Notes under the pieces: model-generated
The model's database searches: none
What the model saw: the letters and a program-made list of their open reading frames with translations, nothing else
What the model was told of the DNA's origin: nothing
Assembly: GCA_016927235.1 (NCBI GenBank)
Contig: JAFGNB010000230.1
Location: forward strand, 1-48,891
Direction of reading: 5' to 3'
DNA: 48,891 nucleotides
Source: Chitinispirillaceae bacterium
GTDB lineage: Bacteria; Fibrobacterota; Chitinivibrionia; Chitinivibrionales; Chitinispirillaceae
Shown: piece by piece, positions 1 to 48,891 of the stretch
How the letters are laid out: each line of letters opens with the position of its first letter
Numbering within the stretch: position 1 is the stretch's first letter
Translations under genes and position numbers: made by a program

Positions 1-1212
1 AACCAGTATCTTGATTTTGTGGGTTCATGGGGGCCGATGCTTCTGGGGCACGCCCACCCGGCGGTGGTGGAGGCCGCAGCGGCGGCGCTGCGGCGCGGCA
101 GCAGTTTCGGCGCGCCCACCGAAGCGGAAACCGAACTTGTCGAAAGGATCGTCGCCATGGTGCCGTCGATCGAGATGCTCCGGCTCGTCAATTCCGGCAC
201 CGAAGCGACCATGAGCGCCGTGCGCCTTGCACGCGGAGTTACCAAACGGGACCTCATCGTTAAATTCGAAGGGTGCTACCACGGGCACGGCGATTCGTTT
301 CTCATCGCCGCCGGATCGGGCGTACTCACCTTCGGTACGCCCGACAGCCCCGGAGTGCCTTCGGCGACTGCCCGTAAAACCCTGCTTGCCCGGTTCAACG
401 ACGCCGATGCGGTGAACGCGCTTTTCGAACGTCACGGCCGGAAAATCGCCGCCTGCATCGTCGAGCCAATAGCGGGCAACATGGGTGTCGTCCCGCCGAA
501 GGAGGGATTTCTCAAGGCGCTTCGCGACATCACGCGACAATGGGGGGCACTGCTCATTTTCGACGAGGTGATGACCGGGTTCCGTGTGTCGCCGGGTGGC
601 GCGCAGGATCTCTATGGCGTATTTCCCGATATCACCACGCTCGGTAAAATCATCGGCGGCGGAATGCCGTTAGGAGCATACGGCGGAAGCCGCGAACTCA
701 TGGAACATATCTCCCCCGCAGGACCGGTCTATCAGGCGGGAACCCTTTCCGGAAATCCGGTGGCGACCGCCTCGGGGCTGGCCACCCTCAGGGTGCTGCG
801 CGAAACGCCCGATCTGTACGGCTCCCTTGAACGCAGATCGGCCCGGCTCGCACAGGGCATCGAGGCGAACTGCCGCGCGCTCGGAATTCCGGCAATAGTC
901 AACCGTGTAGGCTCGATGATGACGCTTTTTTTCACCGATCGACCGGCGGTGGAAAATTTTGCCGATGCGAAAGCCGCCGATACGAAACGTTTCGGCGCCT
1001 ACTTCCACGCATCGCTCGATGAGGGCGTCTATCTTCCTCCGTCGCAGTTCGAGGCGATGTTCGTCAGTGCATCCCACCGGGACGCAGATATCAATGTCGC
1101 GATAGAAAAGAACCACAGTGCGCTTGAAAAGGTTACCGTGCCGGAAAGCGCAGCGAAGGAAACGGTGAGCAACGCCGGATCCCCTGCGCCTGAGAAACGG
1201 ATGCGACAATGA
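1..1212 (+). CDS. hemL: Glutamate-1-semialdehyde 2,1-aminomutase (5' end outside window)
   Basis: This PLP enzyme converts glutamate-1-semialdehyde to 5-aminolevulinate in the C5 pathway, in the cytosol. The frame is open from base 1, so roughly the first 50 residues lie upstream of the window. Visible family signatures are GSWGPMLLGHAHP near the start, VNSGTEATMSA, FEGCYHGH, DEVMTGFR and LGKIIGGGMP, whose Lys (codon 646-648) is the Schiff-base lysine. YQAGTLSGNP is the usual C-domain motif. The match to E. coli HemL is close along the whole visible length. The C-terminus carries a tail of about 40 residues beyond the usual end (rich in Glu, Lys, Ala), which I cannot explain. The stop overlaps the hemA start in an ATGA, so translation is probably coupled. 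Confidence 0.97.
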   Translation, partial: NQYLDFVGSWGPMLLGHAHPAVVEAAAAALRRGSSFGAPTEAETELVERIVAMVPSIEMLRLVNSGTEATMSAVRLARGVTKRDLIVKFEGCYHGHGDSFLIAAGSGVLTFGTPDSPGVPSATARKTLLARFNDADAVNALFERHGRKIAACIVEPIAGNMGVVPPKEGFLKALRDITRQWGALLIFDEVMTGFRVSPGGAQDLYGVFPDITTLGKIIGGGMPLGAYGGSRELMEHISPAGPVYQAGTLSGNPVATASGLATLRVLRETPDLYGSLERRSARLAQGIEANCRALGIPAIVNRVGSMMTLFFTDRPAVENFADAKAADTKRFGAYFHASLDEGVYLPPSQFEAMFVSASHRDADINVAIEKNHSALEKVTVPESAAKETVSNAGSPAPEKRMRQ

Positions 1213-2261
1213 TGCTGCATGTCGGGGCACTGGGAACCGATTTCCGCAGCGCGTCGCTGCGCATGCGCGACGCGCTCTATCTTGAAAAGGAGCGGGTGAA
1301 GCAGTTTCTCGACTCGATCCCCGACGACTCGCCGCTTCTGGAGGTGGTCGCACTTTCCACCTGCAACCGTATCGAAGTGTTTTACGTCTGCAGCGACCAC
1401 CCCGCCGCCTCGGCCTGGCTGCGGAACCACCTTGCCTCATTCCACCATATCCCCGGGGGCCATATCGATAAGGTAATGAAGGAGTACCATTGCGCTGAGG
1501 CCGTCCGCCATCTTTTCCGCGTGGTATCGGGCATGGAATCAATGGTCTTCGGCGAGCATGAAATACTGGGACAGGTGCGAGAGGCCTATTTCTTCTGCAT
1601 GAAGAACGCGTCGACCGATTCCTATCTCAACCGGCTTTTCCAACAGGCGATCGCTACCGGAAAAAAAGTACGGAGCTCGACCGCCGCGGGCCGCGGAGCG
1701 CTTTCGATCGCCTCAATCGCCGTCGAACGGATGCTCGAACTGGAGGGAAGCCTTGCCCAAAAGCATCTCCTTATCGTCGGTACCGGCACCATGGGAGTCC
1801 GTGCGCTCAAGCGGCTGCACGGGGAGGTTGTCGGAGCGCTGACGCTCTGCAACCGGACGGAGGAGCGGGCGATACGATTCGCACGGCGGTTCGGCGCGAA
1901 CCATATTCCCTTTAACGATCTCATCAACGGCATTCCCCGGTTCGATATCGTCCTGCTCGCAACCGCCAACAGCGGAGCGCCCATCATCACCGCGGAGGGC
2001 CTTCAGCGCGCGCGCAGCAATCCTGAGAAACCGCTGCTGATCGTCGACGTCGGCGCTCCGCGCAATACGGAAAAGGCGGTTGAAACCCTGGAGGGAGTGC
2101 GGGTCGTATGTGTCGACGATCTCAGGGAGACCGCCGAACGACGCTTGTCGGAACGGAAAAAGGAGCTCGAAGCGATCAACGAGATCGTCGAGGAGCAGGT
2201 GCGGGAATTCACCCGCTGGTACCGGTATAAACATTCGCCCCTATGCGGAACCGACGAATAG
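1209..2261 (+). CDS. hemA: Glutamyl-tRNA reductase, short form lacking most of the dimerisation domain
   Basis: NADPH-dependent reduction of glutamyl-tRNA(Glu) to glutamate-1-semialdehyde, the entry step of C5 heme synthesis. The catalytic domain (about 1-150) has the LSTCNR motif with nucleophile Cys52 and the GMESMVFGEHEILGQV signature. A Rossmann domain (about 165-300) starts at LLIVGTGTMG. The protein then ends at 350 residues, just after EFTRWYR, where the family normally continues for 60-70 more residues of helical dimerisation domain (E. coli HemA is about 418). The downstream hemC start at 2243 is authentic, so this is a true truncation rather than a missed frame. It overlaps hemL by 4 bases and hemC by 19. 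Assignment is firm; how it dimerises is open. Confidence 0.95.
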   Translation: MMLHVGALGTDFRSASLRMRDALYLEKERVKQFLDSIPDDSPLLEVVALSTCNRIEVFYVCSDHPAASAWLRNHLASFHHIPGGHIDKVMKEYHCAEAVRHLFRVVSGMESMVFGEHEILGQVREAYFFCMKNASTDSYLNRLFQQAIATGKKVRSSTAAGRGALSIASIAVERMLELEGSLAQKHLLIVGTGTMGVRALKRLHGEVVGALTLCNRTEERAIRFARRFGANHIPFNDLINGIPRFDIVLLATANSGAPIITAEGLQRARSNPEKPLLIVDVGAPRNTEKAVETLEGVRVVCVDDLRETAERRLSERKKELEAINEIVEEQVREFTRWYRYKHSPLCGTDE

Positions 2262-3148
2262 TCATCGGAACGCGCGGATCGCAGCTCGCCCGTGCGCAGG
2301 CCGCCATTGTTGCGCAGCGTTTGCGCCGAGCCGCCCCCCATTGCGACGTCGAGATCAGCATCATCGTCACCACGGGCGACCGTGACCGGAGAAGTCGCCT
2401 GGCGGAAATCGGCGGCAAAGGCATTTTCATCCGCGAGCTCGAAGGAGCGCTTCTCGACGGCTCCATCGATGTCGCGGCGCACAGCTTCAAGGACGTTACG
2501 ACGCGACTGGCGTCTTCACTTATGCTTGCGGCGTTCCTGCGCCCTGAGTCGGTATGCGACGTCATGGTGACCCGCGGAAACGCTCCTCTGGAATATTTGC
2601 GGAAGGGAGCGCTTATCGGCACCGGAAGCATGCGCCGCAGAGCGCTGCTGATGCGCCTGCATCCCGACCTGCGGATCGCCGAGATCCGCGGGAATATCGA
2701 TACGCGGATCGCCAAGGTCGAACGCGGCGACTATGACGGCATCATGCTTTCCGAGGCGGGGCTCATCCGGCTGGGGCTTGACGACCGGATCGCCGTACGG
2801 TTCGATCCCTCAACCTTTTATCCCGCTCCCGGGCAGGGGGTCATTACCCTCGAGGTGCGCGCAGGCGACCGGGAAATCCGGGAGCTGTGCGCCGCAGCGG
2901 GCGACCCGGAGCAGTTGTCGGTTTCCACGGCGGAGCTTGCACTTCTTGAAACGATCGGCTTCGACTGCCGCACCCCGCTCGGGATCCATACCCGCGTCAC
3001 TGATTCGCGGATGCGTATGGGGGGGTTCTTTATCGATCCGGAAAGCAATCGGTTCAGAGAGCAGCATACCGAGGGGGCTCGTTCCGATCCCGTTGCGGTC
3101 GGCACCGCCATGGCCGGTCTGCTGCTGCGGAAGGAAATGAAGCAATGA
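2243..3148 (+). CDS. hemC: Porphobilinogen deaminase (hydroxymethylbilane synthase)
   Basis: Polymerises four porphobilinogens to hydroxymethylbilane using a covalently bound dipyrromethane cofactor. The N-terminal VIGTRGSQLARAQA is the family start motif. HSFKD contains the catalytic Asp84, and the cofactor cysteine is Cys242 in GFDCRTPLG; both fall at exactly the E. coli residue numbers. Length 301 is normal. It overlaps hemA by 19 bases and its stop overlaps the next start by 4 (ATGA), consistent with one polycistronic message. Confidence 0.97.
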   Translation: MRNRRIVIGTRGSQLARAQAAIVAQRLRRAAPHCDVEISIIVTTGDRDRRSRLAEIGGKGIFIRELEGALLDGSIDVAAHSFKDVTTRLASSLMLAAFLRPESVCDVMVTRGNAPLEYLRKGALIGTGSMRRRALLMRLHPDLRIAEIRGNIDTRIAKVERGDYDGIMLSEAGLIRLGLDDRIAVRFDPSTFYPAPGQGVITLEVRAGDREIRELCAAAGDPEQLSVSTAELALLETIGFDCRTPLGIHTRVTDSRMRMGGFFIDPESNRFREQHTEGARSDPVAVGTAMAGLLLRKEMKQ

Positions 3149-3801
3149 TGTACCCCGTGTTCCTTGATCTTGCAGGAAGGCAATGCCTTGTGGTTGGAGG
3201 AGGACGGGTTGCGCTGCGCAAGGTATGCGCCCTGCTGCGTGCGGAGGCCGCAGTGATCGTTGTGGCCGTGAAGTGCTGCAGCCGCCTGCGGTCGCTCGGA
3301 CACCGGATCGAGCTGCATGAGCGACAGTTCAGGGAGAGCGATCTGACTTCCGCATTGACACTGGTGATCGGAGCCACCGACGACGAGCGTGTCAACCGGG
3401 CCATATCACGTCGTGCGTCGCTGCTCAATATTCCCTGCAATATCGTCGATCAACCTTCACTCTGCTCGTTTATCGTCCCCGCACAGGTGCGACGCGGCGA
3501 CGTCACCATTGCGATTTCAACCGGCGGAACGGCTCCGCGGCTTGCACGCTATCTCAAGGACGCCGTCGCAAAGGCGATCAGCCCCCTTCACGGCGAACTG
3601 GCCGCCTACCTCGGCGTCGTGCGCAGAGGTATCCGCTCGGAGCTGCCAACGATCAACCTGCGCAGCGCCTTCTGGGAAGAGCTGTTTGCCGTCGATCCGA
3701 TTGACGAAATAACCAGCAGCGGATGGGAGTCGTTTCGAAATAAAACGGAACGGCTCATTAAGGAACACCGTCAAAAGGCTTCCACTAATGGAAAAAAATA
3801 A
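3145..3801 (+). CDS. Precorrin-2 dehydrogenase, possibly also sirohydrochlorin ferrochelatase (Met8/CysG N-domain type)
   Basis: NAD-dependent oxidation of precorrin-2 to sirohydrochlorin; some relatives also insert iron to give siroheme. The N-terminus reads YPVFLDLAGRQCLVVGGGRVALRK, shown here only to mark the GGG dinucleotide-binding turn at 18-20. The NIVDQ segment puts Asp102 where E. coli CysG has its essential Asp104, and ISTGGTAPRLAR at about 124-135 is the dimer/active-site loop. Length is 218, similar to stand-alone Met8-like proteins. It sits between hemC and the methyltransferase-synthase fusion, where it would feed the siroheme branch. Whether it chelates iron cannot be told from sequence; a separate chelatase may exist elsewhere. 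Confidence 0.85.
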   Translation: MMYPVFLDLAGRQCLVVGGGRVALRKVCALLRAEAAVIVVAVKCCSRLRSLGHRIELHERQFRESDLTSALTLVIGATDDERVNRAISRRASLLNIPCNIVDQPSLCSFIVPAQVRRGDVTIAISTGGTAPRLARYLKDAVAKAISPLHGELAAYLGVVRRGIRSELPTINLRSAFWEELFAVDPIDEITSSGWESFRNKTERLIKEHRQKASTNGKK

Positions 3802-5293
3802 TGGCGTCGTTTACCTGATCGGTGCGGGTCCCGGAGAGGCCGGCTTGATCACCGTGAAGGGGAAAAAACTTCTCGAACAGTGCGACGTCGCGGTCTATGA
3901 TGCGCTTGTCAGCGAGCTCCTCATTGCGGGCCTGCCGCACACCGTTCGAAGGATTTTTGTCGGCAAACGGGGCGGCTCGCCGTCGCCGAAACAGGAGGAG
4001 ATCAACCGTCTTCTTGTACGTGAAGCACGAAAGGGACTTCGCATCGCCCGTCTCAAGGGCGGCGACCCGCTTGTGTTCGGTCGCGGCAGCGAGGAGATGG
4101 AGTACCTCGCAGCGCACGGCATTCGGTATGAAGTCGTTCCCGGAATCTCTTCCGCCATCGCCGCACCGGCGTATGCCGGCATTCCGGTTACGCATCGCCG
4201 CGTCTCACGCTCCTTCGCCGTGGTCACCGGTCATCTGCGGGAAGGGGAGGAGATCGATTCGCTGGCGCTTCCGCAGGCCGACACCCTGGTTTTTCTCATG
4301 GCGATGGAAAACCTAACGCCCCTCATCGACAGGCTCATCGCATCGGGAAAGTTTACCCGCAGTACCCCGGCCGCCCTTATTCGTAACGGGACGCTTCCCG
4401 ACCAGGAAACGACAAGCGGCACCCTCGAAACTATCGCGAAACTCAAGGAGCAGCGGGGAATACGGCCTCCCGCGGTATTCATCGTCGGGGAGACCGTCCG
4501 TTTTGCAAAGGCACTTTCATGGCGGAAGCGGCTGCCGCTTGACGGGACACGGGTCGCCGTGCTGCGCACCGGCGATCAGTCGGGTGACCTCATCGATGGG
4601 CTGGCCGCACGGGGCGCCGCCGTCCTCCCCTGCCCGATCATGCGCATCCGTCCGCGTTTGCGCAATTTACGGAAAATAACCGCATCATATCTGAAGAACT
4701 TTACCATGGTAATCTTTACAAGCCCCAACGGCGCGTCGCTCTTCATGAAACACCTGCTCGACAATGGTGCCGACGCCCGTTCCCTCGCCGAAAAGAAAGT
4801 ATATGCTCTTGGAGGCGGAACCGCGATGGTGCTGCGACGTTTCGGCATCAGGGTCGATGCCCTTCCCGAAAAATTCGTCGCCGAGGGGGTGCTGGGGATG
4901 CTGCCCGATAATCTCTCCGACGAATCGATCCTTATACCGCGCGCATCGATCGCCCGTGAAGTGCTTCCCGAAACGCTGCGGAAACGGCGCGCACGCGTGA
5001 CAGTGCTGCCCATTTACGACACCGTAAAGGCCGAGGTGGCGCACTGCTCCTTCCACGACGGCGATTACGTGCTTTTCACCAGCTCCTCGACCGTCGAGTT
5101 CTTCTACGGCGACCCGCAGCACCGGAATATTGACGTACGACCGGTCTGTATCGGCGACATTACCGCCACGACATTGAAGCGTCATTACGGGGGGGATTTC
5201 ACCGTTGCGAAAAACGCGACGATGCAGGCCCTTATTGCTGCGCTTGAAACTGCGGTACGGAAGGAGAGGCGCAACAAAGGAACGGGGAGGTGA
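3788..5293 (+). CDS. Uroporphyrinogen-III C-methyltransferase / uroporphyrinogen-III synthase fusion (CobA-HemD)
   Basis: One 501-residue protein carries two consecutive steps. Residues about 1-245 are a SUMT-type SAM-dependent methyltransferase, with VYLIGAGPGEAGLITVKG, the GGDPLVFGRGSEE loop and the VPGISSAIAAPAYAGIPVTHR motif; this makes precorrin-2. Residues about 252-495 are a HemD-type synthase, divergent as usual, with IFTSPNGASLFMKHL and VLFTSSSTVEFF. CobA-HemD fusions are known in Firmicutes and other anaerobes. The start overlaps the preceding gene by 14 bases. The fusion channels hydroxymethylbilane product into the siroheme branch, which fits the ahb genes immediately downstream. 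Confidence 0.95.
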   Translation: MEKNNGVVYLIGAGPGEAGLITVKGKKLLEQCDVAVYDALVSELLIAGLPHTVRRIFVGKRGGSPSPKQEEINRLLVREARKGLRIARLKGGDPLVFGRGSEEMEYLAAHGIRYEVVPGISSAIAAPAYAGIPVTHRRVSRSFAVVTGHLREGEEIDSLALPQADTLVFLMAMENLTPLIDRLIASGKFTRSTPAALIRNGTLPDQETTSGTLETIAKLKEQRGIRPPAVFIVGETVRFAKALSWRKRLPLDGTRVAVLRTGDQSGDLIDGLAARGAAVLPCPIMRIRPRLRNLRKITASYLKNFTMVIFTSPNGASLFMKHLLDNGADARSLAEKKVYALGGGTAMVLRRFGIRVDALPEKFVAEGVLGMLPDNLSDESILIPRASIAREVLPETLRKRRARVTVLPIYDTVKAEVAHCSFHDGDYVLFTSSSTVEFFYGDPQHRNIDVRPVCIGDITATTLKRHYGGDFTVAKNATMQALIAALETAVRKERRNKGTGR

Positions 5294-5299
5294 ACCGGC

Positions 5300-5746
5300 A
5301 TGCAGCGGATCGAACGTAACCTCCTTAACGCGGTTCAACGCGACTTCCCGCTCGAGCGGCGGCCGTTTGCCGCTCTCGCGAAGCGACACGGCATCACCGA
5401 GAAGAAGTGCATCGAAACGCTTCGCCGCCTTAACGATCAGGGAATTCTTCGCGGAATTCGACCGGTTATTGCATGGAACAGGGTCGGTTTTACCGGCATC
5501 CTGATCGGCATTGAAGCGCTCCCCGACCGGGTTGACGAGGTCGCCGCAGCCATCAACGCCATCCCCGGCGTTACGCACAATTACCTGCGCGAGGGACGGT
5601 TCAACCTCTGGTGCACCCTGACCTACGACGGCGAGGAGAAAAAACAGCGATCGCTTTCCTTCATTCGTTCGCTCGCCGGTGTTCTTGACCTCAGGGAGTT
5701 CGCCGCCGAAAAAACCTATAAAATAGGACTGGTGCTTGATGTCTGA
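5300..5746 (+). CDS. ahbA: Siroheme decarboxylase subunit AhbA (Lrp/AsnC-like)
   Basis: AhbA and AhbB together remove two acetate carboxyls from siroheme to give 12,18-didecarboxysiroheme in the alternative heme pathway. The 148-residue protein has an N-terminal winged-helix half (about 1-55, with KRHGITEKKCIETLRRLNDQ) and a C-terminal AsnC/RAM-like half with GVTHNYLREGRFNLW, the pattern I associate with AhbA/NirD-type subunits. A GGGGAGG ribosome site precedes the ATG. It follows the CobA-HemD gene by 6 bases and overlaps ahbB by 11. An ordinary AsnC regulator is the alternative, but the paired arrangement inside a tetrapyrrole operon argues against it. Confidence 0.85.
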   Translation: MQRIERNLLNAVQRDFPLERRPFAALAKRHGITEKKCIETLRRLNDQGILRGIRPVIAWNRVGFTGILIGIEALPDRVDEVAAAINAIPGVTHNYLREGRFNLWCTLTYDGEEKKQRSLSFIRSLAGVLDLREFAAEKTYKIGLVLDV

Positions 5747-6212
5747 TACGTCGAAGGACATTATCCGCACGCACATGTCGGTTTTTCAGGATCCGCTCCC
5801 GCTTGTCGAGGAACCGTTTGCGTGCTACGCCGAGAAGTTCGGCTTTACGCAGGATGAGGTCATCGAACTCCTGCGCCACTACCTATCCACCGGCGCCATC
5901 CGCCGCGTCGCCGGGGTGCTCAAGCACGACCGCTCCGGATTCGTCGTCAACGCCATGGTTGCGATGGCCATCGATGCTGCGCAGTGCGATGCGGCCGGCG
6001 CGGTCCTTGCGCAGTTCCCGTTTATCACCCACTGCTACCGCCGTACCGCCTATCCCGACTGGCCCTATACCATGTACGCCATGGTTCATGCGAAAAATAA
6101 AAGGCAATTCAACCGCTACATCAAACGAATCAGATCATTGATCTCCCCGAAGGAGATTGCCGTCCTGCGGTCAATCAAGGAGTACAAGAAAACGTCGTTC
6201 CGGCCGGGGTGA
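5736..6212 (+). CDS. ahbB: Siroheme decarboxylase subunit AhbB (Lrp/AsnC-like)
   Basis: Partner of AhbA. The 158-residue protein has the same two-domain plan: an N-terminal helix-turn-helix-like half and a C-terminal half containing FITHCYRRTAYPDWPYTMYAMVH at about 97-119 (only the HCYRR and WPYTMYAMVH parts matter), which is the usual AhbB/NirH-type signature. The first-half HTH is not expected to bind DNA in this family; both subunits form the decarboxylase. It is the last gene of the operon: the stop is 3 bases from the convergent stop of the macroglobulin gene, leaving no room for a conventional terminator between them. Confidence 0.85.
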   Translation: MMSDTSKDIIRTHMSVFQDPLPLVEEPFACYAEKFGFTQDEVIELLRHYLSTGAIRRVAGVLKHDRSGFVVNAMVAMAIDAAQCDAAGAVLAQFPFITHCYRRTAYPDWPYTMYAMVHAKNKRQFNRYIKRIRSLISPKEIAVLRSIKEYKKTSFRPG

Positions 6213-6215
6213 GGA

Positions 6216-9200
6216 TCACTTCCCCACCTTCACCCGCACCCCCTCCGAATGGCTCGCGAACTCCGGCGCATACATGCACTGGATCGTCGTAATGCCGTTA
6301 GAGAAATCACCCGCGTGCGACACGACAAGCGGGTATTCGAAGACGTACGTTCCCTTGCCGAGCGAGGAGAAGAAAAAATTCGTCGCCGCGTCGCGGGTGC
6401 TCTCGTAGTACCCCAGCCCGTCCCGCCACTTGTACCCCGAGAAAACATTGAGCGGTTCGAAGCCCGAGGCGCGCAGGTCTTTCATGTGGACGTACTCCAT
6501 ATCACGGTCAACGCGAAGCTCGATGCGGACGGTGAGTTTGTCGCCGGGTTTGAGGGAGGTCGTGCCGTCGACAGGCTTTATTTTCGGCCCGGTCGCACTT
6601 TGCTGCTGGAGGAACAGTTTCTTTTCGAGCCTGAGCGGCGTATCGTGCGGCTTTATTTTATCGAGCTGCTCGAAGTACTGCCAGTAAAGCGCTCCCCAGG
6701 CCGCTCCTGCGTCCTGTTTCGTTATTGAGACATTACCCATTGACGGTTTGATGTCGCTCCCGCTCCAGGCAATCTTGAAATAGCCTGTTCCCGCTTCAGC
6801 CTTGACATCCTCCCTCTTCGCCGGATCGACGGTCACATCACCGAGTTTCATTGCCACGCTCGACGGTTTCTCAATCCATTTCGTTCCACGGAGAAGAAGC
6901 GCATAGCATGCCTCGGCGGTCGCCTTGGTCGTACGCCAGTTCTGGGTCTGCTTGCTTTTAATAAGCCAGGTCTTGAGCGCTTCCACGGCCGCGGTGTCGC
7001 GGCCGACCTCCTCGAACACCTCGACCATGAGCGCCTGCTTCTCGATCGGCGCTTCATACCACCACCATCCTTCGTACATCTCCTTCCAGTACATTCCCAT
7101 CTCCTCGCTGAGGAGCGCGTTTTCCCTGAGGGAACGGATGATCTTCGACGAAACGGTTTTCTCGTTCGACCGGTCGAGCGCCAGTGCGATCATTCCCTGC
7201 AGGTAGCGGCGCTTCTTAAGGCAATATTTCTTTGCCTGCCCGAAAAAGTAGTCGACGGCGGCTTTGTTTCCCCGGGGAAGCCCGACATTGCCGAAAAAAC
7301 TTCTCATGTAAAGGTACTGTATCTGCGTTGCGGAAAGGTTGTCTTCGTCGGGGTGACCGCCCCGCATGATCCGTTCGTAATCCTCTTGTACTCTATTGTC
7401 AAGATACTGTAGCGCCGAAGCGAGCATGCCGCGCACGGAGGCGTCGCCGTCGACGTCGACGATGCCGAGATGGTCGAGCCGTCCGAGTCCGATGGCGATG
7501 TATTGGGTGATGAACCGGTCGTCCGCCATTCCTTCGAACCAGGGCCACCCGCCGTTGCCGAGCTGCATCTTTTTAAGGCGTATGAGCGCGCGCTCCTTCT
7601 TGTCGGCCATTTTGTTGAGATCGAACAGAAGCGCCACCCGCTGCTTGCGCTCCGACTCACTCCTGCCGTCGAGCAGCCACGGCGTCTCTTCGAGCGCGAG
7701 CAGTTTGAGTTCCCGGTTCTTTTCGAGGTTCGAGAGCAGCGCGTCGGGCGACTGCGTTCTCCAAAGGTCGAATACCTTTTTAATGCGCGGCGAGGAGTTG
7801 ACGATATGCGATGCAATACTGTTGGCATAGAACCTGCTGAAAAGCTGCTCGGCGCACTCGTAGGGATACTCAATCAGAAAGGGGAGCGCCTGAATTGCAT
7901 ACCATGCCGGATTGGCGGTGAATTCGAGCGTGAGCCGGTGGTTGCGCAGGGTTTTCGAACCGTCGTTCTGCGAAATGAGCTTCCGAAAGGTGAACCGCTT
8001 CGTCGCTTTTTTACGGATGGGAAGCGGCATGCTCTCGGTGACGAGCATGCGGTTGCTCAATATGGGCAGTACCTGCTCCTCGCCGTCGCTGAAATTCTTC
8101 GCCTTCGCAACAACCCTGAAGGTGACTGCGCCGATGCCCTCGGGAATGGAAAGATTCCAGGCGAGCGGAGTGCTGCCGTCCTTTTTCGCATTAAACTTAC
8201 CTTGAGGGGCTTTGTTGCCAAACTCCGTATCGACGGGCTGCATGGTGGAAGCGTCGAAAAGAAAAAGCTGCGCCGTGCCCTCAAGCGCTCCGCCTGAGAG
8301 ATTCGCGACCTTTGCGGTAAATGCGATCCGGTCGTGTTCACGGAAGAACCGGGGCGGATTGGGTATAACCATCAGCTCCTTGCGGGTAACGAGGCTTTTG
8401 TCGACCTGCCCGTAACGGAGGTCTTTCGTATGGGCGAACCCGAGCATGTTCCAGCGGGTAAGCGCCTCGGGGATCGTGAAATTGACGATTATTTCCCCCT
8501 TGTGGTTTGTCGTGAGAAGAGGAAAAAAGAAGGCCGTCTCGTTAAGGTTGGTGCGGCTGGCTATTTTAGAGAGGTCGGGGGAAGGAGGCGCCATAGCGGA
8601 GTCGCCGTTGCGGGTGTCACCGCCGCCTGCCTTAGGGCCGCCGACGCCTTCAAGAACGGCATCGATCCCATCGGCGAAACCGGCGCTGCCACGATTCTCC
8701 TCCGGGGCGACGCTTTTGGCAAGCATCCGGCGCGGAGCCGGTGCCGAGGGAGGCGGCGGCATGCTCTTCGTTTGACCGACAGCATCATACTCGTCGCCAT
8801 AGCCGCCCCCGTATCCGACACCTCCCCGGTAATAACTCCCTTCGAATCCGTACCCGAACCAGTTGAGCGCCGGATAGGAGCGGTCGGGTGAGGGCGAATA
8901 GGTATTCCATTCCGAAGCGCACTGCTGCGCCCGGCGAATGGAAAATCCGTCGTCGGAACCCCATGCGCGCTGCGAGCCATACGAAGGATAGATGCTGAAC
9001 GACCAGGCGTGCGGCGTAAAGGCGTCAAGCGACGCGTCGTAGAGGGTCGCCACCATCTCCGCAGCGACTTTATCCTTTCCCTTCCCGGCGATTTTCATCT
9101 TCCACCGCTCCTTCTCCCCGGGTGTCAGCTTGTCGCGGAACGTTTCGAATGAAATGTCAAGCTCCTTGTTCGTCCAAGGAACCGTGACGTTGGCGGTGTG

Positions 9201-12200
9201 AAGGTAAGCGCGGTTTTCATGGACAAAATTGACATGAAGTGAAAAGCCGCCCCGGTGCTTCTCCTCGATGGGAATTTCGATGAGTGTCTGGCCGTTGCCG
9301 AGCTTCAGCCGCTCTTTTTTCACGATTTCCCGCTTATGCTCGATCTCGTAAAGAATGACGACATTCTTATACCCCGATCCGACGAGGAAACGCGCCTTTT
9401 GACCCGGTTCTCCCTTGTCGTTGACAGCTGCGAACCAGTCGGCCTGCGGCCGGGGAAGCCTTTTCCCCTTTTCGGCATACAGGGTGAAATACCGGGTGTC
9501 ACTGACCTCATCCCCCCATTGGTCTTTTGTTCTCCCTTCCGCGACATACACGCCCGGCAGCCATTCGCCGATGTCGTTGATCGCGAGTTCCTTACTTTTC
9601 TTTGTATCGAAATCCGCCCTGAAAACACGCTTCTCCCGCTTCCAGGAAGTAATGTCGGTTTCATTGCCGAAGAGGTCGTGGGGAAATGATTCCCGGTGTT
9701 TCGCTTCCGTCATCACGGCGGTATCGGGGCGCTCCCAGAGGCGGCTGCGGAAGACGGACGTGGGAGCGGCGAGCCTGTGGACGGTTACCGTTCCCGTTGC
9801 CGGTTCGAAAACGCCGCTGCAATTCGCCGTAGTCAGCGGGACGGTAAGCGGCATGGTTCGGTTTACCATCTCCGGAATTTCCATATGCAGCGTCAACGCG
9901 GCATACCCGACATTAACGGATGCTGTGGTCGACTGGGTCTCTCCGGTAATGTCGGTGACGTCGACCGAAATAGCGTAGGAAAAAATGAGATTTTCTCTCT
10001 TCGGAATCGATTTGTCGGCAAGCGCGACGAAATCGATCGCAAAGCCGCCGGTATCGCTGGTGACCGTGCTGCCGTTCCCGATTTCCGTCTCACCCGACCA
10101 TCGCGGCGGACGCCACCAGCACCACCAGCAGTCGGGAAAACGGGCGCGGCGAACGATGCGGTATTTCACCTGAGCGCCGTCGATCGCCGATCCGGCATAC
10201 GCCGTGGCCTTGCCGGTGACACGAATCGAATCGCCAAGCCGTTTTGCACCCCCGAAAGGAGTAATGCCTACTGAAAACTTCGGCCGTTTGTAATCCTCGA
10301 CGGAGAAATAGACGGATCCGGTGTTGTTGGCGATGTGCATCCGGCCGTTGAGAGTATTGACCGGTGCGGTGAACGATCCGTGTATCGAGCCGTAAGCGTT
10401 ACTTGTCAGATCGAGGCGGGAGACCTCCTGCCCATTGACATTGTAGAATATAACGGCGGTCTTCCGCTCCGCGGCGATTGTGCTTTTCTCGCCGTCGGTC
10501 GTGAGCATAATGCCTTTGAAATACACCGTCTGGCCCGGCCGGTAGATCGCCCGGTCGGTAAAAAAGAAGGTCCGCTGTCGCGTATATTTCCGATGTTCGC
10601 CGTAACGGTAGAGGGAGAATCGTTGATCGGAGTCGAAGCGGTCGGTGCCCTTCGAACAGACGATCGAACAGTTACTTCCCCCCTTTCGTGCCGGAATCAC
10701 CACATGCCCCTCCTGGTCGGAGGTATAGGTGCCGATATTGACCTGCCGGTAGTTCCGCGCCCGCTGGTCGTACTCCTCTGCCCATGCGGTAACGGTGACC
10801 CCGTGCAGAGGGGCTCCGTTGTCGCGGCCGAGCAGGTGCAGTTCCCGGCCGCCATCCGGAAGGGCCCGGGAGAGGTAGCCGATGCGCGACAGCTGGGTCG
10901 CGCCCCACATGATTGCCTGTCGTTTGCAGATAAAATCAGGGTGCGAGGAGCAGAGAATAACATAGTGGCCCGGCGGCAGCGCAGGAAGCGCTACTTCAAC
11001 CGAGTGGTGCTGAAAATCACCGGGGGTGGGGAGATCAATGCTCCACTGCCTGACCGGCTTGACGGCCTTCAGTGCGGCGGCGATGCTGTCGTCACGAGAA
11101 CGGCCGATCAATGAACGATACTTCTCGTATGATATGGAAACCTGCCGCCAGTAGACTTTTTTCACGTTCCGGTAAGAGAGGAGCGCCTTGAAGGGTCTGT
11201 CAGGGATATTGACCGCTTCGACCGCGAAACCAATCTCTCGCTCCTTGATCTGATCGACAAGGGTTTTGCACAGCCCCGCTCCATAGGAATCCGGAAAAAC
11301 GTTGATCGCCTTTTCACACAGCGAAAGCGCCTCCCGGTTCATCCGGCGGTATCGCTCGTCAATGCGGGGCGTCCACGTCTGAGCCCAGCCGCGATAGAGG
11401 AGCGCGATCCGGAAGGCGACCTCTGTCGATGCGGGATGTTCGTCGAACCGCTGCTTCAGTTTCCGCAGTGCGCCAAGGCAGAGCGAGTCCCTGTTTTGGA
11501 TGACCGACCGCTGCCGCACAAACTCAAGCCGCTTCAGGTCGACATCGATGAGCGCATCGGGCGATCGGTCGTCTGCATGAAATGCGATAAGGTCCTGCAG
11601 GAGCTTGATCGCATGGTACTTGAGGGATGCGGTATCGCGGGCGGTGATGCGGTACTTTGCGAAAACGTCGAACGGCGTGAAGTAATCGGCGCTTCCCGGC
11701 GAGAACTCGAACGCCGGTTTTGTCAATTCATTGTCGTCCGTCGAAAAATAGTCGACGGCGCGGTGGGCGAGAAGGTCGTAGAGCGTGGGCCGCAGTTTGT
11801 TGTCAAGCCGGTGATCGATGATCGCTTCACCGAAGGATTCCAGCCGCACCTTTTTCAGGTTGTCCGCATCCTCAAGTGATTTCCCGTACGCCTCGGTCAT
11901 TTTTTCCATGATGGTGCGCAGATCCCAGGTGTGTATGTCGTCAGTCGTGAAACCGACCGTCTGCGTGCGATCGTAAAACCGCCACCGGTTGTTCCGGTAG
12001 TAGTGCCAGTAGCACTCCGCAAGCATCGATTGCAATATCGGTGCGGCTGGAAAGGGGGCGGTCGCAAGCTCGGAGCGTATACGGCTGAGCGCTTTGACAA
12101 AGGCATCCTCTTCCTTGTATGATTCGAGACGCATCCGGTAGATGAGCGCCTTTACCATCTGCTCGCTGTTCGAGGCGTTTTTCGCCGTCGAGTAGACTAG

Positions 12201-12383
12201 ATCGACGGTGTCGAGCGCCGACCCGGTGAGGCCGTTGTCGATCAGTGAATCGACGACGCGCCAGGATGCCGAATACAATTCCTGCGGGGGAGTGGTGTCC
12301 TTCCGCGCGGCATACAAGGCGGTGAAAAAAAACGAAAGGAATAATGTAATAATGAAATACCGGGAATTGTGCGGAGTATTCAT
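6216..12383 (-). CDS. Alpha-2-macroglobulin family protein, exported
   Basis: Bacterial alpha-2-macroglobulins are large periplasmic or surface proteins thought to trap foreign proteases. I start the 2055-residue protein at the ATG at 12383 because it has an AAGGA site 8 bases upstream and begins a clear signal peptide (about 1-25, IITLFLSFFFTALYA). The thioester motif Cys-Ala-Glu-Gln lies in YPYECAEQLFSRFYAN, with the Cys at about residue 1510 (codon 7854-7856). A Gly- and Pro-rich segment at about 1170-1270 is a candidate bait or linker region. A Trp-rich patch (CWWCWWRPPRW) sits near residue 755. TPR-like sequence fills the first 350 residues. There is no lipobox and no penicillin-binding-protein partner next door. 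The MG and thioester domains are recognised; protease trapping is inference. Confidence 0.9.
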   Translation of the reverse strand: MNTPHNSRYFIITLFLSFFFTALYAARKDTTPPQELYSASWRVVDSLIDNGLTGSALDTVDLVYSTAKNASNSEQMVKALIYRMRLESYKEEDAFVKALSRIRSELATAPFPAAPILQSMLAECYWHYYRNNRWRFYDRTQTVGFTTDDIHTWDLRTIMEKMTEAYGKSLEDADNLKKVRLESFGEAIIDHRLDNKLRPTLYDLLAHRAVDYFSTDDNELTKPAFEFSPGSADYFTPFDVFAKYRITARDTASLKYHAIKLLQDLIAFHADDRSPDALIDVDLKRLEFVRQRSVIQNRDSLCLGALRKLKQRFDEHPASTEVAFRIALLYRGWAQTWTPRIDERYRRMNREALSLCEKAINVFPDSYGAGLCKTLVDQIKEREIGFAVEAVNIPDRPFKALLSYRNVKKVYWRQVSISYEKYRSLIGRSRDDSIAAALKAVKPVRQWSIDLPTPGDFQHHSVEVALPALPPGHYVILCSSHPDFICKRQAIMWGATQLSRIGYLSRALPDGGRELHLLGRDNGAPLHGVTVTAWAEEYDQRARNYRQVNIGTYTSDQEGHVVIPARKGGSNCSIVCSKGTDRFDSDQRFSLYRYGEHRKYTRQRTFFFTDRAIYRPGQTVYFKGIMLTTDGEKSTIAAERKTAVIFYNVNGQEVSRLDLTSNAYGSIHGSFTAPVNTLNGRMHIANNTGSVYFSVEDYKRPKFSVGITPFGGAKRLGDSIRVTGKATAYAGSAIDGAQVKYRIVRRARFPDCWWCWWRPPRWSGETEIGNGSTVTSDTGGFAIDFVALADKSIPKRENLIFSYAISVDVTDITGETQSTTASVNVGYAALTLHMEIPEMVNRTMPLTVPLTTANCSGVFEPATGTVTVHRLAAPTSVFRSRLWERPDTAVMTEAKHRESFPHDLFGNETDITSWKREKRVFRADFDTKKSKELAINDIGEWLPGVYVAEGRTKDQWGDEVSDTRYFTLYAEKGKRLPRPQADWFAAVNDKGEPGQKARFLVGSGYKNVVILYEIEHKREIVKKERLKLGNGQTLIEIPIEEKHRGGFSLHVNFVHENRAYLHTANVTVPWTNKELDISFETFRDKLTPGEKERWKMKIAGKGKDKVAAEMVATLYDASLDAFTPHAWSFSIYPSYGSQRAWGSDDGFSIRRAQQCASEWNTYSPSPDRSYPALNWFGYGFEGSYYRGGVGYGGGYGDEYDAVGQTKSMPPPPSAPAPRRMLAKSVAPEENRGSAGFADGIDAVLEGVGGPKAGGGDTRNGDSAMAPPSPDLSKIASRTNLNETAFFFPLLTTNHKGEIIVNFTIPEALTRWNMLGFAHTKDLRYGQVDKSLVTRKELMVIPNPPRFFREHDRIAFTAKVANLSGGALEGTAQLFLFDASTMQPVDTEFGNKAPQGKFNAKKDGSTPLAWNLSIPEGIGAVTFRVVAKAKNFSDGEEQVLPILSNRMLVTESMPLPIRKKATKRFTFRKLISQNDGSKTLRNHRLTLEFTANPAWYAIQALPFLIEYPYECAEQLFSRFYANSIASHIVNSSPRIKKVFDLWRTQSPDALLSNLEKNRELKLLALEETPWLLDGRSESERKQRVALLFDLNKMADKKERALIRLKKMQLGNGGWPWFEGMADDRFITQYIAIGLGRLDHLGIVDVDGDASVRGMLASALQYLDNRVQEDYERIMRGGHPDEDNLSATQIQYLYMRSFFGNVGLPRGNKAAVDYFFGQAKKYCLKKRRYLQGMIALALDRSNEKTVSSKIIRSLRENALLSEEMGMYWKEMYEGWWWYEAPIEKQALMVEVFEEVGRDTAAVEALKTWLIKSKQTQNWRTTKATAEACYALLLRGTKWIEKPSSVAMKLGDVTVDPAKREDVKAEAGTGYFKIAWSGSDIKPSMGNVSITKQDAGAAWGALYWQYFEQLDKIKPHDTPLRLEKKLFLQQQSATGPKIKPVDGTTSLKPGDKLTVRIELRVDRDMEYVHMKDLRASGFEPLNVFSGYKWRDGLGYYESTRDAATNFFFSSLGKGTYVFEYPLVVSHAGDFSNGITTIQCMYAPEFASHSEGVRVKVGK

Positions 12384-12690
12384 GGCAATGGTCCTTGCTG
12401 AGAAATTGTTTACGTGACAAACGCACGGAATTACTGCACCGTTACCTTGAAAAAATAACTTCCCGCGCGGAGAGACGGTGATCAAAGCAGCTCTTTATCC
12501 GCGGTGCGCCGGCATTGGCCGAAAAACTCGAAATCAGCGAAAAGAACTCCTTGCGTGCCTACAGTATTGCTGCAACGACAGTCCAATCTGGTATATTTAT
12601 CCGAGGTCTCTCCATCATTACGGCACACGGGTAACGAGCATCACCCGCGGCCGCGGGAATTAATCGTCAAATTACCAAGGGAGCGTTATT
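12384..12690. promoter_or_regulatory. Divergent intergenic region between macroglobulin and GH2 genes
   Basis: About 307 bases with no convincing gene. It must hold the promoters of both flanking genes. On the + strand a weak candidate is TTGCTG at 12567-12572 with TATATT at 12592-12597, but the 19-base spacing is long. An AAGGA ribosome site for the leftward gene lies at about 12392-12396. No strong hairpin was seen. Confidence 0.35.
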
Positions 12691-15165
12691 ATGGTTGCCG
12701 CTCAACGCTGGATTTCGCCTATCGTTCTGGCGACAGTGTTCGTTTTCGTGCTCGCTTCGCACGCCGCTTTTCATCCGGAGCGCATGTATCGGCTGAGAAA
12801 GAAAATCAGCCTGAACCTGGACTGGAAATTTTACCGCAACGATCCTGCGGGCAATGCGTATGAAACGGCGTATGACGACGCCTCATGGGAAACGGTGAAT
12901 CTCCCCCACTCCGCGATGTACGTCCCTCCCACGCCGGAAGGCGAACGAACGACCCTGCCGGGAGAATCGACCTGGAGCGGCATCTGCTGGTATCGGAAAA
13001 CATTCACCGTCCCGCAAGGGGCGCACACGCAGAGGGTCTTTCTCGAATTCGAAGGCGCCATGCAGAGTTCGGAGGTGTATCTCAACGGCCAAAGGATCGG
13101 CGGTCACGGCGCAAGCGGCTATACCGCCTTCGGCTTCGATATAAGCGCCGCGGTCAACCGTACGGGCCAGAACCTGCTGGCGGTCCGGCTCGATTGCAAT
13201 TACAAATGGGAAATACCTCCGGGCAATGTGCCCAATTCCGGCGCCGGAGGGGAATACCCCGATTTCTATATTTTCAACGGTCTCTATCGCGACGTCTGGC
13301 TCGTATGTACCGATAACGTCTACATACCGGCCTATGGTCACAAGATCACCACGCCGGAACTCTCCTCTTCAAGCGGCACGGTACGAATAAGGGCAACCGT
13401 CAATAACGCGGGTGAGACAGCGGCTGAGTGCACGGTCATGTCCGTTATCGTAGATACTTCGGGCGCCGTGGTCGCCCAGGCAAGCGCCGCCGGCAGTGTC
13501 ACGGCGGGAGGATCGCGACTGTTCGATTATACCGCTCCGGCGATCACCGCCCCGGCGCTGTGGTCGCCCGAAACGCCGGGTCTTTATAGAGTGTTCACTA
13601 AGGTTTTTATCGACGATCAAGAGGTCGACGATCAGGTCGATCGATTCGGTTTCCGCACCATTGAGTGGCGCACTGCGGGCGGCTTTTTTCTCAACGGGAC
13701 ACGGTACGTGCTCAAGGGAGTGAATATGCACCAGGTATTTGCATGGGTAGGGAACGCGCTTCCCGAAAGCCGCTATTACGAAGAGGTACGGTTGGTCAAG
13801 GAGATGGGGGCGAACGCGATACGGTGCGCGCACTATCCGCGTTGCGCTGCCTTTTACGACGCATGCGACGAAATCGGCATACTGTGCGAACCCGAGCTGC
13901 CCTCCTGGGGTGGAAGCATAACGTCCTACCCCGCGATATTCTGGTCCCGGATGGATTCCTGCGCGCAGGCCATGGTGAATACGGGTTTCAACCACCCTTC
14001 GATCATTTTTTGGGGGCTCTTCAACGAAGCTGCGGGAAATTTTCCGCAGCAGTTTACCGCACTTTGTAACACGATAAAAGGCATTGATTCGACAAGATTT
14101 ACAGCGGTCGTTAACAACAAATCCCAGAGTGCCAACCAGACAACGGATATTTACGGGTATAATTACAGCAACCTGCCCAACTGGTCAAACGCCCGCTATT
14201 ACAATGCGGAGTATCATGAGGGATGGATGATTGCCTGCTTCCGGGGAGATACCATAAATTCGACAACGAAACAGGAATGCCTCGTCAGCACCTGCTACCT
14301 GCGCAGTGAAAACGACTATGCTACGGAGCGTTACGACAACCGCTGGATCCGTGATATTCTCTCCAAAACGGGCGATACCAAGCCGCTTGCGGGGGGGCAC
14401 ATGTGGTGTTTCGTCGACTACTGGTCGCCATGCAATGTAGGGAACCATCCCATGGGAGTGCTCGACCACTACCGGATTCCGAAAAAAGTGTATTACACCT
14501 TCCAATCAAACTGGAGGAGCGGGACGGCAGGTGATTACCCTGTGACAAGCCTCACGGGAACAAAGGTCAGGCTTGAAGCGGATGTGACGACCCTGGTTGC
14601 CGACAGCACCGACCTTTCGCGGGTGATCGGATCGATACGCGACGCATCGGGCGACTGTGTCTGGTCTTCCGCACCGATCACGTTTCAGGTGACCGGACCG
14701 GCAGACGTATTCGAAGGCACCCCGGTGACCCGCAACGCGATAGCGGGAAAGATCGGGATCATTATAAAGTCAAGGAAAACGCCGGGCGCCGTCACGATCG
14801 CCGCTACGTCGGAGGGTCTGGAACCGGCAACGCTTACGCTCACAATCGCGGCGGCGGACACGTCGCCGTTGCCCTTCATATGGCCCTCCAGCGCTGTCGG
14901 GCCACGAACCCCGGACGCCCTCTCCAATCGGCAGCCTGTCGTGCGACATACCGGCCGCGCGATCGTAGTCGCATTCGGCGCTGCGCTCGCGGGCACGGAA
15001 CGAATTTCACTGCTGACCATACAGGGGAAGCTTCTGCCGTCTTCGGTGATACGACGTGCGACAACGCTCGCCGTTGCCACCGACGGCATGGCGAGCGGCT
15101 GCTACCGCTTACGTATCGAAGCAGGCGATCGTACGGTGTACAAAACAATCGTTCTGGCCCGTTGA
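12691..15165 (+). CDS. Secreted glycoside hydrolase family 2 protein with type IX-like C-terminal tail
   Basis: A GH2 enzyme (beta-galactosidase, glucuronidase or mannosidase type; substrate not predictable). It has a signal peptide (about 1-27), a jelly-roll domain (about 35-215, DWKFYRND and WYRKTFTVP), an immunoglobulin-like domain (about 220-325) and a TIM barrel (about 330-610). The acid/base is probably Glu446 in LFNEAAGN; the nucleophile is probably Glu507 in NAEYHEGW. MWCFVDYW follows the barrel core. A Big-like domain (about 620-725) and a final 75 residues ending SGCYRLRIEAGDRTVYKTI resemble type IX sorting domains. Length 824. It is transcribed alone, divergent from the macroglobulin gene. 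Confidence 0.88.
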   Translation: MVAAQRWISPIVLATVFVFVLASHAAFHPERMYRLRKKISLNLDWKFYRNDPAGNAYETAYDDASWETVNLPHSAMYVPPTPEGERTTLPGESTWSGICWYRKTFTVPQGAHTQRVFLEFEGAMQSSEVYLNGQRIGGHGASGYTAFGFDISAAVNRTGQNLLAVRLDCNYKWEIPPGNVPNSGAGGEYPDFYIFNGLYRDVWLVCTDNVYIPAYGHKITTPELSSSSGTVRIRATVNNAGETAAECTVMSVIVDTSGAVVAQASAAGSVTAGGSRLFDYTAPAITAPALWSPETPGLYRVFTKVFIDDQEVDDQVDRFGFRTIEWRTAGGFFLNGTRYVLKGVNMHQVFAWVGNALPESRYYEEVRLVKEMGANAIRCAHYPRCAAFYDACDEIGILCEPELPSWGGSITSYPAIFWSRMDSCAQAMVNTGFNHPSIIFWGLFNEAAGNFPQQFTALCNTIKGIDSTRFTAVVNNKSQSANQTTDIYGYNYSNLPNWSNARYYNAEYHEGWMIACFRGDTINSTTKQECLVSTCYLRSENDYATERYDNRWIRDILSKTGDTKPLAGGHMWCFVDYWSPCNVGNHPMGVLDHYRIPKKVYYTFQSNWRSGTAGDYPVTSLTGTKVRLEADVTTLVADSTDLSRVIGSIRDASGDCVWSSAPITFQVTGPADVFEGTPVTRNAIAGKIGIIIKSRKTPGAVTIAATSEGLEPATLTLTIAAADTSPLPFIWPSSAVGPRTPDALSNRQPVVRHTGRAIVVAFGAALAGTERISLLTIQGKLLPSSVIRRATTLAVATDGMASGCYRLRIEAGDRTVYKTIVLAR

Positions 15166-15242
15166 CCCGCCGCGAGACCGCACTCCGTCAATATGATTTC
15201 ATGCGATTTCCTATGGAGCGGGTGGGCTGTGGTCACTCACCC

Positions 15243-15271
15243 TTGCCATCTCCGCCTATTCATGATATACT
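15243..15271 (+). promoter_or_regulatory. Sigma70-type promoter for the fliN-like gene
   Basis: TTGCCA at 15243-15248 and TATACT at 15266-15271 are separated by exactly 17 bases, with a TG one base before the -10 (extended -10). Predicted start of transcription is near 15278, giving a leader of about 16 bases that contains the GGAG ribosome site. Confidence 0.65.
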
Positions 15272-15293
15272 CAACTGATAGTGGAGTGCCGTT

Positions 15294-15554
15294 ATGGCGA
15301 ACAACATCAACATGCTTCTCGATGTCAATGTCCCGATCAATGTGCAGCTCGGACAGACCAGAATGACCATCCGCAAGCTTCTGAACCTGAAAAAGGGCGG
15401 CATCGTGCGGCTCAAACGCATGGCCGGTGAAGCGGTCGACGTCTTCATCAGCAGGCGACTCATGGCAAAGGGAGAAATCACCGTCGTTGACGACCGGTTA
15501 TCAGTCCGGATCGTGCAGATTTACGGCGAACGGGAGAAGTTCAAACACCTCTAA
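15294..15554 (+). CDS. fliN: FliN/SpoA-domain protein (flagellar motor switch type), stand-alone
   Basis: An 86-residue protein consisting almost entirely of a SpoA domain: LLDVNVPINVQLGQTRMTI, then LLNLKKGGIVRLKR and a C-terminal VRIVQIYGEREKF. FliN forms the flagellar C-ring with FliM and FliG; the same fold occurs in type III secretion (SctQ). It lacks the 40-50 N-terminal residues of E. coli FliN (137). No other flagellar or secretion gene is in the window, and the gene has its own promoter, so it is an orphan copy here. It converges on the PorV-like gene with 3 bases between stops. Domain call is secure; flagellar role is inferred. Confidence 0.8.
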   Translation: MANNINMLLDVNVPINVQLGQTRMTIRKLLNLKKGGIVRLKRMAGEAVDVFISRRLMAKGEITVVDDRLSVRIVQIYGEREKFKHL

Positions 15555-15557
15555 CGA

Positions 15558-16625
15558 CTACTGTTTCACGGGATTCCGTTGGATGGCGGGCAGCGAAATG
15601 CCCACCGTAAGGCGGATGACCGAGAGGGCGATCTCATCGAATCTTAAGGCATAGTCGATGAAAAAGCGGCGGCAGCGCAGTCCGGCTCCGAGGGTCGGCG
15701 TGCGTCCGGAAAATCCGACGCGGAAAAGGGCCATGTTCCAGAATTCCGCCTCGATCCCGCCGTGATAGGTCACCTTGTATTCTTTATGGAGCGACAGTGC
15801 GATGGTCCAGTGGGCGAACAGGTCGCCGCTGCGATCCACGAAAGCGACCCCGTAATACTGGGAGTAGTGAAAGGGTTCGCGGTAATTTTCGGGTGAATAC
15901 ATCACTCTATCATCGCGAGCGTAAATCCAGACGACATCGCTGGGAAGCACGTCCCGTAGTGTCGCTCCAAGCCACACCTCGCGGCATACCTCATTGGTCC
16001 TGACGTCGAAATCAAGTCCGATCCGTGTCTGCAGCCCAAGATCGGCGTTGTACCCCATCCCGATATGCAGCACTCCGTTCGGACTCATGGTCTGCGCATA
16101 GGCTTTCAGGTTGGCGCCGATCGACACATCAAAAGGCAGCGGCAGATCGGTCCCGGAAAAACGGGGCATCCGCAAGGGAAAATTCCGCGCGAATGCCCCG
16201 ATAACGAGGTGCTGATAGTTCCGTATGAATCCTGTAGGTTGATGACTTGTCTTCCCGTCGATCGGCGATTCCGGAATGGTATCGTACTGCAATATCCTGC
16301 CGCTGTAAAACGGCTGATACGAAAGGACTGCGCCGAGATTGTTCTGCAGCGGCGCCGTGCCTGCAAAGCACCCCTGCTGGGAGAGATGCCGGTACAGGTC
16401 GGCCCCCTCCATGCTGAACTCATACCGCTCTAGAAATGCAGCGGCGGCGGGGTTCCAGACGGCAGCCGTCGCCCGGCGAGGCAGGACGACTCCCGCATCA
16501 CCCATCGCTGCGATATCGGTGCCCACGGGAAGCCGGGAAACATCGGCGGTATACCTGATGGAGTCTTCCGCACGGCACTCTTGTTCCGAAAAATACCACA
16601 GCAGAAGTACGCTGATGCCGATCAT
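15558..16625 (-). CDS. Outer-membrane beta-barrel protein of the PorV/PorQ (UPF0164/FadL-like) type
   Basis: Start chosen at the ATG at 16625 (355 residues) because it opens a signal peptide (MIGISVLLLWYFSEQECRAE) and avoids overlapping the upstream gene; an in-frame start at 16712 would overlap it by 50 bases. The mature N-terminus has AAMGDAGVVLPRRATAAVWNPAAA (key: MGDAG and AVWNPA), the hallmark of the PorV/PorQ/UPF0164 group, followed by alternating hydrophobic strands (VSIGANLKAY, FRVGFSGRTPTLGAGLRC, FIDYALRF) and a terminal IRLTVGISLPAI. In Bacteroidota such proteins shuttle or anchor type IX cargo. Which paralogue this is cannot be decided here. Confidence 0.7.
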   Translation of the reverse strand: MIGISVLLLWYFSEQECRAEDSIRYTADVSRLPVGTDIAAMGDAGVVLPRRATAAVWNPAAAAFLERYEFSMEGADLYRHLSQQGCFAGTAPLQNNLGAVLSYQPFYSGRILQYDTIPESPIDGKTSHQPTGFIRNYQHLVIGAFARNFPLRMPRFSGTDLPLPFDVSIGANLKAYAQTMSPNGVLHIGMGYNADLGLQTRIGLDFDVRTNEVCREVWLGATLRDVLPSDVVWIYARDDRVMYSPENYREPFHYSQYYGVAFVDRSGDLFAHWTIALSLHKEYKVTYHGGIEAEFWNMALFRVGFSGRTPTLGAGLRCRRFFIDYALRFDEIALSVIRLTVGISLPAIQRNPVKQ

Positions 16626-16662
16626 CGACGGGAACCGGCCCACCTGTAAACGGCGATACGTT

Positions 16663-17118
16663 TCAGGCCCTTGCGGTCGAGGAGTGTTCGCCTTCGGTAG
16701 ATGATGCTGCATAACGCTCCCCCGCCAGAGTTACCGCGCACCGCCGGTTGCGCGGACCGTCGAATTCACAGAAGTAAATCGATTGCCACGTACCAAGCAC
16801 CAACCGTCCTTTATCAATCGCTGTCTGCACGTGAAGCCCCACCAGTGATGCCTTGATATGGCTGTCGGAATTTCCTTCCGCATGATGAAACGACGGATCA
16901 CGCGGGACCATTGAAGCGAGTGTATCGAAAAAATCGGTTTCGACATCGGGATCGGCATTTTCATTAATGGTCATACCCCCGGTGGTATGCATACTGGTTA
17001 CGGTACAGACACCCGAAACAATTCCCGCGCGTGTTAGAATGCGCTGTACTTCACCCGTAAGATCAACCCAGCAGCACCGCCGGTGCGTTGAAAACGAGAA
17101 GTAGGTAAAGTGTACCAT
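16663..17118 (-). CDS. YjbQ family protein (UPF0047, secondary thiamine-phosphate synthase-like)
   Basis: Small cytosolic protein of the YjbQ family; E. coli YjbQ can replace thiamine phosphate synthase weakly, but the main role is uncertain. The family core is intact: HTTGGMTINENADPDV, FHHAEGNSDSHIKASLVG (key His residues) and GRLVLGTWQSIYFCEFDGP. Length 151 against the usual 132-140, owing to a Ser/Thr/Glu-rich tail of about 15 residues after the canonical LAGE end. It starts 54 bases after the end of the M23 gene on the same strand, so the two may be co-transcribed. Confidence 0.9.
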   Translation of the reverse strand: MVHFTYFSFSTHRRCCWVDLTGEVQRILTRAGIVSGVCTVTSMHTTGGMTINENADPDVETDFFDTLASMVPRDPSFHHAEGNSDSHIKASLVGLHVQTAIDKGRLVLGTWQSIYFCEFDGPRNRRCAVTLAGERYAASSTEGEHSSTARA

Positions 17119-17171
17119 ATCACGGCCCCGAAAACAAGAAGCGATTGTTCATGAAAGCTTCGAAAGGCGGC

Positions 17172-18104
17172 CTAATCGACAATGGCATCGGTGGGAAGAA
17201 TGAAACTGAGCGGATTGACCGGCCGATCGCCGACGCGTACTTCGTAATGTAAATGCGAGCCCGTGCTTCTGCCGCTGTTTCCCATATAGCCGATCAGGTC
17301 GCCGCGTTTGACAACCTCTCCTGCGGCGACCGCCGTCTGGTGGAGATGCGCATAAACGGTCTTGCACTCGCATTTTGGATGATTGATGGAAACCATGCGG
17401 CCGAAATAATCCTGTAAGCCGACGAATTTGACGATCCCGTCGGCGGTCGCATAGATCGGCGTCCAGATCTTGTTGGCGATATCGATTCCGTCGTGGAAAA
17501 GCATGTGTCCGGCGATCGGATGAAACCGGTATCCGAACGGGGAGGTAATCCTTCCCTCTGTCGGCCATATTGAGGGGCGCTGCGACCATTTCTTGTGGAC
17601 ACGGCAGACGTATTCAGACACGCGGGAAAGCGTTGAGTCCTGAAGTTTCGATTTCCGCAGGAGCACCTCGAGGCTTTCGCGCACCGCTTCAGCCCGGAGG
17701 AGCGGCGGATCAAGCATCTTGGAAAGCAGCAGTTCCTCGGTCGTGGGCCGTCCGCCGACGCCGGCCCTGCGGATATCTTTACTTATGAGATTCATGCCGT
17801 ACTGAAGGCGGATTTTATCCTCGAAGGCGACCAGCGCGTTGACCTTGGCATTCTCTTTAGCGATGAATTTATTGAGAAATTTGACTTTCATCAATAATCC
17901 CCGGTTGTCACGGTGGGCTTCGTAGACGCCGAATTTCGCGTATGCATATGATCCGGTACACCAGAGAAGCCTGCCCATGCCGGCAAGTCCCACGCAACTG
18001 ACAATCACAAGTGCGATCAGCACCACGCCGGAGACATATACCTGGCGTACCCGTGTTGCCGCTTGAGCGGTGACGATAACGAGACACCAGCGTTCTTTCT
18101 TCAT
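17172..18104 (-). CDS. M23 family metallopeptidase, membrane-anchored
   Basis: LytM/M23 peptidoglycan endopeptidase. Start at ATG 18104 (310 residues); a TTG at 18128 is in frame but neither has a strong ribosome site. A single membrane segment at about 21-43 (VSGVVLIALVIVSCVGLAGMG) is followed by a helical, probably coiled region (about 50-180) and the M23 domain (about 190-305). The zinc ligands are visible: HDGIDIA (His and Asp) and HLHYEV (His-x-His). The GRITSPFGYRFHP opening is the family consensus. The architecture is that of division or cell-shape M23 proteins rather than a secreted bacteriolysin; whether it is active or a scaffold is not known, but no ligand is missing. Confidence 0.9.
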   Translation of the reverse strand: MKKERWCLVIVTAQAATRVRQVYVSGVVLIALVIVSCVGLAGMGRLLWCTGSYAYAKFGVYEAHRDNRGLLMKVKFLNKFIAKENAKVNALVAFEDKIRLQYGMNLISKDIRRAGVGGRPTTEELLLSKMLDPPLLRAEAVRESLEVLLRKSKLQDSTLSRVSEYVCRVHKKWSQRPSIWPTEGRITSPFGYRFHPIAGHMLFHDGIDIANKIWTPIYATADGIVKFVGLQDYFGRMVSINHPKCECKTVYAHLHQTAVAAGEVVKRGDLIGYMGNSGRSTGSHLHYEVRVGDRPVNPLSFILPTDAIVD

Positions 18105-18128
18105 GCCAATACATCCGTGAGGGAACAA

Positions 18129-18267
18129 TAGTGAGGAATATGCTTCATAAATTATATTGTATCATCGAATAAAAAGATAATCAATGAAAAATTATGCGCT
18201 TAAACAACTCCCTGTTGCGAACAATATAGGTTTTAAGTACTATTTACGTCAATAAAAATAAAAATTA
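18129..18267 (-). promoter_or_regulatory. AT-rich gap with -10 element upstream of the M23 gene
   Basis: Strikingly AT-rich against the GC-rich surroundings. On the minus strand a perfect TATAAT lies at 18156-18151, about 47 bases before the M23 ATG. No good -35 sits at 16-18 bases; TTGATT at 18184-18179 is 22 bases away. Promoter call rests mainly on the -10. Confidence 0.35.
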
Positions 18268-19260
18268 TTACCTTTTTTTTACCGGATTTTTAAAAGCCGC
18301 CTTCAAAAGCATCATCCTGTCGATGATCCCTGTGAGGCTCCCGCTTTGATCGGTAATTATAAAAAAGTGGCTTTCTTCGTCGGCTGACCTAAGAGCGGAA
18401 AACATGGTTTGCTCCGTTCCAAATCGCGGCAGCGGTTTGCAGCAGCTGCCCAACGTGGCCTCTTCCGGCGCCTGAATCAGATCAAACAGGGAAATGTATC
18501 CGGCAATATCAGCTTCACCGGCGGTATAGACAATTATCCCCGGTTGATCGGGAATGCGCTTTTTAACCTCCCCGATACATTCATGGGCATAAAAACGTAT
18601 CCCGTTCAGAGTCGAATCCCTCGTATTGATCATATCGCCGACCTTTTTCTCGTTCAAGGCAAGGACGTTTTGAATGAAAATATCGGCAGACTTGAAAAGA
18701 GTACCGGTTTTCGATCCTTCAAGCGCCACAAGCACCATCTCTTCGCGTACCTTGGACATGAATGATTCTCCCCGGTGAGGCGCGTTCTTCCAAAACATAC
18801 CGGTAACTACTGAAAAAACAAAGGTAAAGGGCAATGTTGCAAAATAGACCACCATCAGCAGGGGAACGGAATTCATGGTCAACAGAAAAGGATAGATACG
18901 AAAAAGCGATTTCGGCAGCATTTCACCAAATAGTACTATCACCGGAGTCAACAGCCACGATTCGGGAGAAGGTATTCGCGACAAATTCCAGGAAACCGAA
19001 GAATCGATTGTTTTAAAGAGTGATGCAAAGGTCAGCGACGCGCCGATAACACATATATTATTCCCTATGAGCTGGGCGGAAAGCAGGCGGTCTTTATGTT
19101 TTATCAAAAAAAGCGCCCACCGGGCTACAATATCCCCTGAAACGGCGCGATGTCCGATTTTCAGCGGATTCCACGAGACAAAACCGGTCTCCGACCCGGC
19201 AAAAAAAGAGGCGCCGCATATGAAAAACAGGCAAAGAGTGGTCTGAAGAGCGATTTCCAT
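18268..19260 (-). CDS. CNNM/CBS-pair membrane protein (HlyC/CorC-like transporter family)
   Basis: Members of this family are implicated in magnesium or other divalent cation homeostasis. The CNNM membrane domain (about 1-175) has FFAGSETGFVSWNPLKI, LIGNNICVIGAS and LFGEMLPKSLFR, with three to four membrane helices. A CBS pair follows (about 195-320: KVGDMINTRDS, GYISLFDLIQ, FFIITDQSGSLTGIIDRMMLL). At 330 residues it stops at the CBS pair and lacks the C-terminal CorC/HlyC domain present in typical 420-residue members. No clear ribosome site precedes the ATG. It lies between galM and the M23 gene on the same strand; no functional link is evident. Confidence 0.85.
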   Translation of the reverse strand: MEIALQTTLCLFFICGASFFAGSETGFVSWNPLKIGHRAVSGDIVARWALFLIKHKDRLLSAQLIGNNICVIGASLTFASLFKTIDSSVSWNLSRIPSPESWLLTPVIVLFGEMLPKSLFRIYPFLLTMNSVPLLMVVYFATLPFTFVFSVVTGMFWKNAPHRGESFMSKVREEMVLVALEGSKTGTLFKSADIFIQNVLALNEKKVGDMINTRDSTLNGIRFYAHECIGEVKKRIPDQPGIIVYTAGEADIAGYISLFDLIQAPEEATLGSCCKPLPRFGTEQTMFSALRSADEESHFFIITDQSGSLTGIIDRMMLLKAAFKNPVKKR

Positions 19261-19331
19261 GTAATTTCGTGGTCAAATGGATGTCGATAGCAGTACTTCG
19301 GATGGGTGCTTAACCAACCACTCCCGGATGA

Positions 19332-20417
19332 TCAAAAAAATTCATCCGCTACTGAGAAACGGTTGACGGTCGTGCTTTCAAACACTCCTCCCGCCTTTAG
19401 TACCGTCGAAGGAAATGACTTCTGGTTGGGCGAGTCGGGAAAGTGCTGCGTTTCAAGACAGAATCCGCTCCGTTTCCTGTAAATAACGCCCCCCTTTCCC
19501 ATGAGCGATCCGTCGAGATAATTCCCGCTGTAAAATTGCATCCCCGGTTCAGTGCTCAGCACTTCCAGTAACCGGCCGCTTGCCGGTGAATAGACCGCAG
19601 CCGCCTTTGACAATGATCCGTCCGTTGAACAGACGAAATTGTGGTCATAGCCGAGTCCGTTGACGATCTGTTCGTCGTCGCTCCGCCCGATACGGCTGCC
19701 GATCCTTTCCGGACGGGTGAAGTCAAACGGCGTTCCCGCAACCGGCCGCAGCTCGCCGGTGGGGATCTGCGTCGCATCGATGGGGGTGAATGACGTTGCA
19801 TTGAGCTGCAGCAGATGATCGAGAATTTCACCTTCTCCATCGAGGTTGAAGTAGGTATGATTGGTCAGATTGACAATGGTGTCCGCATCTGCCTCGGCGC
19901 GGTACTCGAACCGCAATTCATTATTATCGGTTAATTGAAAGGCGACCGCCACCTTCATCGTACCGGGATACCCCTCCTCGCCGTCGGGGCTTACATACGA
20001 CATCGTCACCGCCGCATCATCCTTCCGCTCGATGTTCTCCGCCCGCCAGAGCACTTTGTCAAATCCCGTGATGCCGCCGTGCAGATGGTTAACGCCGTTA
20101 TTGGTCGCCAGCGCATACTCTTTTCCGTTCAGGGTGAATTTCCCCCGCGCGATCCGGTTGGCAAACCGTCCGATCGTCGAACCGAAAAACGGATTTTCCC
20201 TCCGGAGATACCCGTCGAGCGAATCGAACCCCAGCACAATATCGCCCATAGCCCCCTTTTTATCGGGAACAATTATCGATACGACCGCCGCACCGTAGGT
20301 AGTGATCGTTACCGTGACGCCGTTGCAATTCGTAAGGGTAAAAAGATCGACCTTACGCCCGTCGGGCATGGTGCCGAAAAGTGTCCTCGCACATTGACCT
20401 TTACCTGTAGCACCCAT
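19332..20417 (-). CDS. galM: Aldose 1-epimerase (galactose mutarotase)
   Basis: Interconverts alpha and beta anomers of hexoses. The catalytic base and acid are visible: His187 in NLTNHTYFNL and Glu322 in FCLETQHFPDSPN. Other family marks are FGSTIGRFANRIARG and NGVNHLHGG at about 78-115. Length 361 is a little above the 340-350 usual. An AAGGAG ribosome site sits about 8 bases before the ATG. No signal peptide, so cytosolic. It is not next to other galactose genes, though a secreted GH2 and GH5 are within 12 kb. Confidence 0.95.
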   Translation of the reverse strand: MGATGKGQCARTLFGTMPDGRKVDLFTLTNCNGVTVTITTYGAAVVSIIVPDKKGAMGDIVLGFDSLDGYLRRENPFFGSTIGRFANRIARGKFTLNGKEYALATNNGVNHLHGGITGFDKVLWRAENIERKDDAAVTMSYVSPDGEEGYPGTMKVAVAFQLTDNNELRFEYRAEADADTIVNLTNHTYFNLDGEGEILDHLLQLNATSFTPIDATQIPTGELRPVAGTPFDFTRPERIGSRIGRSDDEQIVNGLGYDHNFVCSTDGSLSKAAAVYSPASGRLLEVLSTEPGMQFYSGNYLDGSLMGKGGVIYRKRSGFCLETQHFPDSPNQKSFPSTVLKAGGVFESTTVNRFSVADEFF

Positions 20418-20532
20418 TTGCGCGCTCCTTGTATATCATTTGTAAAGTAAAAACGGTACCGTCTGCGTTTTGCCGTTCAATAAGGTCCCCTCGGCGCCGC
20501 TTCCGGCTCCGCAATAGAAATAAAAATATAAT

Positions 20533-22326
20533 TCAGCGTACTGCCTGAGTGAGTGTGCGTGTCGTCGCGGGCGGCAATCCGCATAGCCTGCACTCCTCCC
20601 ACTTTCTCACCGAGTTGATGCGGAAAATACGTGAAGCGGTCAGGAGGTCATTGATCGTAAGGTTTTTTTCCCGTATTGTTCCCTGCGCAAGCAGTTCGCC
20701 CCGGAACACCCCCGCAAGAAGCCCGCTCTTCACCAACGGCGTATACAACTTTTCGTCGATCTGCACCACAATGTTTCCTATGATCGTTTCGGTAATCTCG
20801 CCCCGTTCGTTCCGGAAAAGAAGGTCGTCACCCGCCGGAAACTCACGGCGCAATGCATCATACTGGTTGCGACGGGTCGTTTTATGGAAAAGAAAACAAT
20901 CGGTGCTGTCGACCGGGCGCTCGGCAAGGTAAAGTTCGATCGTATCCCGTTCGGTAACGCCCTCACTCCTCAGCGGCGAGGACTCCACATTGATCGCGCC
21001 GGTCCGATCAACGAGCAATCGTACCCGCCGCATCACGGATTCGAATGATGCAGCCTGTTCCGTCAACACATGCAGTACCTCGTCCCCATCGACACGAAAG
21101 GAAAAATAGGTCGCCGAATCCATCAACCGGTCAAGATGAGGTTCGAAAAGGAAGTACCCCTCACCGGGGGTCCAGAGCAGGGTCTCAAGGAGTCGGAAAT
21201 CAGGCGGCTGAGAGGCGACAATGACGGCCTTCAGGCGGCATTCCTCATACTCCCGCTCTCCATCGCTTTCCCAGACGATGCCGCTCCCCGTTCCGTATTC
21301 CGCGGTTTTTCTCTCTCCATCGAAAAGAAGAGTGCGGATAGCCACATTGAAACAGGCGCGCCGGCGCGGTGCACACCATCCGATGGCGCCGCAATAAATA
21401 TGCCGCGGTGTCGACTCAAGCTCCCTGATGATCCGGCTGGTGCGGATTTTCGGCGCACCGGTTATAGAAGCGCAGGGAAAGAGCGCCGTAAAGATGGCAT
21501 GCAGCGGCGCCGTCACCTCGGCCCGTACTGTTGAGACCATCTGGACAATCGAGCGGTAGTGACGTATGGCGCAGAGTTCCGGTACCGATACCGAACCAGT
21601 GGCGGCGATTCTCCCCAGATCGCTGCGCACCATATCCACGATCATGATATTCTCCGCCCGTTCCTTGGCATCCCGCTGAAGCCGCTCCCCGAGAAGCAGG
21701 TCTTCGCCGGTGAACCTCCCACGGCGGGAGGTGCCTTTCATGGGCTGCACCGTGATACGCTCGCCATCAAGACGAAAAAAGAGTTCCGGTGAAAACGAGC
21801 AGACTTTATAACGTCCGGCGTCGATCCAGGTGGCATACGGTACCGGATGGCTGTGAACGATCAGGCGGAAATAGTTCCACGGATCATGTTCGAACCGCGC
21901 GCGGAGGCGGAAGGTATAATTGACTTGATAGGTGTCACCCTGCGCGATGTACTCTTTAATCCGGTCAACCGCCGTACGGTATTCTTCCGGGGCGATCGTC
22001 GGCCGCCACTGCGGGTCTGCGTTACAGGCGCTCCCCGGCGGCACGATCTGCGCTTCAAGCGGCTTCCCGAAAATTCCGAACCACAGCAGGGGCATACCGT
22101 CGGGTGCAAAGGCATCCAGTGAAGCGTCGAACGCCGGCGCCGCCTCATAGCCGATGAAACCTGCCGCATGCCATCCGTCGGAAACATAGCGTTCGATCTC
22201 CTCCAAACAGGGCAGGACGGCATCAATGCGGTCGGCGAACACCACGGCGCGGGGCCGGTCGAACAGAAGCCACGGGCCGTCTTCTTGACAGAAGGCAGCG
22301 ACGGGAATGCTCGGCGGTCCGGACAT
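20533..22326 (-). CDS. pabB: Aminodeoxychorismate synthase component I / aminodeoxychorismate lyase fusion (PabB-PabC)
   Basis: Makes 4-aminobenzoate for folate from chorismate in one polypeptide. I prefer the ATG at 22326 (597 residues) over a TTG at 22374 that would overlap mnmA. The N-terminal 1-370 is the chorismate-binding domain: IAQGDTYQVNYTFRLRA, MKGTSRRG, NIMIVDMVRSDLGR, SITGAPKIRTSRII and YGTGSGIVWESDGEREYEE (key GSGI). The C-terminal third (about 375-597) is a PLP fold-type IV aminodeoxychorismate lyase with LLETLLW, LFEPHLDRL, the probable PLP lysine in FHKTTRR, and ETIIGNIVVQ. Such fusions are common. A glutaminase partner PabA is not in the window. Confidence 0.93.
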   Translation of the reverse strand: MSGPPSIPVAAFCQEDGPWLLFDRPRAVVFADRIDAVLPCLEEIERYVSDGWHAAGFIGYEAAPAFDASLDAFAPDGMPLLWFGIFGKPLEAQIVPPGSACNADPQWRPTIAPEEYRTAVDRIKEYIAQGDTYQVNYTFRLRARFEHDPWNYFRLIVHSHPVPYATWIDAGRYKVCSFSPELFFRLDGERITVQPMKGTSRRGRFTGEDLLLGERLQRDAKERAENIMIVDMVRSDLGRIAATGSVSVPELCAIRHYRSIVQMVSTVRAEVTAPLHAIFTALFPCASITGAPKIRTSRIIRELESTPRHIYCGAIGWCAPRRRACFNVAIRTLLFDGERKTAEYGTGSGIVWESDGEREYEECRLKAVIVASQPPDFRLLETLLWTPGEGYFLFEPHLDRLMDSATYFSFRVDGDEVLHVLTEQAASFESVMRRVRLLVDRTGAINVESSPLRSEGVTERDTIELYLAERPVDSTDCFLFHKTTRRNQYDALRREFPAGDDLLFRNERGEITETIIGNIVVQIDEKLYTPLVKSGLLAGVFRGELLAQGTIREKNLTINDLLTASRIFRINSVRKWEECRLCGLPPATTRTLTQAVR

Positions 22327-22364
22327 GGTACCATCATTTCGACGGTGGATGCGGAAGCTGTTGT

Positions 22365-23429
22365 TTAACGGCAAACGTCATCGATGATTCCCCCGCCGAG
22401 GACAATATCGCCGTCATACAGCACGATCGACTGTCCGGGCGCAACCGCTTCCGCCGGCGTTATGAAGTTCACGGTGACGGCAGCACCGTCCGTCGCCGCC
22501 TCGCAGGGGAAGTCGGTCTGCATATACCGCACCTTCGCAGTGCATCGGGCCGGCAACCTGTCGACGAAAAGGTTCATCTCACGGGCCGTACAGGAACGGG
22601 CAAGCAGCTCCTCCCTGCATCCCAAAACAACCGTATTTCCGGGAGCATCGATGCCCACCACATACCGGGGAGAACCGACGGCGAGGCCGAGCCGTTTGCG
22701 TTGACCGATCGTATAGTTGCATATGCCGCGGTGGGTACCCAGCACGTTACCTGCGGTGTCGATAAAGGGTCCCGGCATTTCGATACCCCCGTTACGCCGC
22801 AGGAATCCCCGGTAATCGTTGTCGGGAACAAAACAAATCTCCCGGCTTTCACGCCTTTGAGCCACCGGCAATTGCGCCGTGCGGGCGATGCCGCGCACCC
22901 TGTCTTTTGTTAATCCCTCAAGGGGGAAAACGACATGCTCAAGCACCGTTGCGGGAATGCTCCACAGAAAATAGCTCTGGTCCCTGCCGGTATCGTGATG
23001 GCGCATAAGCACGCTCCTTCCCTCCCGTCGCCCGATTTTCGCATAATGTCCGGTGGCGATCGCATCGCAGCCGCAGGAACGGGCGTACTCGTAAAGCGCG
23101 GTGAATTTCAGATACCGGTTGCAGCGGACGCACGGATTCGGGGTACGGCCGCTGCAATACTGCCCGATGAAATCAGCGATCACCGCCGAACGCAGTTGAT
23201 TCGAAAAGTCAAGCACAGAGTGGGGCAGGGCGAGCCGATCGCACACCCTGCGTGCGTCGCTTACCGCCGACGGCCCGCAGCAGGCCGTACGACCCCGTTG
23301 ATCGGCGATGCCGAGGCACATCGTCGCGCCGATAAGCGTATGCCCCCGCCGGCTGAGAAGGTATGCGGCAACCGATGAATCGACCCCCCCGCTCATGGCC
23401 ACGCAGATTTTTTTTCGCTTGGATTCCAT
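22365..23429 (-). CDS. mnmA: tRNA-specific 2-thiouridylase
   Basis: Installs the 2-thio group on U34 of Lys, Glu and Gln tRNAs. From the ATG at 23429 the protein has 354 residues. The PP-loop SGGVDSS is at 13-19. Catalytic Cys100 lies in TPNPCVRCNR and the persulfide Cys199 in EICFVPDND. The interaction loop GRDQSYFL and the C-terminal barrel (GICNYTIGQRKRLGL onward) are present. A TTG 12 bases upstream overlaps the -10 box described separately and is unlikely to be the start. No Shine-Dalgarno sequence is visible, which fits the very short leader implied by that promoter. Confidence 0.95.
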   Translation of the reverse strand: MESKRKKICVAMSGGVDSSVAAYLLSRRGHTLIGATMCLGIADQRGRTACCGPSAVSDARRVCDRLALPHSVLDFSNQLRSAVIADFIGQYCSGRTPNPCVRCNRYLKFTALYEYARSCGCDAIATGHYAKIGRREGRSVLMRHHDTGRDQSYFLWSIPATVLEHVVFPLEGLTKDRVRGIARTAQLPVAQRRESREICFVPDNDYRGFLRRNGGIEMPGPFIDTAGNVLGTHRGICNYTIGQRKRLGLAVGSPRYVVGIDAPGNTVVLGCREELLARSCTAREMNLFVDRLPARCTAKVRYMQTDFPCEAATDGAAVTVNFITPAEAVAPGQSIVLYDGDIVLGGGIIDDVCR

Positions 23430-23440
23430 GGTCGGAACCA

Positions 23441-23470
23441 ATTATAAATCGTAACGGTCAAATTATGCAA
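23441..23470 (-). promoter_or_regulatory. Promoter of mnmA with very short leader
   Basis: On the minus strand TTGCAT (23470-23465) and TATAAT (23446-23441) are 18 bases apart. Transcription should begin near 23434, only about 5 bases before the mnmA ATG. Confidence 0.55.
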
Positions 23471-23537
23471 AAAATTGTAGGAGGACACTGCAGTGCGCCG
23501 TTACGGGCCGTCTCGGCCAGCCTGTCGGGGTTCTCCA

Positions 23538-24344
23538 TCACCGTTTGCGTGGAACAAACGTGCGACGGTTTTCTCGCCATTGTTGCCGCTCTTCGGGGGC
23601 AAGTTCGGGGTAACGGTCGAGAAGGTCGGTGATTTCCATCCGTGCCTGATTAACGCCGATATCCCCGGGTGCGGCACTATTAAGATACCGATTGAACCAA
23701 ATGATCGCCGATTCCGGATTTTCAGTATGAAACCGGTAGAGAAGCGCCAGGTTCTTCGCTATCTGCGGCTTACCGGGCGCCCTTTGGTACGCATCGAGCA
23801 GGTGCTCCACCGCTTCAGGGGAACGGTCCATAAGCGGATAAAGCGCTCCAAGTGCAAGCCGTGCGTCGATATTGCCGGAATCGAGCCGCAGCGCCTCGTG
23901 CAAGGCATCTTCCGATTCGTGAAACCACCCCTTTTCTTTGAAGACGACGCCCAGAAAGTACTGAGCTTCGGCTGATTCTTTGTCACGTTTCGCCGCCCGC
24001 CTGAAGCAGGCGAGAGCCGAATCGACCTTCGCTCCCCGGAGCCAGTCGGAAGAATCGGTACCGTAATGCCGCCATCCGTCGTCCTTCTGCCGCTTAAGAG
24101 CGAGTGCCAGAAAAATCTTTCCCCTAAGCAGCTCCTTTGCGACGGACTCACCGGGAACCCTTTCCGAGAGGGCGAACGCCTCGTCGAGTTTTCCCATACG
24201 TAAATATCGGTCGGCATTGGAGACGGTGGGGGAAAATCGGGTCGCGATGAGCTGAAAGGAGAGGAATACAATGAGCGAAAGAAGCGCCAGCAGTACCCCG
24301 CTGACGACGACGACCGGAACCGAAAGCCCTTTCTCGCTACTCAT
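23538..24344 (-). CDS. Membrane-anchored tetratricopeptide-repeat protein
   Basis: Start set at ATG 24344 (268 residues), preceded by AGGA at a 6-base spacing; longer in-frame starts read through Arg-rich sequence and are unlikely. One membrane helix at about 9-35 (VVVVSGVLLALLSLIVFLSF) anchors a helical domain. TPR units are visible at about 75-230: SALACFRRAAKRDKESAEAQYFLGVVFKEKG, then SEDALHEALRLDSGNIDARLALGALYP, then AVEHLLDAYQRAPGKPQIAKNLALLY (quoted only to show the 34-residue periodicity; key positions are the Ala/Gly/Tyr of each helix). Function unknown. It follows the STAS gene by 135 bases. Confidence 0.75.
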   Translation of the reverse strand: MSSEKGLSVPVVVVSGVLLALLSLIVFLSFQLIATRFSPTVSNADRYLRMGKLDEAFALSERVPGESVAKELLRGKIFLALALKRQKDDGWRHYGTDSSDWLRGAKVDSALACFRRAAKRDKESAEAQYFLGVVFKEKGWFHESEDALHEALRLDSGNIDARLALGALYPLMDRSPEAVEHLLDAYQRAPGKPQIAKNLALLYRFHTENPESAIIWFNRYLNSAAPGDIGVNQARMEITDLLDRYPELAPEERQQWRENRRTFVPRKR

Positions 24345-24479
24345 CCATTGTCCTATCCGTTGAAACGATACAACCCGCTTTCGGGCGCCCCGCCCGACGG
24401 CGACAACAACCCTGCGACAAGGACAAATCATCGCACCGGATGACTGATCGCCGTGCGGCACCCCTATCCAAAGGTGCAT

Positions 24480-24830
24480 TTATACCGCCGCGACTTCCTG
24501 CGCATCGAGAAAATCCTTTCGGGAACCGTAGGTGGTAATCAAACGGTTGATACCGACCATTTCAAGCACCCGTCTGACCTGCATATCCTCGGCAATGATG
24601 AAAACGCTCCCGTCGTTCTCCTGTGTGTCGCAAAGGCAGTGGATAAAAATGCTCAACCCCGCGCTATCGAGATAGGTGGTCCGGTCCAGATTGAAAACGA
24701 AGTGATGACGCCCTTCGCTGCTCATTGCAGCGATTTCATCGTCGAGCCGTTTGGTGCTTTCGGCGGTATCGAGGTTCCCGGCGATATGGATCATCGTGAA
24801 TCTGCCGACCTTTTCAAATTCATACTTCAT
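24480..24830 (-). CDS. STAS-domain anti-sigma factor antagonist
   Basis: A 116-residue single STAS domain like SpoIIAA/RsbV. The phosphorylatable serine is Ser56 in TTYLDSAGLSIFIHCL, in the usual position at the start of the third helix. Such proteins, when dephosphorylated, bind an anti-sigma kinase and free a sigma factor or another target; the kinase and phosphatase are not in the window. AAAGGA precedes the ATG at good spacing. It may be co-transcribed with the TPR gene downstream. Confidence 0.9.
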   Translation of the reverse strand: MKYEFEKVGRFTMIHIAGNLDTAESTKRLDDEIAAMSSEGRHHFVFNLDRTTYLDSAGLSIFIHCLCDTQENDGSVFIIAEDMQVRRVLEMVGINRLITTYGSRKDFLDAQEVAAV

Positions 24831-24924
24831 GAAAAATCCTTTCTAATTAAATTGTACTATCCGGCGGGCACCCGCTTCAATCACCTGCGAACCCGTGGCC
24901 TTCCGCATCGATGAAAGTCGCACA

Positions 24925-25128
24925 TTACTCAGGCGACCCCTCTTCCCCTTCGGCGACTTCGCGCTCGAAGAAAAGATGTGCGCACCCCAGTCCGTCCTCA
25001 AAACAGGTATCGTGCAGCCGCCATCCCTCACGGAGCATCACGGCGGAAATGGATTCTATTTCGTCAAATATTTTTCTCGGGTTCCGTTTAAAGCCGACTT
25101 TGACCAGACGTTCGACGCACTCTTTCAT
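24925..25128 (-). CDS. Small conserved-looking protein, function unknown
   Basis: A 67-residue protein. I start it at ATG 25128, where GGTGA precedes the codon and overlaps the stop of the upstream lipoprotein gene, suggesting coupling; longer in-frame starts only read antisense to the lipoprotein gene in Arg-rich sequence. Features are RNPRKIFDEIESISAVMLREGW, then EDGLGCAHLFFERE (the W, D and HLFFERE look like family-conserved positions), and an acidic tail. I have seen similar short HLFFERE-type proteins but cannot name a family or function. Confidence 0.6.
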   Translation of the reverse strand: MKECVERLVKVGFKRNPRKIFDEIESISAVMLREGWRLHDTCFEDGLGCAHLFFEREVAEGEEGSPE

Positions 25129-25135
25129 AGCCGCT

Positions 25136-25819
25136 TCACCACGATTTCGTATCATACGACGGCGCCGTGGCCGGAAGCGCCGCCGCGATCTCCCCGAAGG
25201 CTTCAACCAGAAACCGCTGATCGGAAATTCCCGCACGATTGCACGTACCCAGCATGCTGATACGCCATGCCGTTTCCATCGCTGCGCAATCCCAGAGTTC
25301 CGCTTCAAGACCGATACGTTTCCGCGACCGATGATTGAACGTTCGGATGTCCATGCCGTAACGCAACCTCACCACGAGGAGATAATCGGCACCCACGGCT
25401 TTCCAGAGTGAATCCGCCGACTGCAGGGCAACGACCTCACCATTAAAAAGCAACCGGTAATACCGCTCCAACGCAACCGCAGGCAGCATTGACGACAATG
25501 CCGCATGAACATCGTCGGCACCCTGGAGCCGCAAATCGGGCCTTTTTTTCCTGAGTGCCGCAATCATTGCCGTCGACGGCAGTTTCGTTCCGGGAACAGG
25601 CCCTCCCGCATTCAATAAAGGACATACGCCGATTGAATGACCGCCGATGTCGCGCCCCGAAAAACGATCCCGCGTATAATGGCCGGAAAGGGTGAACCCG
25701 AACGGTGAAGGCGTACATGATGTCAACGATCCCAGCACGGCGGCGATAACGATAAAGGCGCCATTCAAGGTAAAAAGCTCATGTTTTCCTGGTAGGTACA
25801 CGACCGACTCCCGAAACAT
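25136..25819 (-). CDS. Putative lipoprotein, function unknown
   Basis: A 227-residue protein with an unusually long N-region, then a hydrophobic stretch (FIVIAAVLGS) and lipobox LTSC with Cys at about 35. The mature part reads GVCPLLNAGGPVPGTKLPSTA, then AVGADYLLVVRLRYGMDI and LEAELWDCAAMETAWRISMLG. This layout (a short stress-like name-of-level opening, then VGADYLL and a beta-rich LEAELWD strand) resembles bacterial lipoproteins with a TolB-N/CsgG-like alpha-beta domain, but the match is only structural impression. It lies between rsmB and the small 67-residue gene on the same strand. No ribosome site is evident before the ATG. Confidence 0.65.
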   Translation of the reverse strand: MFRESVVYLPGKHELFTLNGAFIVIAAVLGSLTSCTPSPFGFTLSGHYTRDRFSGRDIGGHSIGVCPLLNAGGPVPGTKLPSTAMIAALRKKRPDLRLQGADDVHAALSSMLPAVALERYYRLLFNGEVVALQSADSLWKAVGADYLLVVRLRYGMDIRTFNHRSRKRIGLEAELWDCAAMETAWRISMLGTCNRAGISDQRFLVEAFGEIAAALPATAPSYDTKSW

Positions 25820-25877
25820 TTACAAATCTGATGACGCCGTCGGACGAAAAGATTATACCATCTCCGTCGGACAAGGG

Positions 25878-27242
25878 TCAAATACCTCCGCCCGTATCGT
25901 ACGGCGGGGCGGTGATGCCTCCGCAACGCAGCAAACGTGCCGCGAACATGCCGTCCATTTGATGCGCGTAGGGGGTAATCGATAAAAAACCGCGATCGTC
26001 GATAAACTTCTGCGGAATGGCGGCCGGACAGCCTTCGAGTTCAAATTGGGGGTGGTCCGCGAGAAAACGTTCGATCTGCTGCTCATTCTCTTCGGGCTCG
26101 AGCGAACAGGTGGCGTAAACGAGCGTACCGCCGCCGGCCACGAGCGTCGCCGCCGCATCGAGCAGCATGGCTTGCACCTTAACCAGCCGTGTGATATCGT
26201 GGACGGTCCTTATCCATCGCGCCTCCGGATGACGGTGCAGGACGCCGGTGGCGGTACAGGGGGCATCGAGCAACACCTTGTCGAAGCAACCACGAAACGG
26301 CGGTCGGGTACCGTCGCAAACCAGCGGATAAATATTCCGAAGATTCATTGCGCCGGTGGTTTCCACCACCATCCGCAGCCGTTGCAGACTGACCTCGCAG
26401 GCGCAGACCGTGCCGGCGTCACCGATGATTTCCGCCATGAGTGCACTCTTGCCCCCAGGCGCCGAGCAGACATCGACGATACGATCGCCTTGCTTGACAT
26501 CGAGGAGTGCGACCACCCATCCCGACGACGGCGCCTGCACGTTGCAGAACCCCTGCCGGATAAGCCGTATGTTTTCGGGGAGCAGCGCCTTTTTCAGGCG
26601 ATAGTAAAGATCGCGGTAGCCGCAGGCCCTCTCGCAGAGAAGCCGGACATCCGCCTCAAACCGCCGGCGCGTCATTTTACGGAGGGAACGCCGCAGAAAC
26701 ACGGGAGGTTTTTCGTTGTTATAAGTCAACAAAGCCCGGGTATTCGACAGGCCGAAGCGACGGAGCCACCGTTCGATCATCCATTTCGGATGCGAGAATT
26801 CAACGGCCAGACGGCCCGCAAGGTCCTTCTGCGGATCGGGATACTCGACTTGCTTTTTTTTGGTGATGAGCGCCCGCATGACGGCATTGGCCGTTCCGGC
26901 GAAGCTTCTGCTCAGTCGGGCTGCCTTTGCCAGCTCGACCGTTTCGTTGACTGCCGCATGATCGGGGATCCGGTCGAGATAAAGCAATTGATAGAGTCCG
27001 ATCCGCAGGATCCGCCGCAGCAGAGGATCGCTGCGGTTCTTCTCATCGTTGACATGACAATCGATCAGATAGTCGAGCGTCGCACGTCGCCGGACGATCC
27101 CGTAAACGATCTCGAATATCAATCGCCGGTCGCGGTGATCGACATGCAGTCCGGCCAGTGCATGATCGATCAGCCGATCGAGGTTGCCCGGCCTCCTGTC
27201 GTACCCGGTCATGATACGCAGGATAAGCTGACGGCTATTCAT
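25878..27242 (-). CDS. rsmB: 16S rRNA (cytosine-967-C5)-methyltransferase
   Basis: SAM-dependent m5C methyltransferase acting on 16S rRNA. An N-terminal NusB-like helical domain (about 1-140) is followed by the catalytic domain. SAM site: DVCSAPGGKSALMAE (about 257-271). The two family cysteines are Cys329 in DAPCTATGVLHRHPE and the nucleophile Cys379 in VYATCSLEPEENE. Length 454. It overlaps fmt by 8 bases, the common fmt-rsmB pairing, so the two are translationally coupled. Confidence 0.95.
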   Translation of the reverse strand: MNSRQLILRIMTGYDRRPGNLDRLIDHALAGLHVDHRDRRLIFEIVYGIVRRRATLDYLIDCHVNDEKNRSDPLLRRILRIGLYQLLYLDRIPDHAAVNETVELAKAARLSRSFAGTANAVMRALITKKKQVEYPDPQKDLAGRLAVEFSHPKWMIERWLRRFGLSNTRALLTYNNEKPPVFLRRSLRKMTRRRFEADVRLLCERACGYRDLYYRLKKALLPENIRLIRQGFCNVQAPSSGWVVALLDVKQGDRIVDVCSAPGGKSALMAEIIGDAGTVCACEVSLQRLRMVVETTGAMNLRNIYPLVCDGTRPPFRGCFDKVLLDAPCTATGVLHRHPEARWIRTVHDITRLVKVQAMLLDAAATLVAGGGTLVYATCSLEPEENEQQIERFLADHPQFELEGCPAAIPQKFIDDRGFLSITPYAHQMDGMFAARLLRCGGITAPPYDTGGGI

Positions 27243-28167
27243 CGAACCGCAATCCCTCCCGCAGTCGTGCGCCGTGAAGGTACTCGCCCGCCTGCAGGAT
27301 TCTTCGCCCCTGCGGCTTTACCGATAATACACGAATGACCCCTGCGCCGGTCTGCACCTCGAAGTACTCCGGTGTCGTACGAAGTACTGTTCCGCAGGGG
27401 GCCGTCGTTCCGGACTGCGGCAACGGCAGTGCCCATTCGATGCCGAGCCGCTTTCCTTCGATCAAAGTGTAGGTCCCGGGAAACGGCTTGAAGGCGCGGA
27501 TTTTATTGAAAATAAACGAAGCCGGCAGTTTCCAATCAATAACCGCCTCATGTTTTTTAAGCTTCGGTGCCCTGCTTGCAACTGCATGCTGCTGGGGAGA
27601 GGGTCTGATGTCTCCGCGTTCGAGAGCCGCAAGCACCGCGCAGAGCGTATCGGCACCCAGCTCGCTTAGGCGATGAGCGAGTTCGGGGGTCGTCTCTTCG
27701 GACCCAACGGCGACCGCTGCCTGCTGCAGGATCTCACCCGTATCGATACCGTCATCGATCCGAAACACCGTTATGCCGGTTGTCGTTGCTCCGGCTTCGA
27801 TCGCTCGTTGAATCGGCGCCGGCCCGCGATACGACGGCAGCAACGATGCATGAATATTGAGCGTACCCAGCGGAGGAATTGCGAAAACAAGGCGCGGCAG
27901 CAGCCGAAAGGCGACAACCACGAAACAGTCGGCATCAAGCGATCGGAGGGATTCAATAAAGAGCGGATCGTCAAGCGATTCAGGTGCAAAAAGAGGCGTC
28001 ACCTTTTCTTGGCGGGCAAAAACGGCAACCGGTGAGTCCTTTAATTGCAGCCCCCTGCCGCAGGGCCGCGGCGGCGTCCTTACGACGCCGGCAATGGTAT
28101 GCCGCTGCTGTAAAGCCCGGAGCGCAGGAATTCCGAACTCGGCCGATCCCAAAAAAACGATACGCAT
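27235..28167 (-). CDS. fmt: Methionyl-tRNA formyltransferase
   Basis: Formylates initiator Met-tRNA. The N-terminal Rossmann domain begins MRIVFLGSAEFGIPALRAL; the formyl-THF and catalytic site is LNIHASLLPSYRGPAPIQ (Asn and His), with ITVFRIDDGIDTGEIL carrying the catalytic Asp. The C-terminal domain (about 205-310) is present. Length 310 is normal. A GGAAAGGA ribosome site precedes the ATG. It is the first gene of the leftward fmt-rsmB-lipoprotein run. Confidence 0.96.
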   Translation of the reverse strand: MRIVFLGSAEFGIPALRALQQRHTIAGVVRTPPRPCGRGLQLKDSPVAVFARQEKVTPLFAPESLDDPLFIESLRSLDADCFVVVAFRLLPRLVFAIPPLGTLNIHASLLPSYRGPAPIQRAIEAGATTTGITVFRIDDGIDTGEILQQAAVAVGSEETTPELAHRLSELGADTLCAVLAALERGDIRPSPQQHAVASRAPKLKKHEAVIDWKLPASFIFNKIRAFKPFPGTYTLIEGKRLGIEWALPLPQSGTTAPCGTVLRTTPEYFEVQTGAGVIRVLSVKPQGRRILQAGEYLHGARLREGLRFDE

Positions 28168-28465
28168 GGTTAGGGCAATCCTTTCCGAGAACCATCCCGG
28201 TTAAAATACCTAACGGGAACCATTGAAGATTCATTAATTCTTTCCCATAGGGTGTGAACGCACCAGATCCCGTTTCCGGCCAGCCCACCGCCGATGTTGA
28301 CGGTTCCGATCATCGGTCCGATACCGGGATTTTCACTCTTCCCAATACAGGATTTTCTCCTGTTTAACTAGTTGATTTCAGCACCGCCATGTAATAATTT
28401 CAGGTGAGAGGACGTTTCAGTTTTCAGTTATAGTCAGGTTGCACCAAGAATTAGAAGGGAGGAGT
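28168..28465. other. Divergent intergenic region upstream of fmt and the zinc-ribbon gene
   Basis: About 298 bases without a gene. It contains a repeated GAACCAT (28189-28195 and 28217-28223) flanking an imperfect hairpin with arms CCCGGTTA (28196-28203) and TAACGGG (28211-28217). A second small hairpin, ACAGGA (28347-28352) and TCCTGT (28358-28363), is followed by TTT and could be a weak terminator, although no gene obviously ends there. A strong GGGAGG at 28457-28462 is the ribosome site of the next gene. Confidence 0.4.
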
Positions 28466-28852
28466 ATGTCCTTGCCCTTTGTACCCGTTGAGAATTTAGA
28501 GATCTATTGCCGTTTCTGTGATAAAATTACTCCCGCCCAGCTCGACCGGAGTATCGCTGAAAACGGGCGAACGGTTGATCGGAATTCGACCTTTGAGTAT
28601 CTTTGCGGAAAATGCCTGAAAACATTCTGTTTTTCGGGGAAGGATCTGCTCGAACAGCCTAAATCCGATACGCCGGAATCGCCTCCTCATGAATACGCTC
28701 CCGATGATCACTTTCTCGTCGGCGAAAAAATTTTCCATAAAAAATGGAAAGAATCGGGTATCGTCATCGGAAAAGACAAGGGGAGTCCCGGCAGTATCCT
28801 CGTCAATTTTGAAAAATCGGGAGTGAAAAAATTGATCGAGGACCTCTGCTGA
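28466..28852 (+). CDS. Small zinc-ribbon protein with C-terminal SH3-like (DUF3553-type) segment
   Basis: A 128-residue protein starting at ATG 28466 behind GGGAGG. The N-terminus has two Cys pairs, CRFC at about 15-18 and CGKC at about 47-50, an apparent zinc ribbon. After an acidic, Pro-rich linker (about 62-78) the C-terminal 50 residues read FLVGEKIFHKKWKESGIVIG and SILVNFEKSGVKKLI, which resembles DUF3553/CarD-like beta-barrels that bind nucleic-acid enzymes. Function unknown; an interaction with RNA polymerase or a helicase would be inference only. Transcribed alone. Confidence 0.7.
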   Translation: MSLPFVPVENLEIYCRFCDKITPAQLDRSIAENGRTVDRNSTFEYLCGKCLKTFCFSGKDLLEQPKSDTPESPPHEYAPDDHFLVGEKIFHKKWKESGIVIGKDKGSPGSILVNFEKSGVKKLIEDLC

Positions 28853-29049
28853 CCACCTCCGAAGTCTCCTCCCGGCCGGTACGGTGGGATGAGGAGTACT
28901 GCAGAAGTGCAGGGAGAGGCGGACGCTGCGGGAATGACTTGCCTTGCCGCCGGGGAACGGTACCCTGACCGCTTTGTGTCTGAAAGCAGTGTCCGCCGCC
29001 ATGTGCTGCGGCGAACGGTGTCCCTGTGGAACTTTATTAACGTTCCTCC

Positions 29050-30720
29050 TCAAAACTCCGGCGGCGCCACCTCCCTGCCGGCATACTGCTGCTCGTAGAG
29101 GAAAACCGCACCCGCTTCGTCAAGTCCCGCACTCTTCCAGATCTCCGTGATCGCACCGATACCGACCGTCCCGCGATAGACGATCGTCGCCGTATTGTCC
29201 AGACAAACGATCTCCTCGGTCCGGTGGTTGTGAAACCGCCGCACGAGCGGCCCCCTCCAGCCGCGGCTCTCGTTAATCACCAATTCCCGGCTGTAGAGCG
29301 CGCCGGTCGGCCTGCGATTAATGCCGATGATGCGGGTCGGGCCCAGCTGCGCGCGCATCAATGCGATGAATGTGTTGATTTCGGGCGCTTCCATGAAATC
29401 CGCCGCCGGCCCTTCGAAAAAGTAAAGTACTACGTATCGATGCTCGCCGCACTCATGGTAAAGTGATACCGGGCAGGCGGCCGACGCCTTGAAATCCTCC
29501 GCCCATGTTCCGATCATCGCCTCAGACGGCAGCTCGTTCCCCTGTTTGATATCGCTGCAAAACAGGCGCAGGCCGTCGGGAGGAATGGTGTCGATCACGA
29601 ACGACAGCGTGTCGAAAACGATTCTACCGCACGCATGTTCATATAGCTCGCGGCTCCCTTCACGGCCGTCAAAATGACCGTCGTTGTTCCGGTCGATCCC
29701 CAGCATCACGGAGGAAAGCCCGGCATAATTGACACATCGATGATCCCACAGGAGCAGTGCATACCTCGACGAATCGACAGTCGCCATTCCCCGCAGTGCA
29801 TCGGCGCGGCGGAAACGCAGCAGCGGTCGCGGCCGGTCGAGCCCCCGGAGCTGCAGGTCGAGAAAATAGCGGACCGCGCCGATCGTTACACTGTCGATCA
29901 CCCGGCAGGTGCCCGCCGTGCAATCCTTCCCGCCTCCTTCATTACGGTCGAAAAAAGGCGCCGGCTGCTCGTCGTCAAGGTTGTTATCGGCGTCACGGTC
30001 GATCCAATACCAGGTCCCTTCGGTCAGGAGCCCGGCCTTATCCTTCATGATGCGGTAGTCCCGTATGGGCGCCACGGCAATGGCGATCCTGGAAGACCCG
30101 ATCGGCAGGGTTGTGAGAAAAAGCGTATCAAAAGGAAGGTTGGCGGTAACGCCGGTCGGCACACGGTTCGAGAGCGCGAACTCATCATAGGAGACGAAGG
30201 AATAGCCCGTGTCAATGATGACGGTCGTTGCCTGTTCGAGCCGCAGGGTCAGCTTGCTGCGTCGATCGAGATTGCAGACGATCGTATCGGGACCGTCCTT
30301 TTTGCGGAAATGGCACACGCGGTATTTCTCGAAAGAGTACCGTATCGTATCGCTCCAGCCCTCCACGGAAACGTAAAGGAAATAGGAGAAGGGGATTCTG
30401 GAGAGTGCAAACGAGCCGAAATCGTGAAAAAGTACGAATCTGCCGTTATGGTCGGTAAAGGTACGGTAGATCATGTTGATGTTTGAATTATCCCACAGCG
30501 AAATCGCCGCGGAATCGATCCCCCGCCCCTGCTCATCCACCACATAGGCATATTCGTACGAAAAGTAATCGGGACAGATGGTGCTCAGGCGCATATTCGC
30601 CCAGGTTATCCTGCCGACGATCACGGCAACGGTAATCATTACCGCGGCAATAAGTATTAGTATGGTCAACAGCGTTATGGCAAACGGCCTGCTCGACAGA
30701 ATCCGGTCTCGAAGATCCAT
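29050..30720 (-). CDS. Exported protein of unknown function with two EF-hand-like loops
   Basis: A 556-residue protein with an N-terminal membrane anchor at about 12-37 (FAITLLTILILIAAVMITVAVIV). Residues about 60-150 look like a carboxypeptidase-regulatory-like domain (AYVVDEQGRGIDSAAISLWD, then FTDHNGRFVLFHDFG). Two 12-residue loops match the EF-hand/dockerin calcium pattern: DRDADNNLDDEQ at 241-252 and DRNNDGHFDGRE at 343-354. The last 140 residues (YVVLYFFEGPAADFMEAPEI, RIIGINRRP, and CLDNTATIVYRGTVG) follow the order of a TlpA/redoxin fold but have no CxxC. I do not recognise the whole protein; a surface or periplasmic role is likely. Confidence 0.7.
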   Translation of the reverse strand: MDLRDRILSSRPFAITLLTILILIAAVMITVAVIVGRITWANMRLSTICPDYFSYEYAYVVDEQGRGIDSAAISLWDNSNINMIYRTFTDHNGRFVLFHDFGSFALSRIPFSYFLYVSVEGWSDTIRYSFEKYRVCHFRKKDGPDTIVCNLDRRSKLTLRLEQATTVIIDTGYSFVSYDEFALSNRVPTGVTANLPFDTLFLTTLPIGSSRIAIAVAPIRDYRIMKDKAGLLTEGTWYWIDRDADNNLDDEQPAPFFDRNEGGGKDCTAGTCRVIDSVTIGAVRYFLDLQLRGLDRPRPLLRFRRADALRGMATVDSSRYALLLWDHRCVNYAGLSSVMLGIDRNNDGHFDGREGSRELYEHACGRIVFDTLSFVIDTIPPDGLRLFCSDIKQGNELPSEAMIGTWAEDFKASAACPVSLYHECGEHRYVVLYFFEGPAADFMEAPEINTFIALMRAQLGPTRIIGINRRPTGALYSRELVINESRGWRGPLVRRFHNHRTEEIVCLDNTATIVYRGTVGIGAITEIWKSAGLDEAGAVFLYEQQYAGREVAPPEF

Positions 30721-31043
30721 ACGATACCCCTCGCACTGGGAATAGGTCTCTATTGAGTATACTAAACGTGCAGGGAAGGGTGGTTGTTACATTTAATTCT
30801 ATTCTGTTTAAATCGGAGGGGATGTGTTTTTCAATCATATTTTTATCATCTCACCCCATCTCCCCCATCCTTTCTTCCACTCTCCGTTTGCAAAGAGGGA
30901 AAGAGGGGGGGGGGCCTCGCGTATAGCAGGACGGAAGCGGGTGATAGGGTTAGGTGCGCCGGTAGAACATCTTCAATCCACCCGCAGCGGATAAGTATAT
31001 TTTACCGGAATTTATACTTAAACCTTATCAAATGGGATTTTAC
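30721..31043. promoter_or_regulatory. Divergent intergenic region upstream of the GH5 gene, with G tract and inverted repeat
   Basis: No gene seen. It holds a run of ten G at 30905-30914 and a perfect 8-base inverted repeat, TAAGTATA at 30992-30999 and TATACTTA at 31013-31020, separated by 13 bases and ending 23 bases before the GH5 start. The right arm also contains a TATACT that could serve as a -10. Confidence 0.45.
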
Positions 31044-32870
31044 ATGAAAGCCACCATCCGTACCGGTCGTCTAAACACCGGTAACCTGTTGCTCAGGGTT
31101 GTATCGCTGCTCCTTGCAGTCACCCTCGCTTATCTCTCCTGCACACCCGGCGGAGCCGGTAAAAAATCATCGGCCTCCCTGCCGCCCGCCGCATGGAACA
31201 TCGATACCCTGTGCCGGGCGCTCGGCGCATGCATCAACCTTGGTAATGCATTGGAAGCCCCCAAGGAAGGCGAGTGGGGCGTTGTGCTGAAAAAGAGTTA
31301 CTTCAGCCATGCTAAATCGCTCGGATTTCAGTCGGTCCGCATCCCGGTGCGCTGGTCGGCGCATGTCGACACCATAGCTCCCTATGCTATTGATCCGGCC
31401 TTTATGAACCGGGTCCTCTGGGCAATCGATCAGGCGCTGATAAACAATCTGAAGGCGATCATCAACGTCCATCATTTCGAACCGCTCATGAGCGACCCGG
31501 TGAAATTCTCTCCTGTCTTTATTTCGATATGGAAACAGGTCGCGAAGCGTTGTGCTTCCTACGGCCCCGAACTCTATTTTGAACTCTGCAACGAACCCAA
31601 CGGCGCAATGTCGGCGGCGCAATGGAACGAACTTGCCGGCAAAGCGCTTGCCGTCATACGGCCGACCAACCCACGACGCAGCGTCATCATCGGCGGAACC
31701 GAATGGAATGCGGCGCGGGGACTCAATACGCTCACACTCCCTGCCGACAGTTTCATCATCGCCACCTTTCACTGTTATGATCCCATGCAGTTTACCCATC
31801 AGGGCGCCTCCTGGGTCAAGGCATCCTCGATGTGGAAAGGTATCCGCTGGCGGGCGTCACGCTGCGATACGGCACTGCTGATCGCTATGTTCGATGGCGT
31901 TGACGCATGGTCGAAGAAAGCCGGCGTTCCGATGTTCCTCGGTGAATTCGGCGCGCTCGATACGGCGGACACCATTTCACGCGTACTCTACACCGCCTTC
32001 ATCGCCAAGCAGGCGGTCGAAAGAGGATGGCCATACGCGTACTGGAAGTATAACAATAACTTTGGGATTTACGACGACGAAACCAATACCACGAGGGACT
32101 TTCTGATAAACGCGCTGCTCAAACCCGAGTCAACCTTTATTGCTTATCAACAACTGGCGGCCCGCGACATGATGGTCATCCCCGATCCCGGAAGCGACCT
32201 CTTTCTTCTGCTTGATGATTTTGAGGACTCTCTCCCGGCCCAAAACAGCCTCGTCGGAATAGCCGGAGACTCCGCTGCATCATGCTGTGTCTGGAACGTC
32301 TGGTACAGCGACCGCAGTATTGTTCTAAACCATAACGGAGACACGATTGCCGTCGGAAGCGGCTACAGCGGAAAACTGGTCGACAACCGGGGTAGGGACG
32401 GAAAATGCCTTTACGCAAAAGAGTACCTCAACGGAAGCAGCTACCCCTCCATCTCCCTGCAGGCGCCGTTTCCGGGCGAAAACAACAGAAACTGGTACGA
32501 TCTGTCTCCATTGACGGCGATCTCCTTTTACGCGAAAGGATTCGGCTTGCTCACCGTCGACGTCATTACCGACACCATCCGAAACGGCTACCCCCCATCC
32601 GACAACTGGGGACATTTCAGCTGCCCCTTCGAACTGGCCGACGCCTGGAAACAATACGTCGTTCCGGTGAAGGATCTCAAACCGAAACCCTGGTCCCAAC
32701 CGCAGCAGGAGATGCTCGACTGGAGTTCGGGCATGAAAAGAGCAGGCGCCGTGTCGTTCACCACCCATCAAAATTACGGGAAAGAGGTCGACGACTCGCT
32801 GGAGGTCTTCATCGACGACATACGGCTGTATGGATTGACGGAGGGCAGCTTCAGGCCGGCGGGGAGATGA
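31044..32870 (+). CDS. Glycoside hydrolase family 5 (endoglucanase-type) lipoprotein with C-terminal beta-sandwich module
   Basis: Start set at ATG 31044 (608 residues), with GGGA 6 bases upstream; an ATG at 31032 is in frame. The signal sequence ends in LAYLSC, a lipobox (Cys about 35). The GH5 barrel (about 50-370) opens with INLGNALEAPKEGEW, the INLGNAL signature of endoglucanases. Acid/base Glu184 is in ELCNEPNG and nucleophile Glu301 in FLGEFGALD; NVHHFEP and FHCYDPMQFTHQG are further barrel motifs. Residues about 390-605 form a beta-sandwich starting LLLDDFEDSLPAQNS and ending VFIDDIRLYG, the layout of CBM11-like modules. Likely a surface-anchored cellulase or mannanase; substrate is not determinable. 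Confidence 0.9.
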   Translation: MKATIRTGRLNTGNLLLRVVSLLLAVTLAYLSCTPGGAGKKSSASLPPAAWNIDTLCRALGACINLGNALEAPKEGEWGVVLKKSYFSHAKSLGFQSVRIPVRWSAHVDTIAPYAIDPAFMNRVLWAIDQALINNLKAIINVHHFEPLMSDPVKFSPVFISIWKQVAKRCASYGPELYFELCNEPNGAMSAAQWNELAGKALAVIRPTNPRRSVIIGGTEWNAARGLNTLTLPADSFIIATFHCYDPMQFTHQGASWVKASSMWKGIRWRASRCDTALLIAMFDGVDAWSKKAGVPMFLGEFGALDTADTISRVLYTAFIAKQAVERGWPYAYWKYNNNFGIYDDETNTTRDFLINALLKPESTFIAYQQLAARDMMVIPDPGSDLFLLLDDFEDSLPAQNSLVGIAGDSAASCCVWNVWYSDRSIVLNHNGDTIAVGSGYSGKLVDNRGRDGKCLYAKEYLNGSSYPSISLQAPFPGENNRNWYDLSPLTAISFYAKGFGLLTVDVITDTIRNGYPPSDNWGHFSCPFELADAWKQYVVPVKDLKPKPWSQPQQEMLDWSSGMKRAGAVSFTTHQNYGKEVDDSLEVFIDDIRLYGLTEGSFRPAGR

Positions 32871-33030
32871 CGTGCGATTCTCGCCTTACGCCGCAGCAGC
32901 CGGACCGCCCCCTTACTGCTTCTCCCAGATGGTCAGGGCATGAACGTATCTGTTCTTTCCGATCTCCGTCATCGACATAAGTCCATATTATATTTTTAGA
33001 TATTTATGTTATATCGAGAGGTTGACAGCA

Positions 33031-34308
33031 ATGCTCGACATGCAGCGGATCAGGGACAATCCCGAATTCATTAAAAAAGCATCAGAAAATAAAAAGAGTC
33101 CTGTCGATATCGACACTATCATCAACCTTGATAACCGGCGGCGCGACACGATCAAGGAGGTTGAGCGCCTTAAAAACCTCCGGAACACCAGGTCACAGGA
33201 GATCGCCGTCCTCAGAAAAGAAAAAAAGGATGCAACCAAGGTGATCGCCGAGATGAAGGAGGTCTCCGACCGCATCAAAGACCTGGACGGGCAGCAGAAG
33301 GAGATCGAGGAGACCCTGCATGAACATCTCATCCGGGTTCCCAATATTGCGCACGAGAGCACCCCTCACGGCGAAAGCGAGAAGGACAATGTCGTGACCG
33401 CTACATGGGAGAAACCGCCGTCATTCGATTTCAAACCCAAGGACCACATCGAACTCGGCATTATACTCGACATCATCGATTTCCCGCGCGGTGCGAAAAT
33501 AGCGGGTGCGGGATTCCCGGTACTTAAGAATGAGGGTGCGCGGCTCGAACGGGCGCTGATCAACTTTTTTCTTGAAACGCATACCCGTCGACACGGTTAC
33601 CGTGAAATCTTTCCGCCGTTTCTGGTGAACCGGGCGAGCCTTTTCGGTACGGGACAGCTTCCTAAAAGTGAAGAACAGATGTATTTCATAGGCGAAGACG
33701 GCCTCTTCTGCATCCCCACCGCCGAGGTGCCGGTAACCAACCTGCACCGCGACGAAATCCTCGACCAGGCACAGCTGCCGATAAAATACTGCGCATACAG
33801 CGCCTGTTTCAGACGTGAGGCGGGGAGCTACGGCAGGGATACAAAGGGGTATCTGCGCGTGCACCAGTTCAACAAGGTCGAACTGGTGAAAATGGTGCTG
33901 CCGTCTACTTCCTATGATGAGCTCGAACTGCTCCGTATCGACGCGGAATTCATCCTCAAGGCGCTCGGACTCCATTACCGCGTCCTTACGCTCTGCGACG
34001 CCGACCTCTCATTCGCGGCGGCAAAATGCTACGACCTCGAGGCATGGGCGCCGGGGGAAGGAAGCTACCTCGAAGTATCTTCCTGCAGTAATTTCGAAGA
34101 TTTTCAGGCACGGCGAATGAACATCCGCTACCGGCCTGCAAACGGCGACAAACCGCGGTTTGTCCATACCCTCAATGGAAGTGGCCTAGCGACGGCACGT
34201 ATCCTTGTGGCGCTTCTCGAAACGTACCAGACGGCGAACGGCACCGTCCACGTACCCGAAGTATTACATCCCTGGATGCAGGGACTTACGGAAATCGGGC
34301 CCCGGTGA
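33031..34308 (+). CDS. serS: Seryl-tRNA synthetase
   Basis: Class II aminoacyl-tRNA synthetase. I start at ATG 33031 (MLDMQRIRDNPE, matching the family N-terminus), behind GAGAGG at 33016-33021; an upstream TTG is unlikely. The coiled-coil tRNA-binding arm spans about 25-105. Motif 2 is in CFRREAGSYGRDTKGYLRVHQF (key FRRE and RVHQF), and motif 3 in NGSGLATARILVALLE. Length 425. First gene of an operon with the histidine kinase, PorX-like regulator and tsaE: its stop overlaps the kinase GTG start in GTGA. Confidence 0.97.
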   Translation: MLDMQRIRDNPEFIKKASENKKSPVDIDTIINLDNRRRDTIKEVERLKNLRNTRSQEIAVLRKEKKDATKVIAEMKEVSDRIKDLDGQQKEIEETLHEHLIRVPNIAHESTPHGESEKDNVVTATWEKPPSFDFKPKDHIELGIILDIIDFPRGAKIAGAGFPVLKNEGARLERALINFFLETHTRRHGYREIFPPFLVNRASLFGTGQLPKSEEQMYFIGEDGLFCIPTAEVPVTNLHRDEILDQAQLPIKYCAYSACFRREAGSYGRDTKGYLRVHQFNKVELVKMVLPSTSYDELELLRIDAEFILKALGLHYRVLTLCDADLSFAAAKCYDLEAWAPGEGSYLEVSSCSNFEDFQARRMNIRYRPANGDKPRFVHTLNGSGLATARILVALLETYQTANGTVHVPEVLHPWMQGLTEIGPR

Positions 34309-35633
34309 AAGCGTGGATCAGAAAAATCATCACCGCACCGCTGCTGTACTTCATCTTCATGAAGATACGTCCTTTTACACGGAAGAATGTTCTTCTCGTT
34401 CTCTGCTCGTTTGCGCTCATCGGTTACAGTATTTTTTCCTTTGCCGTCATCGGCCGCCTGAAGGCCGAAACCACCGGCCTCACGCAGGCGTACGCCGAAC
34501 TGATCCAGACCACGGTTTCGGGAACCATGACCTACGGCGAGATCCGGAGCGTGCTCGGGCGTGTTCTCGACAAGGCAATCAATCCCATCATCGTCACCGA
34601 TACGGTATGGCGTCCGATTCTATGGACCAACATCTACCGGCAACACCGGCTTTTCGGTAAAAGGGAGCGACTTCCCGAAAAACTTGACGGTGTGCAGCAG
34701 GAATACCTTGAACGGAAGATCGTTTCCCTGCGCATGTCCTTCAAACCCCGTCCGATTTACTTCAGCAAAGACGGCGGACGGCTCATGGGATATCTGGTAT
34801 ACGGTAACAGCATGCTTATCCGCAGCCTCTACTTTCTACCGTTTCTGGAAGTCGGCCTGGTCGCCGCGTTTATCATCCTGCTCTACCTCGCCTTCCATAA
34901 CATCCGGGTCACCGAACGCAGCCATCTGTGGGTCGGCCTGGCGAAAGAGACCGCCCATCAGCTGGGAACGCCGATCTCTTCGATCATGGGGTGGGTGGAG
35001 TATCTGCGTACCTTTGTTGACGATGCCGCCGTCGATCAGTCGCGTGAGGTCAGGCAGATCCTCAACGATATGAACAACGACCTGAACCGGCTCTCGAAGA
35101 TCACCGCGCGTTTCAGTCAGATAGGTTCCACCCCGTCAATGGTACCCTGCGATCTCCGTCACCTCCTGACCGACGTCGCTTCGTATTTCACCATGCGCCT
35201 GCCGCTGCTGCGTAAACACATCACCATCGAATACGATTTCAACCGACTGCCGCTCGTCCATGCCAACCGGGACCTCCTTGAATGGGTATTCGAGAACATG
35301 TTGAAAAACGCCATCGATGCCATTACCTCCAATGACGGAAAAATCGGCATCAAAACCGAGCACCTCGCCGTTACCCGTATCGTCCGTATTCAGATAAGCG
35401 ACAATGGACACGGCATCTCATGGGAAACCCATAAAAAGATCTTTTCGCCCGGTTTTACCACCAAGCGGCGCGGATGGGGATTGGGGTTGACTCTGGCTAA
35501 AAGAATCATTGAAGATTACCACAAAGGAAAGATTTATATCGCATGGTCGCAACGGGACAAAGGCACCGTTTTCAACGTCGACCTGCCGGTCAGCAAACAA
35601 GACGCCGGAACGGTCGCATCATCGGAAGCGTGA
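34305..35633 (+). CDS. Membrane sensor histidine kinase (PorY-like candidate)
   Basis: Starts with GTG, overlapping serS by 4 bases. Two membrane helices (about 28-50 and 174-198) bracket a periplasmic sensor of about 120 residues with no domain I recognise. The HisKA domain has phospho-acceptor His218 in AKETAHQLGTPISS. The ATPase has the N box ENMLKNAIDAI (about 330-340), DNGHGIS and RRGWGLGLTLAKRI. The final tail is short. It sits 15 bases before a PorX-like regulator, which makes it the probable partner kinase. In Porphyromonas the PorY kinase regulates type IX secretion genes with PorX; the equivalence here is inference from context. Confidence 0.88.
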   Translation: MKAWIRKIITAPLLYFIFMKIRPFTRKNVLLVLCSFALIGYSIFSFAVIGRLKAETTGLTQAYAELIQTTVSGTMTYGEIRSVLGRVLDKAINPIIVTDTVWRPILWTNIYRQHRLFGKRERLPEKLDGVQQEYLERKIVSLRMSFKPRPIYFSKDGGRLMGYLVYGNSMLIRSLYFLPFLEVGLVAAFIILLYLAFHNIRVTERSHLWVGLAKETAHQLGTPISSIMGWVEYLRTFVDDAAVDQSREVRQILNDMNNDLNRLSKITARFSQIGSTPSMVPCDLRHLLTDVASYFTMRLPLLRKHITIEYDFNRLPLVHANRDLLEWVFENMLKNAIDAITSNDGKIGIKTEHLAVTRIVRIQISDNGHGISWETHKKIFSPGFTTKRRGWGLGLTLAKRIIEDYHKGKIYIAWSQRDKGTVFNVDLPVSKQDAGTVASSEA

Positions 35634-35648
35634 GGAGGTTGTTGCACT

Positions 35649-37229
35649 ATGGCTTCGGGTAGAAAAAGGGTTCTCTGGGCGGATGATGAAATAGAGTATC
35701 TCAGGTCGCATATAATGTTTCTTGAGACGCGCGGCTACAGCGTGGTTCCCGTTTTCTGCGGCGATGACGCCATCGCACTGGTGAGCGAAAAACCCCATTC
35801 GTTCGACATCGTTCTGCTTGACGAGCAGATGCCCGGGAAAAGCGGCCTGACGACACTCGAAATAATCAAGGAGATCAATCCCGATCTCCCGATCGTCATG
35901 GTCACTAAAAGCGAGGAAGAGCAGCTCATGGAGGATGCGCTCGGCAAAAAGATCGACGGGTACCTTACCAAGCCGGTCAACCCGAGCCAGATCCTGATGG
36001 TCTGCAAGAACCTGCTCGATTCCAAGCGGATCGTCTCCAACAGCATCGCCCAGAAATACATCAGGAACTATTCCGAAAACCGCACGCTCCTTGCCGGACA
36101 CCTCTCTTTCCAGCAGTGGATCAAGCTGTATGAGAGTATTACCGCGTGGGACCTCGATCTCGAATCGGTCGATGACGAAGGGCTCCGGCAGACCCATTCA
36201 GGCCACAAAACGGAATGCAACGCACGTTTCGCAAACTTCTATATCGAGAATTACGCCCGCTGGATCCAGGAGAGCAGCCCTGCTCCACTTCTGTCAACCA
36301 AGGTTATTGAAAAGCATCTCTGTCCGCATTTGACTGCCTGTAAACGTACCTACCTGATCGTGCTGAGCGGCATGCGGCTTGATCAATATATCGGTATCGA
36401 GGAGGCGCTTAAAAGGTTTTTCCGTATACAGCGGAGCTATTTTTTCGCCACGCTTCCGACCGACGATTCCTTCGCACGGGCGACACTTTTCAGCGGCATG
36501 GTTCCCGGAAAAATCGCGCAGAGCTACGGATCGCAATGGTCGATCGGCAGTGAGGGCGATTCATTTAAAGTTCATCTGATCGAGGAACGGCTTCTGGCGG
36601 AAAATCTTTCCCGGCTGGGATTCTCCATTCCTCACGACGAACCGTGGTTCACCCGGATCACCGACCGTCTCGAACCCGAACATCTTCAGTCGCGGATTGA
36701 ATCGTGCCGTAAAAGCCGGCTCGTCACCTTCATCGTCAATTTCTTCGACCAGGTTCAGCAGGCTCGCACCACATCGGGAATCATGCAGGAGATCACCAAC
36801 GACGAAAGCGGCATGCGCTCCCTCACCCGTTCGTGGTTCGAACGATCGGCGCTCCTCGCACTGCTGCGGGAAGTGGCAACGCAGGATTGTCGCGTCGTGG
36901 TCATGTCCGATCACGGCAGCGTTCTCTGCAGCAGGGGAACGGAGCTTTACTGCGCGAAAAAATGGGGCGACAATCTCAGGTACAAATTCGGAAGCGGCAT
37001 CTCCTCGGATGAGAGAACGGTCGTTTATCTGCCCGACCCGACCCATTTCGGCCTCCCGCACTTCGGCGATGACATCGCCTGCGTCATTGCACGGGAAAAT
37101 TATTACTTTATTCATCCCGACAAATTCGAGCACTACAACCGGCAGTACCGCAACACCTTCCAGCAGGGCGGCGTCTCCCTGGAAGAAATCATCGTTCCTG
37201 TCGGCGTCTTCACGCCGGGAATTGATTGA
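35649..37229 (+). CDS. porX: PorX-like response regulator with C-terminal PglZ (alkaline phosphatase-fold) domain
   Basis: A 526-residue protein, close to the 518 of Porphyromonas PorX. The receiver domain (1-120) has acidic residues ADDE, phospho-acceptor Asp58 in VLLDEQMPG, Thr86 and Lys108 in YLTKPVNP. A helical linker (120-225) is followed by the PglZ domain (about 230-520), with RLDQYIGIEEAL, FATLPTDDSFARATLFSG (Thr271, the usual nucleophile position), VNFFDQVQQART, SLTRSWFERSALLALL, MSDHGSVLC and RNTFQQGGVSLEE. Two positions that I expect to be metal ligands in this family are changed (see findings). GAGGAGG precedes the ATG. Downstream tsaE linkage is the same as in Bacteroidota porX loci. 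Confidence 0.88.
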   Translation: MASGRKRVLWADDEIEYLRSHIMFLETRGYSVVPVFCGDDAIALVSEKPHSFDIVLLDEQMPGKSGLTTLEIIKEINPDLPIVMVTKSEEEQLMEDALGKKIDGYLTKPVNPSQILMVCKNLLDSKRIVSNSIAQKYIRNYSENRTLLAGHLSFQQWIKLYESITAWDLDLESVDDEGLRQTHSGHKTECNARFANFYIENYARWIQESSPAPLLSTKVIEKHLCPHLTACKRTYLIVLSGMRLDQYIGIEEALKRFFRIQRSYFFATLPTDDSFARATLFSGMVPGKIAQSYGSQWSIGSEGDSFKVHLIEERLLAENLSRLGFSIPHDEPWFTRITDRLEPEHLQSRIESCRKSRLVTFIVNFFDQVQQARTTSGIMQEITNDESGMRSLTRSWFERSALLALLREVATQDCRVVVMSDHGSVLCSRGTELYCAKKWGDNLRYKFGSGISSDERTVVYLPDPTHFGLPHFGDDIACVIARENYYFIHPDKFEHYNRQYRNTFQQGGVSLEEIIVPVGVFTPGID

Positions 37230-37232
37230 CCA

Positions 37233-37667
37233 ATGCTTCTTACCACCACGTCGGTGGAGGCCACACGCGCCTTTGGCGCGAAAGTCGCCTCGAGCGCCCG
37301 GCCGGGAGAGCTTTACGCCCTGGAAGGCGAGCTCGGCACCGGCAAAACCGAGTTCGTCCGCGGTTTCGTTAATGAAATCGATGCGGGCATCGTCGTTCGC
37401 TCGCCGAGTTTTACTATTGTCAATACCTACGACACCGTCCGCTTTCCGGTGTACCACTTCGACTTCTACCGATTGCACGATGCCTCGGAACTCGACGAAA
37501 TCGGATTCGATGAGTACCTCACCGGCGAGGGCGTCTGTCTGATCGAATGGGGGACGCTGTTCCCGTCGGTCCTCCCGCCGCACGCCCGTCTGATCATTTT
37601 CCGCGATACGGGACCCCATGAACGGGAAATCCGGTGCAACTTCGATCTCGCGGGAACAGGCATCTGA
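37233..37667 (+). CDS. tsaE: tRNA threonylcarbamoyladenosine biosynthesis ATPase TsaE
   Basis: ATPase of the t6A37 tRNA modification complex. Walker A is GELGTGKTEF (Lys38, Thr39). The switch segment SPSFTIVNTYD, the HFDFYRL motif and CLIEWGTLFP (Walker-B-like, essential Glu105-Trp106) are all present. Length 144 is typical. It begins 3 bases after the PorX-like stop and converges on the leftward gene at 37702 with 34 bases between, in which I see no clear terminator. Confidence 0.95.
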   Translation: MLLTTTSVEATRAFGAKVASSARPGELYALEGELGTGKTEFVRGFVNEIDAGIVVRSPSFTIVNTYDTVRFPVYHFDFYRLHDASELDEIGFDEYLTGEGVCLIEWGTLFPSVLPPHARLIIFRDTGPHEREIRCNFDLAGTGI

Positions 37668-37701
37668 AAAGCTGGCGGGTTACCGCACGAATCATGACGG
37701 A

Positions 37702-39426
37702 TCACCGGCCGGTCAGTGCGATACGGCGGTTTTCCAGACGGCCGTCCGTATAAGCGATGACGAGGAAGTGAATTCCGGAAGAGAGCTCGGGTGACGCAAG
37801 GGCGTTTCTTATCGACGGCACAACGGCGCACTCCCACACACAGCGCCCCGCAGCATCGACAAGCATTATACGACGCACCCCGGATGATGAACCGGTCCGC
37901 ACACGGATTCTACGGTTCTCGCACTGTATGACCGGTTCGTTGGCTGCAGCTCGATGGCCGTGTACTGGAGCGTTTACGGTAACGGTGGATTGTGAGGAAT
38001 TAATCATTTTTAGCGTATCCCCGTTAACAGCCACCACAAGCGTATCGGTTGAATTCCACGCCCCGCCTGCTGTGAATAAAAACGGCTGCCATCTCCAGAA
38101 TTTGCAGGAGACATCGTACACTCCGCGTTGCGCGTTTGCTTCGAGCGTCACCTCAACGGGAGAAATGACCAGATGTACCAGCGTATCGTTGAAAAACGCT
38201 TTCGTGGTCGAACAAACCGCCGCAGGATCGTGGCGCAGGAGCTTCGAACCGTCGCCGGCTTTATTCAGTGCCGTGGCGACGCTTCCGCTTATCAGGGTTA
38301 CCGACGGAATCTCCCTGTTGTCATCACTATCCATCAGACCGATGGCGACCCTCAGATCACGGTTATAAGTGAATTGATAGGGATCGTCGTTGAGGCATTC
38401 GGCGACCTCCGACGGCGTTATACTGGAAATGGTGGTAACCGAATCGAACAACGTCCTTGCGGAGTAATTCCATGCCTCATCGAGCAGTTCGACCGCCGTG
38501 CCGCCCGCGTTCGCCGTCAGGTTACCGAACCGGTAATCGGTGTTCCCCGACGCGTACGATCTCCATGTACCGCCGCGGTTGATCAGCACCGTTCCGTCAT
38601 CCCCCACGGCGATCCGCCGGTTGATGGATCGCAGCGGCGACGATGCGGAGCTGTTGTCAAGTGTAAACGAGGCTCCCGATCGACGGTAGATCCTGCCTGA
38701 AGCGGTACCGGCGTATCCGCCTCCGACGGCCGACACCGTCTCCGAATCGTCAATAATCATTTCACGTTCGGATTCCCATTGACCGTTATTAACGGGAATC
38801 AGTCGCAGCAGGCCGCCGCTGCCGCCGATCCAGAGTGCGGTATCACGACCTGCTCCGTCGGGTTCGCCCCAGACGCCGCCTATCACCTGCTGTTCCGCAA
38901 GATCGACCGGCAGTGTATCGATCCCCCCGATTGCCCCGGAAGTAGTATGGATATGGAGGCAGTACACCCTGTCACCAGAAGATGCGGCAACCAGATACGC
39001 CGAGTCGCCGTTGGATTCCACGGTAAGCAGATGAAACGGAAGCGACGCCTGCAGGTCAAGCGCCGCAAGAACGGCGATTTCGACCGGGTCCCCGAATTCG
39101 ATCGTCGGTCTGCAGCAGACGCAGTTGTTATCGACTAAAGGGCCCTCCGTCAGCATCAACTTGCCCGCCGCCGTCGCATACACGGCGGTTCCCGGTATTG
39201 CCGCGCGGCTCATCGTGATGCCTGCGGGTTTTTCGGCGCACATAGTCTCGGCCGGGAAAAGGACCGACTGATAGATGGTTGCCAGCCAATTTACATTATT
39301 AAAATACGGATGAAGAAAAACATACCCGTTTTCCTCGAAACCGCACTGCGCATACAGTCCATTAAACCCGCACGCCACAAGGATGAAGCACGCGGTAACC
39401 ACCCGACGCATCATCGGCAACCCCAT
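37702..39426 (-). CDS. Exported protein with type IX-like C-terminal sorting domain, function unknown
   Basis: Start placed at ATG 39426 (574 residues) because it opens a signal peptide (MMRRVVTACFILVACGFNGLYAQ) and leaves 31 bases after the kelch gene; GGAAG precedes it. The mature protein is rich in beta strands, with repeated short motifs such as LWIGGSGGLLRLIPV, VSAVGGGYAGTASGRIYRR and IAVGDDGTVLINRGGTW, which suggest a beta-propeller. Five Cys cluster near residues 95-130 (NNCVCC). The last 75 residues, IRVRTGSSSGVRRIMLVDAAGR to FLVIAYTDGRLENRRIAL, match the layout of a type A sorting domain. Third gene of the TIGR02147-kelch operon. Role unknown. Confidence 0.7.
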   Translation of the reverse strand: MGLPMMRRVVTACFILVACGFNGLYAQCGFEENGYVFLHPYFNNVNWLATIYQSVLFPAETMCAEKPAGITMSRAAIPGTAVYATAAGKLMLTEGPLVDNNCVCCRPTIEFGDPVEIAVLAALDLQASLPFHLLTVESNGDSAYLVAASSGDRVYCLHIHTTSGAIGGIDTLPVDLAEQQVIGGVWGEPDGAGRDTALWIGGSGGLLRLIPVNNGQWESEREMIIDDSETVSAVGGGYAGTASGRIYRRSGASFTLDNSSASSPLRSINRRIAVGDDGTVLINRGGTWRSYASGNTDYRFGNLTANAGGTAVELLDEAWNYSARTLFDSVTTISSITPSEVAECLNDDPYQFTYNRDLRVAIGLMDSDDNREIPSVTLISGSVATALNKAGDGSKLLRHDPAAVCSTTKAFFNDTLVHLVISPVEVTLEANAQRGVYDVSCKFWRWQPFLFTAGGAWNSTDTLVVAVNGDTLKMINSSQSTVTVNAPVHGHRAAANEPVIQCENRRIRVRTGSSSGVRRIMLVDAAGRCVWECAVVPSIRNALASPELSSGIHFLVIAYTDGRLENRRIALTGR

Positions 39427-39457
39427 GACGCTTCCGCCACCGCAATTCACAGGGTTG

Positions 39458-41635
39458 TCACGGGAAATAAACATACACCGCCCTGGTTGATTTTTGCGTC
39501 CCGGCTCCACTTTCACTACCGCCGATAACATATATCCTTCCGTCCAACGTAACCGCCACGCTCCCTTCGCGCGCCGCCGGCATCGGCGTGCCGCTCGAAG
39601 ATGAATCTCCTCCGAGGCAGGAAACCTCTACCGTCGTAACCGGCGCCTCATCAACGGTCGCATTGGTAAGTCCGCCGATAAGGACGAGTTTTTCCCCGGC
39701 AACCGCAGCGCAGAAACCGAACCGTGCGGTCCGGAGATTACGGTCTATCGGCGGGCATGACGATCCGCTCGATACCGGGATACACTCGATGGTGTTGAGA
39801 GGCATCATTTCATCGTCACGCTCATCATAGGTCAGGCCGCCGATGACGAGGATAGTCTGTTCGAATGCAACCGCCTGATGCATCTGGCGCGCAATCCCCA
39901 GATCATCCGACGTCCCCCACTCCTTCCTGCCCGGATCATAGGTGAGAATCGTCTTCACCAACTTCGGATTTCCGCCGGTTCCGGTTACCCCTCCGGTAAT
40001 GTATATAATTCCTTCAGCCGCACATGCCGCCGCACCGACGAGCGGTTGCCGCATCGAATCGACGATTTCCCATTTGTCCGACAAAGGATCATACCGTTCG
40101 ACCGTGGTGTGGTCGATTGTTCCGCTGGTTCCGCCGAACACGTAAATCATACCGTCCACAACCGCATAGGCGGCCTTCAGCCGCGCAACGTTCATCGGAG
40201 CGATTCTGCTCCACGTATGCGATGCCGGATCGTACATTTCGGCGGTTTTGATCCCGGCGAGCGACGCGGTTCCGGTCATGGTCAGTTTTTCCCTGCACCC
40301 GCCGAAAACATACATCTTCCCGCCGACGGCACAGGCGCCCGCATACCGCCGCTCCTCCAGAAGACTGTCGGAGTGCTGCCATGTATCAATCGGCAGAAGC
40401 GACGCCGCATCGATGCTGTCGGTCCACGCCGAATCGGCGTTGTCGATAACCGTCACATAGAGCCGTTTTACCGCAGGCGATATGATCCAGAGAAGCGTAT
40501 CGCTCCCGCACGTATCATTGTCAACCTCTGCAACTTTAACAACCGAATCGGGGTTGTCGGCCCACCAGGTAATTTTATTGACTGAACGTATCCTGCTCGC
40601 AAAACTCATCGCGACATATACCGAGTCGATCGTACCGCCTCCGTCGACCTTTTCCAGCATAATATCCACACGGAGCCATGAGGGGGGAACGGCCAGAAGG
40701 ATATCGATTTCACCGCGAGGGCCCTCGTTGTTGTCGTTATCAAACGCAGCGATCTGGAAGGTAACCGACGCCGCCGAATCATCGTCTATGGAAGAAAAAA
40801 TCCGGATCGTATCGGTCGTATCGGCTACCGTATCAACGGTGTGAACATCACCCACGATGCTGAAAACGAGATACCGCTTTACATCTTCGAGGGGGACGCG
40901 ATTCCAGGCGAGACGCGCACTGCCGGTGAGCGTGTCGTAGACGACCGTCAAACCCGTCGGCGCGATTTCCGGCTTGCCGGCGGGATCGAGCACCAGAAGG
41001 ATGGTGTCGTCAAGAACGGTAATTTCGCCCGGCCTGACCGGGATCTGAGAAATCGACACCGATCGGTAACCGTCGCTGGATATTGTCACCTCGTAGAATG
41101 TATCGGGCGGAATGCGGCTTATGATGAAATCGCCCGTTTCACGATTGACTGTTGCAATAAACGAAGTTCCGTCGACAGAGCAAAAAATGCCCTGCTCCGG
41201 AAAACCGGCCGTCGTGACTACCGTCCCCCGAATCACTCCCAGTTTCTTCATGACCAATATTCCCAGATCGATCCGCCGGGTTGAATCGGGTTGAAACGCC
41301 GTAAGCGGCAGAACGAGCGAATCCGACTCTTGACTTGCGAAAAGAAAATACTCCCCCTCATCAAGCTTTTCAAACTTGAACATGCCGGCATCGTCGGATA
41401 CGACAGCCGCCGCCGTATCGAACCGGGGATTTCCGGCGGAGTCGATGGACGTCACGGCAAGCGCCGCCACCCTCGCTCCCGCCACCGGGAGAGAGTCTTC
41501 CGTCACCAGTTTTCCGACAACTTCGGATCCGCCCAGCGATCCGATCACCTCGGACCCTCCGCATCCCCACATCAACCAGGCCCCGAGCAGTAACGGAGCA
41601 ATCGCTGCAGCACGCAAAGAAGTGGTCGGCGTCAT
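39458..41635 (-). CDS. Kelch-repeat lipoprotein with carboxypeptidase-regulatory-like domains
   Basis: A 725-residue lipoprotein: signal with lipobox MWGC (Cys 25). Two carboxypeptidase-regulatory-like beta domains follow (about 38-125 and 130-215: GKLVTEDSLPVAGARVAAL, then GVIRGTVVTTAGFPEQGIF), then a fibronectin-III-like domain (about 225-320) and, after a linker, six kelch repeats from about 430 to the end, each with the GG pair and IYV/MYV strand (MYVFGGC, IYVFGGTSG, IYITGGVTG, LVIGGLT, LVLIGGL, IYVIGGS). Six blades close a propeller. Its ATG overlaps the stop of the TIGR02147 regulator (ATGA). Ligand unknown; surface display and binding are inferred. Confidence 0.85.
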   Translation of the reverse strand: MTPTTSLRAAAIAPLLLGAWLMWGCGGSEVIGSLGGSEVVGKLVTEDSLPVAGARVAALAVTSIDSAGNPRFDTAAAVVSDDAGMFKFEKLDEGEYFLFASQESDSLVLPLTAFQPDSTRRIDLGILVMKKLGVIRGTVVTTAGFPEQGIFCSVDGTSFIATVNRETGDFIISRIPPDTFYEVTISSDGYRSVSISQIPVRPGEITVLDDTILLVLDPAGKPEIAPTGLTVVYDTLTGSARLAWNRVPLEDVKRYLVFSIVGDVHTVDTVADTTDTIRIFSSIDDDSAASVTFQIAAFDNDNNEGPRGEIDILLAVPPSWLRVDIMLEKVDGGGTIDSVYVAMSFASRIRSVNKITWWADNPDSVVKVAEVDNDTCGSDTLLWIISPAVKRLYVTVIDNADSAWTDSIDAASLLPIDTWQHSDSLLEERRYAGACAVGGKMYVFGGCREKLTMTGTASLAGIKTAEMYDPASHTWSRIAPMNVARLKAAYAVVDGMIYVFGGTSGTIDHTTVERYDPLSDKWEIVDSMRQPLVGAAACAAEGIIYITGGVTGTGGNPKLVKTILTYDPGRKEWGTSDDLGIARQMHQAVAFEQTILVIGGLTYDERDDEMMPLNTIECIPVSSGSSCPPIDRNLRTARFGFCAAVAGEKLVLIGGLTNATVDEAPVTTVEVSCLGGDSSSSGTPMPAAREGSVAVTLDGRIYVIGGSESGAGTQKSTRAVYVYFP

Positions 41636-42456
41636 ACTTTCGTCAGGGGAAACACATGAAAATTGATATGGTAAACCCGGTCCTGTCGTTTCTGGTTTTT
41701 GTCTTCGCGTACGATCTCCAGCAGCTCTCGCCTGAAACTTTTCAGACGCTCCTGTATGGTGGAAAAACCCTCTTCCGACAAGGTAAAAGTGAGCGACGAT
41801 ATGTCCCGTTTTTCACGGGAATAACGGTCGATCGCCTCTTTTGCCAGATCGGCCATTTCAATGAGAAAATTGGTAATCGCCACTGATCTGGCCTCATAGC
41901 CTGTGGTGATGAACGTATCGGTCTGTTCATAAACGCCGTCGACATTTTTCCGGATGAAACCGATTTTTTCAAGCAGCTCCACCGCTTTTTTCGCCTCCGA
42001 CGCCTTAATCGGCGGGGAAACCCGTTTCGCCAGTTCTTCAAAATCCCCCTTAAACGGAGAAATATCGATCAGCTCACGAATCGCCGTATAGTACCACGAG
42101 CTGTAAAATTCATACTGCTGCGCATCGGTTATTTTAATCTTCGATTTTTTATGACGTAAAATCTTCTCGAAATAGAACCGTTTCCGTGAGTGATCCTTTG
42201 CCTGGTCGAAATTTACCAGAAGTTCGAAATACTCGGTTTCGCTCTTTTTAAGTTTAAAAACCTCGGCGAATTTGAAAATATATTCCGGAGAGATATTGCG
42301 CTTGCCGGAAAGAATATTGGTAAAAAATCCGGCCGAACTGAACCCGACCTTCTGGGCGATATAGCGATACGAAAAGAAGGGCTGCTCCGCTTTTCGATCT
42401 TCATAGAGATCCTTAAGGAGTTTGCGGTAATTGAGATACTCAAACGGCTCTATCAT
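41632..42456 (-). CDS. TIGR02147 family protein (DUF4423), HTH regulator-like
   Basis: A 274-residue protein of the TIGR02147 family, best known as a large paralogous family in Fibrobacter succinogenes. The N-terminus FEYLNYRKLLKDLYEDRK is the family opening; an HTH is likely at about 28-65 (YRYIAQKVGFSSAGFFTNIL, then NISPEYIFKFAEVFKL). The C-terminal DUF4423 part has YEFYSSWYYTAIREL, then a winged-helix-like segment at about 145-185 (RVSPPIKASEAKKAVELLEKIGF) and LTFTLSEEGFSTIQERLKSFRREL. Members are presumed transcription regulators, often beside cell-surface genes. Here it is translationally coupled to the kelch lipoprotein, suggesting it controls that operon. Confidence 0.88.
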   Translation of the reverse strand: MIEPFEYLNYRKLLKDLYEDRKAEQPFFSYRYIAQKVGFSSAGFFTNILSGKRNISPEYIFKFAEVFKLKKSETEYFELLVNFDQAKDHSRKRFYFEKILRHKKSKIKITDAQQYEFYSSWYYTAIRELIDISPFKGDFEELAKRVSPPIKASEAKKAVELLEKIGFIRKNVDGVYEQTDTFITTGYEARSVAITNFLIEMADLAKEAIDRYSREKRDISSLTFTLSEEGFSTIQERLKSFRRELLEIVREDKNQKRQDRVYHINFHVFPLTKV

Positions 42457-42544
42457 GACAAAACGCCCCTCTGCTGTTTTCAGGTTTTCGGCATAGTATC
42501 CCTTCTGATTTTAATATACGAAAAAAAGGCCGGGTACAAAAGGG

Positions 42545-42574
42545 ATTATAAGCGAAAAACGTTTTCTGGTGGAA
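42545..42574 (-). promoter_or_regulatory. Promoter of the TIGR02147-kelch operon
   Basis: On the minus strand TTCCAC (42574-42569) and a perfect TATAAT (42550-42545) are 18 bases apart, about 90 bases upstream of the TIGR02147 start. The -35 lies inside one of two palindromes described separately. Confidence 0.5.
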
Positions 42575-42590
42575 AACAAGTGTTTTCACC
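42554..42590. promoter_or_regulatory. Two tandem palindromes, candidate operator
   Basis: GAAAACA (42572-42578) and TGTTTTC (42581-42587) are perfect inverted arms around AG, extended outward by GGT and ACC with one bulged G. Twenty bases to the left, GAAAAACGTTTTC at 42554-42566 is a second, nearly perfect copy of the same GAAAA/TTTTC theme. Centres are about two helical turns apart and they cover the spacer and -35 of the predicted promoter. Confidence 0.5.
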
Positions 42591-42634
42591 TAAAGTGAGC
42601 GGTTTTCATTTCTTCGGATAGTTACGAACGGCGG

Positions 42635-42892
42635 TCAGTAGGTGTAATCAAACCGGTCGATATTCGCAAGCCCTCCCGATGTGGTCGCGGTGAGACGTAT
42701 ATTGCCTTTTTTGCCGACCCCGTATGGCGAAACACCTTGCGATATTTCTCCATCATTGCGGATCGTACCGTATCGAACACCAGGCACATTGTACCAGCAT
42801 CGCACGCATCGCTCCGCGGCGCTGTCCCTCATGGACTCGACGGTGAGGTCGAAGGGGGAGGAGAAGTGACGAATACCATTTCGTGTTCTTAC
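42635..42892 (-). pseudogene. Possible remnant of a carbohydrate-binding module
   Basis: An open stretch on the minus strand, stop at 42635, upstream stop just beyond 42892, with no good start or ribosome site for the full frame (an internal ATG at 42832 is possible). The last 25 residues, GNIRLTATTSGGLANIDRFD, look like the C-terminal strand of CBM6/CBM35-type modules, which end in the same NxIRL...GGxNIDxxxY pattern. The rest of the module and any enzyme are missing, so I read it as a decayed 3' end. It could alternatively be chance. Confidence 0.35.
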
Positions 42893-42980
42893 CTAAAAAT
42901 TATATCCCTCTTGATCCTGGTATCTTTACAGAATTAAATCTGTCCGATTCCTTTTTACCCCAAATGAATCGCTGCTCCAA
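42893..42980. other. Gap between CBM remnant and the diaphorase operon terminator
   Basis: AT-richer sequence with no recognisable gene. It contains only a short ACAGA/TCTGT inverted repeat at about 42928-42943, which is too weak to call a terminator. Confidence 0.3.
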
Positions 42981-43008
42981 CAAAATCCTGAAATCGCTTC
43001 AGGATATA
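42981..43008 (-). terminator. Rho-independent terminator of the diaphorase operon
   Basis: A perfect 8-base stem, ATCCTGAA (42985-42992) with TTCAGGAT (42998-43005), 5-base loop. Read on the minus strand it lies 12 bases after the stop of the HoxU-like gene and is followed by TTTTGTTGG. It marks the end of the operon, so no hydrogenase subunit follows. Confidence 0.65.
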
Positions 43009-43016
43009 CAAACGAC

Positions 43017-43568
43017 TTATGCCCAGGGCATGCCGGCCTGCTTCAGGATCAAGCCACCGTTGCACTCTTTAAAGCACTCCTGGCAATAAACGCACTCGGA
43101 AACCAGTTCCGGTACTGCTGCGATTTCGCGTTCAATGCCTCTTCCTTTGAAGTAAAGCACTTCTTTCTTCTTGATCTCTGAACAATAACGGACGCATTTT
43201 CCGCACATACTGCAATCGGTATGGTCGTTCGAAAACCGTGACGCGGTAATACCGTACTTTTCAGCCAGTTCGGGCGCCAGCGGCCAGAGCAGTTCCACAA
43301 GCAGTTTCCTGACCTTCCGCAACGCTTCGCTGTCGGTCTTCACCTCGAGCCCCTCTTTGACCGGGTAGGCGCATGACGCAACCATACGCGTACGTTTGTT
43401 CGCCGTAACTTCAACCATACACAAACGGCAGGCACCGTAAGGTTCGAGTTGTTCCAAGTAACACATATGTGGAATATCGATTCCCGCGGCAAGCGCAGCC
43501 TGCAGTATGGTTTTACCTTCATCCGCCGTGACGTTCTTCCCGTCGATTTTCATTGCAACGGTTCCCAT
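43017..43568 (-). CDS. HoxU/HydA-N-type iron-sulfur protein of an NADH diaphorase
   Basis: A 183-residue electron-transfer subunit. A plant-type [2Fe-2S] domain has Cys36, 47, 50 and 66 (MCYLEQLEPYGACRLC). After a helical spacer come two [4Fe-4S] motifs: Cys119, 122, 125, 129 (CSMCGKCVRYC) and Cys159, 162, 165, 169 (CVYCQECFKEC). This is the N-terminal module of NuoG, HoxU and the [FeFe]-hydrogenase subunit HndD, but it ends before any H-cluster domain; L1-L3 cysteine motifs are absent. AAAGGAG precedes the ATG. Third gene of the operon, 33 bases after the HydB-like gene. Its electron partner beyond the flavoprotein is unknown. Confidence 0.88.
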   Translation of the reverse strand: MGTVAMKIDGKNVTADEGKTILQAALAAGIDIPHMCYLEQLEPYGACRLCMVEVTANKRTRMVASCAYPVKEGLEVKTDSEALRKVRKLLVELLWPLAPELAEKYGITASRFSNDHTDCSMCGKCVRYCSEIKKKEVLYFKGRGIEREIAAVPELVSECVYCQECFKECNGGLILKQAGMPWA

Positions 43569-43601
43569 GTATTCGCTCCTTTGAACGTTGAGTCTTTCGT
43601 T

Positions 43602-45485
43602 TCAGACGGCATTCTGAAATTGAAATGCCGGGACTTTCTCAACTGCCCGGAATTTTTCGGGACAGACGGAGATGCATAACCCGCATTTGATGCACAGATC
43701 CTGATCGATGACATGTACCTTATCCGCGGTTTTCGTGATTGCGTTCGCAGGACAGTTTTTCGCGCATAAACCGCACCCTTTGCACTTTTCGGGGTCGATA
43801 TGAAAAGCAATAAGGTTCTTGCAAACGCCGGCCGGGCACCGTTTGTCCTTGACGTGTGCTTCAACTTCCTTTCCGAAGTACTTTAAAACGCTCATGACCG
43901 GATTAACGGAGGATTGGCCGAGGCCGCACAGCGAAGCCACCTTGATGACCGAGCACAGTTCCTCGAGAAGACCGATATCCTCCATGGTGCCCTCACCGCG
44001 GGTAATTCTGTTGAGGATCTTCAGCATCTGCCGCAATCCCTCGCGACAGGGAACGCACTTTCCGCACGACTCGTGAGCGAGAAAATCGATGTAATAGCGG
44101 GCGGTATCAACCATGCAGGTATCTTCATCCATCACGATCATTCCGCCCGACCCCATCATTGAACCGGCTTTGGTCAACTCGTCGAAATCGACCGGAAGGT
44201 CGAGAAGTTTTTCGGGCAGAACGCCTCCGGACGGTCCACCGGTCTGGACTGCCTTGAATTTTTTATTTCCCGGAATTCCCGCCCCGATTTTGAAAATGAT
44301 ATCCCTGATACTCATTCCCATCGGCACTTCCACCAACCCGGTATTGTTGACTTTGCCCACAAGCGAAAAAATCTTCGTCCCCGTACTGCCGGGGGTGCCC
44401 ATACGCTTGAACCATCCGGCGCCTTTAGTGACGATGAAGGGAATGTTCGCCCAGGTTTCGACGTTATTAAGACAGCTGGGCTTGTCCCAGAGTCCCTTAA
44501 CCGATGTGTGAACATACTTGGGACGCGGTTCGCCCACGCGTCCCTCGATGGCATTCATCAGGGCGCTCGACTCGCCGGAAACGAACGCTCCGGCGCCGTG
44601 ATGGACCGATATGTCGAAATCAAATCCGGATCCGAGGATGTCGGTTCCCAGAAAACCGTATTCACGCGCCTGTTCGATTGCGATCCGGGTGTTTTTGCAT
44701 GCAAGCGGGTACTCCCGTCGTACGTAGATGAACCCCTCATTCGCGCCGATCGCATACGCGCCGATGATCAATCCTTCGATAATACCGTGCGGATTGCCTT
44801 CGAGAAGGCTTCGGTCCATATATGCTCCCGGATCACCTTCATCGGCGTTGACAATGGCATATTTCGGCTTGGCGGATGCATTGCGCGTCGTTTCCCATTT
44901 TACCCCCGTGGGAAATCCCCCTCCTCCCCGTCCCCTGAGTCCGGATTCTTTTACGATATCTATGATTTCTTCCGGAGTACTCTCGAATAAGGCCTTCGCC
45001 AGCGCGGCATAACCCCCTACCGCCAGGTAGTCCCATATATTGGTCGGATCGATCAGTACGTTGCCGGCAAGCAGAATGCGTTGTTGATGTTTGTAAAACG
45101 GAATATCATCCACGTATCGGATGCGTTTTCCCGTTTCGGGATCTTCATACAGGAGACGATCAACCAACTCTCCTTTGATGAGAGTTTTCTCCACGATCTC
45201 GGCGACATCCTCCACCGAGGCGCGAAGGTAACAGATTTTTTGAGGAAGGATGACCACGATCGGCCCCCGTTCGCAAAAACCGTGGCAGCCGGTGGGACGC
45301 ACCTCCACCTTATGCGCGAGTTCCTTTTTTTCGATCTCCCGTATGAAGGCGGCGGTAAGTTCCACCGCGCCGCAGGCAAGGCATCCCGTACCGGAACAGA
45401 CGGTTATCATCTGTTTTGCGCCGCGTTTGCTCTGGATCTCATGTCGAAGGGCTTCCAACTCTCCGGGCGATTTTAATTTCGACAT
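43602..45485 (-). CDS. HydB/HndC/NuoF-type NADH-binding flavoprotein with extra ferredoxin domains
   Basis: A 627-residue diaphorase subunit with the layout of Thermotoga HydB (about 626). A thioredoxin-like [2Fe-2S] domain (1-100) has Cys30, 35, 67 and 71. The NuoF core (about 130-555) has the FMN/NADH glycine loop GLRGRGGGGFPTG (182-194), NADEGDPGAYMDR, HHGAGAFVSGESSALMNAIEG (key GAY/GEE-type) and the N3 [4Fe-4S] cysteines 474, 477, 480 and 520. A C-terminal 2[4Fe-4S] ferredoxin uses Cys568, 571, 574, 578 and 598, 601, 604, 608. GAGGAGG precedes the ATG, and it overlaps the upstream gene by 13 bases. Bifurcation cannot be read from sequence. Confidence 0.92.
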   Translation of the reverse strand: MSKLKSPGELEALRHEIQSKRGAKQMITVCSGTGCLACGAVELTAAFIREIEKKELAHKVEVRPTGCHGFCERGPIVVILPQKICYLRASVEDVAEIVEKTLIKGELVDRLLYEDPETGKRIRYVDDIPFYKHQQRILLAGNVLIDPTNIWDYLAVGGYAALAKALFESTPEEIIDIVKESGLRGRGGGGFPTGVKWETTRNASAKPKYAIVNADEGDPGAYMDRSLLEGNPHGIIEGLIIGAYAIGANEGFIYVRREYPLACKNTRIAIEQAREYGFLGTDILGSGFDFDISVHHGAGAFVSGESSALMNAIEGRVGEPRPKYVHTSVKGLWDKPSCLNNVETWANIPFIVTKGAGWFKRMGTPGSTGTKIFSLVGKVNNTGLVEVPMGMSIRDIIFKIGAGIPGNKKFKAVQTGGPSGGVLPEKLLDLPVDFDELTKAGSMMGSGGMIVMDEDTCMVDTARYYIDFLAHESCGKCVPCREGLRQMLKILNRITRGEGTMEDIGLLEELCSVIKVASLCGLGQSSVNPVMSVLKYFGKEVEAHVKDKRCPAGVCKNLIAFHIDPEKCKGCGLCAKNCPANAITKTADKVHVIDQDLCIKCGLCISVCPEKFRAVEKVPAFQFQNAV

Positions 45486-46612
45486 ACGAGTTCCTCCTCA
45501 TTCTGAATGGAAGCGAATAGTTTTTTCATCTGATCGAGCGACGGATTGCTGTAAGGTTTTCCGTCAATTTGCATCACCGGCGCCAGTGCGCAGCAACCGA
45601 GGCAGTGAACGGTTTTAAGCGTGAATATCTGTTGCGTATCCGTTTCACCGGCTTTCAGGCCGAGCAGCGCTGATATTTTCGCAAGCAGATCGGTCCCGCC
45701 CCGTACGTGGCATGCGGTGCCGAGACAGACCTCTATCGTGTGCCTGCCGCGCGGTTCAAGACTGAACGCACCGTAAAAATGAGCGATCGTATTGATTTCG
45801 GCGAGAGAAACGCCCAGCCGCGCCGACAGCCATTTGAGCGTATGGCGGGGCAGCCAGTTCAATCGCGCTTGAATATCCAGGAGAATCTGAATTAATGCGT
45901 TTTTCCTGAAACCGTGCTTCTCGATTATTTCATCGACCACCTTCAATTGATTGATTATGTCAAGAATGGCCTTTTCCCTCTTCTTCACCTGACCGAGGCT
46001 TTCGGCATGGTATTTCGCCTCCGACTCGAGATATCTGAGTTCATTAAGCACATCCTGTCGTTCCAGCCCGGCTTCATAGCCGTGCATGAGCATGGCGAGA
46101 CCCTCGAGAAGCACTTCATGTTTGTCAACTTTTTGCGGCATCGGTTGCTTCGGCGCCGCCATGGTTTCCTTTGCGGTCGAAGCCGGTGTTTTTCGGATTT
46201 CACTGAGCTTGATTCCCCGTTGTACCGTTTCCAGAAGCCGTTCGGGATCGAAAGGTTTCGTGAGAAAGTCAAAAGCGCCGATTTTCATCGATTCCACGGC
46301 GGTATCGATGGTGCCGTGACCGGTGATGACCACGATGACTATGGAAGAATCGATCTGAGGTATTTTGGCCATGACTTCCAATCCGGGAATCCCGGGCATC
46401 TTCAGATCGACAAGCGCAACATGCGGCCTGGTATGCCGCACCAATCTCAATCCATCGTTTCCGTTTCGGGCGACAGCGGCGCGAAATCCACCGGCCTCAA
46501 GCGTCTGCCTGCAGCCTTCACACATCGAATCGTCATCATCAATAACAACGACATCCGCATGTTGAGGGTTGGAACCGAACAGTGTCGCTTCCTCGTTATT
46601 GTTCAGGTACAT
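45473..46612 (-). CDS. Receiver domain fused to NuoE/HydC/HoxE-type [2Fe-2S] subunit
   Basis: An unusual 379-residue fusion. Residues about 18-135 are a complete CheY-like receiver: VVVIDDDDSM, phospho-acceptor Asp69 in VALVDLKMPG, Thr97, and Lys119 in DFLTKPFDPE, most like NtrC-family receivers. A charged, helical linker (about 140-215) follows. Residues about 216-375 are a full NuoE domain: LLDIQARLNWLPRHTLKWLS, AEINTIAHFYGAFSLEPRGRHT and [2Fe-2S] ligands Cys296, Cys301, Cys337 and Cys341 (CLGTAC and CLGCC). AAGGAGG lies just before the ATG. First gene of the operon, behind a sigma54 promoter. Phosphorylation by the nearby kinase, tuning diaphorase activity or docking, is inference. Confidence 0.9.
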   Translation of the reverse strand: MYLNNNEEATLFGSNPQHADVVVIDDDDSMCEGCRQTLEAGGFRAAVARNGNDGLRLVRHTRPHVALVDLKMPGIPGLEVMAKIPQIDSSIVIVVITGHGTIDTAVESMKIGAFDFLTKPFDPERLLETVQRGIKLSEIRKTPASTAKETMAAPKQPMPQKVDKHEVLLEGLAMLMHGYEAGLERQDVLNELRYLESEAKYHAESLGQVKKREKAILDIINQLKVVDEIIEKHGFRKNALIQILLDIQARLNWLPRHTLKWLSARLGVSLAEINTIAHFYGAFSLEPRGRHTIEVCLGTACHVRGGTDLLAKISALLGLKAGETDTQQIFTLKTVHCLGCCALAPVMQIDGKPYSNPSLDQMKKLFASIQNEEELVCRN

Positions 46613-46676
46613 AATGCCTCCTTCTTCCGCAGTGTGACCGAATCGGCTACGGGGTACGTCCCCGGTGGATGCTGTA

Positions 46677-46694
46677 ATGCAAATACTCTGCCAA
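46677..46694 (-). promoter_or_regulatory. Sigma54 (-24/-12) promoter of the diaphorase operon
   Basis: On the minus strand the sequence TTGGCAGAGTATTTGCAT has the -24 GG and -12 GC dinucleotides with exactly 10 bases between them, matching the YTGGCACG-N4-TTGCA consensus except around the CAC. Predicted start near 46667 gives a leader of about 55 bases ending in AAGGAGG. The adjacent gene encodes a sigma54 activator with GAFTGA, which strengthens the call. Confidence 0.75.
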
Positions 46695-46801
46695 CGGGTA
46701 ATCGGAATAATGCAGGGGTAATAAACCGGAGATTTAAAGGGGAGAAATCGATTTATTCGAACCCCCGGGAAAAAAGAAGGATGCCTCCATCACCATTGTA
46801 C

Positions 46802-46816
46802 GGTACTTTTTGTACC
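46802..46816. promoter_or_regulatory. Inverted repeat, candidate upstream activator site
   Basis: GGTAC (46802-46806), five T, GTACC (46812-46816). A further GTAC at 46798-46801 adjoins it. The centre is about 140 bases upstream of the predicted sigma54 start, a usual distance for enhancer sites of NtrC-type activators. Confidence 0.45.
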
Positions 46817-46868
46817 ATTTACCGAATCGATGTGGGTAAAAATGTATCAACCGTTTTAATGGAAAGCT

Positions 46869-48221
46869 TTATTGCAAATCAATGGAGTATTTGCGGATTT
46901 TTTCACGCAGGGTTTTTCGGTTGATACCGAGGTATTCGGCGGCTTTATTCCGGTGGCCGTTGAAACGACGGAGCGCGGCGACAATCTGTTCCCGTTCGGT
47001 ATCCGCCAATATACCTTTGGATGAAGGCTCGAAAGAAGCAGGCGAGTGGAGTATCGTCCCCGTCAGATCGCAGGGGTGGATGGTGTCGCTTTCGCATATA
47101 ACGATGGCCCTTTCAACGGCGTTTCGCAGTTCCCGTACGTTTCCCGGCCAGTCGTGCCGCTTCAGGAAACTCATCGCTTCCGCGTCGATCTTTAACAGCG
47201 GCCTGTTCTTTTCCCTGCAAATTGTTCTTATAAAATGGTCGGCGAGCACGGGTATGTCCTCGATCCTCTCGGTCAATGAAGCGACTTCGATATGAAATAC
47301 ATTCAACCGGTAAAAAAGGTCCTCCCGGAACGCGCCGCATTTAATCTCATTATCGAGGTTTCGATTGGTCGCTGCGATGATTCTGACGTCGACTTTCTCC
47401 CATCGGTTGCCGCCGACTTTCGCGATCTCGCGTTCCTGAATCACGCGCAGAAGCCGTGCCTGCAAGGCGATGGAAATGTTGGCGACCTCATCGAGAAACA
47501 GGGTACCGCCTTCAGCCAGCTGGAATTTACCCTGTTTCGTCTCGATGGCGCCGGTAAAAGCCCCTTTAACATGACCAAACAGTTCGCTTTCGAAAAGACT
47601 TTCGACCAGCGCTCCGCAATCGACGGTAACAAACGGTTTTGTTGAACGCGGACTTAATGAATGGATGGTGCGGGCGACCTTCTCCTTTCCGCATCCGGTT
47701 GCGCCGGTAATGAGGACCGTCGAATCCATGGAGGCCACTTTTCTGGCGAGAATCGCCACCTGACGCATTGCATTCGATCGTCCGATAATCATGTCCCCTA
47801 CCACGCTCTCCTCGAGAGCTGATCGTGCGCACGCCTCCCTGAGTGCAGAGTGTTTCCACTCCACTATTTTCCGTACGGTCGATATCAGTGCCTCGGGAGT
47901 GAAGGGTTTGGTCAGAAAATCGACCGCGCCCTGCTTCATGGCTTCGACGGCGGTTTCGACGGTTCCGTATGCGGTAATGATAATCACTGATACATTCGGG
48001 TCCATCCGCCGCAGCCGCTTCATTACCTCAATCCCGTCGATGCCCGGCATCTTGAGGTCGAGGAGGACGACATCGAATGATTCACGCTCGAAAAGTTCAA
48101 GCGCACGGGGGCCGTTTTCCGCATTTTTTGTGTGGAAAGCGGCCTCCGTCAATGTCTGAGCGCATGCGATGCGCATCGATTCTTCATCGTCAATAACAAG
48201 TACGTTTCCCGACGGGTTCAT
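46869..48221 (-). CDS. NtrC-family sigma54-dependent response regulator
   Basis: A 450-residue activator in three parts. The receiver (1-120) has Asp55 in [10 protein letters not shown] and Lys105 in [10 protein letters not shown]. The AAA+ domain (about 142-370) has Walker A GATGCGKE (173-180; Ala and Cys where GESGTGKE is usual), the sigma54-contacting GAFTGA loop (220-225), Walker [10 protein letters not shown] (239-247) and [15 protein letters not shown]. The C-terminal Fis-type HTH is [21 protein letters not shown] region (key residues AAEYLGI). It begins 12 bases after the histidine kinase stop. It is the obvious activator for the sigma54 promoter 175 bases downstream of its stop. Confidence 0.95.
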
Positions 48222-48233
48222 TTGCGCGGCGCC

Positions 48234-48891
48234 TTACGATTTATCGGAGGTGCCGGGAAGGCGGATGAAAAAAGTCGTACCGGTGCCTACCGCGCTGGAA
48301 ATCCGGATTGTTCCGCCGTGACGCTGGATGATCCCGAGGCTTATCGAGAGTCCCAGTCCCGTTCCATAGCCGACCGCCTTGGTGGTATAGAAGGGTTCGA
48401 AGATTTTATCAATCTGTTCGGCGGGAATGCCGCACCCCGTATCGGAGAACGCGATTTCCACCATCCTATTGTCTTCGACAAACCGGGTGTGAACCGTGAG
48501 ACGGCCCTTGCCGTTCATGGCATCGGCGGCGTTGATGATAATATTGACAAATACCTGCTGGACCTGCGCCGGGTCGATGGTGACCGGGGGTATCCGCGGT
48601 TCAAATTCCTTCTCGATGCGGATGTTGTGGAACATCGCCTGGTTTTCGAAAAGGACGAGCGTTTTAACCAGCAGATCGTTCACGTCGACGTTTTCCATTT
48701 TCGGTTCCCTTTGCCGTGAGAATTCAAGAAGGCCCTGAACGATGTTCTGGCACCGTTTCGTCTCCTTTTCAATTCGCTGCAAATTGCCACGCATGACCTC
48801 ATCGGCGGGAGCTTTTTGCAGAAGGAGCCGGCTGAAAAGCAGGATACTTCCCAGCGGATTGTTGATCTCGTGCGCCACGCCGGCCGCGAGC
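48234..48891 (-). CDS. Sensor histidine kinase, 5' part outside window
   Basis: The reading frame runs to the window edge, so only the transmitter core is visible (about 219 residues). It begins in the H box, LAAGVAHEINNPLGS, with the phospho-acceptor His in AHEINNP. The ATPase domain has the N box VFVNIIINAADAM, DTGCGIP, the F box region IFEPFYTTK and G2 box GTGLGLSISLGIIQRHGG. Sensor domains lie outside the window. NtrB-like organisation with the NtrC-type gene immediately downstream makes the two a cognate pair; it may also phosphorylate the receiver-NuoE fusion protein. Confidence 0.93.
   Translation of the reverse strand, partial: LAAGVAHEINNPLGSILLFSRLLLQKAPADEVMRGNLQRIEKETKRCQNIVQGLLEFSRQREPKMENVDVNDLLVKTLVLFENQAMFHNIRIEKEFEPRIPPVTIDPAQVQQVFVNIIINAADAMNGKGRLTVHTRFVEDNRMVEIAFSDTGCGIPAEQIDKIFEPFYTTKAVGYGTGLGLSISLGIIQRHGGTIRISSAVGTGTTFFIRLPGTSDKS

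Follow-up and report, generated by a model that had tools for sequence, protein, structure and literature searches.

The window analysed here, a 48,891-nucleotide stretch of DNA from a Chitinispirillaceae bacterium, carries a three-gene operon headed by a TIGR02147 regulator, and a conserved dyad lies upstream of it. In our best reading of the sequence, the regulator is probably a class I activator that switches on its own operon as well as a regulon of secreted proteins, and it is one of dozens of paralogues. Presumably as a dimer, it would bind GTTTTC-N5-GAAAAC, with the centre of the site some 62 bp ahead of the transcription start, and from this class I position it would help RNA polymerase to transcribe its own operon. 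Other genes with the same site, encoding mostly secreted proteins and some of them with sorting-like tails, would also be activated. The regulator would belong to an expanded paralogous set, usually located directly before a lipoprotein gene, in which many operators would keep the same frame with different inner bases, which helix-turn-helix (HTH) residues 47 and 53 would help to read.

The operon and its conserved dyad

The first gene (41632..42456, minus strand) encodes a protein with an N-terminal HTH and a C-terminal DUF4423 part, which may have a sensing role. It scored 301.3 bits with the TIGR02147 model (NCBIfam cut-off 50) and 129.8 bits with DUF4423 (Pfam cut-off 30), and is a member of both. 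The second gene (39458..41635, minus strand) encodes a kelch-repeat protein, a putative lipoprotein, with four Kelch_1 stretches (149 bits, Pfam cut-off 20.1) and two CarboxypepD_reg stretches (46.9 bits, Pfam); its start, MTPTTSLRAAAIAPLLLGAWLMWGC, is lipobox-like by eye, with a box that departs from the consensus. The original prediction had named a TIGR02147 protein and a kelch partner, and both are above the model cut-offs. The third gene (37702..39426, minus strand, with a later ATG of the ORF taken) encodes a secreted-looking protein of 574 aa without any Pfam match. The sorting tail ascribed to it is seen by eye alone, and the sorting domain TIGR04183/PF18962 was not matched (searched up to E 0.01 in Pfam and E 0.1 in NCBIfam).

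The regulator stop and the lipoprotein start overlap as ATGA at 41632-41635, and the ATG of the third gene at 39426 follows the lipoprotein stop by 31 bases, both as first described. All three genes are kept in 9/9 orthologous loci examined across the order, with 25-70% identity of the third-gene product across the nine loci. The three-gene operon is real.

Two palindromes had been proposed upstream, GAAAACA-N2-TGTTTTC (GAAAACAAGTGTTTTC, 42572..42587) and a second one (GAAAAACGTTTTC, 42554..42566), neither assigned to a strand. They exist, about two helical turns apart (19.5 bp between centres). A candidate operator is present upstream of the regulator, but it had been wrongly parsed, as the conserved dyad, GTTTTC-CACCA-GAAAAC at 42561..42577 on the minus strand (plus strand: GTTTTC-TGGTG-GAAAAC), straddles both palindromes and consists of their facing halves. 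Only the GTTTTC half of the second palindrome belongs to it, and the outer arm of the first is without conservation. Because of this parsing, the suggested comparison of upstream regions for GAAAACA-N2-TGTTTTC would fail in orthologues; the upstream arm was missing in the ten other orthologue upstreams aligned, and this palindrome was ruled out as the operator.

All ten orthologues of 56% identity or more have GTTTTC-N5-GAAAAC, in one case with a mismatch. In 11 sequences selected because they contain the dyad, the half-sites carry 1.89 and 2.00 bits, the spacer 0.48, and the flanks 0.32 and 0.43. The dyad is the sole match in the window when up to one mismatch is allowed (chance expectation 0.15), and the exact 16-mer palindrome pattern, found in 0/100 shuffles, is not expected by chance either. 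The palindromes might still be fortuitous, or form RNA hairpins, with no protein binding them, and the best palindrome of the regulator's 220-bp upstream, any palindrome counted, is by itself not unusual (p 0.197 against 60 shuffles). We consider this extremely improbable: the dyads are enriched over shuffles and over other genes, their spacer is variable and their flanks are unrelated, and most of them are upstream of the predicted promoter and therefore outside the transcript.

Promoter geometry and the proposed regulon

The predicted -10 is TATATT (42513..42518, minus strand), the same hexamer as in orthologues L060-L065. By analogy with L062-L065, the -35 position was placed at TTTTGT (42536..42541, minus strand), which leaves a spacer of 17 bp and a distance of 19 bp to the dyad; the promoter script preferred TTTGTA, 20 bp from the dyad and with a spacer of 16 bp, and the window's own -35 is weak. 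The palindromes had been thought to cover the promoter; both orthologue-shared elements are downstream of them.

This spacing recurs widely. The distance from the dyad to the predicted -35 downstream of it is 17-19 bp for 26 and 27-29 bp for eight of the 48 perfect dyads, and a spacing of 16-20 bp occurs in 28/48 compared with 8.1% of random positions (binomial 1e-18). Class I activators such as CRP bind with the site centre near -61.5 or -71.5 relative to the start of transcription, and the dyads at about -62 and -72 of predicted starts point to the same geometry. It favours activation from about -62 over an operator lying on the promoter. We also weighed that the regulator binds the same dyad as a repressor, with autoregulation and the regulon silenced until a signal, from a promoter overlapping the dyad. 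A better TATAAT closer to the dyad is present in the window and L060, just downstream of it; a promoter built on this TATAAT would have its -35 region under the dyad. Repressors are numerous among lambda-type HTH proteins, and the P22 c2 repressor is among the nearest folds listed. However, no such TATAAT is seen in L062-L065, which are more distant and retain TTGA..-17-TATATT, 17-19 bp from the dyad, and most of the perfect dyads, as counted above, end upstream of the -35, not over it. Repression is thus unlikely, and we prefer activation.

The window's dyad is also found in front of other genes. Three genomes of the same genus have 8, 9 and 31 occurrences, compared with 0, 0 and 1 for the reversed pattern, and in ten genomes 125 sites were counted compared with five reversed ones. 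From these, 60 loci comprising 62 of the 125 sites were examined as the putative regulon. Signal-like starts were present in 43/61 ORFs behind the sites and in 46/161 background ORFs, by a home-made score at the third of four printed thresholds; all four favour the targets (46, 44, 43 and 32 of 61, against 66, 59, 46 and 39 of 161). A signal-like target follows in 39/60 loci, and the dyad-to-promoter spacing recurs at 19 of the 24 scored promoters of such targets. L236 was left out of the targets, although visual inspection shows a signal-like ORF behind it. The sites in L231 and L240 fall inside the same conserved coding ORF, which by eye resembles MoxR, and look fortuitous.

Sorting tails are weakly enriched at dyad targets among signal-bearing proteins (p 0.03). 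Eight proteins behind the dyad were compared with TIGR04183 (NCBIfam): three scored 17.3, 18.2 and 18.7 bits, below the cut-off of 23, and the remaining five had no match. The sites of two other paralogues, GTTGCA-N6 (1, 0 and 2 in three genomes) and GTTGTC-N4 (2, 3 and 2), are nearly private, so a regulon as large as that proposed for the window is not the rule.

Dyads and proposed recognition code across the TIGR02147 family

TIGR02147 is a much expanded and little studied regulator family of Fibrobacterota, matched in 90/100 genomes of the phylum, many of which have at least 22 matches; six Chitinispirillum-type genomes searched had 17 to 59 each. No regulatory target was found in the literature searched, that is, in abstract openings and in passages of PMC12546842, PMC6851124, PMC4704652 and PMC4814513. 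In the window's genome, 28/31 TIGR02147 genes with sequence behind them precede an ORF starting -22 to +7 of the stop, and nearly all of these 28 ORFs have signal or lipoprotein-like starts by eye. A strict lipobox expression matched 101/171 ORFs downstream of TIGR02147 genes in the order-wide sample. The suggested link of the family to surface propeller proteins therefore extends to surface lipoproteins more widely, but the kelch partner is particular to the window's orthologous group.

The order-wide sample contained 173 non-redundant TIGR02147 genes, of which 171 had 100 or more upstream bases and were counted. A perfect GTTxyz...z'y'x'AAC dyad occurred in 41/171 upstreams, compared with 1.03 expected from shuffles and 6/322 for other genes; it was not found in the other 130. 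In the Fibrobacter family it was present in 0/18 TIGR02147 upstreams, and the dyad frame was not found there. With gaps of 7-10, TGT scored best as outer triplet (20 against 0.63 expected); we read these as the same sites reaching further out (TGTTTTC...). A single family-wide operator sequence was ruled out, as the outer frame alone is common and the inner bases are paralogue-specific. A generic palindrome scan of 32 own-genome TIGR02147 upstreams (8/32 at p<0.05) was too weak and was dropped as sole support.

The inner bases covary with the regulator. When residue 47 is Lys or Arg, base 4 is G in 8/8 dyads, and with other residues in 0/24; when residue 53 is Lys or Arg, base 6 is C in 22/24 dyads, and with other residues in 0/8. 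Both residues are predicted DNA-reading positions of the HTH. The sample came from 72 dyads in which no more than one mismatch was allowed, 67 of them with gap 4-6 and position -160 to -50; the gap rule alone was applied to 51 later genes, and first and later genes were pooled and then thinned by identity. Held-out genes support the rules partially, with base 4 as predicted in 2/3 perfect dyads. A correlation with the half-sites extends to the C-terminal part of the regulator (Mantel r 0.204). For base 3 and the gap, the best-scoring protein columns are mainly outside the HTH. Relatedness contributes to this covariation.

Another envelope-gene regulator could instead own the dyad, with TIGR02147 genes merely among its targets, since the window's dyad precedes many genes besides the window regulator. 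This is very unlikely, as the inner bases are distinct for each orthologue group, they covary with HTH residues of the adjoining gene itself, and the two other paralogues' sites number only 0-3 per genome. Returning to the TIGR02147 protein as owner of the dyad, we see an about even chance of a broader picture: Chitinispirillum-type Fibrobacterota would have dozens of paralogous, largely orthogonal one-protein activators, many code-wired to near-private class I operators and placed directly before their own surface lipoproteins, as a cell-surface switchboard in which the window member has expanded its role to that of activating a regulon of secreted proteins. The outcome is a set of exact candidate operators, a predicted polarity, a predicted secreted-protein regulon and a recognition code testable by single-residue swaps. 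It bears on the choice of surface proteins in fibre- and chitin-degrading bacteria, and the paralogues may supply orthogonal regulator-operator pairs.

Fold and comparison with known systems

The AF2 model of the regulator is confident over residues 10-100 only (pLDDT 74-93) and poor in the C-terminal half, and Foldseek gave no match to it at E 0.001 or better. The N-terminal domain resembles those of lambda-type (Xre-like) HTH regulators, as a likeness of predicted fold only: P22 c2 repressor (Z 8.5, rmsd 2.3 over 67, such Z being common for helical models) and C.AhdI, a controller protein of a restriction-modification system (TM 0.72 by target, 65 columns, Foldseek E 0.28). Sequence identity to such regulators is 9-23%, and the DUF4423 part differs.

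The predicted position of the dyads, about -62 or -72, ahead of the -35 and on the same helix face, is also that used by class I activators of the CRP type. These differ in the protein, which has the CRP fold, whereas the window regulator has a predicted lambda-type HTH with DUF4423, and activation here is a prediction from sequence. PorX/PorY-SigP of Porphyromonas is described as control of the machinery genes of the type IX secretion system. Surface export is common to both cases, SprA is present in 7/7 genomes, and a gene for a PorX-like REC+PglZ protein is near the window operon. This neighbour is confined to the same genus among the orthologous loci, and a link to PorX by neighbourhood was rejected. 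Machinery genes are controlled there, whereas here the sites precede the secreted proteins themselves. Finally, the window regulator is a member of TIGR02147 (Fsuc_second, an NCBIfam 'paralog' model) and of Pfam DUF4423; these models give no operator, polarity or targets, whereas here we propose a dyad frame, a promoter spacing, a residue-base relation and one regulon.

The operon and its candidate operator

Three genes lie in a row on the minus strand of contig C339 of a 4.15-Mb assembly: a TIGR02147/DUF4423 regulator identified by profile matches (41632-42456), a profile-matched kelch protein with a lipoprotein-like start (39458-41635) and an ORF for a secreted-looking protein of 574 aa (37702-39426). 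As originally predicted, the kelch ATG overlaps the regulator stop, and the sequence places the third gene 31 bases beyond the kelch gene. The closest named matches of the regulator (89 and 87% identity) came from Chitinispirillaceae MAGs, Fibrobacterota. Each of the nine orthologous loci examined from across the order (L291-L299) showed the same gene order, with the kelch gene 23-50% and the third gene 25-70% identical.

Convergent to the operon, a histidine kinase, a REC+PglZ protein (PorX-like) and a TsaE-like gene were observed (34305-37667, plus strand); this group occupied the same place in L291 and L292, both from the same genus, and was not found in the remaining seven orthologous loci. 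A response-regulator receiver domain fused to a 2Fe-2S thioredoxin-like (NuoE-type) domain was seen at 45473-46612 (minus), adjoined by a NuoF-like gene.

Both palindromes of the original prediction are present (42572-42587 and 42554-42566), but they are not conserved as an operator unit. The orthologue upstreams lack the upstream arm of the first, which rules out GAAAACA-N2-TGTTTTC as the operator, and the best palindrome of the regulator's upstream, taken alone, was within chance (p 0.197). The facing halves of the two build another dyad, GTTTTC-N5-GAAAAC (42561-42577), which is the candidate operator. It was found in the window gene and all nine orthologues with 56% identity or more, with one mismatch in L061 (the L066 orthologue was checked in locus L297). 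Across 11 aligned sequences, information content was 1.89 and 2.00 bits in the half-sites, partly by construction because the sequences were picked for having the dyad, compared with 0.48 in the spacer and 0.32 and 0.43 in the flanks. A protein gripping two half-sites would be expected to leave this trace, with the half-sites conserved and the spacer free to vary, and we consider it very probable that a protein sits on the dyad.

Dyads and predicted recognition residues in the TIGR02147 family

In the window's own genome 33 TIGR02147 matches correspond to 32 genes, since one gene accounts for two of them. That gene (G000:C169:3399-4218) is spread over two overlapping frames and is either disrupted or wrongly assembled. 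Among the 31 TIGR02147 genes with sequence behind them, 28 had the next ORF starting -22 to +7 bases from the stop (15 with a 4-base overlap), nearly all with signal- or lipoprotein-like starts as judged by eye.

Perfect dyads of the form GTTxyz...z'y'x'AAC with a gap of 4-6 occurred in 41 of 171 non-redundant TIGR02147 upstreams from the order and were not found in the other 130; dinucleotide shuffles gave 1.03 expected (maximum 4 in 30). Other genes in the same loci had 6/322 (p 6e-15), and by sequence four of these six were a TIGR02147 gene's own dyad viewed from the neighbour and one was a GTTTTC site. Among outer triplets at gaps 3-6, GTT ranked first of 64 and GTA second (8 vs 0.50). The inner bases varied among paralogues and were conserved inside orthologue groups. 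In Fibrobacter-family loci (L309-L338), lipoprotein-like ORFs again lay behind TIGR02147 genes; perfect GTT dyads were found in 0/18 upstreams, and apparent direct repeats GTGTTCnC or GTGTrGAC were seen in their place.

Dyads were called from DNA alone before protein residues were compared. Of the protein segments, residues 38-52 showed the strongest correlation with half-site distance (Mantel r 0.285, p 0.0005; 38 representatives below 60% identity); further segments also correlated, residues 100-274 among them (r 0.204), so relatedness contributes to the covariation. The two best alignment columns for half-site base 4 were 41 and then 47, and the best for base 6 was 53; the top columns for base 3 and the gap were mainly outside the helix-turn-helix (HTH). 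With first and later genes pooled (perfect dyads only, n=32), K/R47 accompanied G4 in 8/8 (G4 otherwise 0/24), K/R53 accompanied C6 in 22/24 (otherwise 0/8) and D/E47 accompanied C4 in 5/5 (otherwise 6/27). The K/R rules survived thinning to below 42% identity (n=17; p 0.0002 and 0.002) and the D/E47 rule was lost (p 0.11). A held-out set of 51 new genes contributed 19 dyads, 8 of them perfect and 11 carrying a single mismatch. Base 6 matched prediction in 8/8 perfect dyads and 16/19 overall, all having R or K and thus giving no negative test; base 4 matched in 2/3 perfect dyads and, over all 19, in 4/4 for D/E, 3/5 for N/Q and 1/2 for K/R. The recognition code, as read from these covariations, is real but incomplete.

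Predicted promoter geometry and proposed regulon

Promoters were predicted as the best-scoring -35/-10 pair downstream of each dyad. Among 48 perfect dyads (40 GTT and 8 GTA), 28 ended 16-20 bp upstream of the predicted -35 (8.1% for random positions), 26 of them at 17-19 bp; eight more ended at 27-29 bp, one helical turn further, and the other 12 were scattered. The 17-19 and 27-29 bp spacings would put most dyad centres at about -62 or -72, positions which class I activators such as CRP occupy. For the window, TATATT (42513-42518, minus) is the predicted -10. The -35 is placed at TTTTGT (42536-42541, minus; 17-bp spacer, 19 bp from the dyad) on the model of orthologues L062-L065 (TTGAAT, TTGATC, TTGATA and TTGAAA, respectively, each with a 17-bp spacer); the scoring script chose TTTGTA (16-bp spacer, 20 bp from the dyad). 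In both the window and L060, a TATAAT lies closer to the dyad, an arrangement that would fit a repressor. Between these modes of action, we lean towards activation. The predicted -10 ended 6-7 bases ahead of the ATG in the L007, L026, L001 and L135 upstreams, whose promoters would give leaderless messages.

GTTTTC-N5-GAAAAC occurred 8, 9, 31 and 14 times in G000 (own genome), G001, G002 and G003; over ten genomes it was found 125 times and the reversed pattern 5 times, and the dyads of two other paralogues gave 0-3 per genome. In 60 loci read, containing 62 of the sites, signal-like starts were found in 43/61 ORFs beginning 30-280 bp downstream, vs 46/161 background ORFs of the same loci (p 1.8e-8). 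Among the eight sites of the own genome, the script found a signal-like ORF behind five; a sixth is that of the operon itself, another has such an ORF behind it by eye (L236), and the last is inside a coding ORF (L231). The dyad stood at 17-19 or 27-29 bp in 19/24 scored promoters of signal-like targets. Pfam matches on ten target proteins included two VIT/VWA proteins, a PQQ-type propeller and a SASA-type esterase. We regard a secreted-protein regulon behind the dyad as probable.

A VIT/VWA-like protein (..GALYARRP..) adjoined the orthologous operon in L294, L296, L297 and L298; in L297 a GTTTTC dyad precedes it, and its relatives are targets in L237 and L261. In L249 (G003), the GTTTTC-N5-GAAAAC dyad lay 139 bp ahead of the start of another TIGR02147 gene and was flanked on its opposite side by a lipoprotein-like ORF; cross-talk between paralogues is possible.

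A G-x-Y tail was commoner behind dyads (19/51 vs 11/125 background), weakly so among signal-bearing proteins (15/37 vs 5/33, p 0.03), and none of the eight proteins from behind dyads that were compared with the T9SS sorting model scored over its cut-off. SprA was over the cut-off in 7/7 genomes. TIGR04183 matches at E 0.01 numbered 83-142 per genome in five genomes (3/14 control genomes also match), so the dyad sites would cover just part of any cargo.

Proposed working and related folds

A regulator dimer on the dyad would activate its own promoter and those of the regulon, and the lipoprotein would be made from the same message. Co-regulation may simply fix the amount of the surface lipoprotein that goes with each regulator; alternatively, the surface protein may report back through some further step. 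Any sensing would be carried by the DUF4423 half, which resembles a winged helix in a poorly modelled region. In the one collection of papers searched, TIGR02147 was named in no paper found and DUF4423 in one, as a table row for Bdellovibrio Bd3700; among the entries listed there for Fibrobacter, T9SS regulators and related names, no target of the family was found.

In the AF2 model, residue 47 lies inside the third HTH helix (43-49) and residue 53 directly after it. The modelled HTH domain is alike in fold, and in fold only, to P22 c2 repressor (Z 8.5) and to C.AhdI.
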